A stretch of 64,000 nt of DNA from an uncultured bacterium (GTDB taxonomy: Bacteria; Verrucomicrobiota; Kiritimatiellia; RFP12; UBA1067). The position numbers were made by a program, and so were the translations under genes. The DNA lies in contig CACWVU010000008.1 of the NCBI GenBank assembly GCA_902764415.1, positions 1-64,000 of the forward strand, read 5' to 3'. The first letter of the stretch is position 1. Each line of letters opens with the position of its first letter. Below the pieces are notes generated by a model. The model was not told the origin of the DNA and searched no databases. It saw only the letters and a list, made by a program, of their open reading frames with translations. This document shows positions 1-64,000 of this stretch, in pieces.

Positions 1-510
1 GTCGCTCGGCAGAAGGTCCTTAACCTCCTGGAACTCGTCGAAGACGACGACGGCCCTGCCTTTGCCGGAGAGCAGCCGCTGCGGCAGGTCGAGGACTTCA
101 GACAGCGCCTCGGGTCCGATAGGCGCGTCGAACGGCTCGAAGGTCAGCGAGGCCTCGCCAGACGGTCCAATCGTCATCTTCGGCCGGAGGCTCTTCAGGA
201 ACGTGCCGAGCTTCTTGAACTCGAACCTGACCGGTGCCAGCCTGCGATACACCTTCGCCGCATAGGCGGAGACGAAGAGGTCGATGGACGGAACCTTCAT
301 CACGTCCAGCGTGACGCAGGGAATCCCCGCCTTCTCGAGGTCGCGGACGAGCTCCGCGACGAGGGAGCTCTTGCCGTAGCGCCTTGGGCCGTACAGCACG
401 ACGCTTGACTGCCCGCTCAGGAAGCGGGATCGGAGGTCCCTGCGGAGCTCGATCCTGTCGTAGAACTGGTCGCCGGTGGCCAGCTGTAGATAGTTGAATG
501 GGTTTTCCAT
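1..510 (-). CDS. AAA-type ATPase, 3' end outside window (partial)
   Basis: The reading frame is open from an ATG at 510 leftwards to the window edge (170 codons, no stop), so the C-terminus is missing. The protein starts MENPFNYLQLATGDQF. It shows a Walker A loop GPRRYGKSS near residues 40-48 and a Walker B strand VVVFDEFQE near residues 155-163. This layout matches the archaeal-ATPase/AAA_14 group of P-loop proteins, which often have a C-terminal DNA-binding or nuclease-like domain (family knowledge). The ATG lies 7 nt after a TATAAT -10 with no Shine-Dalgarno, suggesting a leaderless message. Its role is unknown; such ATPases are common accessory genes. Confidence 0.8.
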   Translation of the reverse strand, partial: MENPFNYLQLATGDQFYDRIELRRDLRSRFLSGQSSVVLYGPRRYGKSSLVAELVRDLEKAGIPCVTLDVMKVPSIDLFVSAYAAKVYRRLAPVRFEFKKLGTFLKSLRPKMTIGPSGEASLTFEPFDAPIGPEALSEVLDLPQRLLSGKGRAVVVFDEFQEVKDLLPSD

Positions 511-517
511 GGTCGGA

Positions 518-526
518 ATTATACCA
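518..526 (-). promoter_or_regulatory. Extended -10 promoter of the AAA ATPase
   Basis: On the - strand this reads TGGTATAAT. The hexamer ends 7 nt before the ATG at 510, placing the transcript start about 1 nt before the start codon. No -35 is evident; three direct repeats occupy that area. Confidence 0.7.
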
Positions 527-533
527 TTTCTGC

Positions 534-582
534 TTACGAGAAATCAAGTATGAATTTACGAAAATCTTCGTAACGAGAAATC
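534..582. repeat. Three iteron-like direct repeats upstream of the ATPase promoter
   Basis: TTACGAGAAATC (534-545), TTACGAAAATC (556-566) and TAACGAGAAATC (571-582) are spaced 22 and 15 nt apart. The second and third also form hairpins: TTACGAA/TTCGTAA (556-573) and CGAGA/TCTCG (574-585). They cover the -35 region and upstream of the - strand promoter, so they may bind a regulator. That is inference. Confidence 0.5.
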
Positions 583-590
583 TCGGAGGT

Positions 591-629
591 AATGGGGACA
601 GTCCCCGGGGTGTAACATTTGCAACACCC
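591..629. repeat. REP-like double hairpin, copy 1
   Basis: GGGGAC-A-GTCCCC (594-606) is followed directly by GGGTGT (608-613) pairing with ACACCC (624-629). The 27 nt at 591-617 recur exactly at 1936-1962. Paired small palindromes of this kind are typical of REP elements mobilised by RAYT transposases; no RAYT gene is in this window. Confidence 0.6.
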
Positions 630-656
630 TCGCGGCAGTTTGCGCGGCACCTGAGA

Positions 657-787
657 GGTTGAAAGGTTGAAAAGTTGAAAGGTTGAAAAGTTGGGCGGAG
701 CCGGGTGGGCTACGCCGGTTGAAAAGTTGAAAGGTTGAAAAGTTGAAAGGCCATGCCCTAACCACCCAACCACCTAATCACCAAACC
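657..787. repeat. Short-period word repeats
   Basis: Units of 8 nt, GTTGAAAG alternating with GTTGAAAA, run in two blocks (about 657-693 and 717-750) around a GC-rich spacer. They are followed by AACCACC-type words (about 758-787). ORFs here are low-complexity shadows. I see no gene in 586-1029. Confidence 0.6.
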
Positions 788-955
788 AAAGCCAACACGG
801 AGCGCGGCAAAAATGACCCCATGCCAAGACCGCGCTTTCCCTCGCCCTCGCTATCGTGGGCGGAATCGCGGCTGGCATGCGCTGTGACGCATCCGTGACG
901 GTGGAAACCCCGACGCAATACACCCCGCGCCCCGCGGCATATACAGTAAAAGCAT

Positions 956-976
956 ATACAGAAGGGTCTGACCCTT
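956..976. repeat. REP-like palindrome AAGGGTC-T-GACCCTT
   Basis: Two 7-nt arms (962-968 and 970-976) flank one central base, the same architecture as GGGGAC-A-GTCCCC at 594. The 14 nt at 956-969 recur at 1639-1652, so the lipoprotein gene lies between the copies. Confidence 0.5.
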
Positions 977-1029
977 TTGTCCCATGACGCTCTCATTATC
1001 GCGATGGAACTATACTACGGGGAATAATC

Positions 1030-1635
1030 ATGACAAAAGGCATTGTGCACCTCAAGATTTCGTGCGGGCTGTTGGCGGCAGTTGCTCTGATAGTCGGATG
1101 TACGACTGAGGATGGAGTGGTGGATGTGTCGGCTTGTGCCACAGATGGTGTCGCGGAGCTTTCCGCAATGTGCAATGACTCTGGGTTGTCAGTTTCATTG
1201 AAAAACACAGGAAAGAAGCCGATTCTTGTGGATCGCGAGCTTGTGTTTCTATTGTTGATATGGCCTCTTACGCATGATCGCGTGCTTATACCATCGGAGG
1301 GTGAGTCCATCGTGCCGAAATTGCCGTCGTCCTCTATCAAGGATCGGTTCGTGATACTGAACGTAGGCGAATCTGTCAGACGCACTATAAGATGGAATCA
1401 ACCATATAAGGAATTCACATGTGGAATCTCCTATCCGGACGCTGCAGTGTCGGCATATGAGAGTTATTGCGTGTTACCGCGTAAGGAAGATATTTCAGAA
1501 ATAGAGATTGATTACGGACATAAGTATGGTACCAGAGAGGGTCTTGATTTTTACTTGGATGGAGCGCAATTGCAGAATGATATTTATGAAGGGCCGTTGA
1601 AGGTTAGATTGTTATTAAGAAGAAATCAAGACTAA
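1030..1635 (+). CDS. Predicted lipoprotein of unknown function
   Basis: This 201-residue protein begins with a lipoprotein signal peptide: a Lys, a hydrophobic run, then the lipobox LIVGC with the acylated Cys near residue 24. The remainder has no family I recognise. The start is ATG with GGGGA 6 nt upstream and a possible -10 TATACT at 1011-1016. The gene is clearly AT-richer than the flanking chromosome and is bracketed by two nested pairs of direct repeats (956/1639 and 591/1936), which suggests acquired DNA. It has no obvious operon partner. Membrane anchoring on the periplasmic side is likely; function is not predictable. Confidence 0.6.
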   Translation: MTKGIVHLKISCGLLAAVALIVGCTTEDGVVDVSACATDGVAELSAMCNDSGLSVSLKNTGKKPILVDRELVFLLLIWPLTHDRVLIPSEGESIVPKLPSSSIKDRFVILNVGESVRRTIRWNQPYKEFTCGISYPDAAVSAYESYCVLPRKEDISEIEIDYGHKYGTREGLDFYLDGAQLQNDIYEGPLKVRLLLRRNQD

Positions 1636-1638
1636 CGC

Positions 1639-1652
1639 ATACAGAAGGGTCT
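1639..1652. repeat. Second copy of the 14-nt repeat ATACAGAAGGGTCT
   Basis: This exact copy of 956-969 starts 3 nt after the lipoprotein stop codon. The rest of 1653-1880 is AT-rich with no gene, apart from a hairpin GCGGCA/TGCCGC at 1826-1841. Confidence 0.5.
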
Positions 1653-1882
1653 TTTAATGAATCTCTTGGTCTATTGTCCTGAGCTTTATTTATGGCGTGG
1701 CGTGTGTACTTTTAAGGCGACGTAGCTTGGGATGGAAGATGTGTCTTTTCAATTGCGCAATTTCTTTTGTTCTTTTAGGTTTGTCTTCAATTGTTCTGAA
1801 GAAGTTAACTGAGAATGTATGATGCGCGGCAAAAGTGCCGCGGCTCTACTCGATGCACGCGCGGCGCATTTGCCGCGGAATT

Positions 1883-1891
1883 TGGTATAAT
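1883..1891 (+). promoter_or_regulatory. Extended -10 promoter with no downstream gene
   Basis: TGGTATAAT is identical to the gene promoters elsewhere in the window. An ATG lies 6 nt after the hexamer, but only a 20-codon ORF follows (1898-1960). Confidence 0.5.
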
Positions 1892-1897
1892 GTGCTT

Positions 1898-1960
1898 ATG
1901 ACAATAAATGTAGGGGGACACACCCTTCATGATATAATGGGGACAGTCCCCGGGGTGTAA
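1898..1960 (+). other. 20-codon ORF, probable gene stub
   Basis: The frame reads MTINVGGHTLHD and then enters the REP-like repeat, ending at a TAA inside the repeat (1958-1960). The position after a perfect promoter suggests the 5' end of a gene truncated by arrival of the repeat. It could also be meaningless. Confidence 0.3.
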
Positions 1961-1962
1961 CA
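1936..1962. repeat. REP-like repeat, copy 2
   Basis: All 27 nt match 591-617, including the GGGGAC-A-GTCCCC palindrome (1939-1951). The second hairpin is not conserved here. Confidence 0.6.
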
Positions 1963-1993
1963 ACTTCGCGGTTGACAGATGGGAGGAAAAGTT

Positions 1994-2001
1994 GGTACAA
2001 T
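1994..2001 (+). promoter_or_regulatory. -10 promoter of the Fic gene
   Basis: TGGTACAAT, with hexamer TACAAT at 1996-2001, lies 9 nt before the ATG at 2011. The upstream in-frame ATG at 1972 precedes the promoter, so 2011 is the better start. Confidence 0.6.
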
Positions 2002-2010
2002 ACGCGTCAA

Positions 2011-3012
2011 ATGAGTGAAAAAGTTGTTACAGGCGGCAAGCCGTACCAGTCAAGGCTCGCCCCGTACGAGGCGGAGATCGACCGGCTTAGGCTTGATGGC
2101 GCAAGCATCCGCGGCATTGCGGCGGAGATGTTCGCGAGGCATGGGCTGGCGGTTTCGCACAATGCCGTTGCCTCGTTCCTGAAGACTCATCGGCTTGGAC
2201 GCCGGAGTTTCCTTGATGGCATAGGCGAAACGAGGAAACGTGAGCTTCTCCGGCAGCTGAGGGCGATGTGGACGCACGACTCTACGTCGCTCGAGGGCAA
2301 CACGCTCACGCTGGGCGACACGATGGCCGTGCTGGAATACGGGCTTACCGTCAAGGGCAAGCCGCTAAAGGACCACGAGGACGTCGTCTCGCACGCCAGG
2401 GGCGTGGACATGGTGCAGTCGCTAGTCAGCCGGAAGAAGATCACGGTTGAGGACGTGTTCTCGCTCCACCGCGTCGTGATGGGCGAGGACACCCGCGACA
2501 TCTACCGGCCGGTCGGCGCGTGGAAGCGCGAGGACAACGGGACCTACGGCGATGAGGGGGGCAGGAGCGTCTACATGCCGTATGCCGCAGCGGACGACAC
2601 GCCTGCGCTGATGGAGGACTGGATCGGTGCGTTCAACCGGCTGCTTCGCGTCGGAGCTGCCGGTCAGGACGCCGCGCTGGGGGCGTATCTCTTCGCCCAC
2701 GTGTCATTAGTCAGGATTCATCCGTTCTTCGACGGCAACGGCCGCATGTCGCGGCTTCTCGCGAACGTCCCCGTCCTTGCGGCTGGGCATCCGCCGATCG
2801 TCGTGCCGGCGGAAGCGCGGCTCGACTACATCCGCGAGCTCTGGAACTATCAGCGAGCCGTTGGGCAGATAAGCCGTTCCAATCGCGAGCTGATGCCGCA
2901 CGGCGAGCTGCTCGACGGTCTCAGGAGATTGCTCGGGGAATGGTGGCGGACGACTCTCGACCTTGTGGCGGAGGCTCGCCGCGACGCCGCGCACCCTCAT
3001 TTTTTGGTATAA
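2011..3012 (+). CDS. Fic domain protein with N-terminal HTH
   Basis: Fic enzymes transfer AMP or another phosphate-containing group to a protein hydroxyl. The core motif HPFFDGNGR is present near residues 235-243. An inhibitory-helix motif of the S-x-x-x-E-G/N type (STSLEGN) lies near residues 90-96, as in self-inhibited Fic proteins with the helix N-terminal to the Fic core. Residues 15-55 look like a helix-turn-helix (SIRGIAAEMF...HNAVASFL), so DNA binding or autoregulation is possible. The protein has 333 residues. It has its own promoter, and its TAA stop (3010-3012) lies inside the -10 of the next gene. No antitoxin-like partner is adjacent. The cellular target is unknown. Confidence 0.85.
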   Translation: MSEKVVTGGKPYQSRLAPYEAEIDRLRLDGASIRGIAAEMFARHGLAVSHNAVASFLKTHRLGRRSFLDGIGETRKRELLRQLRAMWTHDSTSLEGNTLTLGDTMAVLEYGLTVKGKPLKDHEDVVSHARGVDMVQSLVSRKKITVEDVFSLHRVVMGEDTRDIYRPVGAWKREDNGTYGDEGGRSVYMPYAAADDTPALMEDWIGAFNRLLRVGAAGQDAALGAYLFAHVSLVRIHPFFDGNGRMSRLLANVPVLAAGHPPIVVPAEARLDYIRELWNYQRAVGQISRSNRELMPHGELLDGLRRLLGEWWRTTLDLVAEARRDAAHPHFLV

Positions 3013-3013
3013 T
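3005..3013 (+). promoter_or_regulatory. Extended -10 promoter of the transporter operon
   Basis: TGGTATAAT has its hexamer at 3008-3013, 9 nt before the ATG at 3023, predicting a 5' UTR of about 3 nt. The hexamer contains the stop codon of the Fic gene. Confidence 0.75.
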
Positions 3014-3022
3014 ACTCAAACC

Positions 3023-4420
3023 ATGAAAACCAAATCGAACTTCCGCTGGATCATCTGCGCGTTGCTCTTCTTCGCAACGACCGTCAACTACCTCGACCGC
3101 CAGGTCCTCTCCCTCACCTGGAAGGACTTCATCTCGCCGGAGTTCAACTGGACCGACAACGACTACGGCACGATCACGGCGACGTTCTCGATCATCTACG
3201 CGCTGTGCAACCTTTTCGCCGGCAAGTTCATCGACAAGCTCGGGACGAAGAAGGGGTATCTGTGGGCGATCTTCATCTGGTCGCTCGGCGCGTGCCTCCA
3301 CGCGGCTTGCGGCGTAGGCACCGAATGGCTCAAGGCGGCCGGCTTCCTCGGCATGATGGGCATCACCGCGTCCGTGTGGCTCTTCCTCGCGTGCCGCGCG
3401 GTGCTGGCGCTCGGCGAGGCGGGCAACTTCCCCGCGGCGATCAAGGTGACGGCCGAGTACTTCCCCAAGAAGGACCGCGCCTTCGCGACCTCGATCTTCA
3501 ACTCCGGCTCTTCCGTCGGCGCGCTCGCAGCGCCGCTGTCGATTCCGATCATCGCGAAGTTCTGGGGCTGGGAGATGGCGTTCATCGTCATCGGCGCGCT
3601 CGGCTTCGTCTGGATGGGCTTCTGGATCTGGCTCTACAGGAAGCCCGCCGAAAACCCGCGCGTCTCGTCCGAGGAGCTCAAGTACATCAACCAGGACGAA
3701 GGCGCTGAGCCGGCTGCCGCCGAGCCGGAGAAGGAAGAGAAGAAGATCTCCTACGCCAAGGCGTTTTCGCTCCGCCAGACCTGGGCGCTCGTCTTCGGGC
3801 GCTTCCTCACCGACGGCGTGTGGTGGTTCTTCCTCTTCTGGACGCCCGGCTATCTCTCCGACCAGTTCGGGTACAAGAGCGATTCCGGGATGGGCATGGC
3901 GCTCATCTTCACCCTCTACGCGATCGTCACCTTCGTCTCGATCTACCTCTGCAAGATCCCGACCTACATGGTCGACAAGCGCGGCATGAACGCATACGAA
4001 GGCCGGATGGTCGCGATGTTCATCTTCGCGTGCTTCCCGCTCCTGGCGCTCGGCGCCCAGCCGCTCGGCTCGTTCTCGGCGTGGTGGCCGGCGATCCTCA
4101 TCGGCCTCGCCTGCGCCGGGCACCAGGCGTGGAGCGCGAACGTCTACTCGGTCGTCGGCGACATGTTCCCGAAGTCGACGATCGGCACCCTGACCGGCAT
4201 CGCCCAGTTCGCCGCCGGCTGCGGCAGCTTCATGGTGAACAAGTGCGCGGGCAAGCTCTTTACCTATGCGGCGGAGCAGGGCGACGCGTTCTCGTTCTGC
4301 GGCTACACCGGCAAGCCCGCCGGCTACATGATCCTCTTCAGCTACTGCGCCGTCGCGTACATCATCGGCTGGTGCTTTATGAAGGGGCTGGTGCCGAAGT
4401 ACCGCAAGGTTGAACTCTAA
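3023..4420 (+). CDS. MFS transporter, anion:cation symporter (hexuronate-type)
   Basis: A 465-residue inner-membrane protein with about 12 hydrophobic segments. The N-terminal signature NYLDRQVLS is typical of the ACS family, which includes ExuT and GudP and imports sugar acids with protons. A charged central loop (residues about 215-245, rich in Glu and Ala) separates the two six-helix halves. It starts a run with a mannitol-dehydrogenase-family reductase 13 nt downstream, so uptake of a hexuronate such as glucuronate or galacturonate is plausible. The substrate itself cannot be read from sequence. The start at 3023 is fixed by the promoter directly upstream. Confidence 0.85.
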   Translation: MKTKSNFRWIICALLFFATTVNYLDRQVLSLTWKDFISPEFNWTDNDYGTITATFSIIYALCNLFAGKFIDKLGTKKGYLWAIFIWSLGACLHAACGVGTEWLKAAGFLGMMGITASVWLFLACRAVLALGEAGNFPAAIKVTAEYFPKKDRAFATSIFNSGSSVGALAAPLSIPIIAKFWGWEMAFIVIGALGFVWMGFWIWLYRKPAENPRVSSEELKYINQDEGAEPAAAEPEKEEKKISYAKAFSLRQTWALVFGRFLTDGVWWFFLFWTPGYLSDQFGYKSDSGMGMALIFTLYAIVTFVSIYLCKIPTYMVDKRGMNAYEGRMVAMFIFACFPLLALGAQPLGSFSAWWPAILIGLACAGHQAWSANVYSVVGDMFPKSTIGTLTGIAQFAAGCGSFMVNKCAGKLFTYAAEQGDAFSFCGYTGKPAGYMILFSYCAVAYIIGWCFMKGLVPKYRKVEL

Positions 4421-4433
4421 GGGAAGACCCAAG

Positions 4434-6023
4434 ATGAAACTCTCGCTTGAATCTATCCTCTCCAATCCGGCCGACTGGGAGCGCGCCGGGGTTAAGCTGC
4501 CGAAGTACGACGTCAAGGCCGCCCGCGCGCGCACCGTCGCCGCGCCCGAGTGGGTCCACTTCGGCGCCGGCAACATCTTCCGCGGCTTCATCGGCTCGCT
4601 CGCCCAGCGGATGCTCGACGACGGGCTTTCCGAAACCGGCATCGTCGCCTGCGACACCTTCGACTACGAGGTGATCGACCGCATCTACGCGCCCTACGAC
4701 TCGCTCACGCTCAACGTGCTGATGAATCCCGACGGCACCACCTCCCGCGAGGTGCTTGCCGCGGTGGCGGAGGGGGTGAAGGCGGACTTCTCCGACCCGG
4801 CCTCGGTCGCGCGCCTCGGCGAGGTCTTCCGCGCGCCGTCGCTGAAGATGGTCTCCTTCACCATCACCGAGAAGGGTTACCAGCTGCGCGGCACCGACGG
4901 GAAATACCTGGGCGTGGTCGAGCAGGACCTCGCCGAGGGTCCGGCCCGGGCGCGGCACGCCATGTCCATCGTCGCCGCGCTCCTGATCAAGCGCTTCCGC
5001 GCCGGCGGCGCGCCGCTCGCCGTCGTGTCGATGGACAACTGCTCGCACAACGGCGAGAAGCTCAAGGCCGCCGTCGTCGAGGTCGCCGAGGCCTGGGATC
5101 GCGCCGGCTTCGCGCCGGAGGGCTTCCTCGCCTACCTCAAGGACGAGTCGCGCGTCTCCTTCCCCTGGACGATGATCGACAAGATCACCCCGCGCCCCCA
5201 CCCAGCAGTCCAGAAGTCGCTCGCGGACGCCGGCATCGAGGGCATGGAGCCGATCGTCACCGACAAGAAGACCTTCATCGCCGCGTTCGTCAACGCCGAG
5301 AAGCCGCAGTACCTGGTGGTCGAGGACCGCTTCCCCAACGGCCGTCCGCCGCTGGAGAAGGCAGGGGTGCTCTTCTGCGACCGCGACACCGTCAACATGT
5401 GCGAGAAGATGAAGGTGACGACCTGCCTCAACCCGCTCCACACCGCGATGTCGATGTACGGCTGCCTCCTCGGCTACACCCTCATCTGCGAGGAGATGAA
5501 GGACCCCGACATCGTCCGCCTCGTCCGCCGCGTCGGCTACGTCGAGGGTCTGCCGGTCGTGGTCGACCCCAAGGTCATCTCCCCGAAGGCGTTCATCGAC
5601 GAGGTCGTCAACGAGCGCCTGCCCAATCCGTTCATGCCCGACGACCCGCGGCGGATCGCCACCGACACCTCCCAGAAGGTCGGTGTGCGCTTCGGCGAGA
5701 CGATCAAGAGCTACATCCGCGAAGGGCGTCCGCTCGACTCGCTCGTCGGTATCCCGCTCGCCATCGCCGGCTGGCTTCGCTACCTCAACGGCACCTTCGA
5801 CGACGGCTCGCCGATGGAGGTCTCGCCCGACCCGCTCAAGGAGGAGCTGATGGCGAATGTCGCCGCCGGTGACATCCGCGGCATTCTCGCGAACGCCAAC
5901 ATCTTCGGCCTCGACCTCACGACCACGCCGCTCGCCGCGAAGATCGAGGGCTATTACGCGCGGCTTATGGCCGGCCCTGGCTCTGCCCGCCGTCTTCTTA
6001 AGGAGGAGCTTCCGGAGGCGTAG
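4434..6023 (+). CDS. Mannitol dehydrogenase family reductase (fructuronate reductase-like)
   Basis: A 529-residue NAD(P)-dependent polyol/sugar-acid oxidoreductase. The N-terminal Rossmann part carries HFGAGNIFRGF near residues 42-52. The C-terminal domain carries the family motif KVTTCLNPLHTAM near residues 327-339, containing the catalytic Lys and His. Members include mannitol 2-dehydrogenase, D-arabinitol dehydrogenase, UxuB and UxaB. The preceding ACS-type transporter favours a hexuronate pathway (fructuronate to mannonate, or tagaturonate to altronate), but this is inference from context. The start ATG at 4434 is 13 nt after the transporter stop. The gene ends directly against the debranching-enzyme gene, which suggests cotranscription. 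Confidence 0.8.
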   Translation: MKLSLESILSNPADWERAGVKLPKYDVKAARARTVAAPEWVHFGAGNIFRGFIGSLAQRMLDDGLSETGIVACDTFDYEVIDRIYAPYDSLTLNVLMNPDGTTSREVLAAVAEGVKADFSDPASVARLGEVFRAPSLKMVSFTITEKGYQLRGTDGKYLGVVEQDLAEGPARARHAMSIVAALLIKRFRAGGAPLAVVSMDNCSHNGEKLKAAVVEVAEAWDRAGFAPEGFLAYLKDESRVSFPWTMIDKITPRPHPAVQKSLADAGIEGMEPIVTDKKTFIAAFVNAEKPQYLVVEDRFPNGRPPLEKAGVLFCDRDTVNMCEKMKVTTCLNPLHTAMSMYGCLLGYTLICEEMKDPDIVRLVRRVGYVEGLPVVVDPKVISPKAFIDEVVNERLPNPFMPDDPRRIATDTSQKVGVRFGETIKSYIREGRPLDSLVGIPLAIAGWLRYLNGTFDDGSPMEVSPDPLKEELMANVAAGDIRGILANANIFGLDLTTTPLAAKIEGYYARLMAGPGSARRLLKEELPEA

Positions 6024-9000
6024 ATGAAGCAGTCCCCCGCACCTGACGCCCACCTGGTCAAGTGGCGCGGCGACACGCTCGAGGTCACGCTCGAGCTTGA
6101 CACCCCGCGCCCCGGGCGTGCCGCGTTCCGCACCAACGCCGGGCGCGCCTCCGTCCGCCGCGCCGAGATCATCGACGAGACCGAGAAGGGCATCACCCCG
6201 ATGGCCAAGGCGTGGACCGACATCCCGCTTCCCGAGATCGCCCCCGGCGTCTTCTCCGCCAGCATCCAGCTCAAGGAGGTAGGCATCTTCTCCGGCAAGC
6301 CATGCTTCTTCCCGGAAGGCTCGTCCATCCCGGAATGGCCGGAGGGACGCAACTTCCACGTCAAGGTCGAAAGCGCCGAGACGCGTTCCAACAACTCCAT
6401 CTACACCGTCTTCCCGCGGCAGTTCGGCTCGTTCCGCGAGGTTGCCCGCCGGCTCGACCACATCATGGACGACATGGGCTTCCGCATCGTCCAGACCCTG
6501 CCGCCTTTCCCGGTGCCCACGACCTACGCGGTGATGGGCGAGTACGGCTGTCCATTCGCCGCGACCGACTTTTTCACCGTCGACCCGGCGATGGCCGAGT
6601 TCGACGAGCGCGCCACCCCGCTCGACCAGTTCAAGGAGCTCATCGGCGCCGTGCACGCCCGCGGCGGGCTCTTCTTCGTCGACCTCCCCGCCAACCACAC
6701 CGGCTGGGCCTCGACCCTCCAGACCCACCACCCAGAGTGGTTCGCCCGCGAGAGCGACGGACGCTTTCGCTCGCCCGGCGCCTGGGGCGTGAAATGGGCC
6801 GACCTCGTGGAGCTCGACTACTCGCACGCCGGGCTCAGGGCGTATATGGCCGAGGTGTTCGTCCACTGGTGCCGGCTGGGCGTGGACGGCTTCCGCTGCG
6901 ACGCCGGCTACATGATCCCGGCCGAGACCTGGCTCTACATCGTCGCCCGCGTCCGCGAGGAGTATCCAGACACCGTCTTCATGCTCGAGGGGCTTGGCGG
7001 CGACCTCGCCGTCACCGACCGGCTTCTCGGCGAATGCGACCTCAACTGGGCGTACTCGGAGATCTTCCAGACCTACGACCGTCAGGGGTTCGAGTGGTAC
7101 TGGCCCCAGGCCGCCGCGCGCGCCGAGAAGTTCGGCACCCTCGTCCACTTCGCCGAGACCCACGACAACGACCGCCTCGCCAAGGGCGGCGAGACCTGGG
7201 CGCGGCTCCGCGTCCAGCTCGCGGCGCTCCTCTCCTGGCAGGGCGCGTGGGGCATCGCCAACGGCGTCGAGTGGTACGCCACCGAGAAGATCGACGTCCA
7301 CGGCAAGAACGACCTCAACTGGGGCGCCCAGCCGAACATGATCGGCCTCATCGCCCGCCTCAACGAAGTCCTGCGCACCGAGCCCAGCTTCTCCGGCCCG
7401 TGCTCGATCCGCCTCGTCACCCGCGGCGCCGGCAACACCCTCGCGGCGCTCCGCGAAAGCCCGGCGGACGGCGGCGGCGAGCCGCGGCGGCTGCTGGTGC
7501 TCGCCAACCTCGACTGCGGGGCCGACGCCGAGATCGAGTGGGAGAGAGGCGCCTTTCCGTCCGGCGAGGCGATCGACCTCGTGACCGGCGCGAAGTCCCG
7601 CGTTGAAGGCTCCGTCCATCTCGCGCCCGGACAGGTGCTCTGCCTCGCTCCGTCCGAGGCGAAGGTGCGACCGCCGGCCGCCGCGCCGTCGCAGCGCGCT
7701 GACTTCCGCATCGTGCTTCCGCGCGACTGCTCGCGCACCCTGGTCGCGCCGGCCGGCAGCGTCGTCCTGGCCTCCGCTGACGTCGAGTTCCGCCTGCGGC
7801 TCATCGGCCCCGCGACCGAGCGCACCCTGCGCACCCTGCGCTCGACCGGCCGCCACGGAGTCTTCAACGTGCCCGAGTACGTCGGCGACGGCACCCGCGC
7901 CCGCGCCCTGCGGCTCGACGTCACGCGCTATGTCGCCGGGCGCGCCGAGCGCGACTCCACCCTGTTCTTCGTGCCGCCGCCGATCGAGAAGGCGAGGATG
8001 CTCACCGGGCTCGACGGCGCCGGGCTGCGCCTCCATCCGGAGTGGCGCACCGTCCTCTCCGACGGCGCCGGCGCCGCCGCGCAGCTGCGCCTCGGCTGGG
8101 GCGCGGTCGCCTCGCGCTACGACGCCTTCCTCGCCGCCAACCCCAACCCCGAGGTGCCGTCCGACCGGCTCAACCTCTGGATCCGCACCCGCTGCTGGCT
8201 CCAGCGCGAAGGGTACATGCGCGAGATCGACGCCAAGTGCGCCGACTTCTTCGCCGCCGACCCCGCCGGACGCTTTGCGCGCTGGGAGTTCAAGGTGCCG
8301 TGCGGCATGGGCCTGGAGACGCGCTTCGAGTTCACCCACCGGCTCGATCCCGCCGCCAACCGCGCCGTCCTGGTGGTGCGCCGGACGAAGGGCGGCGAGC
8401 GCGACGCGCCCGGCAAGGTGCGGGTCGTCTTCCGCCCCGACATCGACTGGCGCAGCTTCCACCAGACCACCAAGGCGTACCTTGGTCCGGAGCGGGAGTT
8501 CTCCCGCGCCGCCCGCCCGGTCGGCTCCGATGGCTTCGACTTCGCGCCCGGCGAAGGCATGTTCTCGATGCGCATCCGCGGCGGACGCTACCACCACGAG
8601 CCGCAGTGGAACTACAACGTCGCCTACGCCGAGGACGCGGAGCGCGGACTCGAGGGCTCCGGCGACATATTTTCCCCGGGCTGGGTCTCTGCCGACCTCG
8701 CGGCCGGCGACGAAGTGGTGTTCGCCGGGCAGTACCTGCGGCCCGGCGAAAAGTCCGCCGCGCCGTCCGCCGCGCCGGAGATCGAGGATCGCGGCCGGTC
8801 GCTTCCGCTCGCCGCCGCGCTGGCCGAGTCGATGCGCCTCTACATCGTCCGCCGCAACGACCTGAAGACCGTCATCGCCGGCTATCCGTGGTTCCTCGAC
8901 TGGGGCCGCGACACCTTCATCTTCATGCGCGGCATGATCGCCGCGGGCATGGTCGAGGAATCCCTCAAGATCCTGCTTGCCTTCGCCGCCTTCGAGGAAA

Positions 9001-9893
9001 AGGGGACGCTCCCGAACATCATCTACGGCTCGACCGCCGGCAACCGCGACACCGTCGACGCCCAGCTCTGGTTCATCCGATGCGTCGAGGAGCTTTCCGC
9101 CCGCGAACCCGGCCTCGGGGAGATCGCCTCCCTGCGCCGCACCTGCGAGTCGATCGTGCGCAACTACACGTCCGGCACCCCGAACGGCATCAGGGTCGAC
9201 CCGGAAAGCGGCCTTGTCTGGTCGCCCTCGCACTTCACCTGGATGGACACCAACTACCCGGCCTGCACTCCGCGCGAAGGCTATGCCGTCGAGATCCAGG
9301 CGCTCTGGATCGCGGCGCTCCGCTTCCTCGGAAAGGACGACCTCGCCGCGCGCGCGGCGGATTCGGTGGAGCGGCTCTTCCGCATCGAGGGCGGCGGCTA
9401 CTGCGACTGCCTCGACGCGCCCGCCGGCGTCGCCGCGGCGCAGGCGAAGCCGGACCGGGCGGTGCGCCCCAACCAGCTGCTTCTCGCGGCGTTCGGCATC
9501 TGCGACGCCAGGGCGGTCGTGCGCTCCGCCGAGGAGCTCGTCATTCCCGGCGGCATGCGCTCGCTCGCCGCCGGCGACGGACGCTACCGCGGCGTCTACA
9601 CCGGCGACGAGGACACGAGCCGCAAACAGGCCTACCACAACGGCACCGCCTGGATGTGGCAGTTCCCGCTCTATGTCGAGGCGCTCGCCGCGAGTGGCGA
9701 GGTCGACCGCGCCAAGGCGCTCTCGCTGCTCGCATCGTCCGTCGAGAACCTCAACGCCGGCTGCCTCTGCCAGCTGAGCGAAATCGCCGACGGCGACGCG
9801 CCGCACGCGGAGAAGGGGTGCGCGGCCCAGGCGTGGAGCGTCTCCGAGCTGCTCCGGGTCCTGATTGCGCTTGGCGGCGGGGAGGCGCGATGA
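6024..9893 (+). CDS. Two-domain glycogen debranching enzyme (GH13-like + GH133)
   Basis: A 1289-residue protein. The N-terminal part contains an alpha-amylase barrel with all four GH13 signature regions: DLPANHTG (about 219), GFRCDAG (about 292, nucleophile Asp), MLEGLGG (about 320, acid Glu) and ETHDND (about 378). The C-terminal third (about 930-1285) is an amylo-alpha-1,6-glucosidase/GDE_C domain with LDWGRDTFIF near 957. In the eukaryotic debranching enzyme these two activities (4-alpha-glucanotransferase and alpha-1,6-glucosidase) are joined in the same order. Predicted role: debranching of glycogen or a related alpha-glucan. It starts immediately after the previous stop with GGAGG as Shine-Dalgarno and overlaps the next gene by 4 nt. 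It has no signal peptide, so it acts in the cytoplasm. Confidence 0.85.
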   Translation: MKQSPAPDAHLVKWRGDTLEVTLELDTPRPGRAAFRTNAGRASVRRAEIIDETEKGITPMAKAWTDIPLPEIAPGVFSASIQLKEVGIFSGKPCFFPEGSSIPEWPEGRNFHVKVESAETRSNNSIYTVFPRQFGSFREVARRLDHIMDDMGFRIVQTLPPFPVPTTYAVMGEYGCPFAATDFFTVDPAMAEFDERATPLDQFKELIGAVHARGGLFFVDLPANHTGWASTLQTHHPEWFARESDGRFRSPGAWGVKWADLVELDYSHAGLRAYMAEVFVHWCRLGVDGFRCDAGYMIPAETWLYIVARVREEYPDTVFMLEGLGGDLAVTDRLLGECDLNWAYSEIFQTYDRQGFEWYWPQAAARAEKFGTLVHFAETHDNDRLAKGGETWARLRVQLAALLSWQGAWGIANGVEWYATEKIDVHGKNDLNWGAQPNMIGLIARLNEVLRTEPSFSGPCSIRLVTRGAGNTLAALRESPADGGGEPRRLLVLANLDCGADAEIEWERGAFPSGEAIDLVTGAKSRVEGSVHLAPGQVLCLAPSEAKVRPPAAAPSQRADFRIVLPRDCSRTLVAPAGSVVLASADVEFRLRLIGPATERTLRTLRSTGRHGVFNVPEYVGDGTRARALRLDVTRYVAGRAERDSTLFFVPPPIEKARMLTGLDGAGLRLHPEWRTVLSDGAGAAAQLRLGWGAVASRYDAFLAANPNPEVPSDRLNLWIRTRCWLQREGYMREIDAKCADFFAADPAGRFARWEFKVPCGMGLETRFEFTHRLDPAANRAVLVVRRTKGGERDAPGKVRVVFRPDIDWRSFHQTTKAYLGPEREFSRAARPVGSDGFDFAPGEGMFSMRIRGGRYHHEPQWNYNVAYAEDAERGLEGSGDIFSPGWVSADLAAGDEVVFAGQYLRPGEKSAAPSAAPEIEDRGRSLPLAAALAESMRLYIVRRNDLKTVIAGYPWFLDWGRDTFIFMRGMIAAGMVEESLKILLAFAAFEEKGTLPNIIYGSTAGNRDTVDAQLWFIRCVEELSAREPGLGEIASLRRTCESIVRNYTSGTPNGIRVDPESGLVWSPSHFTWMDTNYPACTPREGYAVEIQALWIAALRFLGKDDLAARAADSVERLFRIEGGGYCDCLDAPAGVAAAQAKPDRAVRPNQLLLAAFGICDARAVVRSAEELVIPGGMRSLAAGDGRYRGVYTGDEDTSRKQAYHNGTAWMWQFPLYVEALAASGEVDRAKALSLLASSVENLNAGCLCQLSEIADGDAPHAEKGCAAQAWSVSELLRVLIALGGGEAR

Positions 9894-11770
9894 ACGCCGC
9901 CGCGTCCGGACTCGAGGCCGGCGATGAGCTCTGGTCCCTCGTGCGCGAGACCGTCGGCGACGGACGGCTCTCCGTCGTCATGCCTTTCTACCGCCTCGCC
10001 GCCTCCGCCCGCGGCAACCTGCGCCTCGTGGCCGAACTCTTCGAGTCCCGTCGGGTGCCGGTCGAGCTGGTGCCGGTCGACGACGGCAGCTCGGACGGCA
10101 CCGACGCCGAGTTCGAGCGCGTCGCGACTGAATGGAACTATCGTCATGTCACTTTCAAGCCGGTCGTTTGCCGGCGCAACGGCGGCAAGGGCGCCGCGCT
10201 CAAGGCCGGCTTCGCGGCGTCGACCGGCGAGTACGTGATGCTCCTCGACGGCGACCTCGACATCCAGCCCCAGCAGACGCCGTGGTTCTTCGAGCGGATG
10301 GCGAAGGAAGGCGCGGACGTGGTGGTAGGCTCCAAACGGCATCCGCGGAGCGTGGTCGAGTACCCATGGCACCGGCGCATCGTCTCGTGGTGCTACTTCA
10401 CCCTCGTGCGCATCTTCATCGGCCTGCCGCTCACCGACACCCAGACCGGCATGAAGCTCTTCCGCCGCGAAGTCCTGGGCGAGGCGCTCGCGCGCATGCT
10501 GGTGAAGACCTACGCCTTCGACCTGGAGCTCCTCGCCATCGCCCGCTCGCGCGGAGCGAAGATCGCCGAGGCGCCGGTGGTGATCAGGTTCGGCCAGAAG
10601 TTCGGCGCCCTGAGCCCGAAGACGGTGAAGTCCATGGCCTGGGACTCGCTCGCCGTCTTCTACCGGCTCCGCATCCTCAGTTACTACGCGCGCGCCGAGG
10701 CGCCGAAGCCGCCCGCCGGCGAGCCGCTTGTCAGCGTCGTCGTCGCCTGCCCGGAGCCGAGCTGGATGCTCGAGGAGTGCCTGTCGGCGATGGAGCGCCA
10801 GACCTGGGAGAAGTGGGAGGCAATCGTCCTGCCCGACGGCGAGGTCGACCCCGCCTTTGCCGCGAAGTACTCCGGCCGCGTCCGGTTTGTCGCCACCGGC
10901 AAGGTGCGCCCGGCGGAGAAGCGCAACCTCGGCATCCGCGAGGCGAAGGGCGAGGTGGTGGCTTTCATCGACGACGACGCCTACCCCGACCAGCATTGGA
11001 TCGAGTACGCGCTCAAGTACTTTGGCGACGATTCGGTGGGCGCGCTCGGCGGACCGGGGGTGACGCCGCCAGGCGACGGCTTCCTCGCGCGGATCGGCGG
11101 GCGCGTATACGAGAACCCGCTCGTCTCCGGCTCCTACCGCTACCGCTACAGGGCCGGCGGCGTGCGACGCGACGTGGACGACTACCCGAGCTGCAACCTC
11201 TTCGTGCGCAAGCGGCTGCTGGACGCGATCGGCGGCTACCGCACCGACTTCTGGCCGGGCGAGGACACGCTCCTCTGCAAGGACATCGTCGACAGCGGCG
11301 CGAGGATCGTCTACGATCCGTGGGTGGTGGTGTGCCACCACCGCCGCCCGCTCCTCATGCCGCACCTGCGGCAGCTGGGGCGCTACGCCTTCCACCGCGG
11401 CTACTTCGTGAAGCGCTATCCGTCGAACTCGCTGCACCTGAGCTACTTCATCCCGTCGCTGTTCGTCCTCTATCTCGTCCTCGCCGCCGCGCTTGCCGTC
11501 GTCCCGACGCCGTCCGCGATGCCGGTGTGGCTCTGGTCGCTCTGGTACGGCGTCATGTGCGGCCCGCTGCTCGTCTATCTCGCGCTCCTCTTCCTGACCA
11601 CCTTCACCTGGCGACTGCCGACCTGGGCCCTGACGGTCTGCGGGGTGTTCGCGACCCACGTCACCTACGGCGTCCGGTTCATCCAGGGCCTCTGCGCCAA
11701 GCGCGCCCCCTGCGAATTCATCGGCCAGGATCACGCCTCCTCCGGACGGAGTCCTGGCGCGGCAGATTGA
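9890..11770 (+). CDS. Double GT2 glycosyltransferase with C-terminal membrane segments
   Basis: A 626-residue protein with two family-2 glycosyltransferase domains in tandem. The first (about 20-265) resembles polyprenyl-phosphate sugar synthases: DDGSSDGT, then DGDLD as the DxD metal site, and TDTQTGMKLF. The second (about 280-500) has VVVACPEPSW, IDDDAYPD and a GEDTLLCKD motif typical of processive or transfer GT2 enzymes. Hydrophobic helices follow at about 520-610. A single polypeptide may make a lipid-linked sugar and then transfer it; that is inference. The start ATG overlaps the debranching-enzyme stop (ATGA), indicating translational coupling. Cell-envelope glycan synthesis is likely; the sugar is unknown. 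Confidence 0.8.
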   Translation: MNAAASGLEAGDELWSLVRETVGDGRLSVVMPFYRLAASARGNLRLVAELFESRRVPVELVPVDDGSSDGTDAEFERVATEWNYRHVTFKPVVCRRNGGKGAALKAGFAASTGEYVMLLDGDLDIQPQQTPWFFERMAKEGADVVVGSKRHPRSVVEYPWHRRIVSWCYFTLVRIFIGLPLTDTQTGMKLFRREVLGEALARMLVKTYAFDLELLAIARSRGAKIAEAPVVIRFGQKFGALSPKTVKSMAWDSLAVFYRLRILSYYARAEAPKPPAGEPLVSVVVACPEPSWMLEECLSAMERQTWEKWEAIVLPDGEVDPAFAAKYSGRVRFVATGKVRPAEKRNLGIREAKGEVVAFIDDDAYPDQHWIEYALKYFGDDSVGALGGPGVTPPGDGFLARIGGRVYENPLVSGSYRYRYRAGGVRRDVDDYPSCNLFVRKRLLDAIGGYRTDFWPGEDTLLCKDIVDSGARIVYDPWVVVCHHRRPLLMPHLRQLGRYAFHRGYFVKRYPSNSLHLSYFIPSLFVLYLVLAAALAVVPTPSAMPVWLWSLWYGVMCGPLLVYLALLFLTTFTWRLPTWALTVCGVFATHVTYGVRFIQGLCAKRAPCEFIGQDHASSGRSPGAAD

Positions 11771-11787
11771 CACGTGGCGTAAGTTTT

Positions 11788-11796
11788 AGGTATAAT
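11788..11796 (+). promoter_or_regulatory. -10 promoter of panC
   Basis: AGGTATAAT has hexamer TATAAT at 11791-11796, 7 nt before the ATG at 11804. Confidence 0.65.
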
Positions 11797-11803
11797 TCAG
11801 TCA

Positions 11804-12652
11804 ATGAACCGAGAAGGGAAAGCACAAAAGGAAATGAAAATCTTCCGGAACCCGGCAGGGATGCAGAAGTGGGCGAAGGCAAGGCGGCGCGCAGGCGCGA
11901 AGATCGCGCTGGTGCCGACGATGGGCTATCTCCACGAGGGCCACCTCTCGCTGATCGCGAAGGCGAAGGCCAAGGGCGCGGACGAGATCGTCGTGAGCGT
12001 GTTCGTGAACCCGGTCCAGTTCGGCCCCAACGAGGACTACGCCGCCTATCCGCGCGACGAGAAGGCCGACCTCGCGAAGTGCCGCGCCGCCGGCGCGACG
12101 GCGGTGTTCTTCCCGACCCCGGCGAACATGTACCTCGACGCCCACTCCACCTACGTGGTAGAGGAGCGCCTTTCGCAGGGCCTCTGCGGCGCGCGGCGCC
12201 CCGGCCACTTCCGCGGCGTCTGCACCGTCGTCGCCAAGCTCTTCAACCTCGTCTCGCCCGACTTCGCCGTGTTCGGCCAGAAGGACTACCAGCAGGCGCA
12301 GGTCATCAAGCGGATGGTGCGCGACCTCAACTTCGGCATCGAGATCGTGGTCGCGCCGATCGTCCGCGAGCCGTCCGGCCTCGCCCGCTCGAGCCGCAAC
12401 ACCTATCTCTCCGCCGACGAGCGTGCCCGTGCGCTCGCGATCTCCCGCACGCTGCGCGAGGTGAAGGCGGGCAAGGTGAAGACCGTCGCCGCCGCAGCGA
12501 AGGCGATCGCGAAGGCGGGGCTGAAGGTGGACTACGTCGAGTGCGTGGACGCGAAGACGCTCGAGCCGCGCCGCCGCATCGCCAAGGGCTGCTGCGTGCT
12601 CGCCGCCGCCTACGCCGGCAAGACCCGGCTCATCGACAACGTTGTCGTCTGA
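11804..12652 (+). CDS. panC: Pantothenate synthetase
   Basis: PanC condenses pantoate with beta-alanine using ATP to make pantothenate, the precursor of coenzyme A. The family signatures are clear: VPTMGYLHEGHLSLI (nucleotide-binding HxGH motif), VSVFVNPVQFGPNEDY, FGQKDYQQAQVI and SSRNTYLSADER. Length is 282 residues, usual for the family. Two starts compete: ATG 11804, 7 nt after the -10 (leaderless), and ATG 11834, which fits the usual family N-terminus (MKIFRN) and follows AAAAGGAA. I report the outer one. No panB or panD is nearby. It stands alone on its own promoter, with the GH97 gene 26 nt downstream. Confidence 0.95.
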   Translation: MNREGKAQKEMKIFRNPAGMQKWAKARRRAGAKIALVPTMGYLHEGHLSLIAKAKAKGADEIVVSVFVNPVQFGPNEDYAAYPRDEKADLAKCRAAGATAVFFPTPANMYLDAHSTYVVEERLSQGLCGARRPGHFRGVCTVVAKLFNLVSPDFAVFGQKDYQQAQVIKRMVRDLNFGIEIVVAPIVREPSGLARSSRNTYLSADERARALAISRTLREVKAGKVKTVAAAAKAIAKAGLKVDYVECVDAKTLEPRRRIAKGCCVLAAAYAGKTRLIDNVVV

Positions 12653-12678
12653 GATCTAAAGCAAGAAAGGAAAATCAA

Positions 12679-14700
12679 ATGAAGAAACTCTTCTTCGCCG
12701 CCATCGCCGCCTCGCTGCTCGCGGGCTGCTGCCGCGAATGCGGCACCGTTGCCTCGGTGAAGTCCCCCGACGGCCGCAACGCAATCGAATTCAATGCGGT
12801 CAAAGCTACCTACCGCGTCCTCCGCGACGGCGTGACCGTGGCCGGCCCCGCGGCGGTTTCGCTCAAGCTCGATGGCCGCGAGCTCGGCGCAGGCGCGTCG
12901 CTCAAGGGCTTTTGCCGCGGCAGGCTCTCCTGCCTGGTCGCCACCCCGGTCTACAAGAAATGGGCGATCGACCTCGCCGCAAACACGCTCTTCGCCGACT
13001 ACGGCGACTGGGGCGTGAGATTGGTCGCCCGCAATGACGGCGTCGCCTACCGCTTCGAGACTAAGCTCAAGGGGAAAGTTCGCGTGGTCTGGGAGTCCGC
13101 CCCGCTGGTGATTCCCGATCCCGCGGCGCGCTGCTGGTTCTCGACCACCCAATATTCCGGGTGCGAGGAGGTGATCCCGCAGGCCGTCGCCGCCGGCGAA
13201 GCATGCACCGGCACCAACAAGTTCGCGTACCTTCCCTTTGCGTACACGCTCGGCGGCAAGTACGTGGCGGTGGTGGAGTCGGACGTCTTCGACTACCCGA
13301 TCCTGAACCTCGCCCGCGAGGCGAAGGGCGATGGACCGGTCGAGTTCAGTTCTACCTTCAGCCGCTGGCCGAAGTCCAGGCAGCGCATCGGCGGCTGGGG
13401 CGAACAAGTCGTGGAGACCGGCGGCCGCTGGATCCGCCCGACCGCATTCGAGGACTATCTCGTCGAGACCGAGGGGACTCGCACCTTCCCGTGGCGCGGC
13501 TTCGTGCTCGCCGACTCGCCCTCGGCGTTTGTCGGCGCCGACCTCGTGAACGCGCTCGCCCGTCCGCAGGTCGATGGCGACGACTTCAAGTGGGTGAAGC
13601 CGGGCAAGGTCGCGTGGGACTGGTGGAACTGCTTCGACAACAAGCGCATTCCCGAGAACGACGGCGTCAACACCAAGACCTACGAGCGCTTCATCGACTT
13701 CGCCCAGAAGACCGGCGTCGAGTACGTGATCTTCGACGAGGGCTGGTCCGAGCACCTCAACATCTGGAAGTTCCACCCCTCCGTCGACGTCGAGCACCTC
13801 ATCAAGTACGCCAACGAGCGCGGCGTTGGGATCATCCTCTGGATGGCGTGGGCGCAGGTCTTCGGCGAGGAGGACCGCGTGGCCGAGCACTTCGCGAAGC
13901 TCGGCGCCAAGGGTTTCAAGGTGGATTTCATGGACCGCGGCGACGCCGAGGTCGAGCGCTTCCTCTGGAAGTTCGCGGAGAGCTGCCGCAAGCATCGCAT
14001 GCTCGTCGACTACCACGGCGCGCACCGTCCGACCGGCATGAGCAGGGCGTACCCCAACGTGCTCAACTTTGAGGGCATCCACGGACTGGAGAACACTAAG
14101 TGGGGCGCGAAGGACCTCACAGGAATGATGGACAGCGACGTGCGCGCGGTGTACCTGCGCATGACCGCCGGCCCGATGGACTACACGCCAGGCGCGATGG
14201 ACAACTACCCGGTCGACGGCTACCTCGGAGGGCGCGAGGGCCCGAAGGGCGCTCAGCCCGGCTCGGCCGGCACCCGCTGCCGCCAGATGGCGATGATGGC
14301 GCTCTACGAGGCGCCGCTCCAGATGCTCTGCGACGCGCCCACCAAGTACGAGGCCAACCCGGAGTGCTTCAAGTTCATGGCGGCGACGCCGGTCGTGTGG
14401 GCGGATTCCCGCGGACTCGCCGGCGACCCGGATTCCTTCGCGGCGGTCGCGCGCCGCGCCAAGGACGGCGCGTGGTACGCGGCGGCGATCTCCAACCGCG
14501 ACGCGCACGAGTTCAAGCTCGACACCGCCGCGTTCCTCGACGGCGGCGAATGGGAGGCCGAGATCTTCCGCGACGCGCCGGAGGGCGACGCCGCGCCGAC
14601 CAAATACGTCCACGAGACCAAGTCCGTCAAGGCCGGCGACCAGCTCGACATCGGCCTCGGCCGCGGCGGCGGCTTCGTGGCCAGGTTCGTCCGCAAGTAG
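12679..14700 (+). CDS. GH97 family alpha-glycosidase, lipoprotein
   Basis: A 673-residue secreted enzyme. The N-terminus has a signal peptide with lipobox LLAGC. The N-terminal beta-sandwich starts VKSPDGRNAIEF. The barrel includes WDWWNCFDNK, FDEGWSEHLN, KVDFMDRGD and LNFEGIHGLE. An Asp in the KVDFMDR motif (Asp416 here) marks the retaining alpha-galactosidase-like branch of GH97, as opposed to the inverting SusB branch; Glu465 in FEGIHG is the likely acid/base. The substrate is probably an alpha-galactoside or alpha-glucoside handled at the outer membrane or in the periplasm. The start is supported by AAAGGA upstream. It may be cotranscribed with panC and the methyltransferase that follows 12 nt later. 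Confidence 0.88.
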   Translation: MKKLFFAAIAASLLAGCCRECGTVASVKSPDGRNAIEFNAVKATYRVLRDGVTVAGPAAVSLKLDGRELGAGASLKGFCRGRLSCLVATPVYKKWAIDLAANTLFADYGDWGVRLVARNDGVAYRFETKLKGKVRVVWESAPLVIPDPAARCWFSTTQYSGCEEVIPQAVAAGEACTGTNKFAYLPFAYTLGGKYVAVVESDVFDYPILNLAREAKGDGPVEFSSTFSRWPKSRQRIGGWGEQVVETGGRWIRPTAFEDYLVETEGTRTFPWRGFVLADSPSAFVGADLVNALARPQVDGDDFKWVKPGKVAWDWWNCFDNKRIPENDGVNTKTYERFIDFAQKTGVEYVIFDEGWSEHLNIWKFHPSVDVEHLIKYANERGVGIILWMAWAQVFGEEDRVAEHFAKLGAKGFKVDFMDRGDAEVERFLWKFAESCRKHRMLVDYHGAHRPTGMSRAYPNVLNFEGIHGLENTKWGAKDLTGMMDSDVRAVYLRMTAGPMDYTPGAMDNYPVDGYLGGREGPKGAQPGSAGTRCRQMAMMALYEAPLQMLCDAPTKYEANPECFKFMAATPVVWADSRGLAGDPDSFAAVARRAKDGAWYAAAISNRDAHEFKLDTAAFLDGGEWEAEIFRDAPEGDAAPTKYVHETKSVKAGDQLDIGLGRGGGFVARFVRK

Positions 14701-14712
14701 CTGGGAGGCGAG

Positions 14713-15924
14713 ATGACTTCCACGGTCTACATCGCGAAGAACGTCTACGGCGGGGACGGCCTCGGCCGCCTCGGCGACGGGCGGGTGGTCTTCGTCCCCG
14801 GCGCGTGGGAGGGCGAGCAGGTCAAGGCCGAGATCTTCGAGGAGAAGCCTCGCTTCGTGCGGGCGCGGCTCGTCGAAGTGGTCGAGCCGAGCCCGGAGCG
14901 CGTCGAACCTGAGGCGACGGTCGTGCCCGGCATGGTCTACGCCGGGCTCTCCGCCGCCGGCGAGAAGGCGGCCAAGGACCGCCAGCTCGCCGAGTTCTTC
15001 GAGCGTGCGCGGATCCCCGTGCCGTCGTCCGCAACCGTCGAGGGCGGTCCCCAGCTCGCCTACCGCAACAAGGCGGTCTACCACTTCGCCCGCCAGCGCG
15101 GAAAGTGGGCGCTCGGCTACCGCGCCGAGCCCGGGCACGAAATCGTCGACGTCGAGTCGGATCCGCTGGTGGTGCCGGCGATCGACGCGGCGCTTCCCGA
15201 GATCCGCCGCGGCGTGATGCGGCTTTTAACCCAAGGCTCCGAGGCGGTGCGCAAGTCGGTCGAGCGCCAGGGCAACGTCACCGTCAGGTGGACGCGCAAG
15301 AGCGGCGTCAAGTGGTGGGTAGGCGACGCGCCCGCCGACCTTGTCCTCAAGGAAACCACGCTGGGAATCGACTTCGAGGTGCCGGCGGACGGTTTCTACC
15401 AGGTGAACCCGGCGGTCTCGGAGCTGCTCGCGCAGGCGGTTGTCGACGAATACCGCCGCGGCGCGAATGCGGCGCCGGAGCTCATGGACCTCTACTGCGG
15501 CGTCGGAGTCTTCGGCATCCTCTGCCGTCCGCCGAAGCTCGTCGGCGTCGAGTCCGGCCGCCAGGCCGTCGCCTTCGCGAAGCGCAACGCGGCGATCCAC
15601 AAGGTCCAGGCCGACTTCTTCGCCGACCAGGTTGGCCGCGCCGTGCGGCGCCTCAAGGCCGGCGAGCGGACGACGGTGATCGTCGATCCGCCGCGGGGCG
15701 GGCTGGAGCACGGCGTCGTGAAGTGGCTCGCGCACTCTCGCACGCCGCGGGTCATCTACGTCTCCTGCGACCCGGCGACGCTGATCCGCGACCTGAAGGG
15801 GCTTGCGGGCGCATACTCCGTCGCCTCGATCCGCCGGTTCGAGATGTTCCCGCGCACCGCCCGCTTCGAGACCCTGGTCGTCCTGGAAAGACATCCTTCT
15901 CTCACAGCAGCCAGTAATCAGTAA
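14713..15924 (+). CDS. RNA 5-methyluridine methyltransferase (RlmD/TrmA family)
   Basis: A 403-residue SAM-dependent enzyme that methylates a uridine in rRNA or tRNA. A TRAM-like RNA-binding domain occupies the N-terminus (about 1-60). The Rossmann methyltransferase domain has DLYCGVGVFGI (about 260), VDPPRGG (about 323) and the catalytic Cys in YVSCDPATLIRDL (about 350). The four-cysteine iron-sulfur site normally found after the TRAM domain in RlmD is missing: that stretch (VVPGMVYAGLSAAGEKAA) has no Cys. Start: ATG with GGGAGG 5 nt upstream. The last codons (AASNQ) are encoded by a heptanucleotide repeat that runs on past the stop. Confidence 0.85.
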   Translation: MTSTVYIAKNVYGGDGLGRLGDGRVVFVPGAWEGEQVKAEIFEEKPRFVRARLVEVVEPSPERVEPEATVVPGMVYAGLSAAGEKAAKDRQLAEFFERARIPVPSSATVEGGPQLAYRNKAVYHFARQRGKWALGYRAEPGHEIVDVESDPLVVPAIDAALPEIRRGVMRLLTQGSEAVRKSVERQGNVTVRWTRKSGVKWWVGDAPADLVLKETTLGIDFEVPADGFYQVNPAVSELLAQAVVDEYRRGANAAPELMDLYCGVGVFGILCRPPKLVGVESGRQAVAFAKRNAAIHKVQADFFADQVGRAVRRLKAGERTTVIVDPPRGGLEHGVVKWLAHSRTPRVIYVSCDPATLIRDLKGLAGAYSVASIRRFEMFPRTARFETLVVLERHPSLTAASNQ

Positions 15925-15953
15925 CCAGTAACCAGCAGCCAGTAGCCAGTGAA
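15905..15953. repeat. Seven tandem heptanucleotides (CAGYARC type)
   Basis: Units read CAGCAGC, CAGTAAT, CAGTAAC, CAGTAAC, CAGCAGC, CAGTAGC, CAGTGAA. They overlap the last 20 nt of the methyltransferase gene. A related block is at 37174-37208. The rest of 15954-16046 has no gene. Confidence 0.7.
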
Positions 15954-16046
15954 TGAGGAGGGTAATGTCCGTTTCCCACTGGACGCTGATAGTCGGTTGC
16001 TGAGCCGCTTCCAACCTGGTTCCGGCGAACCACGAACCACGAATAT

Positions 16047-16055
16047 GGTATAATA
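16047..16055 (+). promoter_or_regulatory. Extended -10 promoter of the activase gene
   Basis: TGGTATAAT has hexamer 16050-16055. It abuts GAACCAC heptanucleotide words (16028-16044). The gene starts 41 nt downstream, leaving a leader of about 35 nt with a Shine-Dalgarno. Confidence 0.7.
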
Positions 16056-16096
16056 CACACTCTTAGCTTCTCCAGGAAGACAGCGAAGAGGTTGAA

Positions 16097-18187
16097 GTGA
16101 GCAATAAAAGTCATTATCTGGGCATAGACATCGGGTCGACGACCTTCAAGGCCGTCCTCATGTCCGGCGACGGCAAGGTGGAGCGCACGGTCTACCGGCG
16201 CACCCAGCCGGTCGAGAGCGGCAAGGTGGCCTGCACCGGCCACTGCTCGGCGTGCGGCTGCTGCAGCGGCGGCTCGGTGAAGAAGCTCGCGCTCGAGTTC
16301 CTGCGCGCGGCGGGGATTTCGTTCAAGGACGTCGACGCAATCGTCGTCACCGGCAGCCAGATCGTCGAGGACACCCGCCGGTTCATTCCGTTCGACTTCC
16401 AGGTCAGCGAGGTGACGGCCCACGTCGCCGGCGCGAAGTTCCTCCACCCCGACGTCGACGCGATCATCGACTGCGGCGGCCAGGACTCGAAGTGCATGGT
16501 CTACAATCCGACCATGAAGCTGTGGACGAGCATGATGAGCGGCGTCTGCGCGGCGGGCACGGGGAGCTTCCTCGACTCGGTGGCGCAGAAGCTCGGCGTC
16601 AAGGTCGAGGACGTGGCCGACAAGGTGAACTACGAGTCCAACACCGAGTTCAGCTCGGTCTGCGCCGTCCTCTCCGCGACCTCGATCAACAAGTTCAAGA
16701 ACCGGGTGCCGATCGGCGACCTCCTGGCCGGCGCGTGCAAAGCGCAGGCGCGCACGATCCTCAACTCGGTGGGGCAGCTCCTCGTCAACGCGCCCGGGCG
16801 CAAGATCCTCTTCCAGGGCGGCGTCGCGTTCAACAAGGCGGTGGCGTTCTTCCTGAAGAAGCTCACCGGCAGCGAGATCGTGATCCCCCAGTACCACGAG
16901 GTGATGGGCGCGCTCGGCGCGGCGGTCATCGCGATGCGCCTCCACGACCTGAGGGAGAAGGGCAAGCTCGACCTCGCGAAGGTGGAGTACGAGCCGACCC
17001 GCGGCAAGTCGACGTTGCTGCGGATCAAGTCCACCAAGCGCGACTTCTTCTCGCACGACCCCTCGAAGCCGCTGGTCTGGCGCAACCTCTTCTTCCCGGC
17101 CGAGATCCTCAACGCGATGGGCTGCCGCATCCGCACCCTCGAGACGTACGCCGCGCTCTTCGGCCGCCGCGCCGACAAGGTGAAGGAGGCCCTTGGGCGC
17201 GCCGCGCAGAAGGGCTTCGACGGCCAGACCTGCTCGTTCCTGCGGATGCTCGAGGGCATGGAGCTCGACAAGCCGGACTTCGTGGTCTCCACCGTGCAGC
17301 CGTGCCAGCAGGCGGAGCGCGTCTTCGCCGACCTAGTGCGCGAGCACGGCATCCCGGACCGGCTCTACTCGCTGCAGACCCCGGTGAACTCCCAGGCCCG
17401 CAACGCAGTTGAGACGGTGGCGGACGGCCTCGCCGAGGCGGTTTCGGAGATGGAGAAGGCGTTCGGGCGCAAGCTCGACCCCGGCCGGCTCGAGGAGGCG
17501 TGCGTCCTCTCCAACGAGGCGGCCGACCTCGCGCGCAAGTGCGCCGACCTGAGGTTCACCTCGCCGCCGCTCGTCCGCGGCTCGGAGGCGATCTACAACG
17601 CGGTCGTGTTCTCCCAGCTCTGGGGCACGCAGGACCTCGTCGACATCCAGAAGGCCTACTACGAGGAGCTCCTCGCCAAGAAGGCGTGGGCCGAGCAGCG
17701 CTACTCGATCGACGATACCCACCGCCTGCTGTGGCTCCACCTGCCGCCGTTCTACGACACCAAGCACCTCGACTTCATCGAGACCACCTGCAACGCGCCG
17801 ATCGTCTTCGAGGAGACGAACTTCGTGGGCTGGGGCCCGCTCGACCCGAAGGACCCCTACCGCTCGCTCGCGCGCAAGCTGCTGGAGTCCGGCTTCCTCG
17901 ACCCCGCGCTCCGCGTCGAGTACGTGAAGCGCGCGGTGCCCGCCGGCCGCTTCAACGGCGTCATCCTCTACACCCACGGCTTCGGCCGCTGCTCGCTCGC
18001 CGACCGCGCGCTCTCCAAGCACCTCCGCGAGACGCTCGACTCGATCGGCGTGCCGCTCCTCGCGCTTGAGGGCGACTGCATGGACGCGTCGATCGACCCG
18101 TGCTCGACGACGACCAAGATCTCGTCCTTCGTCGAGGCGCTCAACCTCAACCGCTACGGCAACATCTTCGGCAAGGTCAAGGAGTGA
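16097..18187 (+). CDS. 2-hydroxyacyl-CoA dehydratase activase fused to a dehydratase-like domain
   Basis: A 696-residue fusion. Residues 1-280 form a BadF/HgdC-type ASKHA ATPase: GIDIGSTTFKAV at the N-terminus, DCGGQDSK, and two Cys (GVCAAGTGSF and SSVCAVLS) that in HgdC ligate a [4Fe-4S] cluster between subunits. Residues about 330-690 resemble the HGD-D dehydratase subunit family (FFPAEILNAMGCR, STVQPCQQAERV, LEGDCMDASIDPC). Such pairs use ATP to drive low-potential electron transfer for difficult dehydrations or reductions in anaerobes. An unusual Cys-rich stretch (ACTGHCSACGCC) follows residue 42. Start codon is GTG with GAAGAGG upstream. The substrate is unknown and no separate dehydratase gene is adjacent. 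gatB follows 11 nt later. Confidence 0.82.
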   Translation: MSNKSHYLGIDIGSTTFKAVLMSGDGKVERTVYRRTQPVESGKVACTGHCSACGCCSGGSVKKLALEFLRAAGISFKDVDAIVVTGSQIVEDTRRFIPFDFQVSEVTAHVAGAKFLHPDVDAIIDCGGQDSKCMVYNPTMKLWTSMMSGVCAAGTGSFLDSVAQKLGVKVEDVADKVNYESNTEFSSVCAVLSATSINKFKNRVPIGDLLAGACKAQARTILNSVGQLLVNAPGRKILFQGGVAFNKAVAFFLKKLTGSEIVIPQYHEVMGALGAAVIAMRLHDLREKGKLDLAKVEYEPTRGKSTLLRIKSTKRDFFSHDPSKPLVWRNLFFPAEILNAMGCRIRTLETYAALFGRRADKVKEALGRAAQKGFDGQTCSFLRMLEGMELDKPDFVVSTVQPCQQAERVFADLVREHGIPDRLYSLQTPVNSQARNAVETVADGLAEAVSEMEKAFGRKLDPGRLEEACVLSNEAADLARKCADLRFTSPPLVRGSEAIYNAVVFSQLWGTQDLVDIQKAYYEELLAKKAWAEQRYSIDDTHRLLWLHLPPFYDTKHLDFIETTCNAPIVFEETNFVGWGPLDPKDPYRSLARKLLESGFLDPALRVEYVKRAVPAGRFNGVILYTHGFGRCSLADRALSKHLRETLDSIGVPLLALEGDCMDASIDPCSTTTKISSFVEALNLNRYGNIFGKVKE

Positions 18188-18198
18188 AGGACCCGCGC

Positions 18199-19635
18199 AT
18201 GGAATACGAAAGCACCATCGGCCTCGAGACGCACGTCCAGCTCAGGACCAAGACCAAGATGTTCTGCTCCTGCCTGCTGAAGACGGGCTGCGAGCCGAAC
18301 ACCAACGTCTGCCCCGTCTGCCTCGGCTACCCGGGTGCGCTCCCGGTCATGAACCGCGAGGCGGTGAAGCTCACGGTTATGTCTGGCCTGATGCTCGGCT
18401 GCCGCGTGAACCCGCACGCCACCTTTGACCGCAAGAACTACTTCTACCCCGACATGGCCAAGGACTACCAGATCTCCGAGAACGGCAGTCCCCTCTGCAT
18501 CGGCGGCGGGGTGGAGATCACGCGCCCCGACGGCACCAAGAAGCTGATCCGCATAAACCACATCCACCTCGAGGAGGACGCGGCGAAGATCAACCACTAC
18601 GCCTCCACCTCGGGCGTCGACTTCAACCGCGGCGGCACTCCCCTGATGGAGATCGTCTCCGAGCCGGACATGGAGTCGGCCGACGACGCGATCGCCTATC
18701 TCACCGCGCTCCGCGAGATGCTGGTCTACGCGGGGGTGAGCGACTGCAACCTCGAGGAGGGCAACATGCGCTCCGACGTCAACATCTCCATCCGGCCCAA
18801 GGGCGCGAAGGAGCTGGGGACGAAGGTCGAGATCAAGAACATGAACTCCTTCTCCGGCATCCACGCCGCGCTCGAGCACGAGGCGAGGCGCCAGCGCGAA
18901 TGCGTGGCGCACTCCATCCCGATCGTGCAGGAGACGCGCCGCTGGGACCCGGAGGCGATGGAGACCGCCTCCATGCGTTCGAAGGAGAACGCCCACGACT
19001 ACCGGTATTTCCCGGAGCCGGACCTGGTGCCGGTGGAGCTCTCCAAGGCCGAGGTCGAGGAATGGCGCGCGCTCCTCCCCGAGCTGCCGGAGCGACGCCG
19101 CGCGCGGATGGTGGAGGAGTACGGCATCGCCGAGTACGACGCCGGGGTGCTCTCCCAGCACAAGGAGAACGCCGACTGGTTCGAGGCCGCCGCGAAGGGG
19201 CTCGACCGCAAGCTCGCCAAGCAGCTCTGCAACCTCTTCATGGGCGACGTGATGGCGCTGATGAACGCGAGCGGCAAGGCGATCGGCGAGTGCGCGATGA
19301 AGCCAGCCGACCTCGCCGCGCTCGTCCGCCTCGCCGCGGCGGGCACGATCAACGGCCCTACGCTCAAGGAGCTCCTCCCGGAGATCTTCGAGAATGGCGG
19401 CGACCCGGAGGCGATCGTGAAGGAGCGCGGGCTCGGCGCGGTGAGCGACGCTTCCGCCCTGGAGGCATTCGTTGAGCAGGCGATTGCCGCCAACCCGAAG
19501 AGCGTGGCCGACTTCAAGGCCGGCAAGAAGGCGGCGGCCGGCTTCTTCGTCGGCCAGGTGATGAAACTCTCGAAGGGCAAGGCCGACCCGAAGGTCGTCG
19601 GCAAGCTCGTCGCCGAAAGGCTCGCGAGGTGCTGA
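18199..19635 (+). CDS. gatB: Asp/Glu-tRNA amidotransferase subunit B
   Basis: GatB is the kinase/transamidase subunit that converts Glu-tRNA(Gln) and Asp-tRNA(Asn) to the amide form together with GatA and GatC. Signatures: IGLETHVQL at the N-terminus, CPVCLGYPGALPVMN, DRKNYFYPDMAKDYQISE, and the C-terminal YqeY-like helical domain ending with a VGKLV helix. Length 478 residues is standard. Start ATG 18199 has AAGGA upstream. gatA and gatC are not in this window, so the complex is encoded at separate loci. The stop overlaps the GTG of the next gene. Confidence 0.95.
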   Translation: MEYESTIGLETHVQLRTKTKMFCSCLLKTGCEPNTNVCPVCLGYPGALPVMNREAVKLTVMSGLMLGCRVNPHATFDRKNYFYPDMAKDYQISENGSPLCIGGGVEITRPDGTKKLIRINHIHLEEDAAKINHYASTSGVDFNRGGTPLMEIVSEPDMESADDAIAYLTALREMLVYAGVSDCNLEEGNMRSDVNISIRPKGAKELGTKVEIKNMNSFSGIHAALEHEARRQRECVAHSIPIVQETRRWDPEAMETASMRSKENAHDYRYFPEPDLVPVELSKAEVEEWRALLPELPERRRARMVEEYGIAEYDAGVLSQHKENADWFEAAAKGLDRKLAKQLCNLFMGDVMALMNASGKAIGECAMKPADLAALVRLAAAGTINGPTLKELLPEIFENGGDPEAIVKERGLGAVSDASALEAFVEQAIAANPKSVADFKAGKKAAAGFFVGQVMKLSKGKADPKVVGKLVAERLARC

Positions 19636-20102
19636 GGTTCGTCTCCATCGCCTTCGCCGCGCTGGCGCTGGCGGCCGCCGCCGGCTGCCGCGGCTTCGAC
19701 ATCGCCCAGACCTGCATCTTCGCGGACGAGGACGGGAATGTGGTCACGGTCGGCTACGGCAGCGCCGAGAAGCCCCACACGAACACCTACGTCAATCCGT
19801 TCACCAAGCAGGAGATGGAGTTCAAGTCCACCCTCGCCGTGGAGGTGGAGCTGCCCGACGGCGACTCCTTCGTCGCCTGGCGATGCATGAACTTCGAGCG
19901 GTCGGGAACCATGTACCGGACGGACAACGGCCGCTGGATGTTCCACGCCAACGGCTTCACCTCGTCGATCTACGAGCGCCGTCCCGACGGCGGCTACAAC
20001 CTGGTCTTCAACGGAGTCCTCTGCGAGGCGCCGAAGTCGGACCGCACCGGCGACGACAAGTGGCGCAAGATGAAGAAGGACGCGAAGGGGAAGTGGCGGT
20101 GA
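19629..20102 (+). CDS. Small predicted lipoprotein, unknown function
   Basis: A 157-residue protein starting at GTG 19629 and overlapping the gatB end by 7 nt. The N-terminus is a lipoprotein signal (hydrophobic AALALAAAAGC, Cys near residue 20). The mature part is rich in beta-prone aromatic segments and ends in a Lys-rich tail (KMKKDAKGKWR). I recognise no family. Tight coupling to gatB and to the methyltransferase downstream (4-nt overlap) indicates one transcript but does not reveal function. Confidence 0.6.
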   Translation: MLRFVSIAFAALALAAAAGCRGFDIAQTCIFADEDGNVVTVGYGSAEKPHTNTYVNPFTKQEMEFKSTLAVEVELPDGDSFVAWRCMNFERSGTMYRTDNGRWMFHANGFTSSIYERRPDGGYNLVFNGVLCEAPKSDRTGDDKWRKMKKDAKGKWR

Positions 20103-20842
20103 GCGACACGGCCGCAAACCCCCTCGACAACATCCGGGTGGTGCTGGTCGGCACCCTCTACACCGGCAACGTCGGCTCCAGCTGCCGCGCCATGGCCAAC
20201 ATGGGGATAAGGCACCTGAGGCTCGCCGCGCCGAACCTCCAGAACTCCTGGGAGGAGGGCGAGCGCCTCGCCGTGCACGCGACCGACATCCTCGCCGCGC
20301 GCGAGGAGTTCCCGTCGCTTGAGGCGGCTGTCGCCGACTGCGTCGCCGTCGTCGGCACCACCGCGCGCGAAGGGCTCTACCGCCAGCACGTCAAGGCGCC
20401 GCGCGACTGCGCCTCCGACATCCTCTCCGTCGCCGCCACCGGACCGGTCGCGCTCGTCTTCGGCCGCGAGGACAAGGGGCTCCTCAACGAGGAAATCGCC
20501 CAGTGCACCCACCTCGTGCGGATTCCGGTGGACGAGGGCTACACTTCGCTCAACCTCTCGCAGGCCGTGCTTCTCACCTGCTACGAGCTCTTCGCCGCGT
20601 CCGGCCGCTACGTGCCTCCGCACGAGAAGGCGCCGCCCGCGCCACAGGCCCAGAAGGCGCAGCTGAACAAAAACTGGGCCGCCATGCTCCGGGAAATCGG
20701 CTTCATGAAGGAGGAGCAGACCGACCACTTCATGCAGGGCTTCCAGCGCGTCTTCTCGCGCGGGGTGGTGACCAAGGACGACGCCGCGCTGATGCTCGGC
20801 GTCGCCCGCCAGGCCGTGTGGGCGGCGAAGAACCATGCGTGA
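20099..20842 (+). CDS. SpoU-family RNA 2'-O-methyltransferase (TrmJ-like)
   Basis: A 247-residue trefoil-knot (SPOUT) methyltransferase. Motifs: VVLVGTLYTGNVGSSCRAM (motif 1, ribose substrate binding), VALVFGREDKGL (motif 2) and IPVDEGYTSLNLSQAV (motif 3, SAM-binding knot). The extra C-terminal helical tail fits the TrmJ/group 1 branch, which modifies Nm32 of tRNA in other bacteria. The start is GTG 20099 within the previous stop region. The C-terminus overlaps the next gene by 8 nt. Confidence 0.88.
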   Translation: MSDTAANPLDNIRVVLVGTLYTGNVGSSCRAMANMGIRHLRLAAPNLQNSWEEGERLAVHATDILAAREEFPSLEAAVADCVAVVGTTAREGLYRQHVKAPRDCASDILSVAATGPVALVFGREDKGLLNEEIAQCTHLVRIPVDEGYTSLNLSQAVLLTCYELFAASGRYVPPHEKAPPAPQAQKAQLNKNWAAMLREIGFMKEEQTDHFMQGFQRVFSRGVVTKDDAALMLGVARQAVWAAKNHA

Positions 20843-22850
20843 CGTTGCCTTCAGCTGCGACGACGGCGGCGTCCCCTACCTGAAGACGGCGGTGTGGTCG
20901 CTCCTCTCCCGCTACGCCGGCAAGGATCCGCTCAGGGTCAACGTGTTCGAGGGCTGGGGCGGGCACTCCGCCGCGCACAAGGCGGAGCTGGCGGAGCTGG
21001 TCGGCCGCTTCGCCGGCGCGACGCTGCGCTACGTCGACGTCGAGCAGCCGCTCAAGCCCTACGCGGACGCCATCGCGCCGCGCCCCGGCTCGCGCTGGAA
21101 CGTATTCACCTGGACGCCCGTCTTTACCCCGCTGCTGATTCCCGACGCGACTGGCAACGTGATCCACTTCGACATCGACATGCTCTTCAACGCCGACGTC
21201 TCGCCGCTCTTCGAGCTCGATCTCTCCGGGGACGGCGGCGAGCCGTTCCTCGTCGCTTGCGCCTACGAGTACGACAAGTTCGGCGACAACGCCGGCCGCG
21301 AGATCTGGGAGAAGGGCATCCTGCCGCCGGAAGCAGAGCGCTACTTCAACACCGGCGTCCTGGTGTTCAACTCCGAGGCCTGCCGCGCCGAGCGCACCTG
21401 GGACCGGATCGTCGAGTGGTACCGCGCCCACTACGACGTCGCCGACCGCATCGAGCAGGACGCCTGGAACGCGCTCTACTGGCGGCGGGTGAAGCCGCTT
21501 GAGGTGAGGTGGAATTTCCACGACCGCAACCTCAAGGGCTACGCGCGCTGGCCGCTGAACGCGAAGTACTGGCTCGGCAACACCCCGCGCGAATGCATGG
21601 AGGCGGCGGTGAACCCGGCGATTCTCCACTTCTGGGGGCCGAAGAAGCCGTGGAAGCCGTCGCACCGCCCCTACCGTGGCCTCTACCACCGCGCCATGCG
21701 CGAGGTGGGGCTCAAGCCGCCGCGGGAGCAGCTGCTCGTCCCCTGGTACGACTTCGTCAATGCCTGCGACATGGCGGCGGTGAAGGACACCCTGCGCATT
21801 CCCGCCGACTACTACCCGCGCGCCGGGTTCAACCGCGCCGCGATGGTTGCCGCCGCCCGCCGCCGCCGCCTCGTGAAGGCGGTCGTGCGGGTGCTGCTGG
21901 TGCCGTTCGAGTGGCTGGCCATCGGCATCGGCCTCGCCACTTTGCCTTTCGTCGGTCGGCGGACGATGCAGCGGCTCTGCGACTTCGCGGCCGGCCTCAT
22001 GTACCTCTTCGACCGGAAGGGGCGCCGCCGCGCGCTCGCGAACCTGCGCGTCGTCCTCGGCACCGCGAAGGGGAACGAGGGCACCTTCTTCTTCGACGCC
22101 GCCAAGGCGAAGTACGACCCGACCCCACGCGAGCGCAAGGTTGTGCGCGGCGCCTACCGCAACATGGCCCGCGCCGTCGGACACGCGTTCTGGACCTCGC
22201 GCCGCGCCGCGGAACGCGTGCGCGTGGCCGGCGAGATGAGCGCCGAGTGCGTGGCGAAGCTGCGCGGGAGCCGTCCGGCGATCACGGTGTCGGGGCATAT
22301 CGGCTGCTGGGAGATCCTCTCGCAGCTGGCGCAGCTCGAAGGCCATTCGATGATGTCCGTCGCCAAGGACATCGGCACCCGGGCGATGACCGCGCTGCTC
22401 GCGCGGGCGCGGCGCTCGGCGGGGCAGGAGATCGTCCCCGCCGCCGGCGCGTTCCGTCCGCTCCTCGCCGGCATCCGCGCCGGCAAGTCGCTCGGGCTCC
22501 TCGTCGACCAGCGCGTCTCGCCTGACGACGGCGGCATCTGGGTCAGGTTCTTCGGCCGCCCGGTGCCGGTCTCCGCCGCGCCGGCGTTCTTCGCCAGCCG
22601 CACCAAGGCTCCGATCCTCGTCGCCTGGTCGCGTCCGCTCGCCGACGGCCGCTACCGCTGCGAGTTCCTTGACCGCATCGCGCCAGAGGAGGCGAAGGAC
22701 GTCTGGTCGGCAACCCAGCGCATCACCCACGACCTCGAGTGCGTCATCATCCGCCATCCCTCGCGCTGGGTGATGAACTACAATCTCTTCGGCACGTTCC
22801 CCACCCCCGCCGACCTCGAGACCCTCGCCTCCCGCGAGCGCGCCCTCTAA
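20835..22850 (+). CDS. GT8 glycosyltransferase fused to LpxL-type lipid acyltransferase
   Basis: A 671-residue protein joining two envelope-lipid enzymes. Residues 1-310 are a GT8-like glycosyltransferase (LgtC/GspA type) with the metal-binding DID at 113-115 and HFWGPKKPW near 265. Residues 345-665 resemble the lysophospholipid/lipid A acyltransferase family (LpxL/HtrB), with the catalytic H-x4-E at His488-Glu493 (HIGCWE) and DQRVSPDDGGIWVRFFG for substrate contacts. A hydrophobic stretch (about 350-375) would anchor it in the inner membrane. One polypeptide could both glycosylate and acylate a lipid A or glycolipid precursor; that is inference. It ends a tightly overlapping run from the activase gene. 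Confidence 0.82.
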   Translation: MRDVAFSCDDGGVPYLKTAVWSLLSRYAGKDPLRVNVFEGWGGHSAAHKAELAELVGRFAGATLRYVDVEQPLKPYADAIAPRPGSRWNVFTWTPVFTPLLIPDATGNVIHFDIDMLFNADVSPLFELDLSGDGGEPFLVACAYEYDKFGDNAGREIWEKGILPPEAERYFNTGVLVFNSEACRAERTWDRIVEWYRAHYDVADRIEQDAWNALYWRRVKPLEVRWNFHDRNLKGYARWPLNAKYWLGNTPRECMEAAVNPAILHFWGPKKPWKPSHRPYRGLYHRAMREVGLKPPREQLLVPWYDFVNACDMAAVKDTLRIPADYYPRAGFNRAAMVAAARRRRLVKAVVRVLLVPFEWLAIGIGLATLPFVGRRTMQRLCDFAAGLMYLFDRKGRRRALANLRVVLGTAKGNEGTFFFDAAKAKYDPTPRERKVVRGAYRNMARAVGHAFWTSRRAAERVRVAGEMSAECVAKLRGSRPAITVSGHIGCWEILSQLAQLEGHSMMSVAKDIGTRAMTALLARARRSAGQEIVPAAGAFRPLLAGIRAGKSLGLLVDQRVSPDDGGIWVRFFGRPVPVSAAPAFFASRTKAPILVAWSRPLADGRYRCEFLDRIAPEEAKDVWSATQRITHDLECVIIRHPSRWVMNYNLFGTFPTPADLETLASRERAL

Positions 22851-22874
22851 TCCCGCGCACAGAGCGGCAAATTT

Positions 22875-22883
22875 TGGTATAAT
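22875..22883 (+). promoter_or_regulatory. Extended -10 promoter of the AlbA_2 gene
   Basis: TGGTATAAT, hexamer 22878-22883, follows GCGGCAAATT, a word that precedes several promoters here. The gap to the ATG is 16 nt and no Shine-Dalgarno is visible. Confidence 0.7.
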
Positions 22884-22899
22884 ACGCCATATAAGAACT

Positions 22900-24447
22900 A
22901 TGGCATTGCCGCTGAACATAGACGACTTGATTCATCAGCGCAAGGTAGAGAGTGCGAGGATAGAATACAAGAAGGACTGGAACCCCGAAAAGGTGCTCCA
23001 TTCGGTCTGCGCATTCGCAAACGACATCGACAACTGGGGTGGAGGCTACATAATCATCGGGGTGGAAGAGAAGAACGGTCAGCCGGTCTTGCCGCCGAAT
23101 GGAATCCGCAAGGAGTCGGTGGATGCCGTAAACAAGGAGCTTCTGAACGTCTGCAACTTGATTGAGGGGCGGTATGTCCCCGTCGTCTCGCACGAAGTGT
23201 ACAATGGGGCGGACATCCTTGTGCTGTGGTGTCCGGCGAGCGCGGTGCGTCCGCACAAATGCCCGGTGGTGATCGCGAAGAATGCCAAGAGCGAGAAGGC
23301 GTACTACATCCGCAAGGCTAACTCCACGATTCGGGCTAATGCGGAAGAGGAGCGAGTGCTTTTCGAGTATGCCGGGAAGGTGCCGTTCGACGAGCGCCCG
23401 AACATGCGCGCCTCGGTTTCGGACATCCGCATGTCGTTGCTGCTGCCGTTTCTGGAGTCGGTCGGGAGCGAGCTCGCGAAAGACGCCGCCACGCGAAGCG
23501 TTGCCGATGTCGCGCGTGACATGCTGTTATTGGAGGGACCTCCCGAAGACGAGCATCCCATCAACGCGGCGCTCATGTTCTTCAACGAGCATCCCGAGAA
23601 GTTCTTCCGCTATGCGTGGATCGAGGTCGTGGACAAGCCAGACCCGACCGGGCAGGGGATGGAGGAGCAGACGTTCAAGGGACCGCTGGACGTGCAGCTA
23701 CGCGCCGCGCTCAACTACATCAGCGGCGCGGTGCTGAAGGAGAAGATATTCAAGCACGACGACCGCGCCGAGGCCGACCGGATATGGAACTATCCATACG
23801 CTGCCGTGGAGGAGGCGCTTGCCAACGCCGTCTATCACCGCAGCTACGAGCCGTGTGCTCCTGTGGAGGTGACGATTACGCCGACGCAGCTTGAAATTTC
23901 CAGTCTTCCGGGGATGGACCGCTCGATTACAGACGCCAACCTCAAGGACTTCAATATCCGCAGTAGATTCTACCGCAATCGCCGCATCGGGGAGTTCCTC
24001 AAGGAGTTAGATCTTGCCGAAGGGCGCAATACTGGAATCGGGAAGATTGTACGCGCAATGCGCGAGAACGGATCGCCCGACCCGCAGTTCTACAATCCCG
24101 AAACCCGTTCCTTCATGACCGTTATCCTGCCGATTCACGAGGCATTTAAGGCTGATGCGGTGAAGATAGAGACAGAAACTGTGGTGAAAACCGGTATGAA
24201 AACAGATGCTGGCACTGTAAATGGCACTGTAAATGGCACTGTAGAAGATCAGGCATCACCATTTAACCTTGCGAGTAGGATAATTGAGGCCATAAAGTCG
24301 AACAGTAGAATTACCTATGATGCATTGGCTGTTGCGACAGGAGCTTCTCGGCGCACAATTAGTCGAGAAATTAAGATGCTTTCTCAACAAGGGATTCTGA
24401 GGCGTATCGGTTCAGACAAGACCGGTCATTGGGAAGTCGTGAAGTGA
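22900..24447 (+). CDS. AlbA_2/ATP-binding putative transcriptional regulator
   Basis: A 515-residue protein. Residues 10-140 form an AlbA_2 (Schlafen AAA_4-like) domain: ARIEYKKDW, FANDIDNWGGGYIIIGVEE, YYIRKANST. Residues 270-410 match the HATPase_c_4 region (YPYAAVEEALANAVYHRSY, GRNTGIGKIVRAM). The last 60 residues form a winged helix (SRITYDALAVATGASRRTISREIKML). The three-part layout is that of widespread accessory regulators whose ligand is unknown; some relatives take part in phage defence. A short repeat encodes VNGTVNGTV near residue 430. The gene is AT-richer than the housekeeping genes before it. Confidence 0.8.
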   Translation: MALPLNIDDLIHQRKVESARIEYKKDWNPEKVLHSVCAFANDIDNWGGGYIIIGVEEKNGQPVLPPNGIRKESVDAVNKELLNVCNLIEGRYVPVVSHEVYNGADILVLWCPASAVRPHKCPVVIAKNAKSEKAYYIRKANSTIRANAEEERVLFEYAGKVPFDERPNMRASVSDIRMSLLLPFLESVGSELAKDAATRSVADVARDMLLLEGPPEDEHPINAALMFFNEHPEKFFRYAWIEVVDKPDPTGQGMEEQTFKGPLDVQLRAALNYISGAVLKEKIFKHDDRAEADRIWNYPYAAVEEALANAVYHRSYEPCAPVEVTITPTQLEISSLPGMDRSITDANLKDFNIRSRFYRNRRIGEFLKELDLAEGRNTGIGKIVRAMRENGSPDPQFYNPETRSFMTVILPIHEAFKADAVKIETETVVKTGMKTDAGTVNGTVNGTVEDQASPFNLASRIIEAIKSNSRITYDALAVATGASRRTISREIKMLSQQGILRRIGSDKTGHWEVVK

Positions 24448-24466
24448 GCCCACGCGCCGTGAGATT

Positions 24467-24475
24467 TGGTATAAT
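24467..24475 (+). promoter_or_regulatory. Extended -10 promoter of a leader or RNA transcript
   Basis: TGGTATAAT, hexamer 24470-24475. Downstream come a Shine-Dalgarno, an 11-codon ORF and structured RNA rather than a normal gene. Confidence 0.65.
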
Positions 24476-24493
24476 ACGCAACAAAAGGATTTC

Positions 24494-24529
24494 ATGAAAC
24501 TTAAACTGCAAATGAAAGGAACAAGCTAA
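24494..24529 (+). CDS. 11-codon ORF, possible leader peptide
   Basis: The ORF encodes MKLKLQMKGTS, then TAA. It has a good Shine-Dalgarno (AAAAGGA, 6 nt before the ATG) and lies 18 nt after a perfect -10. It could be a leader peptide for the structured RNA downstream or the remnant of a deleted gene. Its composition is not biased to one amino acid beyond Lys, so it is not a typical attenuator peptide. Confidence 0.35.
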   Translation: MKLKLQMKGTS

Positions 24530-24556
24530 GCAGCAACAAGTGCTCTGCCTGGATTG

Positions 24557-24597
24557 TAAAAGTGAGAAAACAGGTCTGACCTGAATTATCACTTTTA
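24557..24597. repeat. Compound hairpin, REP-like
   Basis: Outer arms TAAAAGTGA (24557-24565) and TCACTTTTA (24589-24597) pair over 9 bp. Inner arms CAGGT (24571-24575) and ACCTG (24579-24583) pair with loop CTG. The inner GGTCTGACC core resembles the palindrome at 962-976. Between here and 24680 no gene is seen. Confidence 0.55.
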
Positions 24598-24680
24598 GAA
24601 CGAGGTGGGGTGATAGATTTCCCGCGTGTGCGGTAGGGTTGCGACAATGCGTAGCTGCCATCCGCCGCGTCTGGGCGCGT

Positions 24681-24825
24681 CACGAGAAAGACCTGAGAAT
24701 CCAACTCGACATAACGACGCAACGAAAAGGACACTGCCGTCCGTGCAGTTTCGCCTCCTTCGGTGTATCGTTATAGGTTCTCTCAGGCACCTCTCGTGAT
24801 GCATCGGAGGAGGTGTTATTTTTTC
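24681..24825 (+). ncRNA. Candidate structured RNA with overlapping intrinsic terminator
   Basis: Four nested perfect helices are visible: CACGAGA/TCTCGTG (24681-24687 with 24792-24798), CCTGAGA/TCTCAGG (24692-24698 with 24781-24787), ATAACGA/TCGTTAT (24711-24717 with 24768-24774) and ACTGC/GCAGT (24733-24737 with 24745-24749). AAGGA/TCCTT can add a fifth (24727-24731 with 24756-24760). A terminator-like stem CACCTC/GAGGTG (24788-24793 with 24810-24815) followed by TTATTTTTT shares 24792-24793 with the outer helix, so the two would compete at that point. It fits no RNA family I can name. It may be a regulatory leader for the gene at 24886 or an independent small RNA. Strand is assigned from the T-tract and the upstream promoter. 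Confidence 0.5.
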
Positions 24826-24885
24826 CCGCGCCAAATCCGACTGTAACGAGGATGGGGAATGATAACTCAAGAAAGGTGGTGTGGC

Positions 24886-26061
24886 ATGGTTGATATACTG
24901 GCGGAACTGGTGAAGAAGGTGTACGCGGGGAAAGTGGCCATGTTCTTCGAAAAGGTGAAGGCACTGAACTTGACGGATGTTGAACTGGCAGCAGTTCCGT
25001 CATTGTTTCTCCCTGGGTGGGGAGAAAGGTATTCATCATCTTGCTTTAAGGTGGCAATAGCCGGAAAAGAGACATGGGATTGGGGAACCGATATAGGTGA
25101 TTCGCTGAAGTGTGATCTTGAGGCGCATGAAAATGGGCGATATGACATCATGGCCTCTTGCAGACGTTTTAGAGACGAAGGACCTGCGAAATGGTACAAC
25201 ACATTCTGGCAGTATCCTGCAACAGCGTTGGGAAAACTGTTTGGATGTACTCGCGACGAGGTGCTACAGAAAGACGGTCCACTGCTTCGCAGTATTGCGT
25301 GGTTTAACGGCCATGCGATTGAGACAAAAGACTCCAAAGGTGTAAAGGACGATATTTCAGAAGAAAAGATGAGGTTGATTCAGGATGCGGCTGATGAATC
25401 TGGGTTGAGCGATTTCGAGACATTTACAAGTGTGTTTCGGCCTAATGTGATTATGTATTTCTACAGAAATCAGAGCCTTGTTCCGGATCGGAATTTTCCT
25501 TCTGACATTGAACATACGCAAGATTGGGGTCCTCATAATCTGGTGAAGGAGTTGCGTATTGGTGGGCGCACACTAATGTTGCAGTTGCCGCATACGACAT
25601 ATCTTGCACAAAAGCATATTTCACAAGCGTATGTGGCCGATCTCATCTGCGATGTGTTGAAAGCGAGGAATATTCGTGTCGCGCTTTGTGATAAGGATGC
25701 CGCACTTGATTTTTATCGGATGAATGCCGTTGAATGGATGGCATGGGTTGAGTTTGTTCGAAATGAGTCGCAAAAATACCCTGATATGGACAATAAGACT
25801 CTCGCACGTCACCTTATTGCTGTAGTCGCGTGCGAACTTGCAAAGTGCAATGCGACAATGAATGCACAAACGCTCGTCCTTATCTTGAATGAAGTTGACA
25901 GGTTTCGACATGATAACTGGCAGTATTCTCCGGAATGTCGCGGCCCGTGTTCAAGTGTTCGAGGTGCATGGAATGAGTACGTAAATAATGGCAAGAATGA
26001 AGAGGCGGAATGGATTGCGCGGGCGTTTACAAAGCTAAATGGGTGTTTTGCTTATGAATAA
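24886..26061 (+). CDS. Protein of unknown function (weak uracil-DNA-glycosylase-like features)
   Basis: A 391-residue protein in AT-rich DNA unlike its GC-rich surroundings. The segment FKVAIAGKETWDWG (about residues 50-63) resembles the substrate-site strand of uracil-DNA-glycosylase-like proteins (typically VGQETxGW), and LMLQLPHTTYLAQKH (about 230-244) sits where such folds have an active-site His. The match is by eye and weak. The last 110 residues are unrelated to anything I recognise. Start: ATG 24886 with AAAGGTGG 6 nt upstream is preferred over the in-frame ATG 24859. It follows the structured RNA and terminator at 24681-24825, which may control it. Confidence 0.55.
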   Translation: MVDILAELVKKVYAGKVAMFFEKVKALNLTDVELAAVPSLFLPGWGERYSSSCFKVAIAGKETWDWGTDIGDSLKCDLEAHENGRYDIMASCRRFRDEGPAKWYNTFWQYPATALGKLFGCTRDEVLQKDGPLLRSIAWFNGHAIETKDSKGVKDDISEEKMRLIQDAADESGLSDFETFTSVFRPNVIMYFYRNQSLVPDRNFPSDIEHTQDWGPHNLVKELRIGGRTLMLQLPHTTYLAQKHISQAYVADLICDVLKARNIRVALCDKDAALDFYRMNAVEWMAWVEFVRNESQKYPDMDNKTLARHLIAVVACELAKCNATMNAQTLVLILNEVDRFRHDNWQYSPECRGPCSSVRGAWNEYVNNGKNEEAEWIARAFTKLNGCFAYE

Positions 26062-26188
26062 TGCAGTAATGTTGTGCTCATGGCGGCGTCATTTTTGTAA
26101 TCATGATCACATCACAAGGCCGACAGTTGTCAATTTGCGAGTTCAGCAAATCATAGACATGCTTTAATATGGCGCAAGGAGGTGTTCG

Positions 26189-27358
26189 GTGAAAGAGTGG
26201 AAATCATTGATGTTCGCCGCGTGTGCCGTAGTGACGGCATGCGCGGCGTGTGGCGCGGAGATACGTGATGTAACCGCAAAGCAGCGATATCCATGGAACG
26301 GCAAGGTGGATATTACGTATGAAGTTGTTGGTGATATGTCGGAAGGTTTGCCATGGTGGAAATGTCCGATGCTTGAGGTGTCGATGGCCGACCAAGTGGA
26401 TGGGACGCGCTATGTTGCTGCTACCAACGCATTGACTGGTGACACTGGTTTTGATGAAGGAATGCATCATTTGGTTTGGGATTTGAAGGCGCAAGGTTTT
26501 GGTTTTAAATCAGATGATGTGGTGTTCACGGTGGCATATTCTGAAATAATCAATCCAGTGTGTACCTATTGCGTAATTGACCTTTCAGCTGGATCGAGCG
26601 CGGCATCATACCCAGTATCATATCTTGCGGAGCCGCCAAGCGGCGGATTCAATGTTAGTGAGTACAAGACGACAAAGCTTGTGTTGAAGTTCATTGAGGC
26701 AGGCTCGTTCAAGAATGTAGGCCCTTATGATGTCACGCTTACGAAGCCGTTCTACTGTGGTCTGTTTGAAGTAACTCAGAAGCAATGGGAAATGGTGATG
26801 GGAAGCAACCCTTGCTCGTCAACCTCATACGGCAAAGGAAATAGTTATCCAGTGCATTATGTTTCATACAATATGATTAGGGGTAGCTCTGCAGGAGCAG
26901 GATGGCCAGCGTCCTCTGCAGTGGGTTCGTCGTCGTTCTTGGGCAAGCTCCGCGTACGGACGGGCCGTGACTTCGATCTGCCTACTGAAGCGCAGTGGGA
27001 ATATGCCTGCCGAGCGGGAACGACTACTACCTATAGCTACGGCGATTCAGCCAACGGAAGTTATATGTGGTATTCCAATAACTCCAGTTCAACGTCGCAT
27101 GAAGTTGGTGCGAAGTTGCCGAATCCATGGGGGCTCTATGACATGCACGGTAATGTATGGGAGTGGTGTCTTGACTGGTACGGCGGTCTGTCAGGTGGTA
27201 CAGATCCTAAGGGTTCTTCCTCGGGGTCGGGCCGTGTGATACGCGGCGGCAGCTGGAACAACGGTGCGTCCATCTGCACCTCGTCCAACCACCGCGGCGT
27301 CGACCCGTCGTACGAGGGCATCAACGGCTTCCGCCTTGTCGGAACCCTGTCTGAATAA
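26189..27358 (+). CDS. Secreted SUMF1 (formylglycine-generating enzyme-like) domain protein
   Basis: A 389-residue protein with an N-terminal signal peptide (cleavage after CGA-like residues near 25), an N-terminal beta-rich region, and a SUMF1/FGE-sulfatase C-type-lectin-like fold from about residue 175: YCGLFEVTQKQWEMVMG, LPTEAQWEYACRAG, NPWGLYDMHGNVWEW, RVIRGGSWNN, GINGFRLVG. The domain often serves as a scaffold without enzyme activity, and the paired catalytic Cys of true FGE is not evident. Start is GTG with a strong AAGGAGGTG. Base composition changes sharply at about 27228: the last 130 nt are GC-rich whereas the rest is AT-rich. It precedes the LRR gene by 71 nt. The 127 nt before it hold no gene. 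Confidence 0.8.
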   Translation: MKEWKSLMFAACAVVTACAACGAEIRDVTAKQRYPWNGKVDITYEVVGDMSEGLPWWKCPMLEVSMADQVDGTRYVAATNALTGDTGFDEGMHHLVWDLKAQGFGFKSDDVVFTVAYSEIINPVCTYCVIDLSAGSSAASYPVSYLAEPPSGGFNVSEYKTTKLVLKFIEAGSFKNVGPYDVTLTKPFYCGLFEVTQKQWEMVMGSNPCSSTSYGKGNSYPVHYVSYNMIRGSSAGAGWPASSAVGSSSFLGKLRVRTGRDFDLPTEAQWEYACRAGTTTTYSYGDSANGSYMWYSNNSSSTSHEVGAKLPNPWGLYDMHGNVWEWCLDWYGGLSGGTDPKGSSSGSGRVIRGGSWNNGASICTSSNHRGVDPSYEGINGFRLVGTLSE

Positions 27359-27432
27359 AGAGCAGTAGTACAAAAGCGAGCGAAGGGTCGAAGTTGTGGC
27401 CACGCCGAAAGTGTTGGAAGGAGGATTAAGTG

Positions 27433-30400
27433 ATGAAGAAGTCAATGTTCATAGTGGCGGCAATGATGATGGCTGGAATGGCTGTTGGCGATGTCATATG
27501 CGCGGGCGATAGTACGCCTGTTTCGATTGACACTCGAGCTGAGCCGATTGTCGATGTTATCAATATATCGTGGAATCCCGCGTGGATTGGAGGCGACGCG
27601 AATGGGACTGTTGTCATTACAGACAATGGCGAAGAGGTGTGGCGCGAGACTGGCGCAGGTGAGTTTTTGCATACGCTTTCTGGTGTCGGACGACACGAAC
27701 TAACCTACACGACATACATTGATGGAATTGCGCAGGATGAGGTATATGTGGTTACAGTATTCCAGGGCTGGAAGTATGAAGTTGCGGATGGAAGCGTGGT
27801 GATGGTTGAGGCTTCACAGAAACATGGTGATGTTGTAATCCCAGAAGAAATTGATGGTCGTGTAGTGACTGGTATTGGAGCAAGTGCATTCAAAGATTGT
27901 ACTGATTTGACGAGTGTTACGATGCCTGGCAGTGTGACGAGTATTGGAGATTATGCATTTGCTGGCTGCAGAGGGCTTACAAGCGTAATTATCCCGAATA
28001 ATGTGACAAATGTCGGGGATTCTGCATTCTTGGGCTGTGATAGATTGGTATGTGTAACGTTGCCGTGGCATCTCTTAACAGTCGGATCAAGTGATTGGCT
28101 ACTGTCGAGAAATGACTGGGCATTGGTAGCAACTGATTCAGATGGTATGGAGGGATATCGCTCGGCGGCAATTGGCCGCGACGCTTCATCGGCTATGATG
28201 TTGACGCTTGTTGGAGCGTGTGACTTTGCCTTCGACTGGAAGGTGTCAAGCGAACCAGGACATGATTATCTACGTTGGTATTTGGATGGGGTAGAGATGG
28301 GTAGAATAAGCGGAACGAATGGTACGTGGAATACTGTGTCCGTTTCGATGCCGGCAGGGGAACATACAATCAAGTGGAGCTATTCAAAAAATGGTAGCGG
28401 CACTTCTGGTTCCGACTGTGGTTGGGTGCGAGTCCCTACCAAGATGAAAGGATCGGTGAGGATCGCTGATCTGTTCCCTGATTCCTATGCCGTCCTAAAT
28501 TCTGTGATGTTGACAGGAATGGCAACGGAGATTCCTGGCCATGCATTTAATGGTTGCGCGTCCTTGACGGCCATAGACATCCCTTTATCGGTGACAAATA
28601 TTGGAATGGCAGCATTTGCCGGCTGCAGTGGGCTTACGAGCGTGACGATACCGAATAGCGTGAAAAGCATCGGAGATTCTGCATTCAATGGTTGCGGTGG
28701 GCTTGAAGATATGTCGCTGCCGTTTGTTGGGGCGCGACGTGGCAACAGTGGAACGGCGGATTCCGTTTTCGGCTACATTTTCGGCACGTCGGCATTTAAT
28801 AGTGGACAGAAGGTTGAGCAGTATTACAGCCCCAGACCACACGACGGCTTCTTTTACACAATTTCATACTACATTCCGGCATCGCTGACAACGGTCGCGA
28901 TAACCGATGAGACGATATTAGATTTCGGCGCGTTCTCCGGCTGTAGCGGACTGACAAGCGTGACGATACCTGGCAGCGTGACGAGCATAGGACAGTATGC
29001 GTTCGACGGCTGCAGCGGGCTGACGAGCGTGACGATTGGCAATAGCGTGACGAGTATCGGGGAAATGGCGTTCTATGGTTGCAGAGGGCTTACGAGCGTG
29101 ACGATTCCAAACAGCGTGACGAGTATCGGGGAACTGGCATTCTATGGTTGCAGTGGACTTATGAGTGTGACTATACCGCAATACGTGTGCGTCAATGGAT
29201 TCTCGTCAGCATTTTCATCTTCATATTCGAAAATCACCAAAATAGTTATTTCAGACGGCGTGACAAGTATCGGGTCTTCCGCTTTCTCTGGCTGCTATGG
29301 GCTTGCGAGCGTGACTATCCCGGATAGCGTGACGAATATCGGGTCTTCTGCTTTCTCCAGCTGCCGCGGGCTAACGAGCATAACGATACCGAACGGTGTG
29401 ACGAGTATCGGGAAAGATGCGTTCTACAATTGTAGCGGGCTTACGAGCGTGACGATGCCTAACTCGGTGACTATTATTGGGGAAGATGCGTTCCGTGGTT
29501 GTAGCGGACTTGCGAACGTGGTGATACCTGATAGCGTGACAAGCATCGGGTCTTCTGCATTCTACGGTTGTAGCGGGCTTACGAGTGTGACGATACCCGA
29601 TAGTGTGACGAGCATTGGCAATTGTGCGTTCTCTGGCTGTAGCGGACTGACAAGCGTGACGATACCTGGCAGCGTGACGAGCATAGGACAGTATGCGTTC
29701 GACGGCTGCAGCGGGCTTACGAGTGTGGAGATACCGAACAGTGTGACGAGCATCGGGTTTTCTGCGTTCTCCGGCTGTAGTGGGCTTACGAGTGTGACAA
29801 TACCCAACAGCGTGACGAGCATAGGACAGTATGCGTTCGACGGCTGCAGCGGATTAACGAGTGTAACGATACCCGACAGCGTGATTGGTATAGGTAGCGG
29901 TGCGTTCTCGGGTTGCGGCGGATTAATGAGCATAACGATGCCGCAAGTTGTCTGCGACATGGGGCTTTCGGCGGTTTTTCCTGCGGTGTATCAGACGATA
30001 TCAAGTGTGCATATCTCGGACAGCGTTACGAATATCGCTGACTATGCTTTTGCTGGGTGTACGAATTTGCAGACGGAAGTGTGGGGAGGGTACAAGGTGT
30101 TGGATGGATGGCTGATTGGCTATACGGACGAGGCGGAGGAGACGATTCCAGATGCCGACAAGCTGAAAGGGATTTGCAGCGAGGCGTTGAAGGGTTGCAC
30201 TGCGTTGAAGCGGCTGGAGTTCGGCGACGACTCGCGACTGGTGTCGGTCGGCGCGGAGGCACTGAAGGGTTGCACCGAGCTGAAGACGCTCGTCCTGCCG
30301 CCGAGTTTGACGCGGATCGGCGACGAGGCGTTTATGGGCTGTTCGTATCTCGACAACGTAATCGTGCCGGGAGGCGTCAAGTCTATCGGTAACCGCGCGT

Positions 30401-33051
30401 TCAAAAATTGCACCGGCTTTACCTGGGCGCAGATCGAGCATGGCGTGGAGTCCATTGGAGATGAGGCGTTCTATGGTTGTTGGCGGATTACGGAGGTGGA
30501 TATTCCATCGTCTGTGGCGTGGATTGGTGACAATGCCTTTGGCGGCGACAGCTCGATAACCAAGGTTGCGCTACGCGGCGACATCAGAAAGATGTCCGAG
30601 ATATTTTCGACTTATGATCAGATCACCGAAGCGACGGTCAAGCCTGGAACCGACGCGATAGAAGATGGACTGTTCAGTGGATGCTCGCGGTTGAAGAAGG
30701 TGTTTTTCCTTGGTAACAGCCCAGCGCTCCAGAACGGAGGAAGGAATCTCTATGATGGAACGATTGAAGATTATTGGGAATACAACAACGATTCACATCA
30801 ATGGGAGTCTGTCTCTCTTGTCACATATGTTGACAAGGATTCGACTGGATGGGACGGCACGCCTGGTTCACACACATTACCGATGATGTGGCCGCTTGAG
30901 GGCGACTACCGCCGCGAAATCAGGTATACTGATTCCATCATCACTCCTTGCTCGGTTGCGTTTGACGCGAATGGCGGGACGCCGAAGACACAGAATGTTA
31001 AGCAGCGGTCGGAAGAGCTGTTTGTGCTGCCGGCGGAGCCGAAGCGCGCGGACCACCTGTTTATGGGCTGGTGGACGGCGAAGGACGGCGGCGTGAAGGT
31101 GACTGATGAGACGGTGTTTTTGACAGGCGTGTACGAGACGCTTTACGCGCACTGGCAGCTTGTCGATCTCGGGGAGCCGGAGATCGACGACATCACCGCC
31201 GATGGCGACGGGTCGTTCAGCATGAAGCTGGACGACGAATGGCTCGTCCTCTCCAGGCTGGCGGTGAAGGGCTTGCCGTCCGGCCTGAAGTTCGACGCGA
31301 AGACGGGCGTCATCTCCGGCAAGGCGACGAAGCCGGGGACGTACAAGGTGACGGTGAGCGCGACGAACGCGACGCTGAAGAAGACGGCGACGGCGGAGTT
31401 CGAGATCGTGGTGCCGAACCTGACGAGCGAGAAGCTGCCGGGGCTGAAGGCGGAGACCTGCGCATACGACGTGGTGACGTGCGGCGTCGCGTTCCCGACG
31501 AATCTCGTGGATTGCTCGCCCGCGTCCGGCTGGACGGTGAAGGCGGCGGGTCTGCCGGCGGGGCTCAAGTTCACGGCGAAGGACATCGTCGACTCCAAGA
31601 CCAAGGCAGTGACCGTCCCCGCGAACACGATCTACGGCGTTCCGACGAAGGCGGGCACCTTTACCGTCACTTTCACGGCGTCGAAGCGGGGCGAGCAGAA
31701 CCAGGTCGCGACGATAACGCTGCGCGTCGAGGCGCTGCCGGCGTGGGCGCAGGGGACATTCACGGGGTACGTCGCCGGCGATGGCGGCGACTGCGGCTCC
31801 GCCACGATGACAGTCGCGGCGAACGGAAAGGTCAGCGGCAAGATAGCGCTCGGCGGCACGAACTGGACCTTCAGCGCGACAAGCTACACGGCTGTCGAAT
31901 GTCCTCAGTCGGATGCCTCCACGACTAATTTTGTCGTCGAGGCGGCGGCGAAGGCCGGCAAGGTGGAGCGGGCGATTGAACTTGCGGTGTCGGCCTGCGA
32001 CGGAGGCCCGGCCGGAACCGCCCTGGTGAACGGCGCCGCAACAGGCGGTTTCGTCGACGGCAGCGCCTCGCTTGCCGCGTGGCGCAACATGTGGAAGGAC
32101 AAGTCGACGGCGACCGCGGCAAAGGCGGTGATCGACCCGTTCATCGGCGTGTACACGGCGGCGGTCGCGGACGGCGCGGACTACGGCAGCGGCTACCTGT
32201 CGCTGACGGTCGGCAAGGACGGCAACGTGAAGGCGACCGGCAAGCTCGCGGACGGCACGAGCGTGAGCGCTACATCGCCGCTCATGTACGACGAGCCCGA
32301 AGGGTGGTTTGTCGTGCTGTACGCGGCTCCGTCCGCGTACAAGGGCGGCAGCTTTGCCGCGGCGGTCGGGTTCGGAGAACGGCTGACTCCTGTTCTCTTC
32401 GTGCCGCAGTGGACGAGCCGCAACCCGCAGGCGACGGGCGAGTACGGCGAAGGGTTCGCTCGCGTTGTTGATCTGGACGGCGCGTACTATAACAAGCTCG
32501 ACACGCTGCGCAAATACTACGAGTCGCTGCGGCTCGGGCTCAACGGCGCGCCGGAGCTTGGCTTCGTCCTCAAGGAGACGGCGCTTAACGAGCTGGGCAG
32601 GAAGACGACGGCAAGCTCTGCTTCGACGGCGTCGGCCGTCGACACGCTCTTGCATGACGATCTCACTGCGACGGTGGACGCGAACGGCAAGCTCGTCGTC
32701 GCCAAGGCGACGAAGCCGGTGCAGGACAGGGAGACGAAGGAATGGTCCTACGCCGGCACGAACGACGGGGCGCTGACGCTTTCCTTCACGCAGGCGACTG
32801 GCATCTTCAAGGGCTCGTATACGTTCTGGTACGACTACGAGTCGGCGAAAGACTACACGACCGGAAAGTCGACAAAGGCCCACACCTCCAAGAAGGTGAG
32901 CTTCGAGGGCATCCTCGTGCAGGGCGAGGATCCGAAGATGGACGGCTTCTACCTCTGGGACGCGGCGGGCGAGTACGAGGACGAGAAGACCGGCAAGGTC
33001 AAGACCTACAAGTACAAGCAGTCGTTCCCGGTGTGGCTAATCAGTGAATAG
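27433..33051 (+). CDS. Giant BspA-like leucine-rich-repeat surface protein
   Basis: An 1872-residue secreted protein with a signal peptide (MKKSMFIVAAMMMAGMAVG). Residues about 130-1060 hold some 25-30 BspA/TpLRR-type repeats of about 23 residues (CSGLTSVTIPDSVTSIGSSAF), interrupted by a lectin-like insert (about 240-340). A Listeria-Bacteroides (InlB B-type) repeat follows (VAFDANGG...MGWW, about 1175-1240), then two putative Ig-like domains (GLPSGLKFDAKTGVISG, about 1275-1430) and a beta-rich C-terminus. Such proteins mediate adhesion. The first 60 percent is AT-rich and the rest strongly GC-rich, so the gene looks mosaic. Start: ATG 27433 (GTG 27430 is possible) after GGAGG. An intrinsic terminator follows. 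Confidence 0.85.
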   Translation: MKKSMFIVAAMMMAGMAVGDVICAGDSTPVSIDTRAEPIVDVINISWNPAWIGGDANGTVVITDNGEEVWRETGAGEFLHTLSGVGRHELTYTTYIDGIAQDEVYVVTVFQGWKYEVADGSVVMVEASQKHGDVVIPEEIDGRVVTGIGASAFKDCTDLTSVTMPGSVTSIGDYAFAGCRGLTSVIIPNNVTNVGDSAFLGCDRLVCVTLPWHLLTVGSSDWLLSRNDWALVATDSDGMEGYRSAAIGRDASSAMMLTLVGACDFAFDWKVSSEPGHDYLRWYLDGVEMGRISGTNGTWNTVSVSMPAGEHTIKWSYSKNGSGTSGSDCGWVRVPTKMKGSVRIADLFPDSYAVLNSVMLTGMATEIPGHAFNGCASLTAIDIPLSVTNIGMAAFAGCSGLTSVTIPNSVKSIGDSAFNGCGGLEDMSLPFVGARRGNSGTADSVFGYIFGTSAFNSGQKVEQYYSPRPHDGFFYTISYYIPASLTTVAITDETILDFGAFSGCSGLTSVTIPGSVTSIGQYAFDGCSGLTSVTIGNSVTSIGEMAFYGCRGLTSVTIPNSVTSIGELAFYGCSGLMSVTIPQYVCVNGFSSAFSSSYSKITKIVISDGVTSIGSSAFSGCYGLASVTIPDSVTNIGSSAFSSCRGLTSITIPNGVTSIGKDAFYNCSGLTSVTMPNSVTIIGEDAFRGCSGLANVVIPDSVTSIGSSAFYGCSGLTSVTIPDSVTSIGNCAFSGCSGLTSVTIPGSVTSIGQYAFDGCSGLTSVEIPNSVTSIGFSAFSGCSGLTSVTIPNSVTSIGQYAFDGCSGLTSVTIPDSVIGIGSGAFSGCGGLMSITMPQVVCDMGLSAVFPAVYQTISSVHISDSVTNIADYAFAGCTNLQTEVWGGYKVLDGWLIGYTDEAEETIPDADKLKGICSEALKGCTALKRLEFGDDSRLVSVGAEALKGCTELKTLVLPPSLTRIGDEAFMGCSYLDNVIVPGGVKSIGNRAFKNCTGFTWAQIEHGVESIGDEAFYGCWRITEVDIPSSVAWIGDNAFGGDSSITKVALRGDIRKMSEIFSTYDQITEATVKPGTDAIEDGLFSGCSRLKKVFFLGNSPALQNGGRNLYDGTIEDYWEYNNDSHQWESVSLVTYVDKDSTGWDGTPGSHTLPMMWPLEGDYRREIRYTDSIITPCSVAFDANGGTPKTQNVKQRSEELFVLPAEPKRADHLFMGWWTAKDGGVKVTDETVFLTGVYETLYAHWQLVDLGEPEIDDITADGDGSFSMKLDDEWLVLSRLAVKGLPSGLKFDAKTGVISGKATKPGTYKVTVSATNATLKKTATAEFEIVVPNLTSEKLPGLKAETCAYDVVTCGVAFPTNLVDCSPASGWTVKAAGLPAGLKFTAKDIVDSKTKAVTVPANTIYGVPTKAGTFTVTFTASKRGEQNQVATITLRVEALPAWAQGTFTGYVAGDGGDCGSATMTVAANGKVSGKIALGGTNWTFSATSYTAVECPQSDASTTNFVVEAAAKAGKVERAIELAVSACDGGPAGTALVNGAATGGFVDGSASLAAWRNMWKDKSTATAAKAVIDPFIGVYTAAVADGADYGSGYLSLTVGKDGNVKATGKLADGTSVSATSPLMYDEPEGWFVVLYAAPSAYKGGSFAAAVGFGERLTPVLFVPQWTSRNPQATGEYGEGFARVVDLDGAYYNKLDTLRKYYESLRLGLNGAPELGFVLKETALNELGRKTTASSASTASAVDTLLHDDLTATVDANGKLVVAKATKPVQDRETKEWSYAGTNDGALTLSFTQATGIFKGSYTFWYDYESAKDYTTGKSTKAHTSKKVSFEGILVQGEDPKMDGFYLWDAAGEYEDEKTGKVKTYKYKQSFPVWLISE
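28939..29717. repeat. Exact 83-nt duplication within the LRR array
   Basis: Bases 28939-29021 and 29635-29717 are identical over 83 nt, although neighbouring repeats differ at many silent sites. This indicates recent gene conversion or duplication inside the array. Confidence 0.7.
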
Positions 33052-33089
33052 CCGCCATCCCCAGAACGGGGCTGCTTCATAATCCAGAG

Positions 33090-33124
33090 TTTCCAGCCGC
33101 GATTGGGCGGCTGGAAATTTTTTT
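33090..33124 (+). terminator. Intrinsic terminator of the LRR gene
   Basis: Perfect 11-bp stem TTTCCAGCCGC/GCGGCTGGAAA (33090-33100 with 33107-33117), 6-nt loop, then seven T. It separates the LRR gene from the division cluster. Confidence 0.9.
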
Positions 33125-33144
33125 ATAAATTTTCAATACCCCCC

Positions 33145-33174
33145 TTGACGGCGCGGTGTCAAATAGTGTATAAT
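33145..33174 (+). promoter_or_regulatory. -35/-10 promoter of the division cluster
   Basis: TTGACG (33145-33150), an 18-bp spacer and TATAAT (33169-33174). It is the only promoter here with a convincing -35. The hexamer ends 11 nt before the mraZ ATG. Confidence 0.8.
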
Positions 33175-33185
33175 TGTGTCACGAA

Positions 33186-33671
33186 ATGTCAAAGAAGGTT
33201 GTTCAGAGTGTTGCGGAGGCAACGTCGGGCGGGTCGAACGCGCTTATGGGCGAGTTCGAACACTCGCTTGATCCCAAGAAGCGCCTCACCATTCCGCGCG
33301 AATGGCGACAGGCGATGGGGGATCCCGACTTCGTCTACGTGATGCGCGACCGAAACGGTAAGTGCCTCGACCTCCTGCCCAAGGCGGAGATGGAGTCGCT
33401 CCTGGCGAAGCTGCGCGAGAAGGCGCTCTTTGATCCGGCGCTGACCAAGGCGGCTATGCTCATCGGCGCGAACTCGGAACAGCTCATGCTTGACGTTCAA
33501 GGCCGAATCCGCATCAGCGACAAGCTCCTTCAGTTTGCGAACTTGACGACGACGGTCGTGATGGCGGGTTCGGTTCGTATGGCCAAGCTCTGGGATCCAA
33601 AGGCGTATGCCGTGGAGTCCGGCGGCGACCTGGCCGACTTCAACGCGGCGCTCGACATGCTGGAGGCGTGA
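33186..33671 (+). CDS. mraZ: Transcriptional regulator/division cluster protein MraZ
   Basis: MraZ is an AbrB-fold DNA-binding protein that forms rings and represses the dcw operon in other bacteria. This 161-residue copy carries the two DxxxR repeats: MGEFEHSLDPKKRLTIPREW (residues about 19-38) and LDVQGRIRISDKL (about 102-114). The N-terminus is about 18 residues longer than usual. ATG 33186 is preferred; an upstream TTG lies inside the -10. No Shine-Dalgarno is present and the predicted 5' UTR is about 5 nt. It overlaps rsmH by one base. Confidence 0.93.
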   Translation: MSKKVVQSVAEATSGGSNALMGEFEHSLDPKKRLTIPREWRQAMGDPDFVYVMRDRNGKCLDLLPKAEMESLLAKLREKALFDPALTKAAMLIGANSEQLMLDVQGRIRISDKLLQFANLTTTVVMAGSVRMAKLWDPKAYAVESGGDLADFNAALDMLEA

Positions 33672-34591
33672 TGACGGAATACTCGACATCAACTCTGCAT
33701 GTGCCGGTCCTCCTGAAGGAGGCCGTCGACGCGCTCGCGGTGAAGCCGGGCGGCCGCTACGTGGACGGGACGCTTGGCCGCGCCGGCCACGCGCGCGAGA
33801 TCATCGCGCGCGGCGGCAGCGTGCTGGGCATCGACCGCGACGCCCAGGCGCTCGAGGAGGTAGGCGGGATCGAAGGACTCGTCGCCGTTCGCGGAAGGCA
33901 CGGCGACATCAAGGAGATTGCGGATGAACACGGATGGAATGAAGTCGACGGAGTCCTGCTGGACCTGGGCGTATCGTCTCCTCAGCTGGATGACGCCGGG
34001 CGCGGGTTCAGCTTTCTGCGCGAGGGACCCCTTGACATGCGCATGGATCGGTCGTCCCAGCTGACGGCCGCGGACATCGTGAACACCGAGGGCGAGGAGG
34101 CCCTCGCCGCGGTCTTCCGCGAGCTCGGCGAGGAGCCGCGGGCGCGGCGCATCGCGCGGGCGATCGTCAGGCGGCGCGAGTCGAAGGGGAGGATCGAGAC
34201 CACGACCGAGCTTGCCGACGTCGTCGCCGGCGCGGTCGGGAGGTCGGGTCCGCGGCATCCGGCGACGAGGGTCTTCCAGGCGCTGAGGATGGCGGTCAAC
34301 GACGAGCTCGGCGAACTCGACCGGGCGCTCGAGGGGGGGCTGGCGATCCTGCGCTCCGGCGGCAGGTTCGCGGTGATCACCTTCGAGAGTCTCAGCGACC
34401 GGAAGGTGAAGGGTTTTTTCTCGGCGCATGTCGGCAGGATGAAGTCCCTGCAGGCCGGCGGCGAGGAATGGTGCGGGGCGGAGCCGCGCGCGCGCGCGGT
34501 GACGCGCCGGGCGGTGGCGCCAGGCGAAGGCGAGACGGCGGCTAATCCACGTGCGCGGAGCGCGAAGCTCCGCGCGATAGAAAGGGCATAG
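33671..34591 (+). CDS. rsmH: 16S rRNA m4C1402 methyltransferase
   Basis: RsmH (MraW) methylates N4 of C1402 in 16S rRNA. Signatures: HVPVLLKEAVDAL at the N-terminus, DGTLGRAGHA (SAM site; usually GxGGH, here GRAGH), LLDLGVSSPQLDDAGRGFSF, PLDMRMD, and GGRFAVITFESLSDRKVK. Length 306 is typical. Start ATG 33671 overlaps the mraZ stop (TGATG), implying translational coupling. The C-terminal tail ends in a basic stretch. Confidence 0.95.
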   Translation: MTEYSTSTLHVPVLLKEAVDALAVKPGGRYVDGTLGRAGHAREIIARGGSVLGIDRDAQALEEVGGIEGLVAVRGRHGDIKEIADEHGWNEVDGVLLDLGVSSPQLDDAGRGFSFLREGPLDMRMDRSSQLTAADIVNTEGEEALAAVFRELGEEPRARRIARAIVRRRESKGRIETTTELADVVAGAVGRSGPRHPATRVFQALRMAVNDELGELDRALEGGLAILRSGGRFAVITFESLSDRKVKGFFSAHVGRMKSLQAGGEEWCGAEPRARAVTRRAVAPGEGETAANPRARSAKLRAIERA

Positions 34592-34595
34592 CGAA

Positions 34596-35030
34596 ATGGC
34601 GAAGAACAGGCGTATTCCCAAGCGCAGGTCGGTGGTGATGACGAACACGATGCGTGTCGGCGCGGTGCTCGGCATGCTGTTCGTCATGTCGATCATCAAC
34701 CTGCTCGCGTCGTCGAGCTGCCAGCAGCTCCTGAAGGCGATCGGCGAGGACGAGCGCGAGCTCGCCCGGCTCGAGGACGCCCGCCAGCGCGAGGCGTCGC
34801 GCTGGGAGGAGATGAAGACGCCGGAGAAGATCGAGCGGGCGCTCCTCCGCCACGGGCTGTCGATGAGGGCGGCGAGGGCCGACCAGGAAGTGCACATGAA
34901 GTCCAACGGCGAGCCCTATCCGGGCCAGATCTCCGTCGCCAGGGCGCGCCAGCGCCAGATGAATGTCGCCAGCGTCGGCGTCGGCGGGGGAGCCCGCACG
35001 TCCACGAAGCGCGCCTCCGTCCGCCGCTGA
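34596..35030 (+). CDS. FtsL-like bitopic division protein
   Basis: A 144-residue protein with a basic N-terminus (AKNRRIPKRRS), one transmembrane helix (about 20-40, VGAVLGMLFVMSIINLLA) and a charged helical segment likely to form a coiled coil (DERELARLEDARQREASRWEEM). This layout and its place between rsmH and ftsI match FtsL, which bridges FtsQ/FtsB and the FtsWI synthase. Sequence conservation in FtsL is low, so the assignment rests on position and topology. Start ATG 34596 has AAAGGGC upstream. Confidence 0.65.
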   Translation: MAKNRRIPKRRSVVMTNTMRVGAVLGMLFVMSIINLLASSSCQQLLKAIGEDERELARLEDARQREASRWEEMKTPEKIERALLRHGLSMRAARADQEVHMKSNGEPYPGQISVARARQRQMNVASVGVGGGARTSTKRASVRR

Positions 35031-35037
35031 CGCATCG

Positions 35038-36876
35038 ATGGCGATGCGCGGCGAGACGTGGCGGTTCTGGACGCCGGTGCTGCTGCTGCTGTTGATGGCG
35101 GCGTACGCCGGCCAGAAGCTGGTTCGCGCGCACGTCGACCCCAAGGTCACCGCGCCTACCTACGACTTCGAGCGAGAGCTGCCCGCCCGCCGCGGCACGA
35201 TCTACTCCGCCTACGGCGAGCGCTACCCGCTCGCGAAGAGCGTCCCGTTCTGGGAGTACGCGCTCGACCCGCTGGCGCTCACCAACGCCGTCGTCAGGCG
35301 CCGCGGCGAGCCGCGCCGCCCGAAGTACGCGATCGTCAAGACGATCGCCGACGCGCTGGGGATGGATTACCGCAAACTGAAGGGGATGGTCGACGCGCCG
35401 CCGCGCAGCGGGTGGCGCAACCAGCCGCTGGGGCTCTCGTCCGACCCCGAGGTCCACCGCATCCTCGCCGACTCGTCGCTCGTCGCCGGCGTGGCCATCC
35501 ACGACCGCCAGGTGCGCCAGTACCTGCACGGGCGGCGCCTCGCGCACGTGCTCGGGTCGGTCAACGCCGGGCACGTCGGCTCCGCCGGCGTCGAGCAGCG
35601 CTTCAACCGCGAGCTCTCCGGCACTCCGGGGATGATCCGCGGCAGAAAGGACGCGCGTGGGTTCGAGCTCTACGACAAGCGGACGATCTCCATCGACCCG
35701 GTGCCGGGGGCGGACGTCTACCTCACCATCGACCACAACATCCAGTTCGAGGCCGAGAACGCGCTCAAGTGGGGCGTCGACGAGTTCGGCGCCGGCACCG
35801 GCTGGTGCATCGTGATGGACGCGAAGACCGCGGCGGTGCTGGCGATGGCGTCGCTGCCCGACTTCGATCCGATCACCTACGGACGCACCACCGAGGACGA
35901 GCAGCTCAACCGCGCCATCGCCTTCAACTACGAGCCGGGTTCGGTGATGAAGGTGATCACCGCCGCGACCGCCATAGACGCGCTGCCGGGCAAGTACGGC
36001 CCCGGGACTGTCTTCCGCACCAACCGCGACGACCCCAACTACTTCAAGCTGCCCAGCGACACCGGCCACACCTGGCCGGCGACGATGACGCTGAGGGACG
36101 CGATCGTCCATTCCTCCAACATCGTCATCGGCAAGCTCGCCTACGACCTCGGCCCCAAGACGGTCTTCGCCGGAATGAAGCGGTTCGGCTTCGGCGAGAA
36201 GACCGGCATCGAGCTTCCTGGCGAGCAGTACGGCATCGTGCCCGACCCCAACAAGCGGATGTGGGACAAGGCGTCGCGGTCGCGCGCCGGCATCGGCCAG
36301 TTCGTGGCGGTGACGGCGATCCAGCTCGCCGCCGCCTACCAGGCGATCGCCAATGACGGGGTGAGGATGCGCCCGCACGTCGTCGAGAAGGTGGTCGCGC
36401 ACGACGGCAGCGAACTCTACCGCTGGGACTCCTCGCCGGCCGGCAGGGCGGTCTCGGCGACGACCGCCCGCACGCTGCGCGACATGATGCTCGGCGTTGC
36501 CGCGCCCGGGGGCACGGCCCGCCGCGCGGCGATCCGCGGATACTCGGTGGCGGGCAAGACCGGCACCGCGCAGAAGAGCATCCCGGGCGGCAGGGGTTAC
36601 TACCCCGGGCAGTACCGCGCGACCTTCTGCGGCATCGTGCCGGCCACCGACCCGCGGATTGTGGTGCTGGTTACCCTGGACTTCGACCGCAACACCAAGT
36701 TCCACCAGGGCGGCAACTCGTCCGGCATCGTCTTCCGGCGCATCGCGACGGCGGCGCTGCGATTCCTTTCGGTCATGCCGGACCGGCCAGAGGAGCTCCA
36801 GGACGCCGAGGAAGAGGACGAATACGACCGCATCGTCGAGGAGCGGGCCGAAAGATACACCCCTGCCGACCGGTGA
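35038..36876 (+). CDS. ftsI: Septal peptidoglycan transpeptidase (PBP3/FtsI-like)
   Basis: A 612-residue class B penicillin-binding protein with one N-terminal membrane helix (FWTPVLLLLLMAAYAG). The pedestal domain includes RGTIYSAYGE and LAHVLGSVN. The transpeptidase domain has the three active-site motifs: S-x-x-K in PGSVMK (Ser near 302), SSN (near 357) and KTG in GKTGTAQ (near 505). It crosslinks septal peptidoglycan. ATG 35038 starts 8 nt after the ftsL stop. The Glu/Asp-rich tail (DAEEEDEYDR) is unusual. The expected next genes murE, murF, mraY and ftsW are absent; a tRNA gene follows instead. Confidence 0.9.
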   Translation: MAMRGETWRFWTPVLLLLLMAAYAGQKLVRAHVDPKVTAPTYDFERELPARRGTIYSAYGERYPLAKSVPFWEYALDPLALTNAVVRRRGEPRRPKYAIVKTIADALGMDYRKLKGMVDAPPRSGWRNQPLGLSSDPEVHRILADSSLVAGVAIHDRQVRQYLHGRRLAHVLGSVNAGHVGSAGVEQRFNRELSGTPGMIRGRKDARGFELYDKRTISIDPVPGADVYLTIDHNIQFEAENALKWGVDEFGAGTGWCIVMDAKTAAVLAMASLPDFDPITYGRTTEDEQLNRAIAFNYEPGSVMKVITAATAIDALPGKYGPGTVFRTNRDDPNYFKLPSDTGHTWPATMTLRDAIVHSSNIVIGKLAYDLGPKTVFAGMKRFGFGEKTGIELPGEQYGIVPDPNKRMWDKASRSRAGIGQFVAVTAIQLAAAYQAIANDGVRMRPHVVEKVVAHDGSELYRWDSSPAGRAVSATTARTLRDMMLGVAAPGGTARRAAIRGYSVAGKTGTAQKSIPGGRGYYPGQYRATFCGIVPATDPRIVVLVTLDFDRNTKFHQGGNSSGIVFRRIATAALRFLSVMPDRPEELQDAEEEDEYDRIVEERAERYTPADR

Positions 36877-36880
36877 TTTT

Positions 36881-36889
36881 TGGTATAAT
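36881..36889 (+). promoter_or_regulatory. Extended -10 promoter of tRNA-Arg
   Basis: TGGTATAAT, hexamer 36884-36889. Transcription would start about 36896, 7 nt before the mature tRNA. Confidence 0.75.
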
Positions 36890-36902
36890 ACACCAACCTA
36901 AC

Positions 36903-36979
36903 GCGACTGTAGCTCAATTGGATAGAGCGTTGGCCTCCGAAGCCGAAGGTTGCTGGTTCGATCCCAGTCAGTCGCACCA
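36903..36979 (+). tRNA. tRNA-Arg, anticodon CCG
   Basis: The 77-nt cloverleaf is complete, with CCA encoded. Acceptor GCGACTG (36903-36909) pairs with CAGTCGC. The anticodon stem TTGGC/GCCGA encloses CTCCGAA, giving anticodon CCG (codon CGG). The T arm GCTGG-TTCGATC-CCAGT is standard. Confidence 0.95.
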
Positions 36980-37010
36980 AAACCCCAATAAATAAAGGGG
37001 TTTGTTTTTT
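36980..37010 (+). terminator. Intrinsic terminator after tRNA-Arg
   Basis: Stem AAACCCC/GGGGTTT (36980-36986 with 36997-37003), loop of 10 nt, then GTTTTTT. Confidence 0.9.
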
Positions 37011-37022
37011 AGGGTGGAACAA

Positions 37023-37163
37023 ATGAACCCAAAATTACCGCACAAATTACCGCACAGATTACCACTCGTTGCAATGCACGCGACAAGCGCCATCCGCGCC
37101 TACCCGCAGGCCTTCCCGCTCCTGACCAAGTACTACCTCAACGCCGAGAGAGGGAGAGCCTGA
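37023..37163 (+). other. 46-codon ORF after tRNA-Arg, doubtful
   Basis: The frame begins MNPKLPHKLPHRLP, encoded by a 12-nt tandem repeat (ATTACCGCACA at 37034 and 37046), and continues VAMHATSAIRAYPQAFPLLTKYY. I recognise no family. It could be a leftover of DNA once integrated at the tRNA gene, or non-coding. No other gene is seen in 37011-37251. Confidence 0.25.
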
Positions 37164-37173
37164 GGAAGTGTTT

Positions 37174-37208
37174 CAGCAGCCAGCGGCCAGCGGCCAGCAG
37201 CCAGTTAG
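37174..37208. repeat. Five tandem heptanucleotides (CAGCRGC type)
   Basis: Units CAGCAGC, CAGCGGC, CAGCGGC, CAGCAGC, CAGTTAG. Same word family as 15905-15953. Confidence 0.7.
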
Positions 37209-37251
37209 AGCGGATGTTGGGTTGGCCGATTTGCGCGGCAGGGGGACTATT

Positions 37252-37260
37252 TGGTATAAT
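37252..37260 (+). promoter_or_regulatory. Extended -10 promoter of pcnB
   Basis: TGGTATAAT, hexamer 37255-37260, 9 nt before the ATG at 37270; predicted UTR about 3 nt. Confidence 0.75.
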
Positions 37261-37269
37261 ACACGACCA

Positions 37270-38469
37270 ATGTTTGGTTTTCTGAAGAAGCGCAGCAAGG
37301 GCCCGGTCGTCTACGAGCGGGCCAAGCACTGCATTTCTCGGAAGGACATCGACCCCGACGCGCTGAAGGTGCTCTACCGGCTGAACGCCCTCGGCTACAC
37401 CGCCTACTTGGTCGGCGGCGGCGTGCGCGACCTGCTGCTCGGCCGCAAGCCGAAGGACTTCGACGTCGGCACCAGCGCGACTCCCAACGAGGTGAAGCGC
37501 GCGTTCCGCAACTGCTTCCTCATCGGCCGCCGCTTCCGCCTCGCGCACATCCGCTTCGGCGAGAAGGTGATCGAGACGGCGACCTTCCGCCGCAACTCGC
37601 AGACGGTTGGCGAGATCATCGAGCATGCCGCCGAGGGCCCGTTCGAGGACAACACCTTCGGCACCCCGGAGACCGACGCCTACCGCCGCGACTTCACCGT
37701 GAACGGCCTCTTCTACAACATCAAGGACTTCTCGGTCATCGACTGGGTGGGCGGGATGAAGGACCTCGAGGGCAAGGTGATCCGCTCCATCGGCGACCCG
37801 GAGATCCGCTTCCGCGAGGACCCAGTGCGGATGATGCGGGCGATCAAGTTCTCGTCGCGGCTCGGCTTCAGGATCGAGCGCAAGACCGCCGCGGCGATGA
37901 AGAAGCTCCACGCCTGCATCCTCACCGCCGCGGTGCCGCGCGTCTGCGAGGAGGTGTTCCGCCTCTTCCCCTACGGCTGCAGCGAGGAGGCGTTCCGCCA
38001 GATGTACGCCTGCGGGCTGCTCGGCGACCTGCTGCCCGACCTTGCGAAGTTCATCGACTCCGACGGCGGGAAGAAGTCCAGCACCTTCAACTACCTCCGG
38101 GTGCTCGACGAGTACGAGCGGATGATGTCCGCCAAGGGCTTCGAGGTGTCGAACGGGCTGCGCGCGGCGGTTCTGCTCACGGGCCTCTTCCGCCGCGAGC
38201 GCAAGGACGGCGCCGGGCGCAAGGTGATGCAGACCCTGCACGGCGCGCTGAAGACGCCGAAGTCGGTCTATTTCACCGGCGTGCTGCTGATGGAGTCGAT
38301 GAAGCGCCTCGCCCAGCCGCCGTGCCGCGGCAAGCAGCGCTTCGTCCACAACCGGGATTTCCTCGACGCGCTCGACTACAACCGCATAATCCTGCGCGCC
38401 GAGGGCAAGAGCGAGAAGACGCTCGACGAATGGGCCGACCTCTACGAATCGAAAGGAACGAAAGAATGA
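37270..38469 (+). CDS. pcnB: Poly(A) polymerase / tRNA nucleotidyltransferase family protein
   Basis: A 399-residue class II nucleotidyltransferase. The head domain reads AYLVGGGVRDLLLGRKPKDFDVGTSATP (residues about 40-67), with the GG and DxD catalytic motifs, followed by RRFRLAHIRFG and RRDFTVNGLFYN, then RFREDPVRMMRAIKF. The extra C-terminal region and basic N-terminus (FLKKRSKGPVV) resemble the bacterial poly(A) polymerase branch more than CCA-adding enzymes. Since tRNA-Arg encodes its own CCA, a CCA-repair role is not excluded. The in-frame ATG at 37168 lies upstream of the promoter, so 37270 is the start. Confidence 0.85.
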   Translation: MFGFLKKRSKGPVVYERAKHCISRKDIDPDALKVLYRLNALGYTAYLVGGGVRDLLLGRKPKDFDVGTSATPNEVKRAFRNCFLIGRRFRLAHIRFGEKVIETATFRRNSQTVGEIIEHAAEGPFEDNTFGTPETDAYRRDFTVNGLFYNIKDFSVIDWVGGMKDLEGKVIRSIGDPEIRFREDPVRMMRAIKFSSRLGFRIERKTAAAMKKLHACILTAAVPRVCEEVFRLFPYGCSEEAFRQMYACGLLGDLLPDLAKFIDSDGGKKSSTFNYLRVLDEYERMMSAKGFEVSNGLRAAVLLTGLFRRERKDGAGRKVMQTLHGALKTPKSVYFTGVLLMESMKRLAQPPCRGKQRFVHNRDFLDALDYNRIILRAEGKSEKTLDEWADLYESKGTKE

Positions 38470-39098
38470 ACCTGATAGACCTCAAGAAGAACCCCGAACT
38501 CATCCCCGTCATAGAATGGTGGGAGAAGGATGGCAAGCAGACGGTGATCTGCGTCCTCGTGGCAGTTGCCGCGGTGGCCGGCTGGTATGGCTGGAAGCAC
38601 CACCGCGCCTCGGAACGCGCCGCGGCCTCCGCCGCGATCGCCGAGGCCAATGCCCCGGCCGACCTCGAGGATGCGGTCGCCAAGTTCTCCGGTACCGCCG
38701 CTGAGCCGGCGCTCGAGATCAAGCTCGCGAAGAGCTACTACGACGACGGCCGCTACGACGAGGCGCTCGCCCGCTACGAGGAGATGTCCGGCAAGGTGCC
38801 ACCCGAGTTCGCCGACATCCCGGTGGTCGGCAAGGCGATGTGCCTCGAGGCGCTGAAGAAGTTCCCCGAGGCGCTCGAGGCCTTCGACGGCTTCGCGGAG
38901 GCCAACCCCAAGAGCTACCTGGCGCTCACGGCGAAGCTTGGCGCGGCGCGGTGCCTCGCTGAGTCCGGCGATCCGGCGAAGGCGCTCGAGCGCATCGAGT
39001 CGCTCAAGAAGGAATGCGAGGGCGACGAAGTCTCCAAGAGCAGGGTGGAGGCAGCCGAGAACGCGATCAAGCGGCTCGCCAAGGAGCTGAAGGAGTGA
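38466..39098 (+). CDS. Membrane-anchored TPR protein (YfgM-like)
   Basis: A 210-residue protein with a short cytoplasmic N-terminus, one membrane helix (about residues 22-45, VICVLVAVAAVAGWYGW) and two or three tetratricopeptide-like repeats (SYYDDGRYDEALARYEEM, LEALKKFPEALEAFDGFA, LAESGDPAKALERIESL). This is the architecture of YfgM, a periplasmic chaperone-network protein associated with the SecYEG translocon. The secG gene lies 69 nt downstream, consistent with a translocon link. Start ATG 38466 overlaps the pcnB stop by 4 nt. Confidence 0.7.
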   Translation: MNLIDLKKNPELIPVIEWWEKDGKQTVICVLVAVAAVAGWYGWKHHRASERAAASAAIAEANAPADLEDAVAKFSGTAAEPALEIKLAKSYYDDGRYDEALARYEEMSGKVPPEFADIPVVGKAMCLEALKKFPEALEAFDGFAEANPKSYLALTAKLGAARCLAESGDPAKALERIESLKKECEGDEVSKSRVEAAENAIKRLAKELKE

Positions 39099-39103
39099 CC
39101 GCG

Positions 39104-39117
39104 GCGGTTGAAACCGC
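39104..39117. repeat. GC hairpin after the TPR gene stop codon
   Basis: GCGG-TTGAAA-CCGC sits 5 nt after the TGA. There is no T-tract. It may be a weak terminator between the TPR gene and the secG promoter. Confidence 0.4.
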
Positions 39118-39128
39118 AGGGCTGAATT

Positions 39129-39137
39129 TGGTATAAT
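39129..39137 (+). promoter_or_regulatory. Extended -10 promoter of secG
   Basis: TGGTATAAT, hexamer 39132-39137; the leader of about 24 nt carries AAAGGT and AAGGGAAA. Confidence 0.7.
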
Positions 39138-39167
39138 CCGCAAAACTACGAAAGGTAAAAAGGGAAA

Positions 39168-39635
39168 ATGACTATCTTCATCGGCTTTCTCTACGTGATC
39201 GAGGTGCTGTCCTGCCTGCTGCTGGCGCTGGTGATTCTGCTCCAGAAGCCCAAGGAAGGCGGACTTGGCGGCGCCATTGGCGGCGGCATGCTCGAGGCTT
39301 CGCTCGGCGCCGACGCCGGCAATGTGCTCATCAAGGCGACGGCCATCCTCGGCGCGATCTTCCTCGCCAACACGCTGGTGCTGGCGCGGCTTACCTCGAC
39401 GGTGCATTCGCGTTCGATCATGGCTCGCGAAGTCGCCCCTGCGGCGCAAACGGCTCCCGAGCTGCCGCTTGGCGCTCCTGAGCTGCCCGCGGCTCCCGCT
39501 CCGGCCGCTCCTGCTCCGGCTCCCGCTCCCGCCCCTGCGCCTGCACCGGCACCGGTTGCGGCTCCGGCTGCTCCTGCACCCGCTCCGGCTCCCGCTCCCG
39601 CCCCTGCGCCGGAGGCTCCGGCGCCGGCGAAGTGA
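39168..39635 (+). CDS. secG: Protein translocase subunit SecG with Ala/Pro-rich tail
   Basis: SecG is the small third subunit of the SecYEG channel. The first 75 residues show the two membrane helices and the conserved loop LLQKPKEGGLGGAIGGG, FLANTLVLARL at the end of helix 2. The remaining 80 residues are a tail dominated by Ala-Pro repeats (APAPAPAPAP), uncommon but seen in some SecG proteins; it would lie on the periplasmic side if both termini are external. The repetitive tail comes from a GCTCC-rich DNA tract. The stop overlaps the GTG start of the next gene. Confidence 0.88.
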   Translation: MTIFIGFLYVIEVLSCLLLALVILLQKPKEGGLGGAIGGGMLEASLGADAGNVLIKATAILGAIFLANTLVLARLTSTVHSRSIMAREVAPAAQTAPELPLGAPELPAAPAPAAPAPAPAPAPAPAPAPVAAPAAPAPAPAPAPAPAPEAPAPAK

Positions 39636-41098
39636 AGAAGCTTGCGCTTTTCGTCGCGACGGGGTTCGGCTTGGGTCTCGTCGCGCCTGTTGCGCCCGGA
39701 ACGATCGGATCGTTTCCGGGCGTTGTGCTTGCTTACCTGACCACGCAGCTGCCGGTCTGGATGCAGATTGCGGTATGCGCGCTTTTTACTCTCGCGGCGA
39801 TCCCCATCTGCGGCTCGGCGGAGCGCACGCTGGGGATCAAGGACGACGGGCGGATCTCTGCGGACGAGTGGATGCTCTTCCCGATTGCGCTCATCGGCAT
39901 TCCGCTCGCGGACCTGCCGTGGTGGTCGATGATTGTCTTCTTCGTGATCGTGCGCGTCGTCGACATAGTCAAGCCGTGGCCGTGCCGCGCCCTGCAGGCG
40001 ATCCGCGGCGGTCTCGGCATCGTGATCGACGACTTCTTCGCCAATCTCTACTCGCTCGGCCTGAACTGGCTGGTTGTCGTCTTTCTCCTCAATCCGTTCT
40101 GCTGTGCGTCCCGGTCGGACGGGTCCGGACGCGAGCCGGTTAAGGTGATCTTTGACACCGACATGTTCACCGACTACGACGACATCGGCGCGATCGCCGT
40201 CCTGCACGCGCTTGCGGACGCCGGCGAGTGCGATATCCTCGCCACCGTGAGCTCGACGCGCGGCAATTCGTCCGTCGCCGTCTGCGAGGTGGTGAACGCC
40301 TGGTACGGACGCCCTGACATACCGGTCGGCTGCGTCCGCGGCATCGGCATCGGCGGCAGGCCGACGACCGGCGACGGCAACGGACACGGGAAGTTCAGCG
40401 GGCTCGCCGCGAAGTACGCGCGGTTCGTGAAGCATCCCGACTCGTCCCAGGCGCCGGACGCGCTGGAGGTCTACCGTCAGGTCCTTTCGGCGCAGCCGGA
40501 CGGCTCGGTGACCGTCTGCACGGTAGGCTTCACCAGCAACCTGCGGCGGCTCGTCGAGGCGTATCCGGAGCTGGTGGCGAAGAAGGTGAAGCTCTGGGTG
40601 GCGATGGCGTGCAGGTATCCGGACGGCGAGGAGTACAACTCGTCGATGGACGCGGAGTCGTCGCGCATCGCCTTCGAGAAGTGGCCCACGCCGATCGTAT
40701 TCAGCGACTTCGACTACGGCAGGTGGATCTTCACCGGACGCCGCATCGCCGAGGACGCGGAAGCGTCGGGTCCGGTGAAGGACCTTTTCGCCGCCTGCCT
40801 GCCGGCGCGGAGCGAATGCAGCGAGACGACCTACGACCGCAGGGAAGGGCATCCGAGCTGGGACGAGACGGCGGTCCTCTACGCGGTGCGCGGCGCTGGC
40901 GACGTCTTCGGGCTCGAGCGCGGCACCTACCGGATGGCGCCGACGGGCGGGCGCAATGTCTGGAAGGCGGATCCGTCCGCGCGCGACGCACGGATTGTGG
41001 AGAAGCTGCCGAAGGCGGAGGTCGGTCGGATCATCGACGAGCTGATGTGCCGTCGCCCGAGGTCCGCGAAGTACGGGCGCTGGGTGCGCGGCAGATAG
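39632..41098 (+). CDS. Phosphatidylglycerophosphatase A fused to a nucleoside-hydrolase-like domain
   Basis: A 488-residue fusion. Residues 1-155 are PgpA-like: GFGLGLVAPVAPGTIGSFPG, ISADEWM, RVVDIVKPWPC and GLGIVIDD, with several membrane helices; PgpA dephosphorylates phosphatidylglycerophosphate. Residues 170-480 resemble inosine-uridine nucleoside hydrolases: the metal site VIFDTDMFTDYDDIGAIAVL (from about 171), and TVGFTSNLRRLVEAYPEL. The junction NPFCCASRSDG looks like a former signal peptide end, so the hydrolase domain may be exported behind the last PgpA helix. Start is GTG 39632, overlapping secG. No frameshift or internal stop is visible, so the fusion appears real. Substrate of the second domain is unknown. 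Confidence 0.8.
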   Translation: MKKLALFVATGFGLGLVAPVAPGTIGSFPGVVLAYLTTQLPVWMQIAVCALFTLAAIPICGSAERTLGIKDDGRISADEWMLFPIALIGIPLADLPWWSMIVFFVIVRVVDIVKPWPCRALQAIRGGLGIVIDDFFANLYSLGLNWLVVVFLLNPFCCASRSDGSGREPVKVIFDTDMFTDYDDIGAIAVLHALADAGECDILATVSSTRGNSSVAVCEVVNAWYGRPDIPVGCVRGIGIGGRPTTGDGNGHGKFSGLAAKYARFVKHPDSSQAPDALEVYRQVLSAQPDGSVTVCTVGFTSNLRRLVEAYPELVAKKVKLWVAMACRYPDGEEYNSSMDAESSRIAFEKWPTPIVFSDFDYGRWIFTGRRIAEDAEASGPVKDLFAACLPARSECSETTYDRREGHPSWDETAVLYAVRGAGDVFGLERGTYRMAPTGGRNVWKADPSARDARIVEKLPKAEVGRIIDELMCRRPRSAKYGRWVRGR

Positions 41099-41108
41099 GA
41101 GGGTCTAC

Positions 41109-41873
41109 ATGGCCAAGACGAATCCAATGAGTCTGGAAGGCAGGCGGATACTGGTGACGGGGGCGTCGTCCGGCATTGGCCGCGCGGCGGCGGAGCTGGC
41201 GGCGGAGCTGGGGGCGTCGGTAGTCTTGTCGGCTCGGCGCGCCGATGCGCTGGAGGAGGCGCGGCGGGCGATGGCGAACCCGGATGCGCACACGGTGGTC
41301 GCGGGCGACCTCGCCGACGCGGCGTTTGCGAAGTCGCTTCCGTCCGCGGCGGCGGCGGGCGGCAGGCTCGACGGCTTCGTCCACGCGGCGGGGATCTGCC
41401 GCGCGATGCCGGCCGGGGTTGTCGGCGAGCGCCAGCTGGAGGAGTCGATGAAGGTCAACTACTTCGCGTTCATGCTGATGATGGGCGAGTTCGCGAAGGG
41501 GAAGCTCGCGGGGAAGGGTTTTTCGGCGGTGGCGGTATCGTCCGTCTCGTCGCAGGCCGGCTGGGCCGGGGGCTCGCTCTATGCGGGCTCCAAGGGCGCG
41601 CTAGACGCGGCGGTGCGTTCGCTGGCGGTGGAGCTGGCGCCGAAGGGAATGCGGGTCAACGCGGTGCTGCCCTCGAACATCAGGACGCCGCTCTCGGCCG
41701 CGCTTGCGGCGGCGGCTGGCGACGATGCCGCCGCGGCGCTTGCCGCGCGCCATCCGCTGGGCTTCGGCGAGCCGCGTCAGGTGGCGGCGGCGATTGTGTT
41801 CCTCCTCGGCGACGCGGCCTCGTTCGTGACCGGCGCCGCGTTGCCGGTCGACGGCGGCTATCTCGCCGGCTGA
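41109..41873 (+). CDS. SDR family oxidoreductase (FabG-like)
   Basis: A 254-residue short-chain dehydrogenase. NAD(P)-binding motif TGASSGIGRAA near residue 17, the HAAG variant of the structural NNAG motif, catalytic Ser in VSSVSSQAG and the YxxxK pair in YAGSKGA. The C-terminus VTGAALPVDGGYLAG is typical. FabG-like enzymes reduce 3-oxoacyl-ACP, but many relatives act on sugars or alcohols; no fatty-acid gene is adjacent, so I leave the substrate open. Start ATG has AGGAGG 6 nt upstream. Confidence 0.85.
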   Translation: MAKTNPMSLEGRRILVTGASSGIGRAAAELAAELGASVVLSARRADALEEARRAMANPDAHTVVAGDLADAAFAKSLPSAAAAGGRLDGFVHAAGICRAMPAGVVGERQLEESMKVNYFAFMLMMGEFAKGKLAGKGFSAVAVSSVSSQAGWAGGSLYAGSKGALDAAVRSLAVELAPKGMRVNAVLPSNIRTPLSAALAAAAGDDAAAALAARHPLGFGEPRQVAAAIVFLLGDAASFVTGAALPVDGGYLAG

Positions 41874-41898
41874 CTGACGTTTTGGGCGTGGAGGGCTG

Positions 41899-42564
41899 AT
41901 GATATATGCGTTGAGAAAGTTGATCGCCTTCGTGTTCCTCGGCGGGATGTTCTGGTTCATCTACCAGGACCTGGACAACCTCGACAAGCCGTGGTTCATG
42001 CATGCGCTCGGGCTCATCGCCATTGTCTTCGCCTTCTTCTGGCTGCTCATCCCGATGGTGGTGGTGCGTTTCCGCATCGCCGCCCGCCGCCGCCAGAACC
42101 TGACGCGCTACGGCGAGTGGCGCGCGGCGCTCGGTCCCGGCGGCCCGCGGCCGCTGGAGAAGGGCGGCGAGCGGCTCCGGCTTGGGGACGGCGAGAAAGT
42201 CTACTTTCACGAGCGCGGCACGCTGTATGTCCGCGCCGGAACGGGATTCGACGAGGTATCCGTCCCCGGCCGCCCGGGCGACGTGGCCTTTCCACGGCTC
42301 CGCCACCTCGGACGCAAGATCCAGCGCGTCCACTTCTACCTCACCGACCGGAGGGTAGTTTTCCTGGGCAAGGAGATCGATCGCGCCTTTGCGCTTTCCG
42401 CCGATTTGCCGTTCTCCGACACGCCGGGCGGCATCGTCTTCGCGTTTCCGTCCACCGAAGGCGGCGAGATGGCGTTTACCTTCCGCAATCCGCTGGTTGC
42501 CGCCGAAGTGCTGCAGGCGGTGATTCGCGGCGGCGCGGATTCGGTTTCGTTAACAAAACGTTAA
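41899..42564 (+). CDS. Small membrane protein with PH-like domain, unknown function
   Basis: A 221-residue protein with two N-terminal membrane helices (about residues 5-20 and 32-52), a basic turn (RIAARRRQNLTR) and a soluble beta-rich domain. The segment VHFYLTDRRVVFLGKEI near 150-166 resembles bacterial PH-like domains (the phrase LTDRRV is typical of them). Function unknown. Start ATG with GGAGGGCTG upstream, 25 nt after the SDR stop. After the stop, CAAAAC (42554-42559) and GTTTTG (42569-42574) could form a weak hairpin. Confidence 0.6.
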   Translation: MIYALRKLIAFVFLGGMFWFIYQDLDNLDKPWFMHALGLIAIVFAFFWLLIPMVVVRFRIAARRRQNLTRYGEWRAALGPGGPRPLEKGGERLRLGDGEKVYFHERGTLYVRAGTGFDEVSVPGRPGDVAFPRLRHLGRKIQRVHFYLTDRRVVFLGKEIDRAFALSADLPFSDTPGGIVFAFPSTEGGEMAFTFRNPLVAAEVLQAVIRGGADSVSLTKR

Positions 42565-42632
42565 CACTGTTTTGCTAATATACGCGTCAAAGCCCGGTCC
42601 AGGTGGGCCAGGTGCAGCGAGAGGCTGATTTT

Positions 42633-42641
42633 TGGTATAAT
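42633..42641 (+). promoter_or_regulatory. Extended -10 promoter of the Gld-like ABC operon
   Basis: TGGTATAAT, hexamer 42636-42641; the leader of about 25 nt contains AAAAGGAG. Confidence 0.75.
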
Positions 42642-42672
42642 ATACAAACTCAAGAAAAGGAGTCAAGGACAA

Positions 42673-43404
42673 ATGCTTGAAGTCAAGAACCTGAAGAAGC
42701 GCTTCGGCGACTTCGAGGCGGTGAAGGGCGTTTCCTTCGTCGTCAACGAGGGCGAAGTGCTGGGCTTCCTGGGCCCGAACGGCGCCGGCAAGTCCACCAC
42801 CATGCGGATGATCACCGGCTTTCTGCCGCCGACCGCCGGCACGGCCGTTATAAACGGCCACGACATCGCCGCCGACCCGATCGCGGCCAAGGCCGACCTC
42901 GGGTACCTGCCGGAGTCCGCTCCGAGCTACAAGGCGATGACGGTCAGGGACTACCTGGCGTTCGTCGCGTCGGTCCGCCGCGACCGCTGCCCCGACGTCG
43001 CGAAGGCGGTGGAGGCGGCGATCGCCAAGGCGAAGCTCGAGGGCAAGGCCAACCAGACGATCGAGACGCTGTCGAAGGGCTACCGCCAGCGCACCGCGTT
43101 CGCGGCGGCGATCATCCACGACCCGAAGGTGCTGATCATGGACGAGCCGACCGACGGCCTCGACCCCAACCAGAAGTTCACCGTCCGCGAGATGATCAAG
43201 GAGATGGCCGCGCAGGGCAAGGCGATCATCATCTCCACCCACATCCTCGAGGAGGTCGACGCGGTCTGCTCGAAGGTGGTGGTGATTGCCGACGGCGAGG
43301 TGAAGTTCGAGGGCTCGCCCGACGGGCTCAAGGCGCAGGATCCGTCCGGCAACGGCCGGCTTGACGAGGCGTTTCGCAGCCTCACGATGAAGGAGGCGAA
43401 GTGA
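42673..43404 (+). CDS. ABC transporter ATP-binding protein (GldA-like)
   Basis: A 243-residue ABC ATPase with Walker A GPNGAGKST (about 37-45), signature LSKGYRQR, Walker B VLIMDEPTDGLDP and the switch His in STHILEE. It groups by context with the following fused permease/auxiliary protein and a DUF4340 protein, the set found in Gld-type ABC systems (GldA with GldF and GldG). In Flavobacterium these genes are needed for gliding; in most other phyla the role is unknown. Overlaps the next gene by one base. Confidence 0.88.
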   Translation: MLEVKNLKKRFGDFEAVKGVSFVVNEGEVLGFLGPNGAGKSTTMRMITGFLPPTAGTAVINGHDIAADPIAAKADLGYLPESAPSYKAMTVRDYLAFVASVRRDRCPDVAKAVEAAIAKAKLEGKANQTIETLSKGYRQRTAFAAAIIHDPKVLIMDEPTDGLDPNQKFTVREMIKEMAAQGKAIIISTHILEEVDAVCSKVVVIADGEVKFEGSPDGLKAQDPSGNGRLDEAFRSLTMKEAK

Positions 43405-45986
43405 TGAAAAACGCCATTGCCGTCTTTAAGCGCGAGTTCAAGGCGTACTTCGACTCGCCGGTCGCCTACGTGTTCCTGGTGGCGTTTCTCGCGCTCATCG
43501 GGTTCATGACCTTCGCCGTGGCGATGTTCTACGAGCGCCGCCAGGCTGACCTCGCCCCGTTCTTCTTCTGGCATCCGTGGGTGTACCTGCTGTTGGTGCC
43601 GGCGGCGACGATGGGCCTGTGGGCGGACGAGCGGCGCAACGGCACCGCGGAGCTCCTGCTGACGCTGCCGGTGACGCTCGTCCAGGTGCTGGTGGGCAAG
43701 TTCCTTGCCGCCTGGGCGTTCATCGCAATCGCCCTCGGCCTCACCTTCCCGGTGGCGCTCACTGCCGGCTACCTCGGCTCGCCCGACTGGGGCGCGGTCG
43801 CCTGCGGCTACCTCGGCTCGCTGCTGCTCGCCGGCGCCGCGTGCGCGACGGGCGTCTTCGCCTCGTCGATCTCGAAGTCGAGCGTGATCGGCTTTGTTGT
43901 CTCGCTGGCGATGATCTTCATGCTGCTGATCGTCGGGTTCGACCCGGTTGTCGGAGCGGTCGCGGGCTGGGGCGTCCCCACCTGGATCACCGACGCGGTG
44001 GCGGCGTGCTCGCTCCTCTCGCACTTCGAGGCGCTGCGGCGCGGCGTGGTGGACCTGGCGGACGTCGGCTACTACGTCGGCGTGATCGTCTTCATGCTGG
44101 CGGCGGCGAAGACGGTGACCGACGGCCGGCGCGGCGCGTCCAAGGGCGTCGTCGGGCTCGTCCTCATCGCGGTCGTCGCCGCGGCGGCGGACATAGTAAT
44201 CGCCAAGCTGCCGCTTCGCGTCGACCTCACCGCGGAGAGGCTCTACACGCTCTCCTCCGGCTCGCGCGCGGTGCTCGGCAAGCTCGACCAGGACGTCACC
44301 CTCAAGCTCTACTTCAGCGCCTCGGCGCCGGACATGCCGATGGCGCTCAAGACCTACGCCCAGCAGGTCGAGAACCTGCTCAAGGAGTACGTGCGCGCGT
44401 CGGGCGGGCGCGTGGCGCTCGAGGCCTACGACCCGAAGCCTGACTCCGACGCCGAGGAGTGGGCGCAGCGCTACGGCGTGGAGCCGCAGACGGCGAATCC
44501 GTTCGGCGCGCCGGTCTACTTCGGCGTCGTCGCGGTCTGCGGCGACCGCGAGGAGACGCTGGGCGTGGTCTCGCCCAAGACCGAGGCTACGCTTGAATAC
44601 GACCTTACCCGCCTTGTCACCCGCGTGGCGTGGCCGGAGCGTCCGGTCGTGGGGGTGATGACCTCGCTCGACGGCGTGCTCGGCGAGAAGCCGAACCCGA
44701 TGGCGATGAGGATGGGTCAGCGTCCGCAGCAGGGCTGGGCGGCGTTCGCCGAGCTCGCGAAGGACTACGACGTGCGCGAGGTGGCGGTCGACGCGAAGGA
44801 GATCGACCCCGCGGTGAAGACGCTCGTCCTCCTGCACGCGAAGGACCTCTCGGACGCCACGCTCTACGCGATCGACCAGTTCGTCCTCCGCGGCGGCCGG
44901 CTCGTCGCCTGCGTCGACCCGTTCTCGATCAAGGACATGATCGCCTCGCGCCAGAGCCAGCCGAACCAGATGATGATGCAGATGGGCGGCGACGGCCCCT
45001 CGACGCTCGGCAAGCTCTTCGATGCGTGGGGCGTCAAGTTCGACACCGGCAAGGTGGTCTGCGACCTCGAGGCTTCGACCCGCCTCGGCAACGGACAGGG
45101 CGGCGTCGAGGACAACCCCGCGTTCCTCTCGCTTGGCAAGGCGAACATGGACAAGGGCGACCTCCTCGTCTCGCGCCTTAGCCAGGTGATGCTGCCGTTC
45201 GCGGGCGCGCTCGACTTCGCGAAGAAGGACATGGACCTCGTCTTTACCCCGGTCATCACCACCTCGGAGAAGAACTCCTGCACGGTGGACAAGATGTCGC
45301 TGCAGTTCGGCGGCGGGGTGAAGGACATGGTTCCTGACGGCAAGGGCCGCGTCGTCGCGGCGCGCCTCGCCGGCACCTTCAAGACCGCGTTCCCGAAGGG
45401 TCCGGACGGGACGAACGACGTCTCGAAGGCGCTCGCCGAGGGCAAGGGCGCGGTGATGCTCGTCGCCGACACCGACTTCCTCGCCGACGACTTCTGCGTG
45501 CGGATCATCAAGACCCCGTTCGGCCAGATCCCGCAGCTCATCAACGAGAACCTCACGCTCTTCGCGAACGTGATCGAGCAGTTCGCCGGCAACGAGGACC
45601 TGATCGGCGTCAGGAGCCGCGGCGCCTCGGACCGTCCGTTCACCAAGGTCAACGAACTGGAGGCGGAGGCGATGCGCAAGTGGCAGCAGAAGGAGGCCGA
45701 CCTGCAGGCCGAGCTCGAGGCCACCCAGCAGCGGCTCCAGGCGCTGCAGAAGCAGAAGAGCGGCAGCGAGCGGATGATCCTCTCGAAGGAGCAGCAGGAC
45801 GAGATCGTGCGCTTCCGGAAGAAGCAGGCCGACACCCGCCGCGAGCTCAAGAACGTGCGCAAGGAGCTGACGAGCGGCATCGACTCGCTCGGGCTCTTCC
45901 TCAAGGCGGTCAACATCGGCCTGATGCCGCTCATTGTGGTGCTCTTTGGCCTCGGCCGCGGGTGGATGCGGAAGCGCCGCGCCTGA
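43404..45986 (+). CDS. Fused ABC-2 permease and auxiliary protein (GldF-GldG fusion)
   Basis: An 860-residue fusion. Residues 1-240 form an ABC-2 permease with six helices (AYFDSPVAYVFL and DERRNGTAELLLTLPVT are GldF-type landmarks). After a further helix (about 250-270), residues 275-830 match the GldG/ABC-auxiliary domain: RVDLTAERLYTLSSGSRAVL, then a large periplasmic domain and a C-terminal helix. A coiled-coil region near 755-830 is rich in Glu, Gln and Lys. Start ATG 43404 after AAGGAGG. The stop codon forms the loop of a perfect 8-bp hairpin (45976-45994). Confidence 0.85.
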   Translation: MKNAIAVFKREFKAYFDSPVAYVFLVAFLALIGFMTFAVAMFYERRQADLAPFFFWHPWVYLLLVPAATMGLWADERRNGTAELLLTLPVTLVQVLVGKFLAAWAFIAIALGLTFPVALTAGYLGSPDWGAVACGYLGSLLLAGAACATGVFASSISKSSVIGFVVSLAMIFMLLIVGFDPVVGAVAGWGVPTWITDAVAACSLLSHFEALRRGVVDLADVGYYVGVIVFMLAAAKTVTDGRRGASKGVVGLVLIAVVAAAADIVIAKLPLRVDLTAERLYTLSSGSRAVLGKLDQDVTLKLYFSASAPDMPMALKTYAQQVENLLKEYVRASGGRVALEAYDPKPDSDAEEWAQRYGVEPQTANPFGAPVYFGVVAVCGDREETLGVVSPKTEATLEYDLTRLVTRVAWPERPVVGVMTSLDGVLGEKPNPMAMRMGQRPQQGWAAFAELAKDYDVREVAVDAKEIDPAVKTLVLLHAKDLSDATLYAIDQFVLRGGRLVACVDPFSIKDMIASRQSQPNQMMMQMGGDGPSTLGKLFDAWGVKFDTGKVVCDLEASTRLGNGQGGVEDNPAFLSLGKANMDKGDLLVSRLSQVMLPFAGALDFAKKDMDLVFTPVITTSEKNSCTVDKMSLQFGGGVKDMVPDGKGRVVAARLAGTFKTAFPKGPDGTNDVSKALAEGKGAVMLVADTDFLADDFCVRIIKTPFGQIPQLINENLTLFANVIEQFAGNEDLIGVRSRGASDRPFTKVNELEAEAMRKWQQKEADLQAELEATQQRLQALQKQKSGSERMILSKEQQDEIVRFRKKQADTRRELKNVRKELTSGIDSLGLFLKAVNIGLMPLIVVLFGLGRGWMRKRRA

Positions 45987-45994
45987 GGCGCGGC
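45976..45994. repeat. Perfect hairpin with the stop codon as its loop
   Basis: GCCGCGCC-TGA-GGCGCGGC: 8-bp stem, and the TGA stop of the GldFG gene is the 3-nt loop. No T-tract follows. Confidence 0.5.
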
Positions 45995-46032
45995 CTGGAC
46001 ACGGCAACTGCAATCGGAAAGGAACCTCTGAA

Positions 46033-46923
46033 ATGACGAACAAGAATCTGGCGGTGCTCGCGGTGGCGGCGGTCGCGCTCGGCGGCGCGGCGCTCTACCT
46101 GAACAGCTCCTCGCGCCCGGCGGGCGCGAAGCTGAACGGCGAGAAGGTGCTCCCCGGCCTCGACGCGGCCGAGGTGGCGTCCATCGAATTCGGCGAGAAG
46201 CTCAAGCTTTCGGCCGGCGACGGCGGCTGGAAGATCGACACCTACTACGGCTATCCGGCCGACCGTACGAAGATCGCGGACAACCTGATGAAGCTCGTCG
46301 AGCTCAAGGTGGGCCAGGTCGCGCGCGGGAAGAAGATCGAAAAGCCGGAGAGCCTGGTGCTGCGCGACGCCGCGGGCAAGGCGCTTGCGGAGCTGCCGCT
46401 CGGCGAGCGCCACGCGAAGTGGGGCCACGGCCGCTACGCGCTCTACAAGGGCGAGGCGGTGCTTCTCTCCGACCAGCTCGACGCGTTCGAGTCGACCGAC
46501 GCCGACGCGGACGCCAAGCGCTGGTGCGAGACGAAGATCGTCGACGAGCCGTGGATCAGTTTCAACAAGGTGGCGGACCCGAAGGCGGACGCCGCGGCCT
46601 ACGGCTTTGCGACCGGTGTCGTCGCCAAGGTGACGATCGGCGGCGACACCAACTGCACCATCACAGTCGGCGCCCCGGTCAAGGGCGGCTCCGACCGCTA
46701 CGTCAAGCTCAACGGATCCGACTGGGTGTACGAGGTATCGTCCTATTCGGTGGAGAAGTTCCTGCCCAAGCCCGAAGAGCCCAAGGCCGAGGAGAAAGCT
46801 GCGGAGCCTGAGGCCGAGGTTAAGGCCGAGGAGCCAGCCGCTAAGGCCGAGGAGCCCGTGAAGGCCGAGGAGCCCGTGAAGGCTGAGGAACCGGTGAAAG
46901 CAGAAACGCCGGCAAAGGAGTGA
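46033..46923 (+). CDS. DUF4340 domain protein, Gld-associated
   Basis: A 296-residue protein with one N-terminal membrane anchor (LAVLAVAAVALGGAALYL) and DUF4340-like repeats (GWKIDTYYGYPADRTKIADNLMKLVELKVGQ; the phrase after the anchor is typical). DUF4340 proteins usually sit next to GldF/GldG genes and probably complete the complex on the periplasmic side. The last 60 residues are a charged low-complexity tail with tandem KAEEPV units encoded by an 18-nt repeat. Start ATG 46033; GGAAAGGAA upstream. Confidence 0.75.
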   Translation: MTNKNLAVLAVAAVALGGAALYLNSSSRPAGAKLNGEKVLPGLDAAEVASIEFGEKLKLSAGDGGWKIDTYYGYPADRTKIADNLMKLVELKVGQVARGKKIEKPESLVLRDAAGKALAELPLGERHAKWGHGRYALYKGEAVLLSDQLDAFESTDADADAKRWCETKIVDEPWISFNKVADPKADAAAYGFATGVVAKVTIGGDTNCTITVGAPVKGGSDRYVKLNGSDWVYEVSSYSVEKFLPKPEEPKAEEKAAEPEAEVKAEEPAAKAEEPVKAEEPVKAEEPVKAETPAKE

Positions 46924-46952
46924 CTTCGCGCTTGAAGACGAGGACCGATTTT

Positions 46953-46961
46953 TGATATAAT
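46953..46961 (+). promoter_or_regulatory. -10 promoter of secY
   Basis: TGATATAAT, hexamer 46956-46961, followed by a leader of about 41 nt with GAGGAGA. Confidence 0.7.
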
Positions 46962-47008
46962 ACACAAATAATTTCCAATCTGACCAAGAAAGAAGAGGAG
47001 ATAAAGAC

Positions 47009-48397
47009 ATGTCGATGATGAAGGGGTTTTCGAATGCGTTCCGCATCCCCGAGCTCCGCAAAAAGATCCTGATTACCCTGGGTCTCGTGTTTGTGTGCCG
47101 TCTGGTGTCGCAGATTCCGACCCCGGGAGTGGACTGGCAGACGCTCCAGAAGCTGGTGGCCGACCTCAAGTCGCAGTCCGGCGGCGGCGGCATGCTCGAC
47201 CTCTTCGACGTCTTCACCGGCGGCGCGCTTGGTCAGTGCGCGATTGGCTTCCTCTCGATCTGGCCCTACATCTCGGCGCAGATCGTGATCCAGCTCCTCT
47301 CTTCGGTCATTCCGTCGCTTGAGAAGCTGAAGAAGGAAGGGGAATCCGGCCGCCAGCAGCTTGCGCAGATCACGCGGTGGCTCACGATTGTCCTCTGCGT
47401 GGTGCAGTCGTGGGGCATCGCGACGGCGCTCAGCCACCCGGCGGCGCTTGGCGACGCCTTCGCCGGCGTGGAGATCGTGACCAACCCCGGCATCGGCTTC
47501 CACCTGATGACGGTGATCGGCATGACGACCGCGTCGCTCTTCGTGATGTGGCTCGCCGACCAGATCACCACCTTCGGCATCGGCAACGGCGCGTCGCTGA
47601 TCATCATGATCAACATCACCTCGCGACTCCCGGCAGCGCTCATCAGCGCGTGGGAGCGCTACTTCGGCCTCGCAGGCGTAGAGGCGTCGGCGCCGATCGC
47701 CGAGATGCCGATCGTGGTCGGCTTCTTCCTGCTGGTGGTGATGGGCACGGTGATGCTCACCCAGGGCGTGAGGAAGGTGACGATCAACTCCACCAGCCGC
47801 AGCGCGGCGGGCGGCGGCTCCTACGGCGCGATGCGCCAGACGTTCATGCCGCTGAGGGTGAACTACACTGGCGTCATGCCGATCATCTTCGCCCAGCCGC
47901 TCATCTCGCTGCCGGCGGCGCTGCTGCAGCGCTTCACCGCGTCGGGGACTCGTCTCCACGAGTTCGCGCAGCGGCTCGGCGACAGCGGCTCGGCGCTGCA
48001 CCTCGTGGTCTACGCCGCGCTGATCATGTTCTTCGCGTTCTTCTGGGTGGCCACGCAGTTCAACGCGGTGGACATCTCCGAGAACCTCAAGAAGGGCGGC
48101 TCGTACATCCCGGGCATCCGCCCGGGCCGCGCCACGGCGGAGTATCTCGACGACATGATGACCAAGATCACGCTCATCGGCGGCACTGGTCTCTTGATTG
48201 TAGCGATCATCCCGATGATTCTGATGGGCTGGATGCACATCCCGTGGGCGATCGCCTCGTTCTTCGGCGGCACCTCGCTCCTGATCATCGTGGGCGTGGC
48301 GCTTGACACGTTGCGCATCATGGAGTCGCATCTGCTGGTCAGGAAGTACGACGGGTTCCTCTCGCACGGCTCGCTCCGCGGGCGCGGAGGGGTGTGA
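47009..48397 (+). CDS. secY: Protein translocase subunit SecY
   Basis: SecY forms the protein-conducting channel. The 462-residue protein has ten hydrophobic segments and the usual landmarks: N-terminal AFRIPELRKKILITL, the plug region GGGMLDLFDVFTGG, QLLSSVIPSLEKLKKEGESGR, and the cytosolic loop with GIRPGRATAEYL. It is not in a ribosomal-protein operon: the upstream gene is DUF4340 and the downstream gene is a GtrA-like protein, and it has its own promoter. GTG of the next gene overlaps its stop. Confidence 0.96.
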   Translation: MSMMKGFSNAFRIPELRKKILITLGLVFVCRLVSQIPTPGVDWQTLQKLVADLKSQSGGGGMLDLFDVFTGGALGQCAIGFLSIWPYISAQIVIQLLSSVIPSLEKLKKEGESGRQQLAQITRWLTIVLCVVQSWGIATALSHPAALGDAFAGVEIVTNPGIGFHLMTVIGMTTASLFVMWLADQITTFGIGNGASLIIMINITSRLPAALISAWERYFGLAGVEASAPIAEMPIVVGFFLLVVMGTVMLTQGVRKVTINSTSRSAAGGGSYGAMRQTFMPLRVNYTGVMPIIFAQPLISLPAALLQRFTASGTRLHEFAQRLGDSGSALHLVVYAALIMFFAFFWVATQFNAVDISENLKKGGSYIPGIRPGRATAEYLDDMMTKITLIGGTGLLIVAIIPMILMGWMHIPWAIASFFGGTSLLIIVGVALDTLRIMESHLLVRKYDGFLSHGSLRGRGGV

Positions 48398-48900
48398 CCC
48401 CGGTCAGCAAGATCCTGTCCCACGACAGCGGTCCGTTCTGGCAGTTTGTCAAGTACGGCGCCATCGGGGTAATGGCGACCCTCGTGCAGACGGGGGTCTT
48501 CTACGTCATGGCGGCAACCTGCCTCAAGTGTCTGACGGCCGATGACTGGGCGGTGAGGTTCCTGGGGCTCCCATCGGTCTCCTTCACCGGCGAGGAGTCG
48601 TGGTACGCCTCGCGCGGGACGCTGGCTGCGGCCGCGACGGCGGTGGGCTTCGTTGTCGCCAACGTCTTCTGCTGGCTGATGAACCGCTGGTTCGTGTTCC
48701 GTCCCGGCAAGTTCAGGTGGCATATTGAGCTCGCGATGTTCTTCGGCGCGTCCACGTTGGCGACGGTCATCGCGCTTTCGCTCATGAAATTCCTGATTGA
48801 CCAGTTCGGGATGATGACGACTCTGGCCGTGTTCGTCGAGATCATGGTCTCGTTTATGGTCAACTTTTTCGTCCGCAAGTTCTTTATCTTCAAGGGGTAG
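48394..48900 (+). CDS. GtrA-like membrane protein
   Basis: A 168-residue protein with four predicted membrane helices. The landmarks FVKYGAIGVMATLVQTGVFY at the N-terminus and NVFCWLMNRWFVFRP in the middle are those of the GtrA/DPMS family, thought to flip or present polyprenyl-linked sugars to glycosyltransferases. Start is GTG 48394 inside the secY stop region. A long hydrophilic insert between helices 1 and 2 (about 47-72) is larger than usual. No glycosyltransferase gene is adjacent. Confidence 0.75.
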   Translation: MTPVSKILSHDSGPFWQFVKYGAIGVMATLVQTGVFYVMAATCLKCLTADDWAVRFLGLPSVSFTGEESWYASRGTLAAAATAVGFVVANVFCWLMNRWFVFRPGKFRWHIELAMFFGASTLATVIALSLMKFLIDQFGMMTTLAVFVEIMVSFMVNFFVRKFFIFKG

Positions 48901-48904
48901 GGTT

Positions 48905-50407
48905 GTGGCAAGATTTGGCATTAGATTGGTTTTAGCGTTTATCGTCGCGTCGACTGCACTGGCGGTGGTTGGAATCGACGAGGAGACGCCCCAATCGCCG
49001 TCCCAGCCCCAATCGCCGTCCCAGCCCCAATTCACGCCCGACATCGAGACGCGGATCGTCAAGCTCAACCACGCGTCGGCGGCTGAGGTGGCCGAGAAGC
49101 TGAATATGATGTGGAACGGCGAGTTCGGCCAGGTGTGGAGGGTGACGAAGATGGCTGTCGCCTACCCCGAGTCGAACTCGATCATGATTACTGCGCCCAA
49201 GACCATCCTCGACGCCTGCGAGAAGGCGCTCGCTGCGCTGGACGTGGAGGCGCAGCAGGTCTACATCGAGGCGAGGTTCGTGGAGCTCGGCAACACCGCC
49301 TCCCACAAGGTCGGCATCGACTGGTCGATGTTCGACGGCATGAAGGGCACGGCGACGCTCGGAGGCGGCGTCAACAGCCGCCGCGTCGGCGACGCGGTCT
49401 CGTCGTTCACCACGAGGAACGGCGCCAACGAGTACAACTACACCGAGTACAGCGTCGGCGGGCGCGACGCGGACGGCAACGCCAAGAGCAGCGGCGGGCG
49501 CGATGGCTCGATCACCTACTTCAACGGCACCCTGAACTTCTCCGAGATGTCGCTAACCCTGAGCGCGCTCGACAAGACCGAGGACGCCAAGACCTTCTCC
49601 AACCCGAAGATCATCGTCTCTTCCGGAAAGAAGGCGACGGTCGACATGACCACCAAGTACCCGAACGTGAAGGTGGCCGCCAAGCGCACTGAGGCGAGCG
49701 GGTCGACTTCGCTCGACATCGCCTCGAACCTGGAGGCGATCCCCGGCGAGGACAAGTTTATGTTCGCGAACGAGGCGTTCTTCAGCTGGGGCATCTCGCT
49801 CGACGTGACGCCGCGCGTGGGTACCAACGGCCTCATCAACGTCTCGATCGTGCCGACCATCTCCTCGCTCAAGGACTGGGTGATTACCGGCACCAGCTCC
49901 GACGACGACTCGGGCACCATCTCGTCGAAGTACCCAGAGATCCAGGTGCAGCGGCTTGTGACCGAGTTCAACCTCGCGAGCGGCACCACCGCGGTGATCG
50001 GAGGCCTCTCCGTGACCGAGGAACGCCAGGTGGACAGCGGCATTCCGCTTCTCAGGTCCATTCCCTGGATTGGCCCGAGGATCTTCGGCGGTATGGAGCG
50101 CGTCAAGGAGCAGAAGGAGATCATCGTCTTCGTCACCGTCGGGCTCGTTGACCCCCACGAGATCCGCGAGGACGCGGGGCTCCCCAAGAACGCCGTCCTG
50201 GGCCGCCAGTACACGAAGGGACAGAAACTCGAGCCCGGCGACCGCCCCGAGCGCAGTATGGAGGGTATGGAGTCGCTCGACATGCGACTCCTTGAGGAGC
50301 AGGCGAAGGACCCGCTCCAGACGAAGAAGCGCGGTGCAAACTTCAACTTCGGCGACTACATGCCGTTCACCAAGGACGAAAACTACAAAGAAAGGTCAGA
50401 CGACTAA
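48905..50407 (+). CDS. Secretin-family outer-membrane protein
   Basis: A 500-residue protein starting at GTG 48905, with a signal peptide (VLAFIVASTALAVVG). It has one secretin N1-type domain (IVKLNHASAAEVAEKLN...) and a C-terminal secretin channel: QQVYIEARFVELG, ISLDVTPRVG and the hallmark GTTAVIGGLSVTEERQVDSGIPLLRSIPWIG. Secretins form outer-membrane pores of type II/III secretion or type IV pili. The protein has only one N-domain and no partner genes here, so the machinery is encoded elsewhere or differs. An 18-nt tandem repeat encodes QSPSQP twice after the signal peptide. Confidence 0.82.
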   Translation: MARFGIRLVLAFIVASTALAVVGIDEETPQSPSQPQSPSQPQFTPDIETRIVKLNHASAAEVAEKLNMMWNGEFGQVWRVTKMAVAYPESNSIMITAPKTILDACEKALAALDVEAQQVYIEARFVELGNTASHKVGIDWSMFDGMKGTATLGGGVNSRRVGDAVSSFTTRNGANEYNYTEYSVGGRDADGNAKSSGGRDGSITYFNGTLNFSEMSLTLSALDKTEDAKTFSNPKIIVSSGKKATVDMTTKYPNVKVAAKRTEASGSTSLDIASNLEAIPGEDKFMFANEAFFSWGISLDVTPRVGTNGLINVSIVPTISSLKDWVITGTSSDDDSGTISSKYPEIQVQRLVTEFNLASGTTAVIGGLSVTEERQVDSGIPLLRSIPWIGPRIFGGMERVKEQKEIIVFVTVGLVDPHEIREDAGLPKNAVLGRQYTKGQKLEPGDRPERSMEGMESLDMRLLEEQAKDPLQTKKRGANFNFGDYMPFTKDENYKERSDD

Positions 50408-51432
50408 TGAAACTCAGGAACATCGTCGCGCTTTCGTGCGCGCTCGCAGCCTCCGCCGCGATGGCGGACAAGCTCTACCTCAAGTCCGGCTCGATGCTGA
50501 CCGGCAAGGCGGGCACCGCCTCCACCGGCGAGCTCGTGTTCGTTTCCGACGACCTCGGCGAGGTCAAGGTGAAGCTCGAGAACATCGAGCGGCTCGAGGA
50601 CGCCGGCAGCCATGTCGTGCGCTACGACGACGATACCAGCGAGACGATGGGCCTCGCCGTCGAGAAGGGCGCCTGGCGCAGGGGCGACAAGCCGCTCGAC
50701 ATGGCGAACGTCAAGGAAATCGACCCCGAGGTCGAGAAGTGGCACGGCAGCGTCAACGGCGCGTTCAACGCCGCGCGCGGAAACACTGTCGAGAACTCCT
50801 GGAGCGTGCTCGCGAACGTCAACCGTCGCTGGGAGAAGGACCGCTTCAACGCGAACTTCGGCTACTACTACAGCGAGAAGGGTACCGCCGATACCGACAA
50901 GGAGCGCTCGACCGACCGCTGGGAGGTCGAGGCGCAGCACGACCACTTCTGGCTGACCAAGATCTACACCTACGAGACCCTTCGCTACGACCGTGATATG
51001 ATCCAGGCACTCGAGGCGCGCTACCGCGTCGGCCTCGGCGTCGGCTATCAGTGGCTCGAGAAAAGCCTCTTCGAGGCGACCGGCAAGTGGAGCTTCAACC
51101 AGGAGCTTGGCGTCAACTGGATCAAGGAAGAGTACAAGGAGAGCAACGACGACGTAAAGAAGGACGGCTTCTGCGCGCTCCGCTACGCCCACCACCTCTC
51201 CTGGCTGCCGAAGTGGAACGATGGCATCGAGGTGTTCCACAACCTCGAGGTGCTGCCCGAAGTCGACGATTGGGACAAGTACCTCGCCAAGGCCGACATC
51301 GGCTTCGCCACCAAGCTCATCTATGACCTTGACCTCCTGGCGAAGATCGAGTGGGACTACAACTCGCGTCCAGCCGGCGACCGCAAGAAGTCCGACCTGA
51401 GGTACCTCGTGGGCCTCGGCTACAAGTGGTGA
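50407..51432 (+). CDS. DUF481 outer-membrane beta-barrel protein
   Basis: A 341-residue secreted protein: signal peptide (ALSCALAASAAMA), an SH3-like strand region (KLYLKSGSMLTGKAG, as in proteins with a repeated GxxLxG motif), then a DUF481/YdiY-like barrel with alternating aromatic strands (NFGYYYSEKG, RYRVGLGVGYQWLEK) ending LVGLGYKW. C-terminal aromatic residue fits outer-membrane insertion. It overlaps the secretin stop by one base, suggesting joint expression. Its specific function is unknown. Confidence 0.75.
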   Translation: MKLRNIVALSCALAASAAMADKLYLKSGSMLTGKAGTASTGELVFVSDDLGEVKVKLENIERLEDAGSHVVRYDDDTSETMGLAVEKGAWRRGDKPLDMANVKEIDPEVEKWHGSVNGAFNAARGNTVENSWSVLANVNRRWEKDRFNANFGYYYSEKGTADTDKERSTDRWEVEAQHDHFWLTKIYTYETLRYDRDMIQALEARYRVGLGVGYQWLEKSLFEATGKWSFNQELGVNWIKEEYKESNDDVKKDGFCALRYAHHLSWLPKWNDGIEVFHNLEVLPEVDDWDKYLAKADIGFATKLIYDLDLLAKIEWDYNSRPAGDRKKSDLRYLVGLGYKW

Positions 51433-51447
51433 GCGGCCTAAAGCCGC
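51433..51447. repeat. Hairpin abutting the DUF481 stop codon
   Basis: GCGGC-CTAAA-GCCGC begins at the base after the TGA. No T-tract. Confidence 0.45.
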
Positions 51448-51463
51448 CCGCCGCGCGTTCGGC

Positions 51464-52867
51464 ATGAAGGTCGCGATAGCCTACCCTCCGCTTCCGAGCG
51501 GGAACGGCGTCCCCCTGCTTACGCAGAACCGCCAGTTCCAGTGGTTCTCGCGGCCGACCTACATCTTCCCCGTCGTCCCCGCGACGGCGGCGACGATGCT
51601 GAAGAAAGCCGGGCACGAGGTGCTGTTCCTGGACGGCATCGCCGCCGAGATGACGGCGGAGGAGTTCGAGACCAGGCTTGCGGCCTTCGCGCCCGACCTC
51701 GTGGTCCTCGAGACCAAGACCCCGGTCGTCAAGCGCCACTGGAAGTGGATCGAGGAGCACCCGTCGTTCAAGTGCGTGCTCGTGGGCGACCACGTGACCG
51801 CGCTCCCAGAGGAGTCGATTGCCAAGCCAGGCGTCTGGGCGGTGATCCCCGGCGGCGACTGGGATTACGGGCTCCTAGACTTCGTCTCCGACGGCTGCCC
51901 GAAGGGAGTGAGGCCGTTCGCGCTCCGCGACTCCATACGTGACCTGCCGTGGATCGACCGCGACCTCGTCCACTGGGAGCTCTATGCGAAGAAGAACGGC
52001 AACTTCCGCCGCACGCCCGGGACCTACGTGATGTCCGGTCGCGACTGCTGGCACGGCAAGTGCACCTTCTGCAGCTGGACCACCCTCTACCCCCGCTACC
52101 GCGTGCGCGACCCGATCGACGTCGTAGATGAGATCGAGACGCTGGTCGAGAAGTACAAGGTGAAGGAGATCATGGACGACTCCGGCACCTTCCCGGTCGG
52201 CGAGTGGCTGAATACGTTTTGCAGCGAGATGATCCGCCGCGGGCTCCCGAAGAAGGTGCGCATCGACTGCAACATGCGCTTCGGCCGCCTCGGATTCGAG
52301 GACTACAAGCTCATGCGGAAGGCTGGCTTCCAGTTCGTTCTCTTCGGCGTCGAAAGCGCCAACCAGGAGACGCTCGACCGCTTCAACAAGGCGCTCAAGG
52401 TGGAGGACGTCGAGAAGGGCGCGAAGTGGGCGACCGAGGCCGGGCTCGACGTCCACCTCACCTTCATGTTCGGCCACGCCTGGGAGGGGCCGAAGGAGAT
52501 CGCCAACACCGTCGCACTCGCGCGGCGGCTGCTCGCGAAGGGCTGGGCCAAGACCCTCCAGTGCACGCTGACGATACCGTACCCGGGAACGCCGCTCTTC
52601 AAGGAGCTCAGGGCCGCGGACGGACTCGCCACCCTCGACTGGGACGAATACGACATGCGGCGCGCGATCACCAAGACGCCGCTCGCGAGCGAGGAGGAGA
52701 TCAAGCGCGCCATCCGCGAGGTCTACCGAGGGTTCCTGCAGCCGGCCGCGCTCTGGCACCGGCTCGCCTCCACCCGCACCCTCTTCGACTTCGGCTTCTA
52801 CTACCGCGGGCTCCGCTCGCTCATCGGCCATCTCGCCGACTTCCGCGGCGGTCGCCGCGGATGCTGA
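51464..52867 (+). CDS. B12-binding-type radical SAM protein with Cx4CxxC motif
   Basis: A 467-residue protein. The N-terminal 150 residues look like a cobalamin-binding Rossmann domain (VAIAYPPLPSGNG, VPATAATMLKKAGHEVLFLDG). The radical SAM barrel follows; its cluster cysteines are Cys195, Cys200 and Cys203 (CWHGKCTFC), spacing C-x4-C-x2-C rather than the canonical C-x3-C-x2-C. Later elements include GVESANQETLDRFNKAL and TIPYPGTPLF. Enzymes of this class carry out methylations or ring rearrangements in cofactor, lipid or natural-product pathways. Substrate unknown. Start ATG 51464; a hairpin precedes its stop. Confidence 0.82.
   Translation: MKVAIAYPPLPSGNGVPLLTQNRQFQWFSRPTYIFPVVPATAATMLKKAGHEVLFLDGIAAEMTAEEFETRLAAFAPDLVVLETKTPVVKRHWKWIEEHPSFKCVLVGDHVTALPEESIAKPGVWAVIPGGDWDYGLLDFVSDGCPKGVRPFALRDSIRDLPWIDRDLVHWELYAKKNGNFRRTPGTYVMSGRDCWHGKCTFCSWTTLYPRYRVRDPIDVVDEIETLVEKYKVKEIMDDSGTFPVGEWLNTFCSEMIRRGLPKKVRIDCNMRFGRLGFEDYKLMRKAGFQFVLFGVESANQETLDRFNKALKVEDVEKGAKWATEAGLDVHLTFMFGHAWEGPKEIANTVALARRLLAKGWAKTLQCTLTIPYPGTPLFKELRAADGLATLDWDEYDMRRAITKTPLASEEEIKRAIREVYRGFLQPAALWHRLASTRTLFDFGFYYRGLRSLIGHLADFRGGRRGC
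52843..52860. repeat. Perfect hairpin just before the radical SAM stop codon
   Basis: CCGCGGCG-GT-CGCCGCGG, 5 nt before the TGA at 52865. It encodes RGGRRG at the C-terminus. No T-tract. Confidence 0.45.
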
Positions 52868-52888
52868 GCGGCAGAGTTCGCCAAATTA

Positions 52889-52897
52889 TGGTATAAT
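52889..52897 (+). promoter_or_regulatory. Extended -10 promoter of the GH-A hydrolase
   Basis: TGGTATAAT, hexamer 52892-52897, 7 nt before the ATG; predicted UTR about 1 nt. Confidence 0.75.
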
Positions 52898-52904
52898 AAC
52901 GGCC

Positions 52905-54590
52905 ATGAACACCAGAACCACCGTCGCCGCGCTAGCCGCGGTCCTCTCCGCCGCCGCCGCATTTGGTGACGCGACCATTCCCTTCGACCCCTCGACGCCG
53001 GCCTTCAAGGACCAGCGCGAACACCGCAGCGGATCCTGCATCGGCTACGCCGGCTGCGTCACCGACATCGGCGGCAAGTACACCGACGAGTTCATGCGCG
53101 ACCCCGACGCGCTCTGGGAGCAGTTCCAGAAGTCCGGCGCCTACGTGGTGAAGCAGTGGAGCGCCAACGAGGACTGGAACCAGTCAATGGCCTACCAGCG
53201 GCTGAAGACCGACGCCGAGCGCGCGGAGTTCCGCAGGAAGTACCCGAACACCACGTTCGTCGCGCCCGAGAAGATCTGGCAGTGGCGCAAGGACCACGGC
53301 ATCAGGATCCTCCTCTGCCTCGAAAACTACGGCGTCACCACCAACTACATGCCGTTTACGCGCACCGACGACATCGCGGCCGTCAAGGAGAAGATCCTCG
53401 AGATGGTCCAGTGGATCGTCGACAACGGCTTCCAGGACCAGGTGATCGGCTTCGAGCTCGGCAACGAGCCGTACTTCGGCAGCGAGCCGGAGAAGTTCGC
53501 CGCGCGCTGGTCCGAGATCGTCCCCGAGATGAAGCGCATCTTCCCCGAGGCCGAGATCGGCTTCTCCATCGCCGAGTACCGCGACGGCGACCCCGACGTC
53601 GCGGCGGTCCGCGCGCGCTCCACCGCGGTGGACAAGTGGTTCGAGGGCGGCTCCGAGTTCGGCTTCAACAAGATCAACCAGTGGTCGGGGCGCTTCATCG
53701 TCGCCTTCTCCAACTGCCTCGACCTCTGCTCGCACGTCATCTACCACTTCTACGGCGGCGACGCCGCCTACGGCTGCGGCGCGAGCGGCTTCGCGCGCAT
53801 CCGCAACTTCGCGAAGGCGTTCCCCGAGGTGAAGGACAAGCGGGTGTGGATCACCGAATGGCGCGAGCGCTCCGACGAGGACTGCCGCTGCCAGCAGATG
53901 CACTCATCGTCGATCTTCAAGGCCCACTACGCGCTTGCCTGCATCTGCCAGCCCGAGATCGACTCGATCAACCTCCACAGCTGCAACTCGCTCGCCGGCG
54001 GGTTCGACATCGCCACCGGCGACGGCTCGTGGTACGTCCAGTGGGATCCCGCCGGGCGCGACTTCTCCGACCCCGACTTCACCGGCCGACCGCGCATCGA
54101 AACCGGTCCCGTGGGCCCGGTGTTCAGCATGTACAACCAGGCGCTCATCGCCCACCCGCTCATCATGGACCACGGCGTCTGGGAAGGCGGCTCGATCACC
54201 AACTCGAGCTACTGGAGCGCCAACGTCTTCTACGGCTTCCACCACGCAATGGTCGGCTGGCTCACATACGGTGCGGACCCCAAGAAGCTGCCGAAGAACA
54301 AGGGCAACGCGGAATGGGTGCTTGCGACCAACCCCGAGCGCACGTCGATTGCCATCCTCGTCTGCAACTCTACCCGCAGCGACTGGAAGCCGACGCTGGC
54401 GATGACCGGCGCCAAGCCCGGCCAGGCGCACTATCGCACCTTCAGTTGCCCCGACGAGAAGCGGATCTTCGTGCACCAGATCCCCGGCGAGCCGAGGCCG
54501 ACGGTCGAGGCCGAGTACGACGGCGACGCGGCGAGCCTGGTGGTGCCCGCCTACACGATCGCCACCATCACCATCCCCGTCGTCAAGTGA
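52905..54590 (+). CDS. Secreted clan GH-A glycoside hydrolase
   Basis: A 561-residue protein with a signal peptide (VAALAAVLSAAAAFG). A TIM barrel holds both GH-A catalytic Glu: acid/base Glu188 in FELGNEPYFG and nucleophile Glu318 in VWITEWRERS. The C-terminal beta-sandwich ends VPAYTIATITIPVVK, as in GH39/GH51-type enzymes, where this domain packs against the barrel. I cannot assign the exact family. Likely acts on a plant or host polysaccharide in the periplasm. It appears to be leaderless. The next gene, 36 nt on, encodes a shorter relative without the two Glu. Confidence 0.78.
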   Translation: MNTRTTVAALAAVLSAAAAFGDATIPFDPSTPAFKDQREHRSGSCIGYAGCVTDIGGKYTDEFMRDPDALWEQFQKSGAYVVKQWSANEDWNQSMAYQRLKTDAERAEFRRKYPNTTFVAPEKIWQWRKDHGIRILLCLENYGVTTNYMPFTRTDDIAAVKEKILEMVQWIVDNGFQDQVIGFELGNEPYFGSEPEKFAARWSEIVPEMKRIFPEAEIGFSIAEYRDGDPDVAAVRARSTAVDKWFEGGSEFGFNKINQWSGRFIVAFSNCLDLCSHVIYHFYGGDAAYGCGASGFARIRNFAKAFPEVKDKRVWITEWRERSDEDCRCQQMHSSSIFKAHYALACICQPEIDSINLHSCNSLAGGFDIATGDGSWYVQWDPAGRDFSDPDFTGRPRIETGPVGPVFSMYNQALIAHPLIMDHGVWEGGSITNSSYWSANVFYGFHHAMVGWLTYGADPKKLPKNKGNAEWVLATNPERTSIAILVCNSTRSDWKPTLAMTGAKPGQAHYRTFSCPDEKRIFVHQIPGEPRPTVEAEYDGDAASLVVPAYTIATITIPVVK

Positions 54591-54625
54591 CGGCACCAGC
54601 CAACGCCTAAACGAAAGGACCAAAG

Positions 54626-55927
54626 ATGAAAATCAATGCTTTCAGGACGGCCGCGGCGGCGGCGCTATGCCTTGTCGCGACGGCGGCGACGGCGAAGGAC
54701 TTCTCCACCACGATCGACCTCGCCCCGGCGCAGCCGCTGGCGCGGGTGCCGAAGAAGTTTCCCGGCTTCGGCTACGTCTGCGACCCCAAGGTCGGCGGCG
54801 AGGAGACGGTGCTCGAGTACCGCCATTCCGGAGCGTGGGTGCTCAAGACCAAGGTCTGCGACGACAAGACGCTTGAGTTCCTGACGCGGAACCGGATCTC
54901 GATCCTGCTGGTGCTCGACGGTTCGCGCGAGAAGATCAACGCCGATCTCCGGCGCATCGCCGACGGCAAGTACGGCCCCGCGATTGCCGGCTTCCAGCTC
55001 GGCGACCGGCCAGACGGCGACGGCGACGCGGAGAAGTGGCGCGCGGTGGTGTCGTCGATCCGGCGCCAGTTCAAGGACACGCCCATCGCCATCCCGGCGG
55101 CGGACTCCAAGCCGCCGATGGCGAAGATGCTGGCGGACAGGATGCGCGACGTCTCCAAGCTCGTCTACGACTTCTCCAAGGTGCCAGCGCCCTACAAGCA
55201 GCTCAAGGAGATCACCAAGACGATCACCTTCGGCGGCAACAAGGACCTGAAGCGCATGCGCCTCTGGGTGATCGCCCCCGACCGGATGCCTGGGAGCGAC
55301 GAGTCCACCCGCTCCGACTTCAAGACCATCAGCTGGAAGATACACTGGATGATGTCCGCCTACGCGGTGGAGGCGGTGGACGCGGTGCTCTTCAACCAGC
55401 CGATGCAGCCGGACGAATTCGGGTACACGCTGCGCTACCTCGGCCTGGCCTTCCGCGATCACGGCACCGTGCTAACCCACGGCGAGTCGGCATCGGCGGA
55501 CGCGGCGAAGTCGAAGAACAGCTCGCCCGACCTCGAGCAGGACTTCGACGATCTCACCGGCGGCTTTGGCGGCGAGGACAACATGAAGATCGTCGCCTCG
55601 CCCAAGGCCTGCGCCAACCTCGCCGACGGCAAGACCGGCGACGTCGAGTACTTGGCGCTCGCGAACGAATCCGACCGACTCTGCCTGGTGATGGTCAACA
55701 CCTCCGGGAAGCGCACGAAGTACTCGGTGGAGACCAAGGGCAAGAAGACCGGCAACTGCACCATCCGCCGCATGTACTTGGACCCCGAGACGAAGAAGGT
55801 GAAGCGCGAGGCGTTCGGCGGCTACGGTCAGCCCGGGCTTCCATACACCTCCTACGTCGAGCCGGACGCGGTGGAGACGGTGACCCTCATCCTCACCGAC
55901 AAGAAGCACAACCAGGCTGGCTACTGA
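54626..55927 (+). CDS. Catalytically dead paralogue of the GH-A protein
   Basis: A 433-residue secreted protein (signal peptide AAAAALCLVATAATA). Aligning by eye with the preceding protein, IAGFQLGDRPDG (Arg128) replaces IGFELGNEPYFG (Glu188), and RLWVIAPDRMPG (Ala217) replaces RVWITEWRERS (Glu318). The surrounding barrel landmarks are kept, including an alpha-helical run after each motif and PYTSYVEPDAVETVTL at the C-terminus. Both catalytic Glu are gone, so a carbohydrate-binding or regulatory role is more likely than hydrolysis. Start ATG has AAAGGA 7 nt upstream; it shares a transcript with the active enzyme. Confidence 0.7.
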   Translation: MKINAFRTAAAAALCLVATAATAKDFSTTIDLAPAQPLARVPKKFPGFGYVCDPKVGGEETVLEYRHSGAWVLKTKVCDDKTLEFLTRNRISILLVLDGSREKINADLRRIADGKYGPAIAGFQLGDRPDGDGDAEKWRAVVSSIRRQFKDTPIAIPAADSKPPMAKMLADRMRDVSKLVYDFSKVPAPYKQLKEITKTITFGGNKDLKRMRLWVIAPDRMPGSDESTRSDFKTISWKIHWMMSAYAVEAVDAVLFNQPMQPDEFGYTLRYLGLAFRDHGTVLTHGESASADAAKSKNSSPDLEQDFDDLTGGFGGEDNMKIVASPKACANLADGKTGDVEYLALANESDRLCLVMVNTSGKRTKYSVETKGKKTGNCTIRRMYLDPETKKVKREAFGGYGQPGLPYTSYVEPDAVETVTLILTDKKHNQAGY

Positions 55928-55932
55928 CGGCA

Positions 55933-56568
55933 ATGGCGCGCGGCGTTTTCATCACCTTCGAGGGCGGCGAAGGCTGCGGCAAGTCGACGCAGGCGGCCGT
56001 CCTCAAGGACGCGCTGGAGCGCTCGGGGCGGAAGGTGCTGCTCACCCGCGAGCCAGGCGGCACCTGGCTTTCGGAGGAGATTCGCGCGCTCCTCAAGGAC
56101 CAGTCGAAGGACCCGCCGTGCGACCGCGCGGAGACGCTATTGTTCCTCGCGGCGCGCGCGCAGCTGGTGGAAAGGGTGATTCTGCCTGCGCTCGAGCGCG
56201 GCGAATGGGTGGTCTCCGACCGCTTCAGCGACTCCACCCTCGCCTACCAGGGTTATGGGCGCGGCCTGCCGCTCGACCTGCTCGCCGAGGCGAACGACTT
56301 CGCCTGCCGCGGGCTGAAGCCAGACATAACCTTCCTCTTCGACCTGCCGCCGGAGGAGGCGGAGCGGCGCATGCGCGAGCGCGAGGTCCGCGAGAACGCC
56401 AGCGCCGACCGCATCGAGCGCGAGGCGGCCGACTTCCACGAGCGCATCCGCCGCGGATTCCTGGCGATGGCGGCGGCGGCGCCGGAGCGGTTTGTGGTCC
56501 TGGACGCCTCGGCGTCGCGGGAGGAGATTGCGGAGAGGATATGGACGGAGCTGAGGCGTTTCGGCTGA
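55933..56568 (+). CDS. tmk: Thymidylate kinase
   Basis: Tmk phosphorylates dTMP to dTDP. The 211-residue protein begins with the P-loop FEGGEGCGKST (about residues 9-19), followed by TREPGGT, the DR(F/Y) motif SDRFSDSTLAYQGYGRG (about 95) and a LID region rich in Arg (RMREREVRENASADR). ATG 55933 follows the previous stop by 5 nt. It overlaps holB by 28 nt, a coupling seen in many bacteria. Confidence 0.95.
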   Translation: MARGVFITFEGGEGCGKSTQAAVLKDALERSGRKVLLTREPGGTWLSEEIRALLKDQSKDPPCDRAETLLFLAARAQLVERVILPALERGEWVVSDRFSDSTLAYQGYGRGLPLDLLAEANDFACRGLKPDITFLFDLPPEEAERRMREREVRENASADRIEREAADFHERIRRGFLAMAAAAPERFVVLDASASREEIAERIWTELRRFG

Positions 56569-57305
56569 TCGCGCGCGCGATCGACTCGGGCTCCGCCGCC
56601 CACGGCTACCTCGTCGTCGGCGACGTGCGAGGCAACGCCGCGGAGCTGGTGAGGAGGGTGCTCGAGAAGCTCTTCCCCGACGAGCGCGACCAGATCGCCG
56701 CGGGCGTCCACCCCGACGTGGTGACTCTGGAACCCGAGGGCAAGAAGCGCATCATCACCATCGACTCGATGCGCGAGCGCATCGTCGAGCCGATGGCTTC
56801 CACCTCTTTTTCCGGCGGCTGGAAGGTCGGCATCGTCTCCGGCGCCGACCGGCTCAACAACGAAAGCGCCAACGCCTTCCTGAAGTCGCTCGAGGAGCCG
56901 CCGCCGAAGACGATGTACTTCCTGCTGACCGACCAGCCGGACGCGATCCTGCCCACCATCGTCTCGCGCACCCAGCGCATCGACCTCAAGCTGCCGCCGG
57001 GCCTGCTCGAGGGCGAGGAGTACGAGGCGGTAGCGGAGGCGTTTGCGGAGAAGGACGCCGCGCGCCTTGCAGAGATCCTCGACTCGCTCGTCGAGGAGGC
57101 GCCGGAGGCCGACGCCGCGCTCGTGCGGCGCCGGTTCTTCCGCACGCTCCTCTCGTTCGCGCGCGCGATGGTCCTTTCCGGGAAGCTCCCACGCCACCAG
57201 GCGTTCCGCAACGTCGAGTTCGTAGAGGAGGCCTACCGCCGCTGCGAGAAGTCCATGAAGGCGGAGCCGGTCCTCTCCTATCTCCTCGACCGCTTTGCCT
57301 TTTGA
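56541..57305 (+). CDS. holB: DNA polymerase III delta-prime subunit (HolB)
   Basis: A 254-residue clamp-loader subunit. It shows the HolB landmarks RIITIDSMRERI, GWKVGIVSGADRLNNESANAFLKSLEEPPPKTMYFLLT and ILPTIVSRTQRIDL, corresponding to the sensor and arginine-finger SRC-like region. Like other delta-prime proteins it is not expected to hydrolyse ATP; the zinc-binding Cys are absent. Position after tmk is the standard arrangement. ATG 56541 lies within the tmk coding sequence. Confidence 0.88.
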   Translation: MDGAEAFRLIARAIDSGSAAHGYLVVGDVRGNAAELVRRVLEKLFPDERDQIAAGVHPDVVTLEPEGKKRIITIDSMRERIVEPMASTSFSGGWKVGIVSGADRLNNESANAFLKSLEEPPPKTMYFLLTDQPDAILPTIVSRTQRIDLKLPPGLLEGEEYEAVAEAFAEKDAARLAEILDSLVEEAPEADAALVRRRFFRTLLSFARAMVLSGKLPRHQAFRNVEFVEEAYRRCEKSMKAEPVLSYLLDRFAF

Positions 57306-57306
57306 A

Positions 57307-57324
57307 CCGCGGCTGATTCCGCGG
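57307..57324. repeat. Hairpin CCGCGG-CTGATT-CCGCGG after holB
   Basis: The stem begins 2 nt after the holB stop and ends 13 nt before the TonB receptor ATG. No T-tract. Confidence 0.45.
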
Positions 57325-57337
57325 CGTTTATAAGGGC

Positions 57338-59515
57338 ATGAAAGCAGAGATACTAGTCGTTTCCGTCGCCGCGGCTGGTTTCGCCCTCGCGGACGGCTCC
57401 GCGTCCACCAACACTGTCGCCGACCTTGGCACCGTTACCGTCGAGGCGAGCGCGCTCTCGAAGTACCGTCCCGAGACGGTGTCCGGCGCCACCTTCACCG
57501 CCGAGCCGCCGGAGCGGCTGCCGACGGTTGTCGACACGCTCACGGCAGACTTTATCCGCGAGCGCAACCCGACCGACCTCAACGACCTCCTGCGCTGGGT
57601 GCCGGGCATCGAGACCGGCGGCACCTCGCTCCTGGTGCGGCAGCCGGGTCTTTTCACCATCCGCGGCATGGGCGGCACCGAGCCGACGTTCGACGGGGTA
57701 GTCCCGATCGGCCGCGGCGCCGGGCTCTTTATGGACCCGTTCATGATGGACCGCGTCGAGGTGGTGAAGGGGCCGATCGCCTCGCTCACCGGCGGCGCCG
57801 GCGCACAGCAGAACAACAACGGCGCGGGCGGGTCCGTGAACATGTACCTCAAGGGCGCGCACCTCGACCGCAGCGAGATCAACTTTCATGAGAACACGTC
57901 GATCGGCCGCAACACCTGGCGCCAGCGCGGCATGGTTGACGCGAACGAGGTACTCGTCGACGACGCCCTGGCGATCCGCCTGCCGCTGTCGCTCGACTTC
58001 TACTCGCCCGCCTACACCGCCACCGGGTCGCAGGACGGCGCGCGCCCGCGCCAGCAGTACACCCTGGCGCCGTCGTTCATCGCGAAGCCGTCCGACGCGG
58101 TTTCCTTCGGCGTCAAGTCGATGTTCGTCTACTCCGACTCGCCCAGCTACATCGGCATCCCGGTCTGGCGCGGCGCGCCTGCGGCTGGCTACGGCTGGTA
58201 CGAATCGTCCTGCCGCAAGACCGATCGCTCGACCTACAAGGGCGTGATGGTGAACCCTTGGGTCGACTGGCAGGTGACGGACGAGTGGCTGCTCAAGTTC
58301 GGCGGCTCGTTCATGTACTCGCACATGGAGCAGACCACCCGCGAGCCCTACACTTCATATTCGGTTGACGCGAACGGCAACCCGACCGGCGCGTTCCTCA
58401 ACTACTGCAACACCGGCTGGTGGCCAAACGGCGAAAAGTACATGACCTCCGGCTTCTCCGAAAGCCGCATGTTCCAGCAGAGCTACACCGCCTATGCGCG
58501 CTCTGTGTACGCGCTCGAGGAGCTGCCGTTCGGCTTCAGGAACACGTTCGTAGCCCAACCCGACTTCTACTACCACGGCGCCAGCGGCTTCGGCGGCCCG
58601 GTCTCGCGCTACGGCGTGACGGTGCAGGATTCGATCGGCTGGGGGTGGGTCACGCTCCTCGCCGGCATCCGCTACGACTACTTCGTGGAGAACGACAATA
58701 CCCAGTCCATGCGCAACACCAGGACCGGAGCCGTGACCACCACCCACTACGACGAGGCGCGCGCCTTCGCGTTCTCTCCGCGCGGCGGGCTCACGGTGCA
58801 GCCGCTCGACTGGCTGGTCTTCTTCGGCAACGTCTCGCAGACCCAGACCCCGACGCTCGGCTACCGCAACTCCGACGGCACGCGCCCCGACGACCCATGG
58901 ACCGCGACGCAGTGGGAGGCTGGCTTCCGGGTGCGGCCGCTCGAGAAGCTGTGGTTCAGCGCGTCCTACTTCAACATCGAGCAGGAGAACACGCCAGTCG
59001 CCGAGACATCCGGCGGCCAGACCTACTACTGGTTCGACGGGCACAACCGCTCGAAGGGCGTGGAGCTGTCGCTCTCGGGCGACGTGACCGAGAACTGGTC
59101 GGTGATGGCGATGTACGCCTACACGCTCTACGAGGACTGCACCAAGTCCGGCTTGGCCGGCGAGTTCGAGCGCATCCCGCGCCACGCCGCGACCTTCAAC
59201 ACGTCCTACCGGCTGCACGGCTTCGACTGGATTGAGGACGTGGTGGTGGGCATGGGCTACCGCTTCCGTTCGATGAGCTACGCCACGATGCGCGGCGCGT
59301 TCGTGAACGAGAACCTGCGCTTTGACCCAAGCCACGTCTTCGACGTCAACATGTCGATCCCGCTCTCGAAGTTCGGCTGGCGCGACGACTGGTTCCTCAC
59401 CCTGGGCGTCAGGAACATCTTCGGCGAGAAGTACTTCGACACCTCGCGTCACTACTACGAGTGCTTCGCGGGCGAGCCGCGCACCTTCGAGATCGGCCTC
59501 CGCGGTCGGTTCTGA
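57338..59515 (+). CDS. TonB-dependent outer-membrane receptor
   Basis: A 725-residue protein with a signal peptide (VVSVAAAGFALA), a short TonB-box-like start (GTVTVEASAL), a plug domain (about 60-190: DLNDLLRWVPGIE, FTIRGMGGTEPTFDG, DRVEVVKGPIASL) and a 22-strand barrel ending in EIGLRGRF with terminal Phe. It resembles siderophore-type receptors (FhuA/FecA group) more than SusC. It should import an iron chelate or another large ligand with TonB energy. No Fur box or partner genes are visible. Start ATG follows AAGGGC. Confidence 0.88.
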   Translation: MKAEILVVSVAAAGFALADGSASTNTVADLGTVTVEASALSKYRPETVSGATFTAEPPERLPTVVDTLTADFIRERNPTDLNDLLRWVPGIETGGTSLLVRQPGLFTIRGMGGTEPTFDGVVPIGRGAGLFMDPFMMDRVEVVKGPIASLTGGAGAQQNNNGAGGSVNMYLKGAHLDRSEINFHENTSIGRNTWRQRGMVDANEVLVDDALAIRLPLSLDFYSPAYTATGSQDGARPRQQYTLAPSFIAKPSDAVSFGVKSMFVYSDSPSYIGIPVWRGAPAAGYGWYESSCRKTDRSTYKGVMVNPWVDWQVTDEWLLKFGGSFMYSHMEQTTREPYTSYSVDANGNPTGAFLNYCNTGWWPNGEKYMTSGFSESRMFQQSYTAYARSVYALEELPFGFRNTFVAQPDFYYHGASGFGGPVSRYGVTVQDSIGWGWVTLLAGIRYDYFVENDNTQSMRNTRTGAVTTTHYDEARAFAFSPRGGLTVQPLDWLVFFGNVSQTQTPTLGYRNSDGTRPDDPWTATQWEAGFRVRPLEKLWFSASYFNIEQENTPVAETSGGQTYYWFDGHNRSKGVELSLSGDVTENWSVMAMYAYTLYEDCTKSGLAGEFERIPRHAATFNTSYRLHGFDWIEDVVVGMGYRFRSMSYATMRGAFVNENLRFDPSHVFDVNMSIPLSKFGWRDDWFLTLGVRNIFGEKYFDTSRHYYECFAGEPRTFEIGLRGRF

Positions 59516-59518
59516 CCG

Positions 59519-59532
59519 GCGGCGCAGGCCGC
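59519..59532. repeat. Hairpin between convergent genes
   Basis: GCGGC-GCAG-GCCGC lies in the 18 nt between the TonB receptor stop and the - strand transporter stop. It may terminate both, though no T-tract is present. Confidence 0.4.
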
Positions 59533-59533
59533 G

Positions 59534-60850
59534 TCATCCCGCGAACCCGGCCGCCATCGTGGCGAGGATCAGAATCGGCACGAAGTACTTCATGAGGAAG
59601 CCGAAGACGGCGGGGAAGCGCATGCCCGCTCCCGCCGACGCCTCGCGCTCGAACTTGCCGTATCCCCAGCCCTGGTTGGAAACGGCGAAGACGCAGATGA
59701 GCAGCGCCCCGAGCGGCAGCCAGAACTGACCGAAGACGAAGTCCTCCCACCCCAGGACCGGCTCGAAGAACACGGTCGGCAGCGAAAGCGCCGCGACGGC
59801 GACGGCGACCGCGACGGCGATCCACGTCCGCTTGCGCCGGAGCTCGTCCACGAGGCCGCCGATGATGCACTCGAACACGGCCACGATGGTGGTGAGCGCG
59901 GCCAGGGTGAGGAAGAGGAAGAAGAAGAACCCCCAGACCCGTCCGCCCGCCATGCTGGCGAAGACCTTGGGCAGGGCGACGAAGATGAGCCCCGGGCCGG
60001 AGGTGACGTCGACCCCATAGCTCGCGCACGCCGGGAAGACCACCATCCCCGAGAGGACGGCGACGAAGGTGTCGATCGCGATGATCCATGCCGTCTCCGA
60101 CGCCAGCGAGCGCTCGCGGCCCACGTAGCTGCCGAAGATGGCCATGCAGCCGACGCCGACCGAGAGGGTGAAGAACGCCTGGCCCATGGCGCCGAAGACC
60201 GCCCGCCAGGGATGCGCGGCGAACGCCGCCCAGTCGGGCGAGAGGTAGAACCTGAGCCCGTCGCGCGCGCCGGGAAGGGTGAGCGCCTTGGCGGCCAGGA
60301 CGCCGAGGATGGCCAAAAGCGCGATCATCATGAACTTGGTGGCGCGCTCGACGCCGTTGCGCACGCCGGCGATGCAGATCGCGGCGGCGACGGCGACGAC
60401 GACGGAGAGGCTCGCGAAGCACACGGCGTGGTCGCCGAGCAGCGCGGAGAACTCCACCGGGCCGCCGCCGCGGAGGTAGTCGGCGGAGTACTTGAGCAGC
60501 CAGCCGGCGACGTCGGTGTAGTAGATCATCAGGAGGAAGTTGCCGGCGAAGATCACCTTGCCGACGACGGACCAGAGCCGGCGGCGCTTCGCGGCAAGCG
60601 CCCCCATCGCGCCTGAGATGCCCATTCTCGCCGCGCGGCCGATGGCGAGCTCGGCGGTGAGGAGCGGAAACCCGAGCAGGACGAGGAACGCGAGGTAGAC
60701 GAGCACGAACGCGGCGCCGCCGTTCTGGCCGACCATGAACGGAAATCTCCACACGTTGCCCAGCCCGACGGCGCATCCCGCCGCCAGCATCAGGAACCCC
60801 AGCCGCGACTTCAGCCGCGCCCTCGTGCCGTCATTGCTCAATTTCACCAC
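59534..60850 (-). CDS. Sodium-dependent NSS/SNF family transporter
   Basis: A 438-residue membrane protein with about 12 helices. The NSS landmark SRLGFLMLAAGCAVGLGNVWRFPFMVGQNGG (residues about 15-45, helix 1 with the sodium site) is present. The family imports amino acids or amines with sodium. The exact start is uncertain: GTG 60850, GTG 60847 or TTG 60841; the last would give MSNDG. A -10 at 60877 lies inside the end of comEC, and a 9-codon ORF (60860-60831) overlaps the start. It overlaps the comEC stop, so coupling is likely. Confidence 0.85.
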   Translation of the reverse strand: MVKLSNDGTRARLKSRLGFLMLAAGCAVGLGNVWRFPFMVGQNGGAAFVLVYLAFLVLLGFPLLTAELAIGRAARMGISGAMGALAAKRRRLWSVVGKVIFAGNFLLMIYYTDVAGWLLKYSADYLRGGGPVEFSALLGDHAVCFASLSVVVAVAAAICIAGVRNGVERATKFMMIALLAILGVLAAKALTLPGARDGLRFYLSPDWAAFAAHPWRAVFGAMGQAFFTLSVGVGCMAIFGSYVGRERSLASETAWIIAIDTFVAVLSGMVVFPACASYGVDVTSGPGLIFVALPKVFASMAGGRVWGFFFFLFLTLAALTTIVAVFECIIGGLVDELRRKRTWIAVAVAVAVAALSLPTVFFEPVLGWEDFVFGQFWLPLGALLICVFAVSNQGWGYGKFEREASAGAGMRFPAVFGFLMKYFVPILILATMAAGFAG

Positions 60851-62019
60851 CCCAGTTCATTTTGCTTCGTGTGCGAATTATAGCAAATCCAGGCGCGCGT
60901 CAGCAAGAGCGAGGCGTACCAAGCGGCGCACGCGCCGAGCCCCCATTCCTCAACCTCGAAGTTCGCCCAGCCGAGGCCGGCGACCGCCCGCGAGACGCCG
61001 GTCATCGCCTTCGTCACGAGCGCGGCGAAGTTGTTGAGGTGCGCCGCGGCAGTTTCGGAGACGAAGCCCGCGAGCGCGCCGACGACGCCAGTCGCCACCG
61101 AGAGCGCCGCCGCGGGCAGGAGCGCGAGGTTGGCGACGATGCCGCCGGGGGTGAAGCGGCCGAACGCGTTCGCGGCGATCGGCGCTCCAGCCGCCCAGGC
61201 GGCGAAGGAGAAGAAGAGCGCCTTCGCCCAGAGGCTGCCGAGCCGCTCTGCCGGGCGCACGGCGAGGATCAGCGCGAGCATCACCGTGAACGAGAGCCGG
61301 CAGCCGACGTCCGCGACCATCCGCGGGTCGGCGAGATGCACCGCGAGGAAGGTGAGCGACCAGGCGCGGAGCGCGTCCGGCCGCCGCCAGAACACCGGCG
61401 CGAGCAGGTAGAGGCTCGCCATCGCCGCCGCCCGCACCGCGCTCGGCGGCGCGCCGATCATGTAGACGTAGAGCCAGAGCGGCGGCAGCGCCGCGGCGCC
61501 GGCGAGCCGCTGGGGCACGAACGCGAGCATCAGCAGCACCATCAGGGTCCTGGCGACGATCATCACGTGGAGCCCCGAGATCGCGAAGACGTGGATCGAG
61601 CCCGACTCCACGAAGGCGCGCCGTAGCTCCGGCTTCAACCGCCAGCGCTCGCCGAGCAGGATCGCGCGGTTGACGGCACACGCCTCGGCGTCCAGCTCGA
61701 TCCCGATCGCCGCCTGGCGCGAGAAGGCGCGGCGGAGCGGCGCCGCGGCGGCGGAGGAGTGGGCGCGGCGGGGACGGTCCCGCAGCCACGGCGAGAGCTT
61801 GAGCGCCTCCTCCTGCGGTGCGACTGCGAGGAAGAAGAGCGCCGCGCCGGCGAACGCCGTGGCGACCAGGCGCCAGCCGGGCAGCCGGAAGCCATGGCCG
61901 AGGAGCGCGGCAAGCGCCGCGGCGATGGCGAAGAGCGGCCACGAGCCGCACGCCGCGGGCCGCAGCGACGCGAACCACTCGCCGGCGAACAGCGCCGCGC
62001 AGATGTAAAGCAGGTTCAT
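60844..62019 (-). CDS. comEC: ComEC/Rec2-type competence protein lacking the C-terminal hydrolase domain
   Basis: A 391-residue polytopic membrane protein. The ComEC competence-domain landmark GERWRLKPELRRAFVESGSIHVFAISGLHVMIVA lies at about 122-155, followed by seven or more helices (YMIGAPPSAVRAAAM, ADPRMVADVGCRLSF). Full-length ComEC (about 700-800 residues) adds a metallo-beta-lactamase domain that degrades one DNA strand; here the protein stops right after the membrane domain. The ORF is intact, so this is a short form, not an obvious frameshift. Start ATG 62019 lies 8 nt after a TATGAT -10. DNA uptake is the family role; whether the short form works is unknown. Confidence 0.8.
   Translation of the reverse strand: MNLLYICAALFAGEWFASLRPAACGSWPLFAIAAALAALLGHGFRLPGWRLVATAFAGAALFFLAVAPQEEALKLSPWLRDRPRRAHSSAAAAPLRRAFSRQAAIGIELDAEACAVNRAILLGERWRLKPELRRAFVESGSIHVFAISGLHVMIVARTLMVLLMLAFVPQRLAGAAALPPLWLYVYMIGAPPSAVRAAAMASLYLLAPVFWRRPDALRAWSLTFLAVHLADPRMVADVGCRLSFTVMLALILAVRPAERLGSLWAKALFFSFAAWAAGAPIAANAFGRFTPGGIVANLALLPAAALSVATGVVGALAGFVSETAAAHLNNFAALVTKAMTGVSRAVAGLGWANFEVEEWGLGACAAWYASLLLTRAWICYNSHTKQNELGW
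60877..60885 (-). promoter_or_regulatory. Extended -10 promoter inside the comEC 3' end
   Basis: On the - strand TGCTATAAT, 26 nt before GTG 60850. It could give the transporter its own transcript. Confidence 0.5.
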
Positions 62020-62027
62020 TGGCGCGT

Positions 62028-62036
62028 ATCATAGCA
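62028..62036 (-). promoter_or_regulatory. Extended -10 promoter of comEC
   Basis: On the - strand TGCTATGAT, 8 nt before the ATG at 62019; predicted UTR about 2 nt. Confidence 0.6.
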
Positions 62037-62048
62037 TTTCCGCCGTTT

Positions 62049-62098
62049 GCGAACCTTAAGCGAACCTTAAGCGAATCTAAAGACGAATTTAGATTCGC
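62049..62098. repeat. 11-nt tandem repeat ending in a perfect hairpin
   Basis: GCGAACCTTAA (62049), GCGAACCTTAA (62060) and GCGAATCTAAA (62071) are in tandem. The third pairs over 11 bp with TTTAGATTCGC (62088-62098) around loop GACGAA. It lies between the divergent comEC and MATE promoters. Confidence 0.65.
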
Positions 62099-62111
62099 GC
62101 GCGGCGGAATT

Positions 62112-62120
62112 TGGTATAAT
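62112..62120 (+). promoter_or_regulatory. Extended -10 promoter of the MATE gene
   Basis: TGGTATAAT, hexamer 62115-62120, 12 nt before the ATG at 62133. Confidence 0.75.
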
Positions 62121-62132
62121 GCGCATTCCAAC

Positions 62133-63494
62133 ATGGAATCGGACGGTACCAGGGGCGGCGCAAAGCCGTATGCGGAGATAGTCCGTCTCGTGTGGCCGCT
62201 GGCGCTCGGGATGGTGAACAACGCGGTCATGCAGTTCGTCGACCGCGCGTATCTCGCGCACAGTTCGCTTGCGGCGCTCGAGGCGGTGCTGCCGGCCGGG
62301 ATGCTGATGTGGATCTTCGCGGGCTTCTTCCAGTCCGTCGTCGGCTACTCCTCGGTGCTGGTCGGCGTCGGCCACGGCGCGAGCGACCACGAGCAGTGCC
62401 GCGATGTCTACCGCGCGGCGAAGTTCGTCGCGTTCGCCTCCGCGCTCCTCTCGCTGCCGCTCGTGCCGCTCGGCCGGCATCTGCTCGCGCTGGCCGCGCC
62501 AGGTCCGCAGGCGCTGGCGCTGGAGCGGGACTACTTCACGATCACGATGGCGGGCTCGTTCGCGGTCTACCTGCAGATGGCAGCGGCGTCGTACTTCACC
62601 GGGCGCGGCCGCACCCGGCTCGTCTTCTGGGTGAACCTCGCCGGCAACGCGCTCAACGTCGTGCTCGACCCGGTGCTCATCTTCGTCTGCGGCTGGGGCA
62701 TCGCCGGAGCGGCGGCGGCGACGGTTGCGTCCATGCTCGCCCAGGCGCTCGCGCTCGGCTTCGTCGCCGAGCGCGAGATGCGCCGGGAAGGGGATTCAAC
62801 CTCCTTCGCCGGCGTGCGCCGCCAGGTCGGGCGGATGCTTCGGTTCGGGGTCCCGTCCGGCGCCTACACGGTGCTCAACATCCTCTCGTTCACCATCTTC
62901 GTGTTCGTGACCGGCGGCGTGGGCGAGCTGGAGCTCGCCGCGTCCAACGCCTGCTTCACGGTGAACTACCTCCTCTTCGCGCCGATGGAGGGGTTCTCGA
63001 TCGGCGCCTCCACCCTGGTCGCGCAGGCGATCGGTCGCGGCGACCTCGCGGCGGCGCGCGCGGACGCGCGGCGGACGATTCTCCTCGGCGTGGGGCTTGT
63101 CGCTGCGCTTTCGCTCGCGGTGGTGGTCGGTTCCGGACCGATCCTCTCCATCTTCGCCTCGCAGGCCGGCGAGCGGACGGAGGAGTTCATGCGCCTCGGG
63201 TTCGTGCTGCTCCTAATCATGGCGGCCTGGCAGGTGTTCGACGCGGCGGACGTGATCGTCTCCGGCGCGCTCAAGGGCGCGGGCGACACGCATTTCGTGA
63301 TGACCTGGATGCTGGTGACGGCGTTCCTATTCTGGCTGCCGCTCGTCTTCGCCGTGCGCCACTGGCACAACACCATGCCGGCCCTGTGGGGGACGATGGT
63401 CGTCTACGTGGTCGTCATTTGCATCGGCTCGTTTATCCGCTGGCGCCGCGGCAGGTGGGCCGGCCGGCTGACCAAAGGGGACGCCGCGGAATGA
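62133..63494 (+). CDS. MATE family efflux transporter
   Basis: A 453-residue inner-membrane protein with 12 helices. MATE landmarks: WPLALGMVNNAVMQFVDRAYLAH at helix 1-2, AGNALNVVLDPVLIF in the middle, and the second-half pair ASNACFTVNYLLFAPMEGFSIGASTLVAQAIGRGDL. MATE exporters extrude drugs or metabolites against sodium or proton. ATG 62133 is set by the promoter 12 nt upstream; the longer in-frame ORF upstream runs through comEC antisense and is spurious. It ends 116 nt before a second MATE gene. Confidence 0.88.
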   Translation: MESDGTRGGAKPYAEIVRLVWPLALGMVNNAVMQFVDRAYLAHSSLAALEAVLPAGMLMWIFAGFFQSVVGYSSVLVGVGHGASDHEQCRDVYRAAKFVAFASALLSLPLVPLGRHLLALAAPGPQALALERDYFTITMAGSFAVYLQMAAASYFTGRGRTRLVFWVNLAGNALNVVLDPVLIFVCGWGIAGAAAATVASMLAQALALGFVAEREMRREGDSTSFAGVRRQVGRMLRFGVPSGAYTVLNILSFTIFVFVTGGVGELELAASNACFTVNYLLFAPMEGFSIGASTLVAQAIGRGDLAAARADARRTILLGVGLVAALSLAVVVGSGPILSIFASQAGERTEEFMRLGFVLLLIMAAWQVFDAADVIVSGALKGAGDTHFVMTWMLVTAFLFWLPLVFAVRHWHNTMPALWGTMVVYVVVICIGSFIRWRRGRWAGRLTKGDAAE

Positions 63495-63523
63495 GGACTT
63501 GATTCGTCTATTTGTGCTGGCGC

Positions 63524-63535
63524 CAGGCGCCTGGG
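63524..63535. repeat. Perfect 12-bp palindrome CCAGGCGCCTGG
   Basis: It lies between the two MATE genes and could be an operator or the core of a weak terminator. Confidence 0.35.
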
Positions 63536-63570
63536 GTGGTGCCTTCCGCGGCAAATTCCTCTGCAGAATA

Positions 63571-63579
63571 TGGTATAAT
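63571..63579 (+). promoter_or_regulatory. Extended -10 promoter of the second MATE gene
   Basis: TGGTATAAT, hexamer 63574-63579, with a 31-nt gap to the ATG. Confidence 0.65.
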
Positions 63580-63610
63580 ACACAGAAACAATTGACAACG
63601 TGAAAGTCGC

Positions 63611-64000
63611 ATGACATTTGCCAACCGCAAGTTCATCGGATTCCTCGGCGCCGCGACGGTGGTGATCGTCGCGGAGTACATCCTCGTGCTGTCCGACGGC
63701 GTGATCGCCGGGCAGATGCTCGGCGAGAAGGCCCTCGGCGCGGCGAACATGCTCATGCCGATATTCATGGTCGTGAGCTTCTTCACCTGGCTGCTGGCGG
63801 TCGGTACGTCGATCGTCTATTCGGACGCGATGGCGAGAATGCAGCGGGAGCGCGCGGCGAACCTTGCGGGGCAGGGCCTTGTCGCATCAGTTCTGCTTGG
63901 CCTTGCACTTGGCGTCACGGTGTTCGCCGTCAAGGGGCTCTATGTCGGCTTCATGGCGTCTGACGCCGAAACTACAGGCCATGCGCTCGGCTACCTGAAC
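63611..64000 (+). CDS. MATE-type exporter, truncated by the window edge
   Basis: The frame is open from ATG 63611 to the last base (130 codons). The protein begins MTFANRKFIGFLGAATVVIV and continues VLSDGVIAGQMLGEKALGAANMLMPIF, a MATE helix 1-2 pattern with the NAxxxP-like loop, then two further helices. It differs clearly from the upstream MATE protein, so it is not a recent duplicate. Its own promoter separates it from that gene. Confidence 0.7.
   Translation, partial: MTFANRKFIGFLGAATVVIVAEYILVLSDGVIAGQMLGEKALGAANMLMPIFMVVSFFTWLLAVGTSIVYSDAMARMQRERAANLAGQGLVASVLLGLALGVTVFAVKGLYVGFMASDAETTGHALGYLN

Follow-up and report, generated by a model that had tools for sequence, protein, structure and literature searches.

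Layout of the leader

In the window, a 64,000-nucleotide stretch of a MAG of 2.6 Mb and 74 contigs, the leader considered here lies on the forward strand between an AlbA_2/HATPase gene (22900–24447) and a gene without family match (24886–26061). The sequence contains an extended −10 promoter, TTTGGTATAAT (24465–24475), from which transcription is expected to start at about 24481, a Shine-Dalgarno (SD) sequence, AAAAGGA (24483–24489), and an 11-codon ORF, MKLKLQMKGTS and stop (24494–24529), as an earlier sequence-only reading of the locus had listed them. A TATAAT-like box recurs about 90–120 nt 5′ of the core in most class 1 copies of the element, and often at about 33 or 60 nt in class 2 (class names 1–3 were coined in the present analysis; see below). 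The promoter stretch around TTTGGTATAATACGC (24465–24492) has about 30 other matching places in the genome, which hints at a highly uniform promoter consensus.

The predicted structure starts earlier than had been described, with a 5′ hairpin, P1 (24543–24612). Inside it lies a repeated palindrome, AAAAGTGAGAAAACAGGTCTGACCTGAATTATCACTTTT (24558–24596), which is absent from the aligned P1 region of other class 1 copies. This palindrome is a separate dispersed repeat, with about 5 other sites in the genome and 13 matches in genome G032. Further downstream, the class 1 alignment contains AGATTTCCCGCG (24615–24626), which together with P2, a CGCG stem, occupies 24615–24672. The core switch follows at 24673–24816, where a 140-position covariance model gives 139.9 bits (model R1) and 113.8 bits (model R2).

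Within the core, a shared 5′ arm (24677–24687) has two alternative partners according to swap tests, namely 24792–24802 in a long rod and a local strand at about 24705–24720 in a hairpin termed B1. Rod helices P4–P6 and an apical hairpin, supported by covariation, form the putative antiterminator (24692–24787). The terminator hairpin (24754–24813), drawn from the class 2 arm swap, pairs 24754–24769 with 24798–24813 and holds an inner stem of about 24775–24779 with 24788–24792. A U-rich tract (24814–24824, with TTATTTTTT at 24816–24824) is placed by the T content of class 1 and class 2 copies. Also, the structured extent reaches past 24825, the last position of the stretch first described, into a probable class 1 pseudoknot (24803–24865) made of P7 (ATCGGA:TCCGA) and P8 (TTTTCCC:GGGGAA), for which swap tests gave z −4.1 and −4.7, respectively.

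The gene behind the leader was held to be of unknown function, and its product of about 391 aa indeed has no Pfam or NCBIfam match. Its start is probably the ATG at 24886, which matches the start of the nearest homologue. The AlphaFold model of the protein (pLDDT 72.8) has a weak likeness to uracil-DNA glycosylase that is not significant (best PDB E-value 0.27), and homologues occur in just three other genomes of 58 searched. A tie of the RNA to this gene was rejected, as homologues of the gene are found without the RNA.

Several neighbouring features deserve mention. A homologue of the AlbA_2/HATPase protein is encoded directly 5′ of the RNA in four genomes (the window and loci L026, L027 and L039) and the gene 3′ of the RNA differs, as if cargo had been swapped at the leader. 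Locus L027 also has a partial class 1 5′ module, the P1/P2 part only, 5′ of the AlbA_2 gene (3205–3284). In the window, a single ORF at 20835–22850 combines a glycosyltransferase family 8 domain with a lipid A acyltransferase domain, and 27430–33051 encodes a BspA-type leucine-rich repeat protein of great length (SVTIPNSVTSIG repeats); proteins of this type are also encoded 3′ of the RNA elsewhere.

Family and distribution

DNA searches of the genus and order recovered copies of the rod/terminator region in many genus genomes, with differing neighbours, and an alignment of 28, then 37, copies made a conserved core visible. The computed family extends well beyond what the sequence-only reading had described: it is multi-copy and order-wide, its RNA is independent of the downstream gene, and nearly all other copies lack the 11-codon ORF. 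R1 matches were found in 36 of 58 genus genomes and 83 of 162 order genomes, and their scores form two groups, class 1 (mostly above 100 bits) and class 2 (about 30–90 bits, at full length). With the combined, broader model R2, five copies were detected in the window's genome, and matches in 50 of 193 genomes drawn from the class and 38 of 289 sampled from the phylum, five of the latter lying outside the class. Distant families have single copies by R2, and a third sequence group, class 3, takes in the distant copies, while twelve genomes chosen as copy-rich carry 10–27 copies each. The element-bearing contigs come mostly from ruminant gut where a source is stated, and are named as Kiritimatiellae, Verrucomicrobia, Lentisphaerae or uncultured bacterium. 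Searched in viral contigs, a pattern built on the conserved apical part had 0 matches. Two copies in genomes of different families (L147 in G046 and L164 in G018) are identical, and so are the flanks that were read, which points to recent transfer or MAG contamination.

The 11-codon ORF is one instance of a small module, ATGAAAGGA..., with 6–9 codons to the stop. Leader-peptide attenuation, in which translation of this ORF would set the fold, draws on the recurrence of TGAAAGGA followed by a short in-frame ORF (6–9 codons) in the window and seven class 2 copies. However, these are 8 of 140 copies: the module is missing from the other 58 class 1, 32 of 39 class 2 and all 42 class 3 copies, and is thus dispensable for the family rather than a conserved short ORF coupled to the switch. 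Further, the window's ORF ends about 145 nt 5′ of the core and its peptide lacks any homopolymeric run, so that we find this explanation scarcely credible.

The abundance of copies, their variable neighbours and the occurrence of downstream-gene homologues without the element would also suit a MITE-like mobile or repeat element bearing a promoter and a terminator. Yet copies inside one genome are strongly diverged while both folds are kept by compensation, the alignments show no sharp ends, and copies are oriented towards genes. A mobile origin is therefore very improbable in our view.

Rod and terminator folds

The rod occupies 24677–24802 of the window, its 3′ arm overlapping the terminator hairpin. 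The four nested helices noted earlier are present (TCACGAGA/TCTCGTGA, CCTGAGA/TCTCAGG, ATAACGA/TCGTTAT and ACTGC/GCAGT), and the folding energy of 24673–24828 is −58.1 kcal/mol, whereas shuffled sequences average −43.5 (z −3.7), with 0 of 200 shuffles equalling it. The sequence-only reading had held that an absence of covariation in homologues would refute it; covariation is strongly present. RNAalifold on the aligned copies found changes on both sides in 14 of 38 pairs, and among 44 diverged copies both-sided changes occur in 37 of 38 rod pairs, with 94.7% of cells paired. Because the 44-copy alignment was fitted to the rod structure, controls matter here: rod covariation was 0.688, compared with 0.190 for shuffled and 0.06–0.12 for slid alignments. 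Swap tests, in which arms are exchanged between copies and duplex energies compared, need no fitted alignment, and their values are uncorrected for relatedness among copies. They gave z −12.1, −7.4 and −14.8 for P3, P4 and P5 in class 1, and −18.1, −12.7 and −7.2 in class 2.

The same tests detect a competing fold. In class 1, the variable part of the P3 5′ arm covaries with its rod partner (z −10.1, 0/20000 permutations) and with the local B1 strand (z −5.4, 0/20000), compared with z −0.6 for the P3 5′ arm against an unrelated control strand. The class 2 basal B1 swap reached z −8.1 (0/20000) when the whole basal stem was taken, and −0.5 and −2.1 with the shorter strand. The class 2 terminator arms gave z −12.5 (0/20000) and unrelated class 2 strands +1.9; the class 1 terminator swap is weak (z −2.1) because the arms are nearly invariant within class 1. 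In addition, a pair of the inner terminator stem, AGGY:RCCT, alternates between C-G (20/44) and U-A (15/44). RNAalifold did not recover the terminator fold from A3, an alignment fitted to the rod.

The terminator is a hairpin of 16–25 bp with a U-rich tail. For classes 1 and 2, the mean T content is about 0.5 across the 13 nt that follow this hairpin and about 0.1–0.2 a few dozen bases later; the T-tracts of class 1 are imperfect, e.g. GTGTCTATTTCCC. The 6-bp stem first proposed as the terminator, CACCTC/GAGGTG (24788–24793/24810–24815), does exist and overlaps the outer 3′ arm of the rod, but it is a lesser alternative to the larger hairpin. The supposed two-base overlap between rod and terminator has to be replaced: because of the larger hairpin, 24754–24769/24798–24813 with its inner AGGY:RCCT stem, the conflict involves most of the rod.

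A stable hairpin and U-rich tract thus stand 5′ of a gene, together with a conserved antiterminator that excludes the terminator through shared arms. Two mutually exclusive folds, each with covariation across copies, argue for a genuine switch and bear out the attenuator or riboswitch layout suggested at the outset; one 5′ arm with two covarying partners would be hard to explain otherwise. When the states are enforced, the rod lies below the terminator state in energy in 51 of 58, 37 of 39 and 40 of 42 copies, and the equilibrium energy model prefers the rod by a median of 8–19 kcal/mol, while the window copy, at −52.3 and −51.2 kcal/mol, shows hardly any difference between the two. Given this equilibrium preference, termination would need kinetics or a factor.

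Downstream genes, proposed mechanism and meaning

The leader position is consistent. In 85 of 94 copies the element shares its strand with the longest ORF downstream, which typically starts about 30–120 nt past the core, and an ATG with an SD and at least 100 codons falls within 260 nt of 79 of 140 copies as compared to 170 of 1400 random points. A trans-acting small RNA, either a 6S-like rod or an sRNA, with its own terminator and upstream of genes by chance, could account for the promoter of its own, the long rod with a central bubble, the terminator and the single copies in distant families. The up to 27 copies per genome, their orientation and their close spacing to start codons speak against it, as do the rod's destruction of the terminator, which a stand-alone sRNA would not need, and the lack of any match to 6S models; we judge it quite improbable.

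Translational control merits more weight. The RNA might mainly hide or expose an SD, through GGAGG in the 3′ arm and P7/P8 near the start codon, with termination minor: an SD-like motif is found in the 3′ arm of 56 of 59 class 1 copies (6% background) and the arm facing it is CCTCC-like in 55, P7 and P8 covary, and in several copies of a related genus, g3, the 3′ arm lies about 9 nt 5′ of the ATG. Nevertheless, class 1 genes, that of the window among them, usually begin about 60–100 nt beyond the 3′ arm with an SD of their own, and the motif is seen in only 15 of 39 class 2 and 7 of 42 class 3 copies, though the hairpin and U-rich tract persist. A switch that acts primarily on translation is accordingly unlikely. 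In g3, the terminator T-tract leads directly into an SD-spaced start codon, e.g. AAAGGAGGCGTGTTTTTATG, and such adjoining of terminator and start codon suggests that transcription and translation are controlled together in that genus.

The genes behind the element are diverse. The matches of 86 downstream proteins are spread over 71 Pfam families, no one of which dominates, the commonest being BspA-type LRR (7), FRG (6), FGE-sulfatase (4), and Sel1 and SNase (3 each), and no common pathway that would hint at a ligand was found among them. They include surface-polysaccharide enzymes, FRG-domain proteins and DNA methylases. PEP-CTERM proteins make up 11 of 29 scanned in two g3 genomes, alongside acyltransferases, glycosyltransferases, GtrA and an EcoRI-type methylase, and in the window's genome the elements precede the window gene, a 213-aa unknown, an EcoRI-type methylase, HsdM and a Sel1-like protein. 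Exported proteins are enriched behind the element: by a crude signal-peptide test with heuristic starts and control ORFs, 55 of 121 downstream proteins were positive compared with 61 of 356 other ORFs (p 2e-9). A regulon of defence genes only was rejected, since these are a minority (six FRG/PDC-S15 proteins, a methylase and few others, of 86). The RNA probably decides the expression of surface, export and defence genes.

We read the element as a cis-acting, riboswitch-like transcription attenuator in which the rod means read-through and the terminator means off, with a probability of about 0.7. RNA polymerase would start near 24481 and make the leader, in which the 5′ arm (24677–24687) would first pair locally into B1. 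Later-emerging strands could then invade B1 to build the rod (P3–P6), the 5′ strand of P4 being able to act as a toehold because it lies in the B1 loop. The rod would occupy both terminator arms and let transcription run on into the gene; if B1 persisted, CCTCCTTCGGTGTATC would pair with GATGCATCGGAGGAGG, the U-rich tract would follow the hairpin, and transcription would stop. From the toehold position and the lower energy of the rod, read-through is taken as the default, a polarity that remains tentative. We infer that the predicted attenuator terminates transcription in vivo and responds to a signal; a ligand or protein that holds B1 and so causes termination appears slightly more probable than the reverse, a signal that stabilizes the rod. 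As the terminator arm carries the SD in some copies, translation would switch together with transcription there.

The RNA family is apparently undescribed to date. Rfam 15 membership requires a covariance-model score that reaches the curated gathering score. Searches of the window returned only a tRNA at 36903, those of the element to E 10 only microRNA and other chance matches far below gathering, and nothing relevant turned up in loci of classes 2 and 3, in agreement with the initial impression that no known family fits. A literature search, which covered few subscription papers and no preprints, found no description of the element. By analogy, the RNA may work like a riboswitch or a protein-controlled attenuator, and we assign it to neither. 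T-box leaders, which are marked by a T-box sequence, a specifier loop and amino-acid genes, have a similar terminator/antiterminator architecture, but there is no Rfam T-box match, and the 25 listed of the 71 Pfam families show no aminoacyl-tRNA synthetase or amino-acid theme. C-di-GMP (GEMM) riboswitches occur in many copies per genome 5′ of surface and exported genes, as does the element, whose fold is different and longer and has no Rfam match. Protein-dependent or processive antitermination leaders of the LoaP and RfaH/UpxY type precede surface-polysaccharide genes and likewise have a terminator to pass, whereas here the RNA itself holds a paired antiterminator.

In the crcB and pfl motifs, structures overlap terminators (PMC2864571). 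The element shares with riboswitch-controlled intrinsic terminators the 5′ leader, the long conserved structure, the conserved junction nucleotides, the exclusive terminator and the several kinds of genes, but differs in that its genes lack a common metabolic theme, both folds covary and a genome may hold up to 27 copies. Acido-Lenti-1 RNA (RF01687) was reported from Lentisphaerae, an old grouping used for some element-bearing MAGs, and is listed as not cis-regulatory (PMC2864571); it has no match in the window or in those loci of classes 2 and 3 that were searched.

Gene regulation is little studied in Kiritimatiellae, a group represented here almost exclusively by MAGs from gut and rumen. 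We see an even chance that an undescribed class of signal-sensing RNA serves Kiritimatiellae, along with some further classes of the phylum, as a global switch under one cellular signal. If so, up to 27 leaders per genome would share one architecture, and through it surface polysaccharides, exported proteins (PEP-CTERM and others) and defence genes of the DNA-methylase and FRG types would be coordinated. A switch RNA with both folds readable by covariation would define a large regulon at once, and orphan genes, including that of the window, would gain a shared regulatory logic. The signal of the RNA would be directly testable in vitro with one short RNA.
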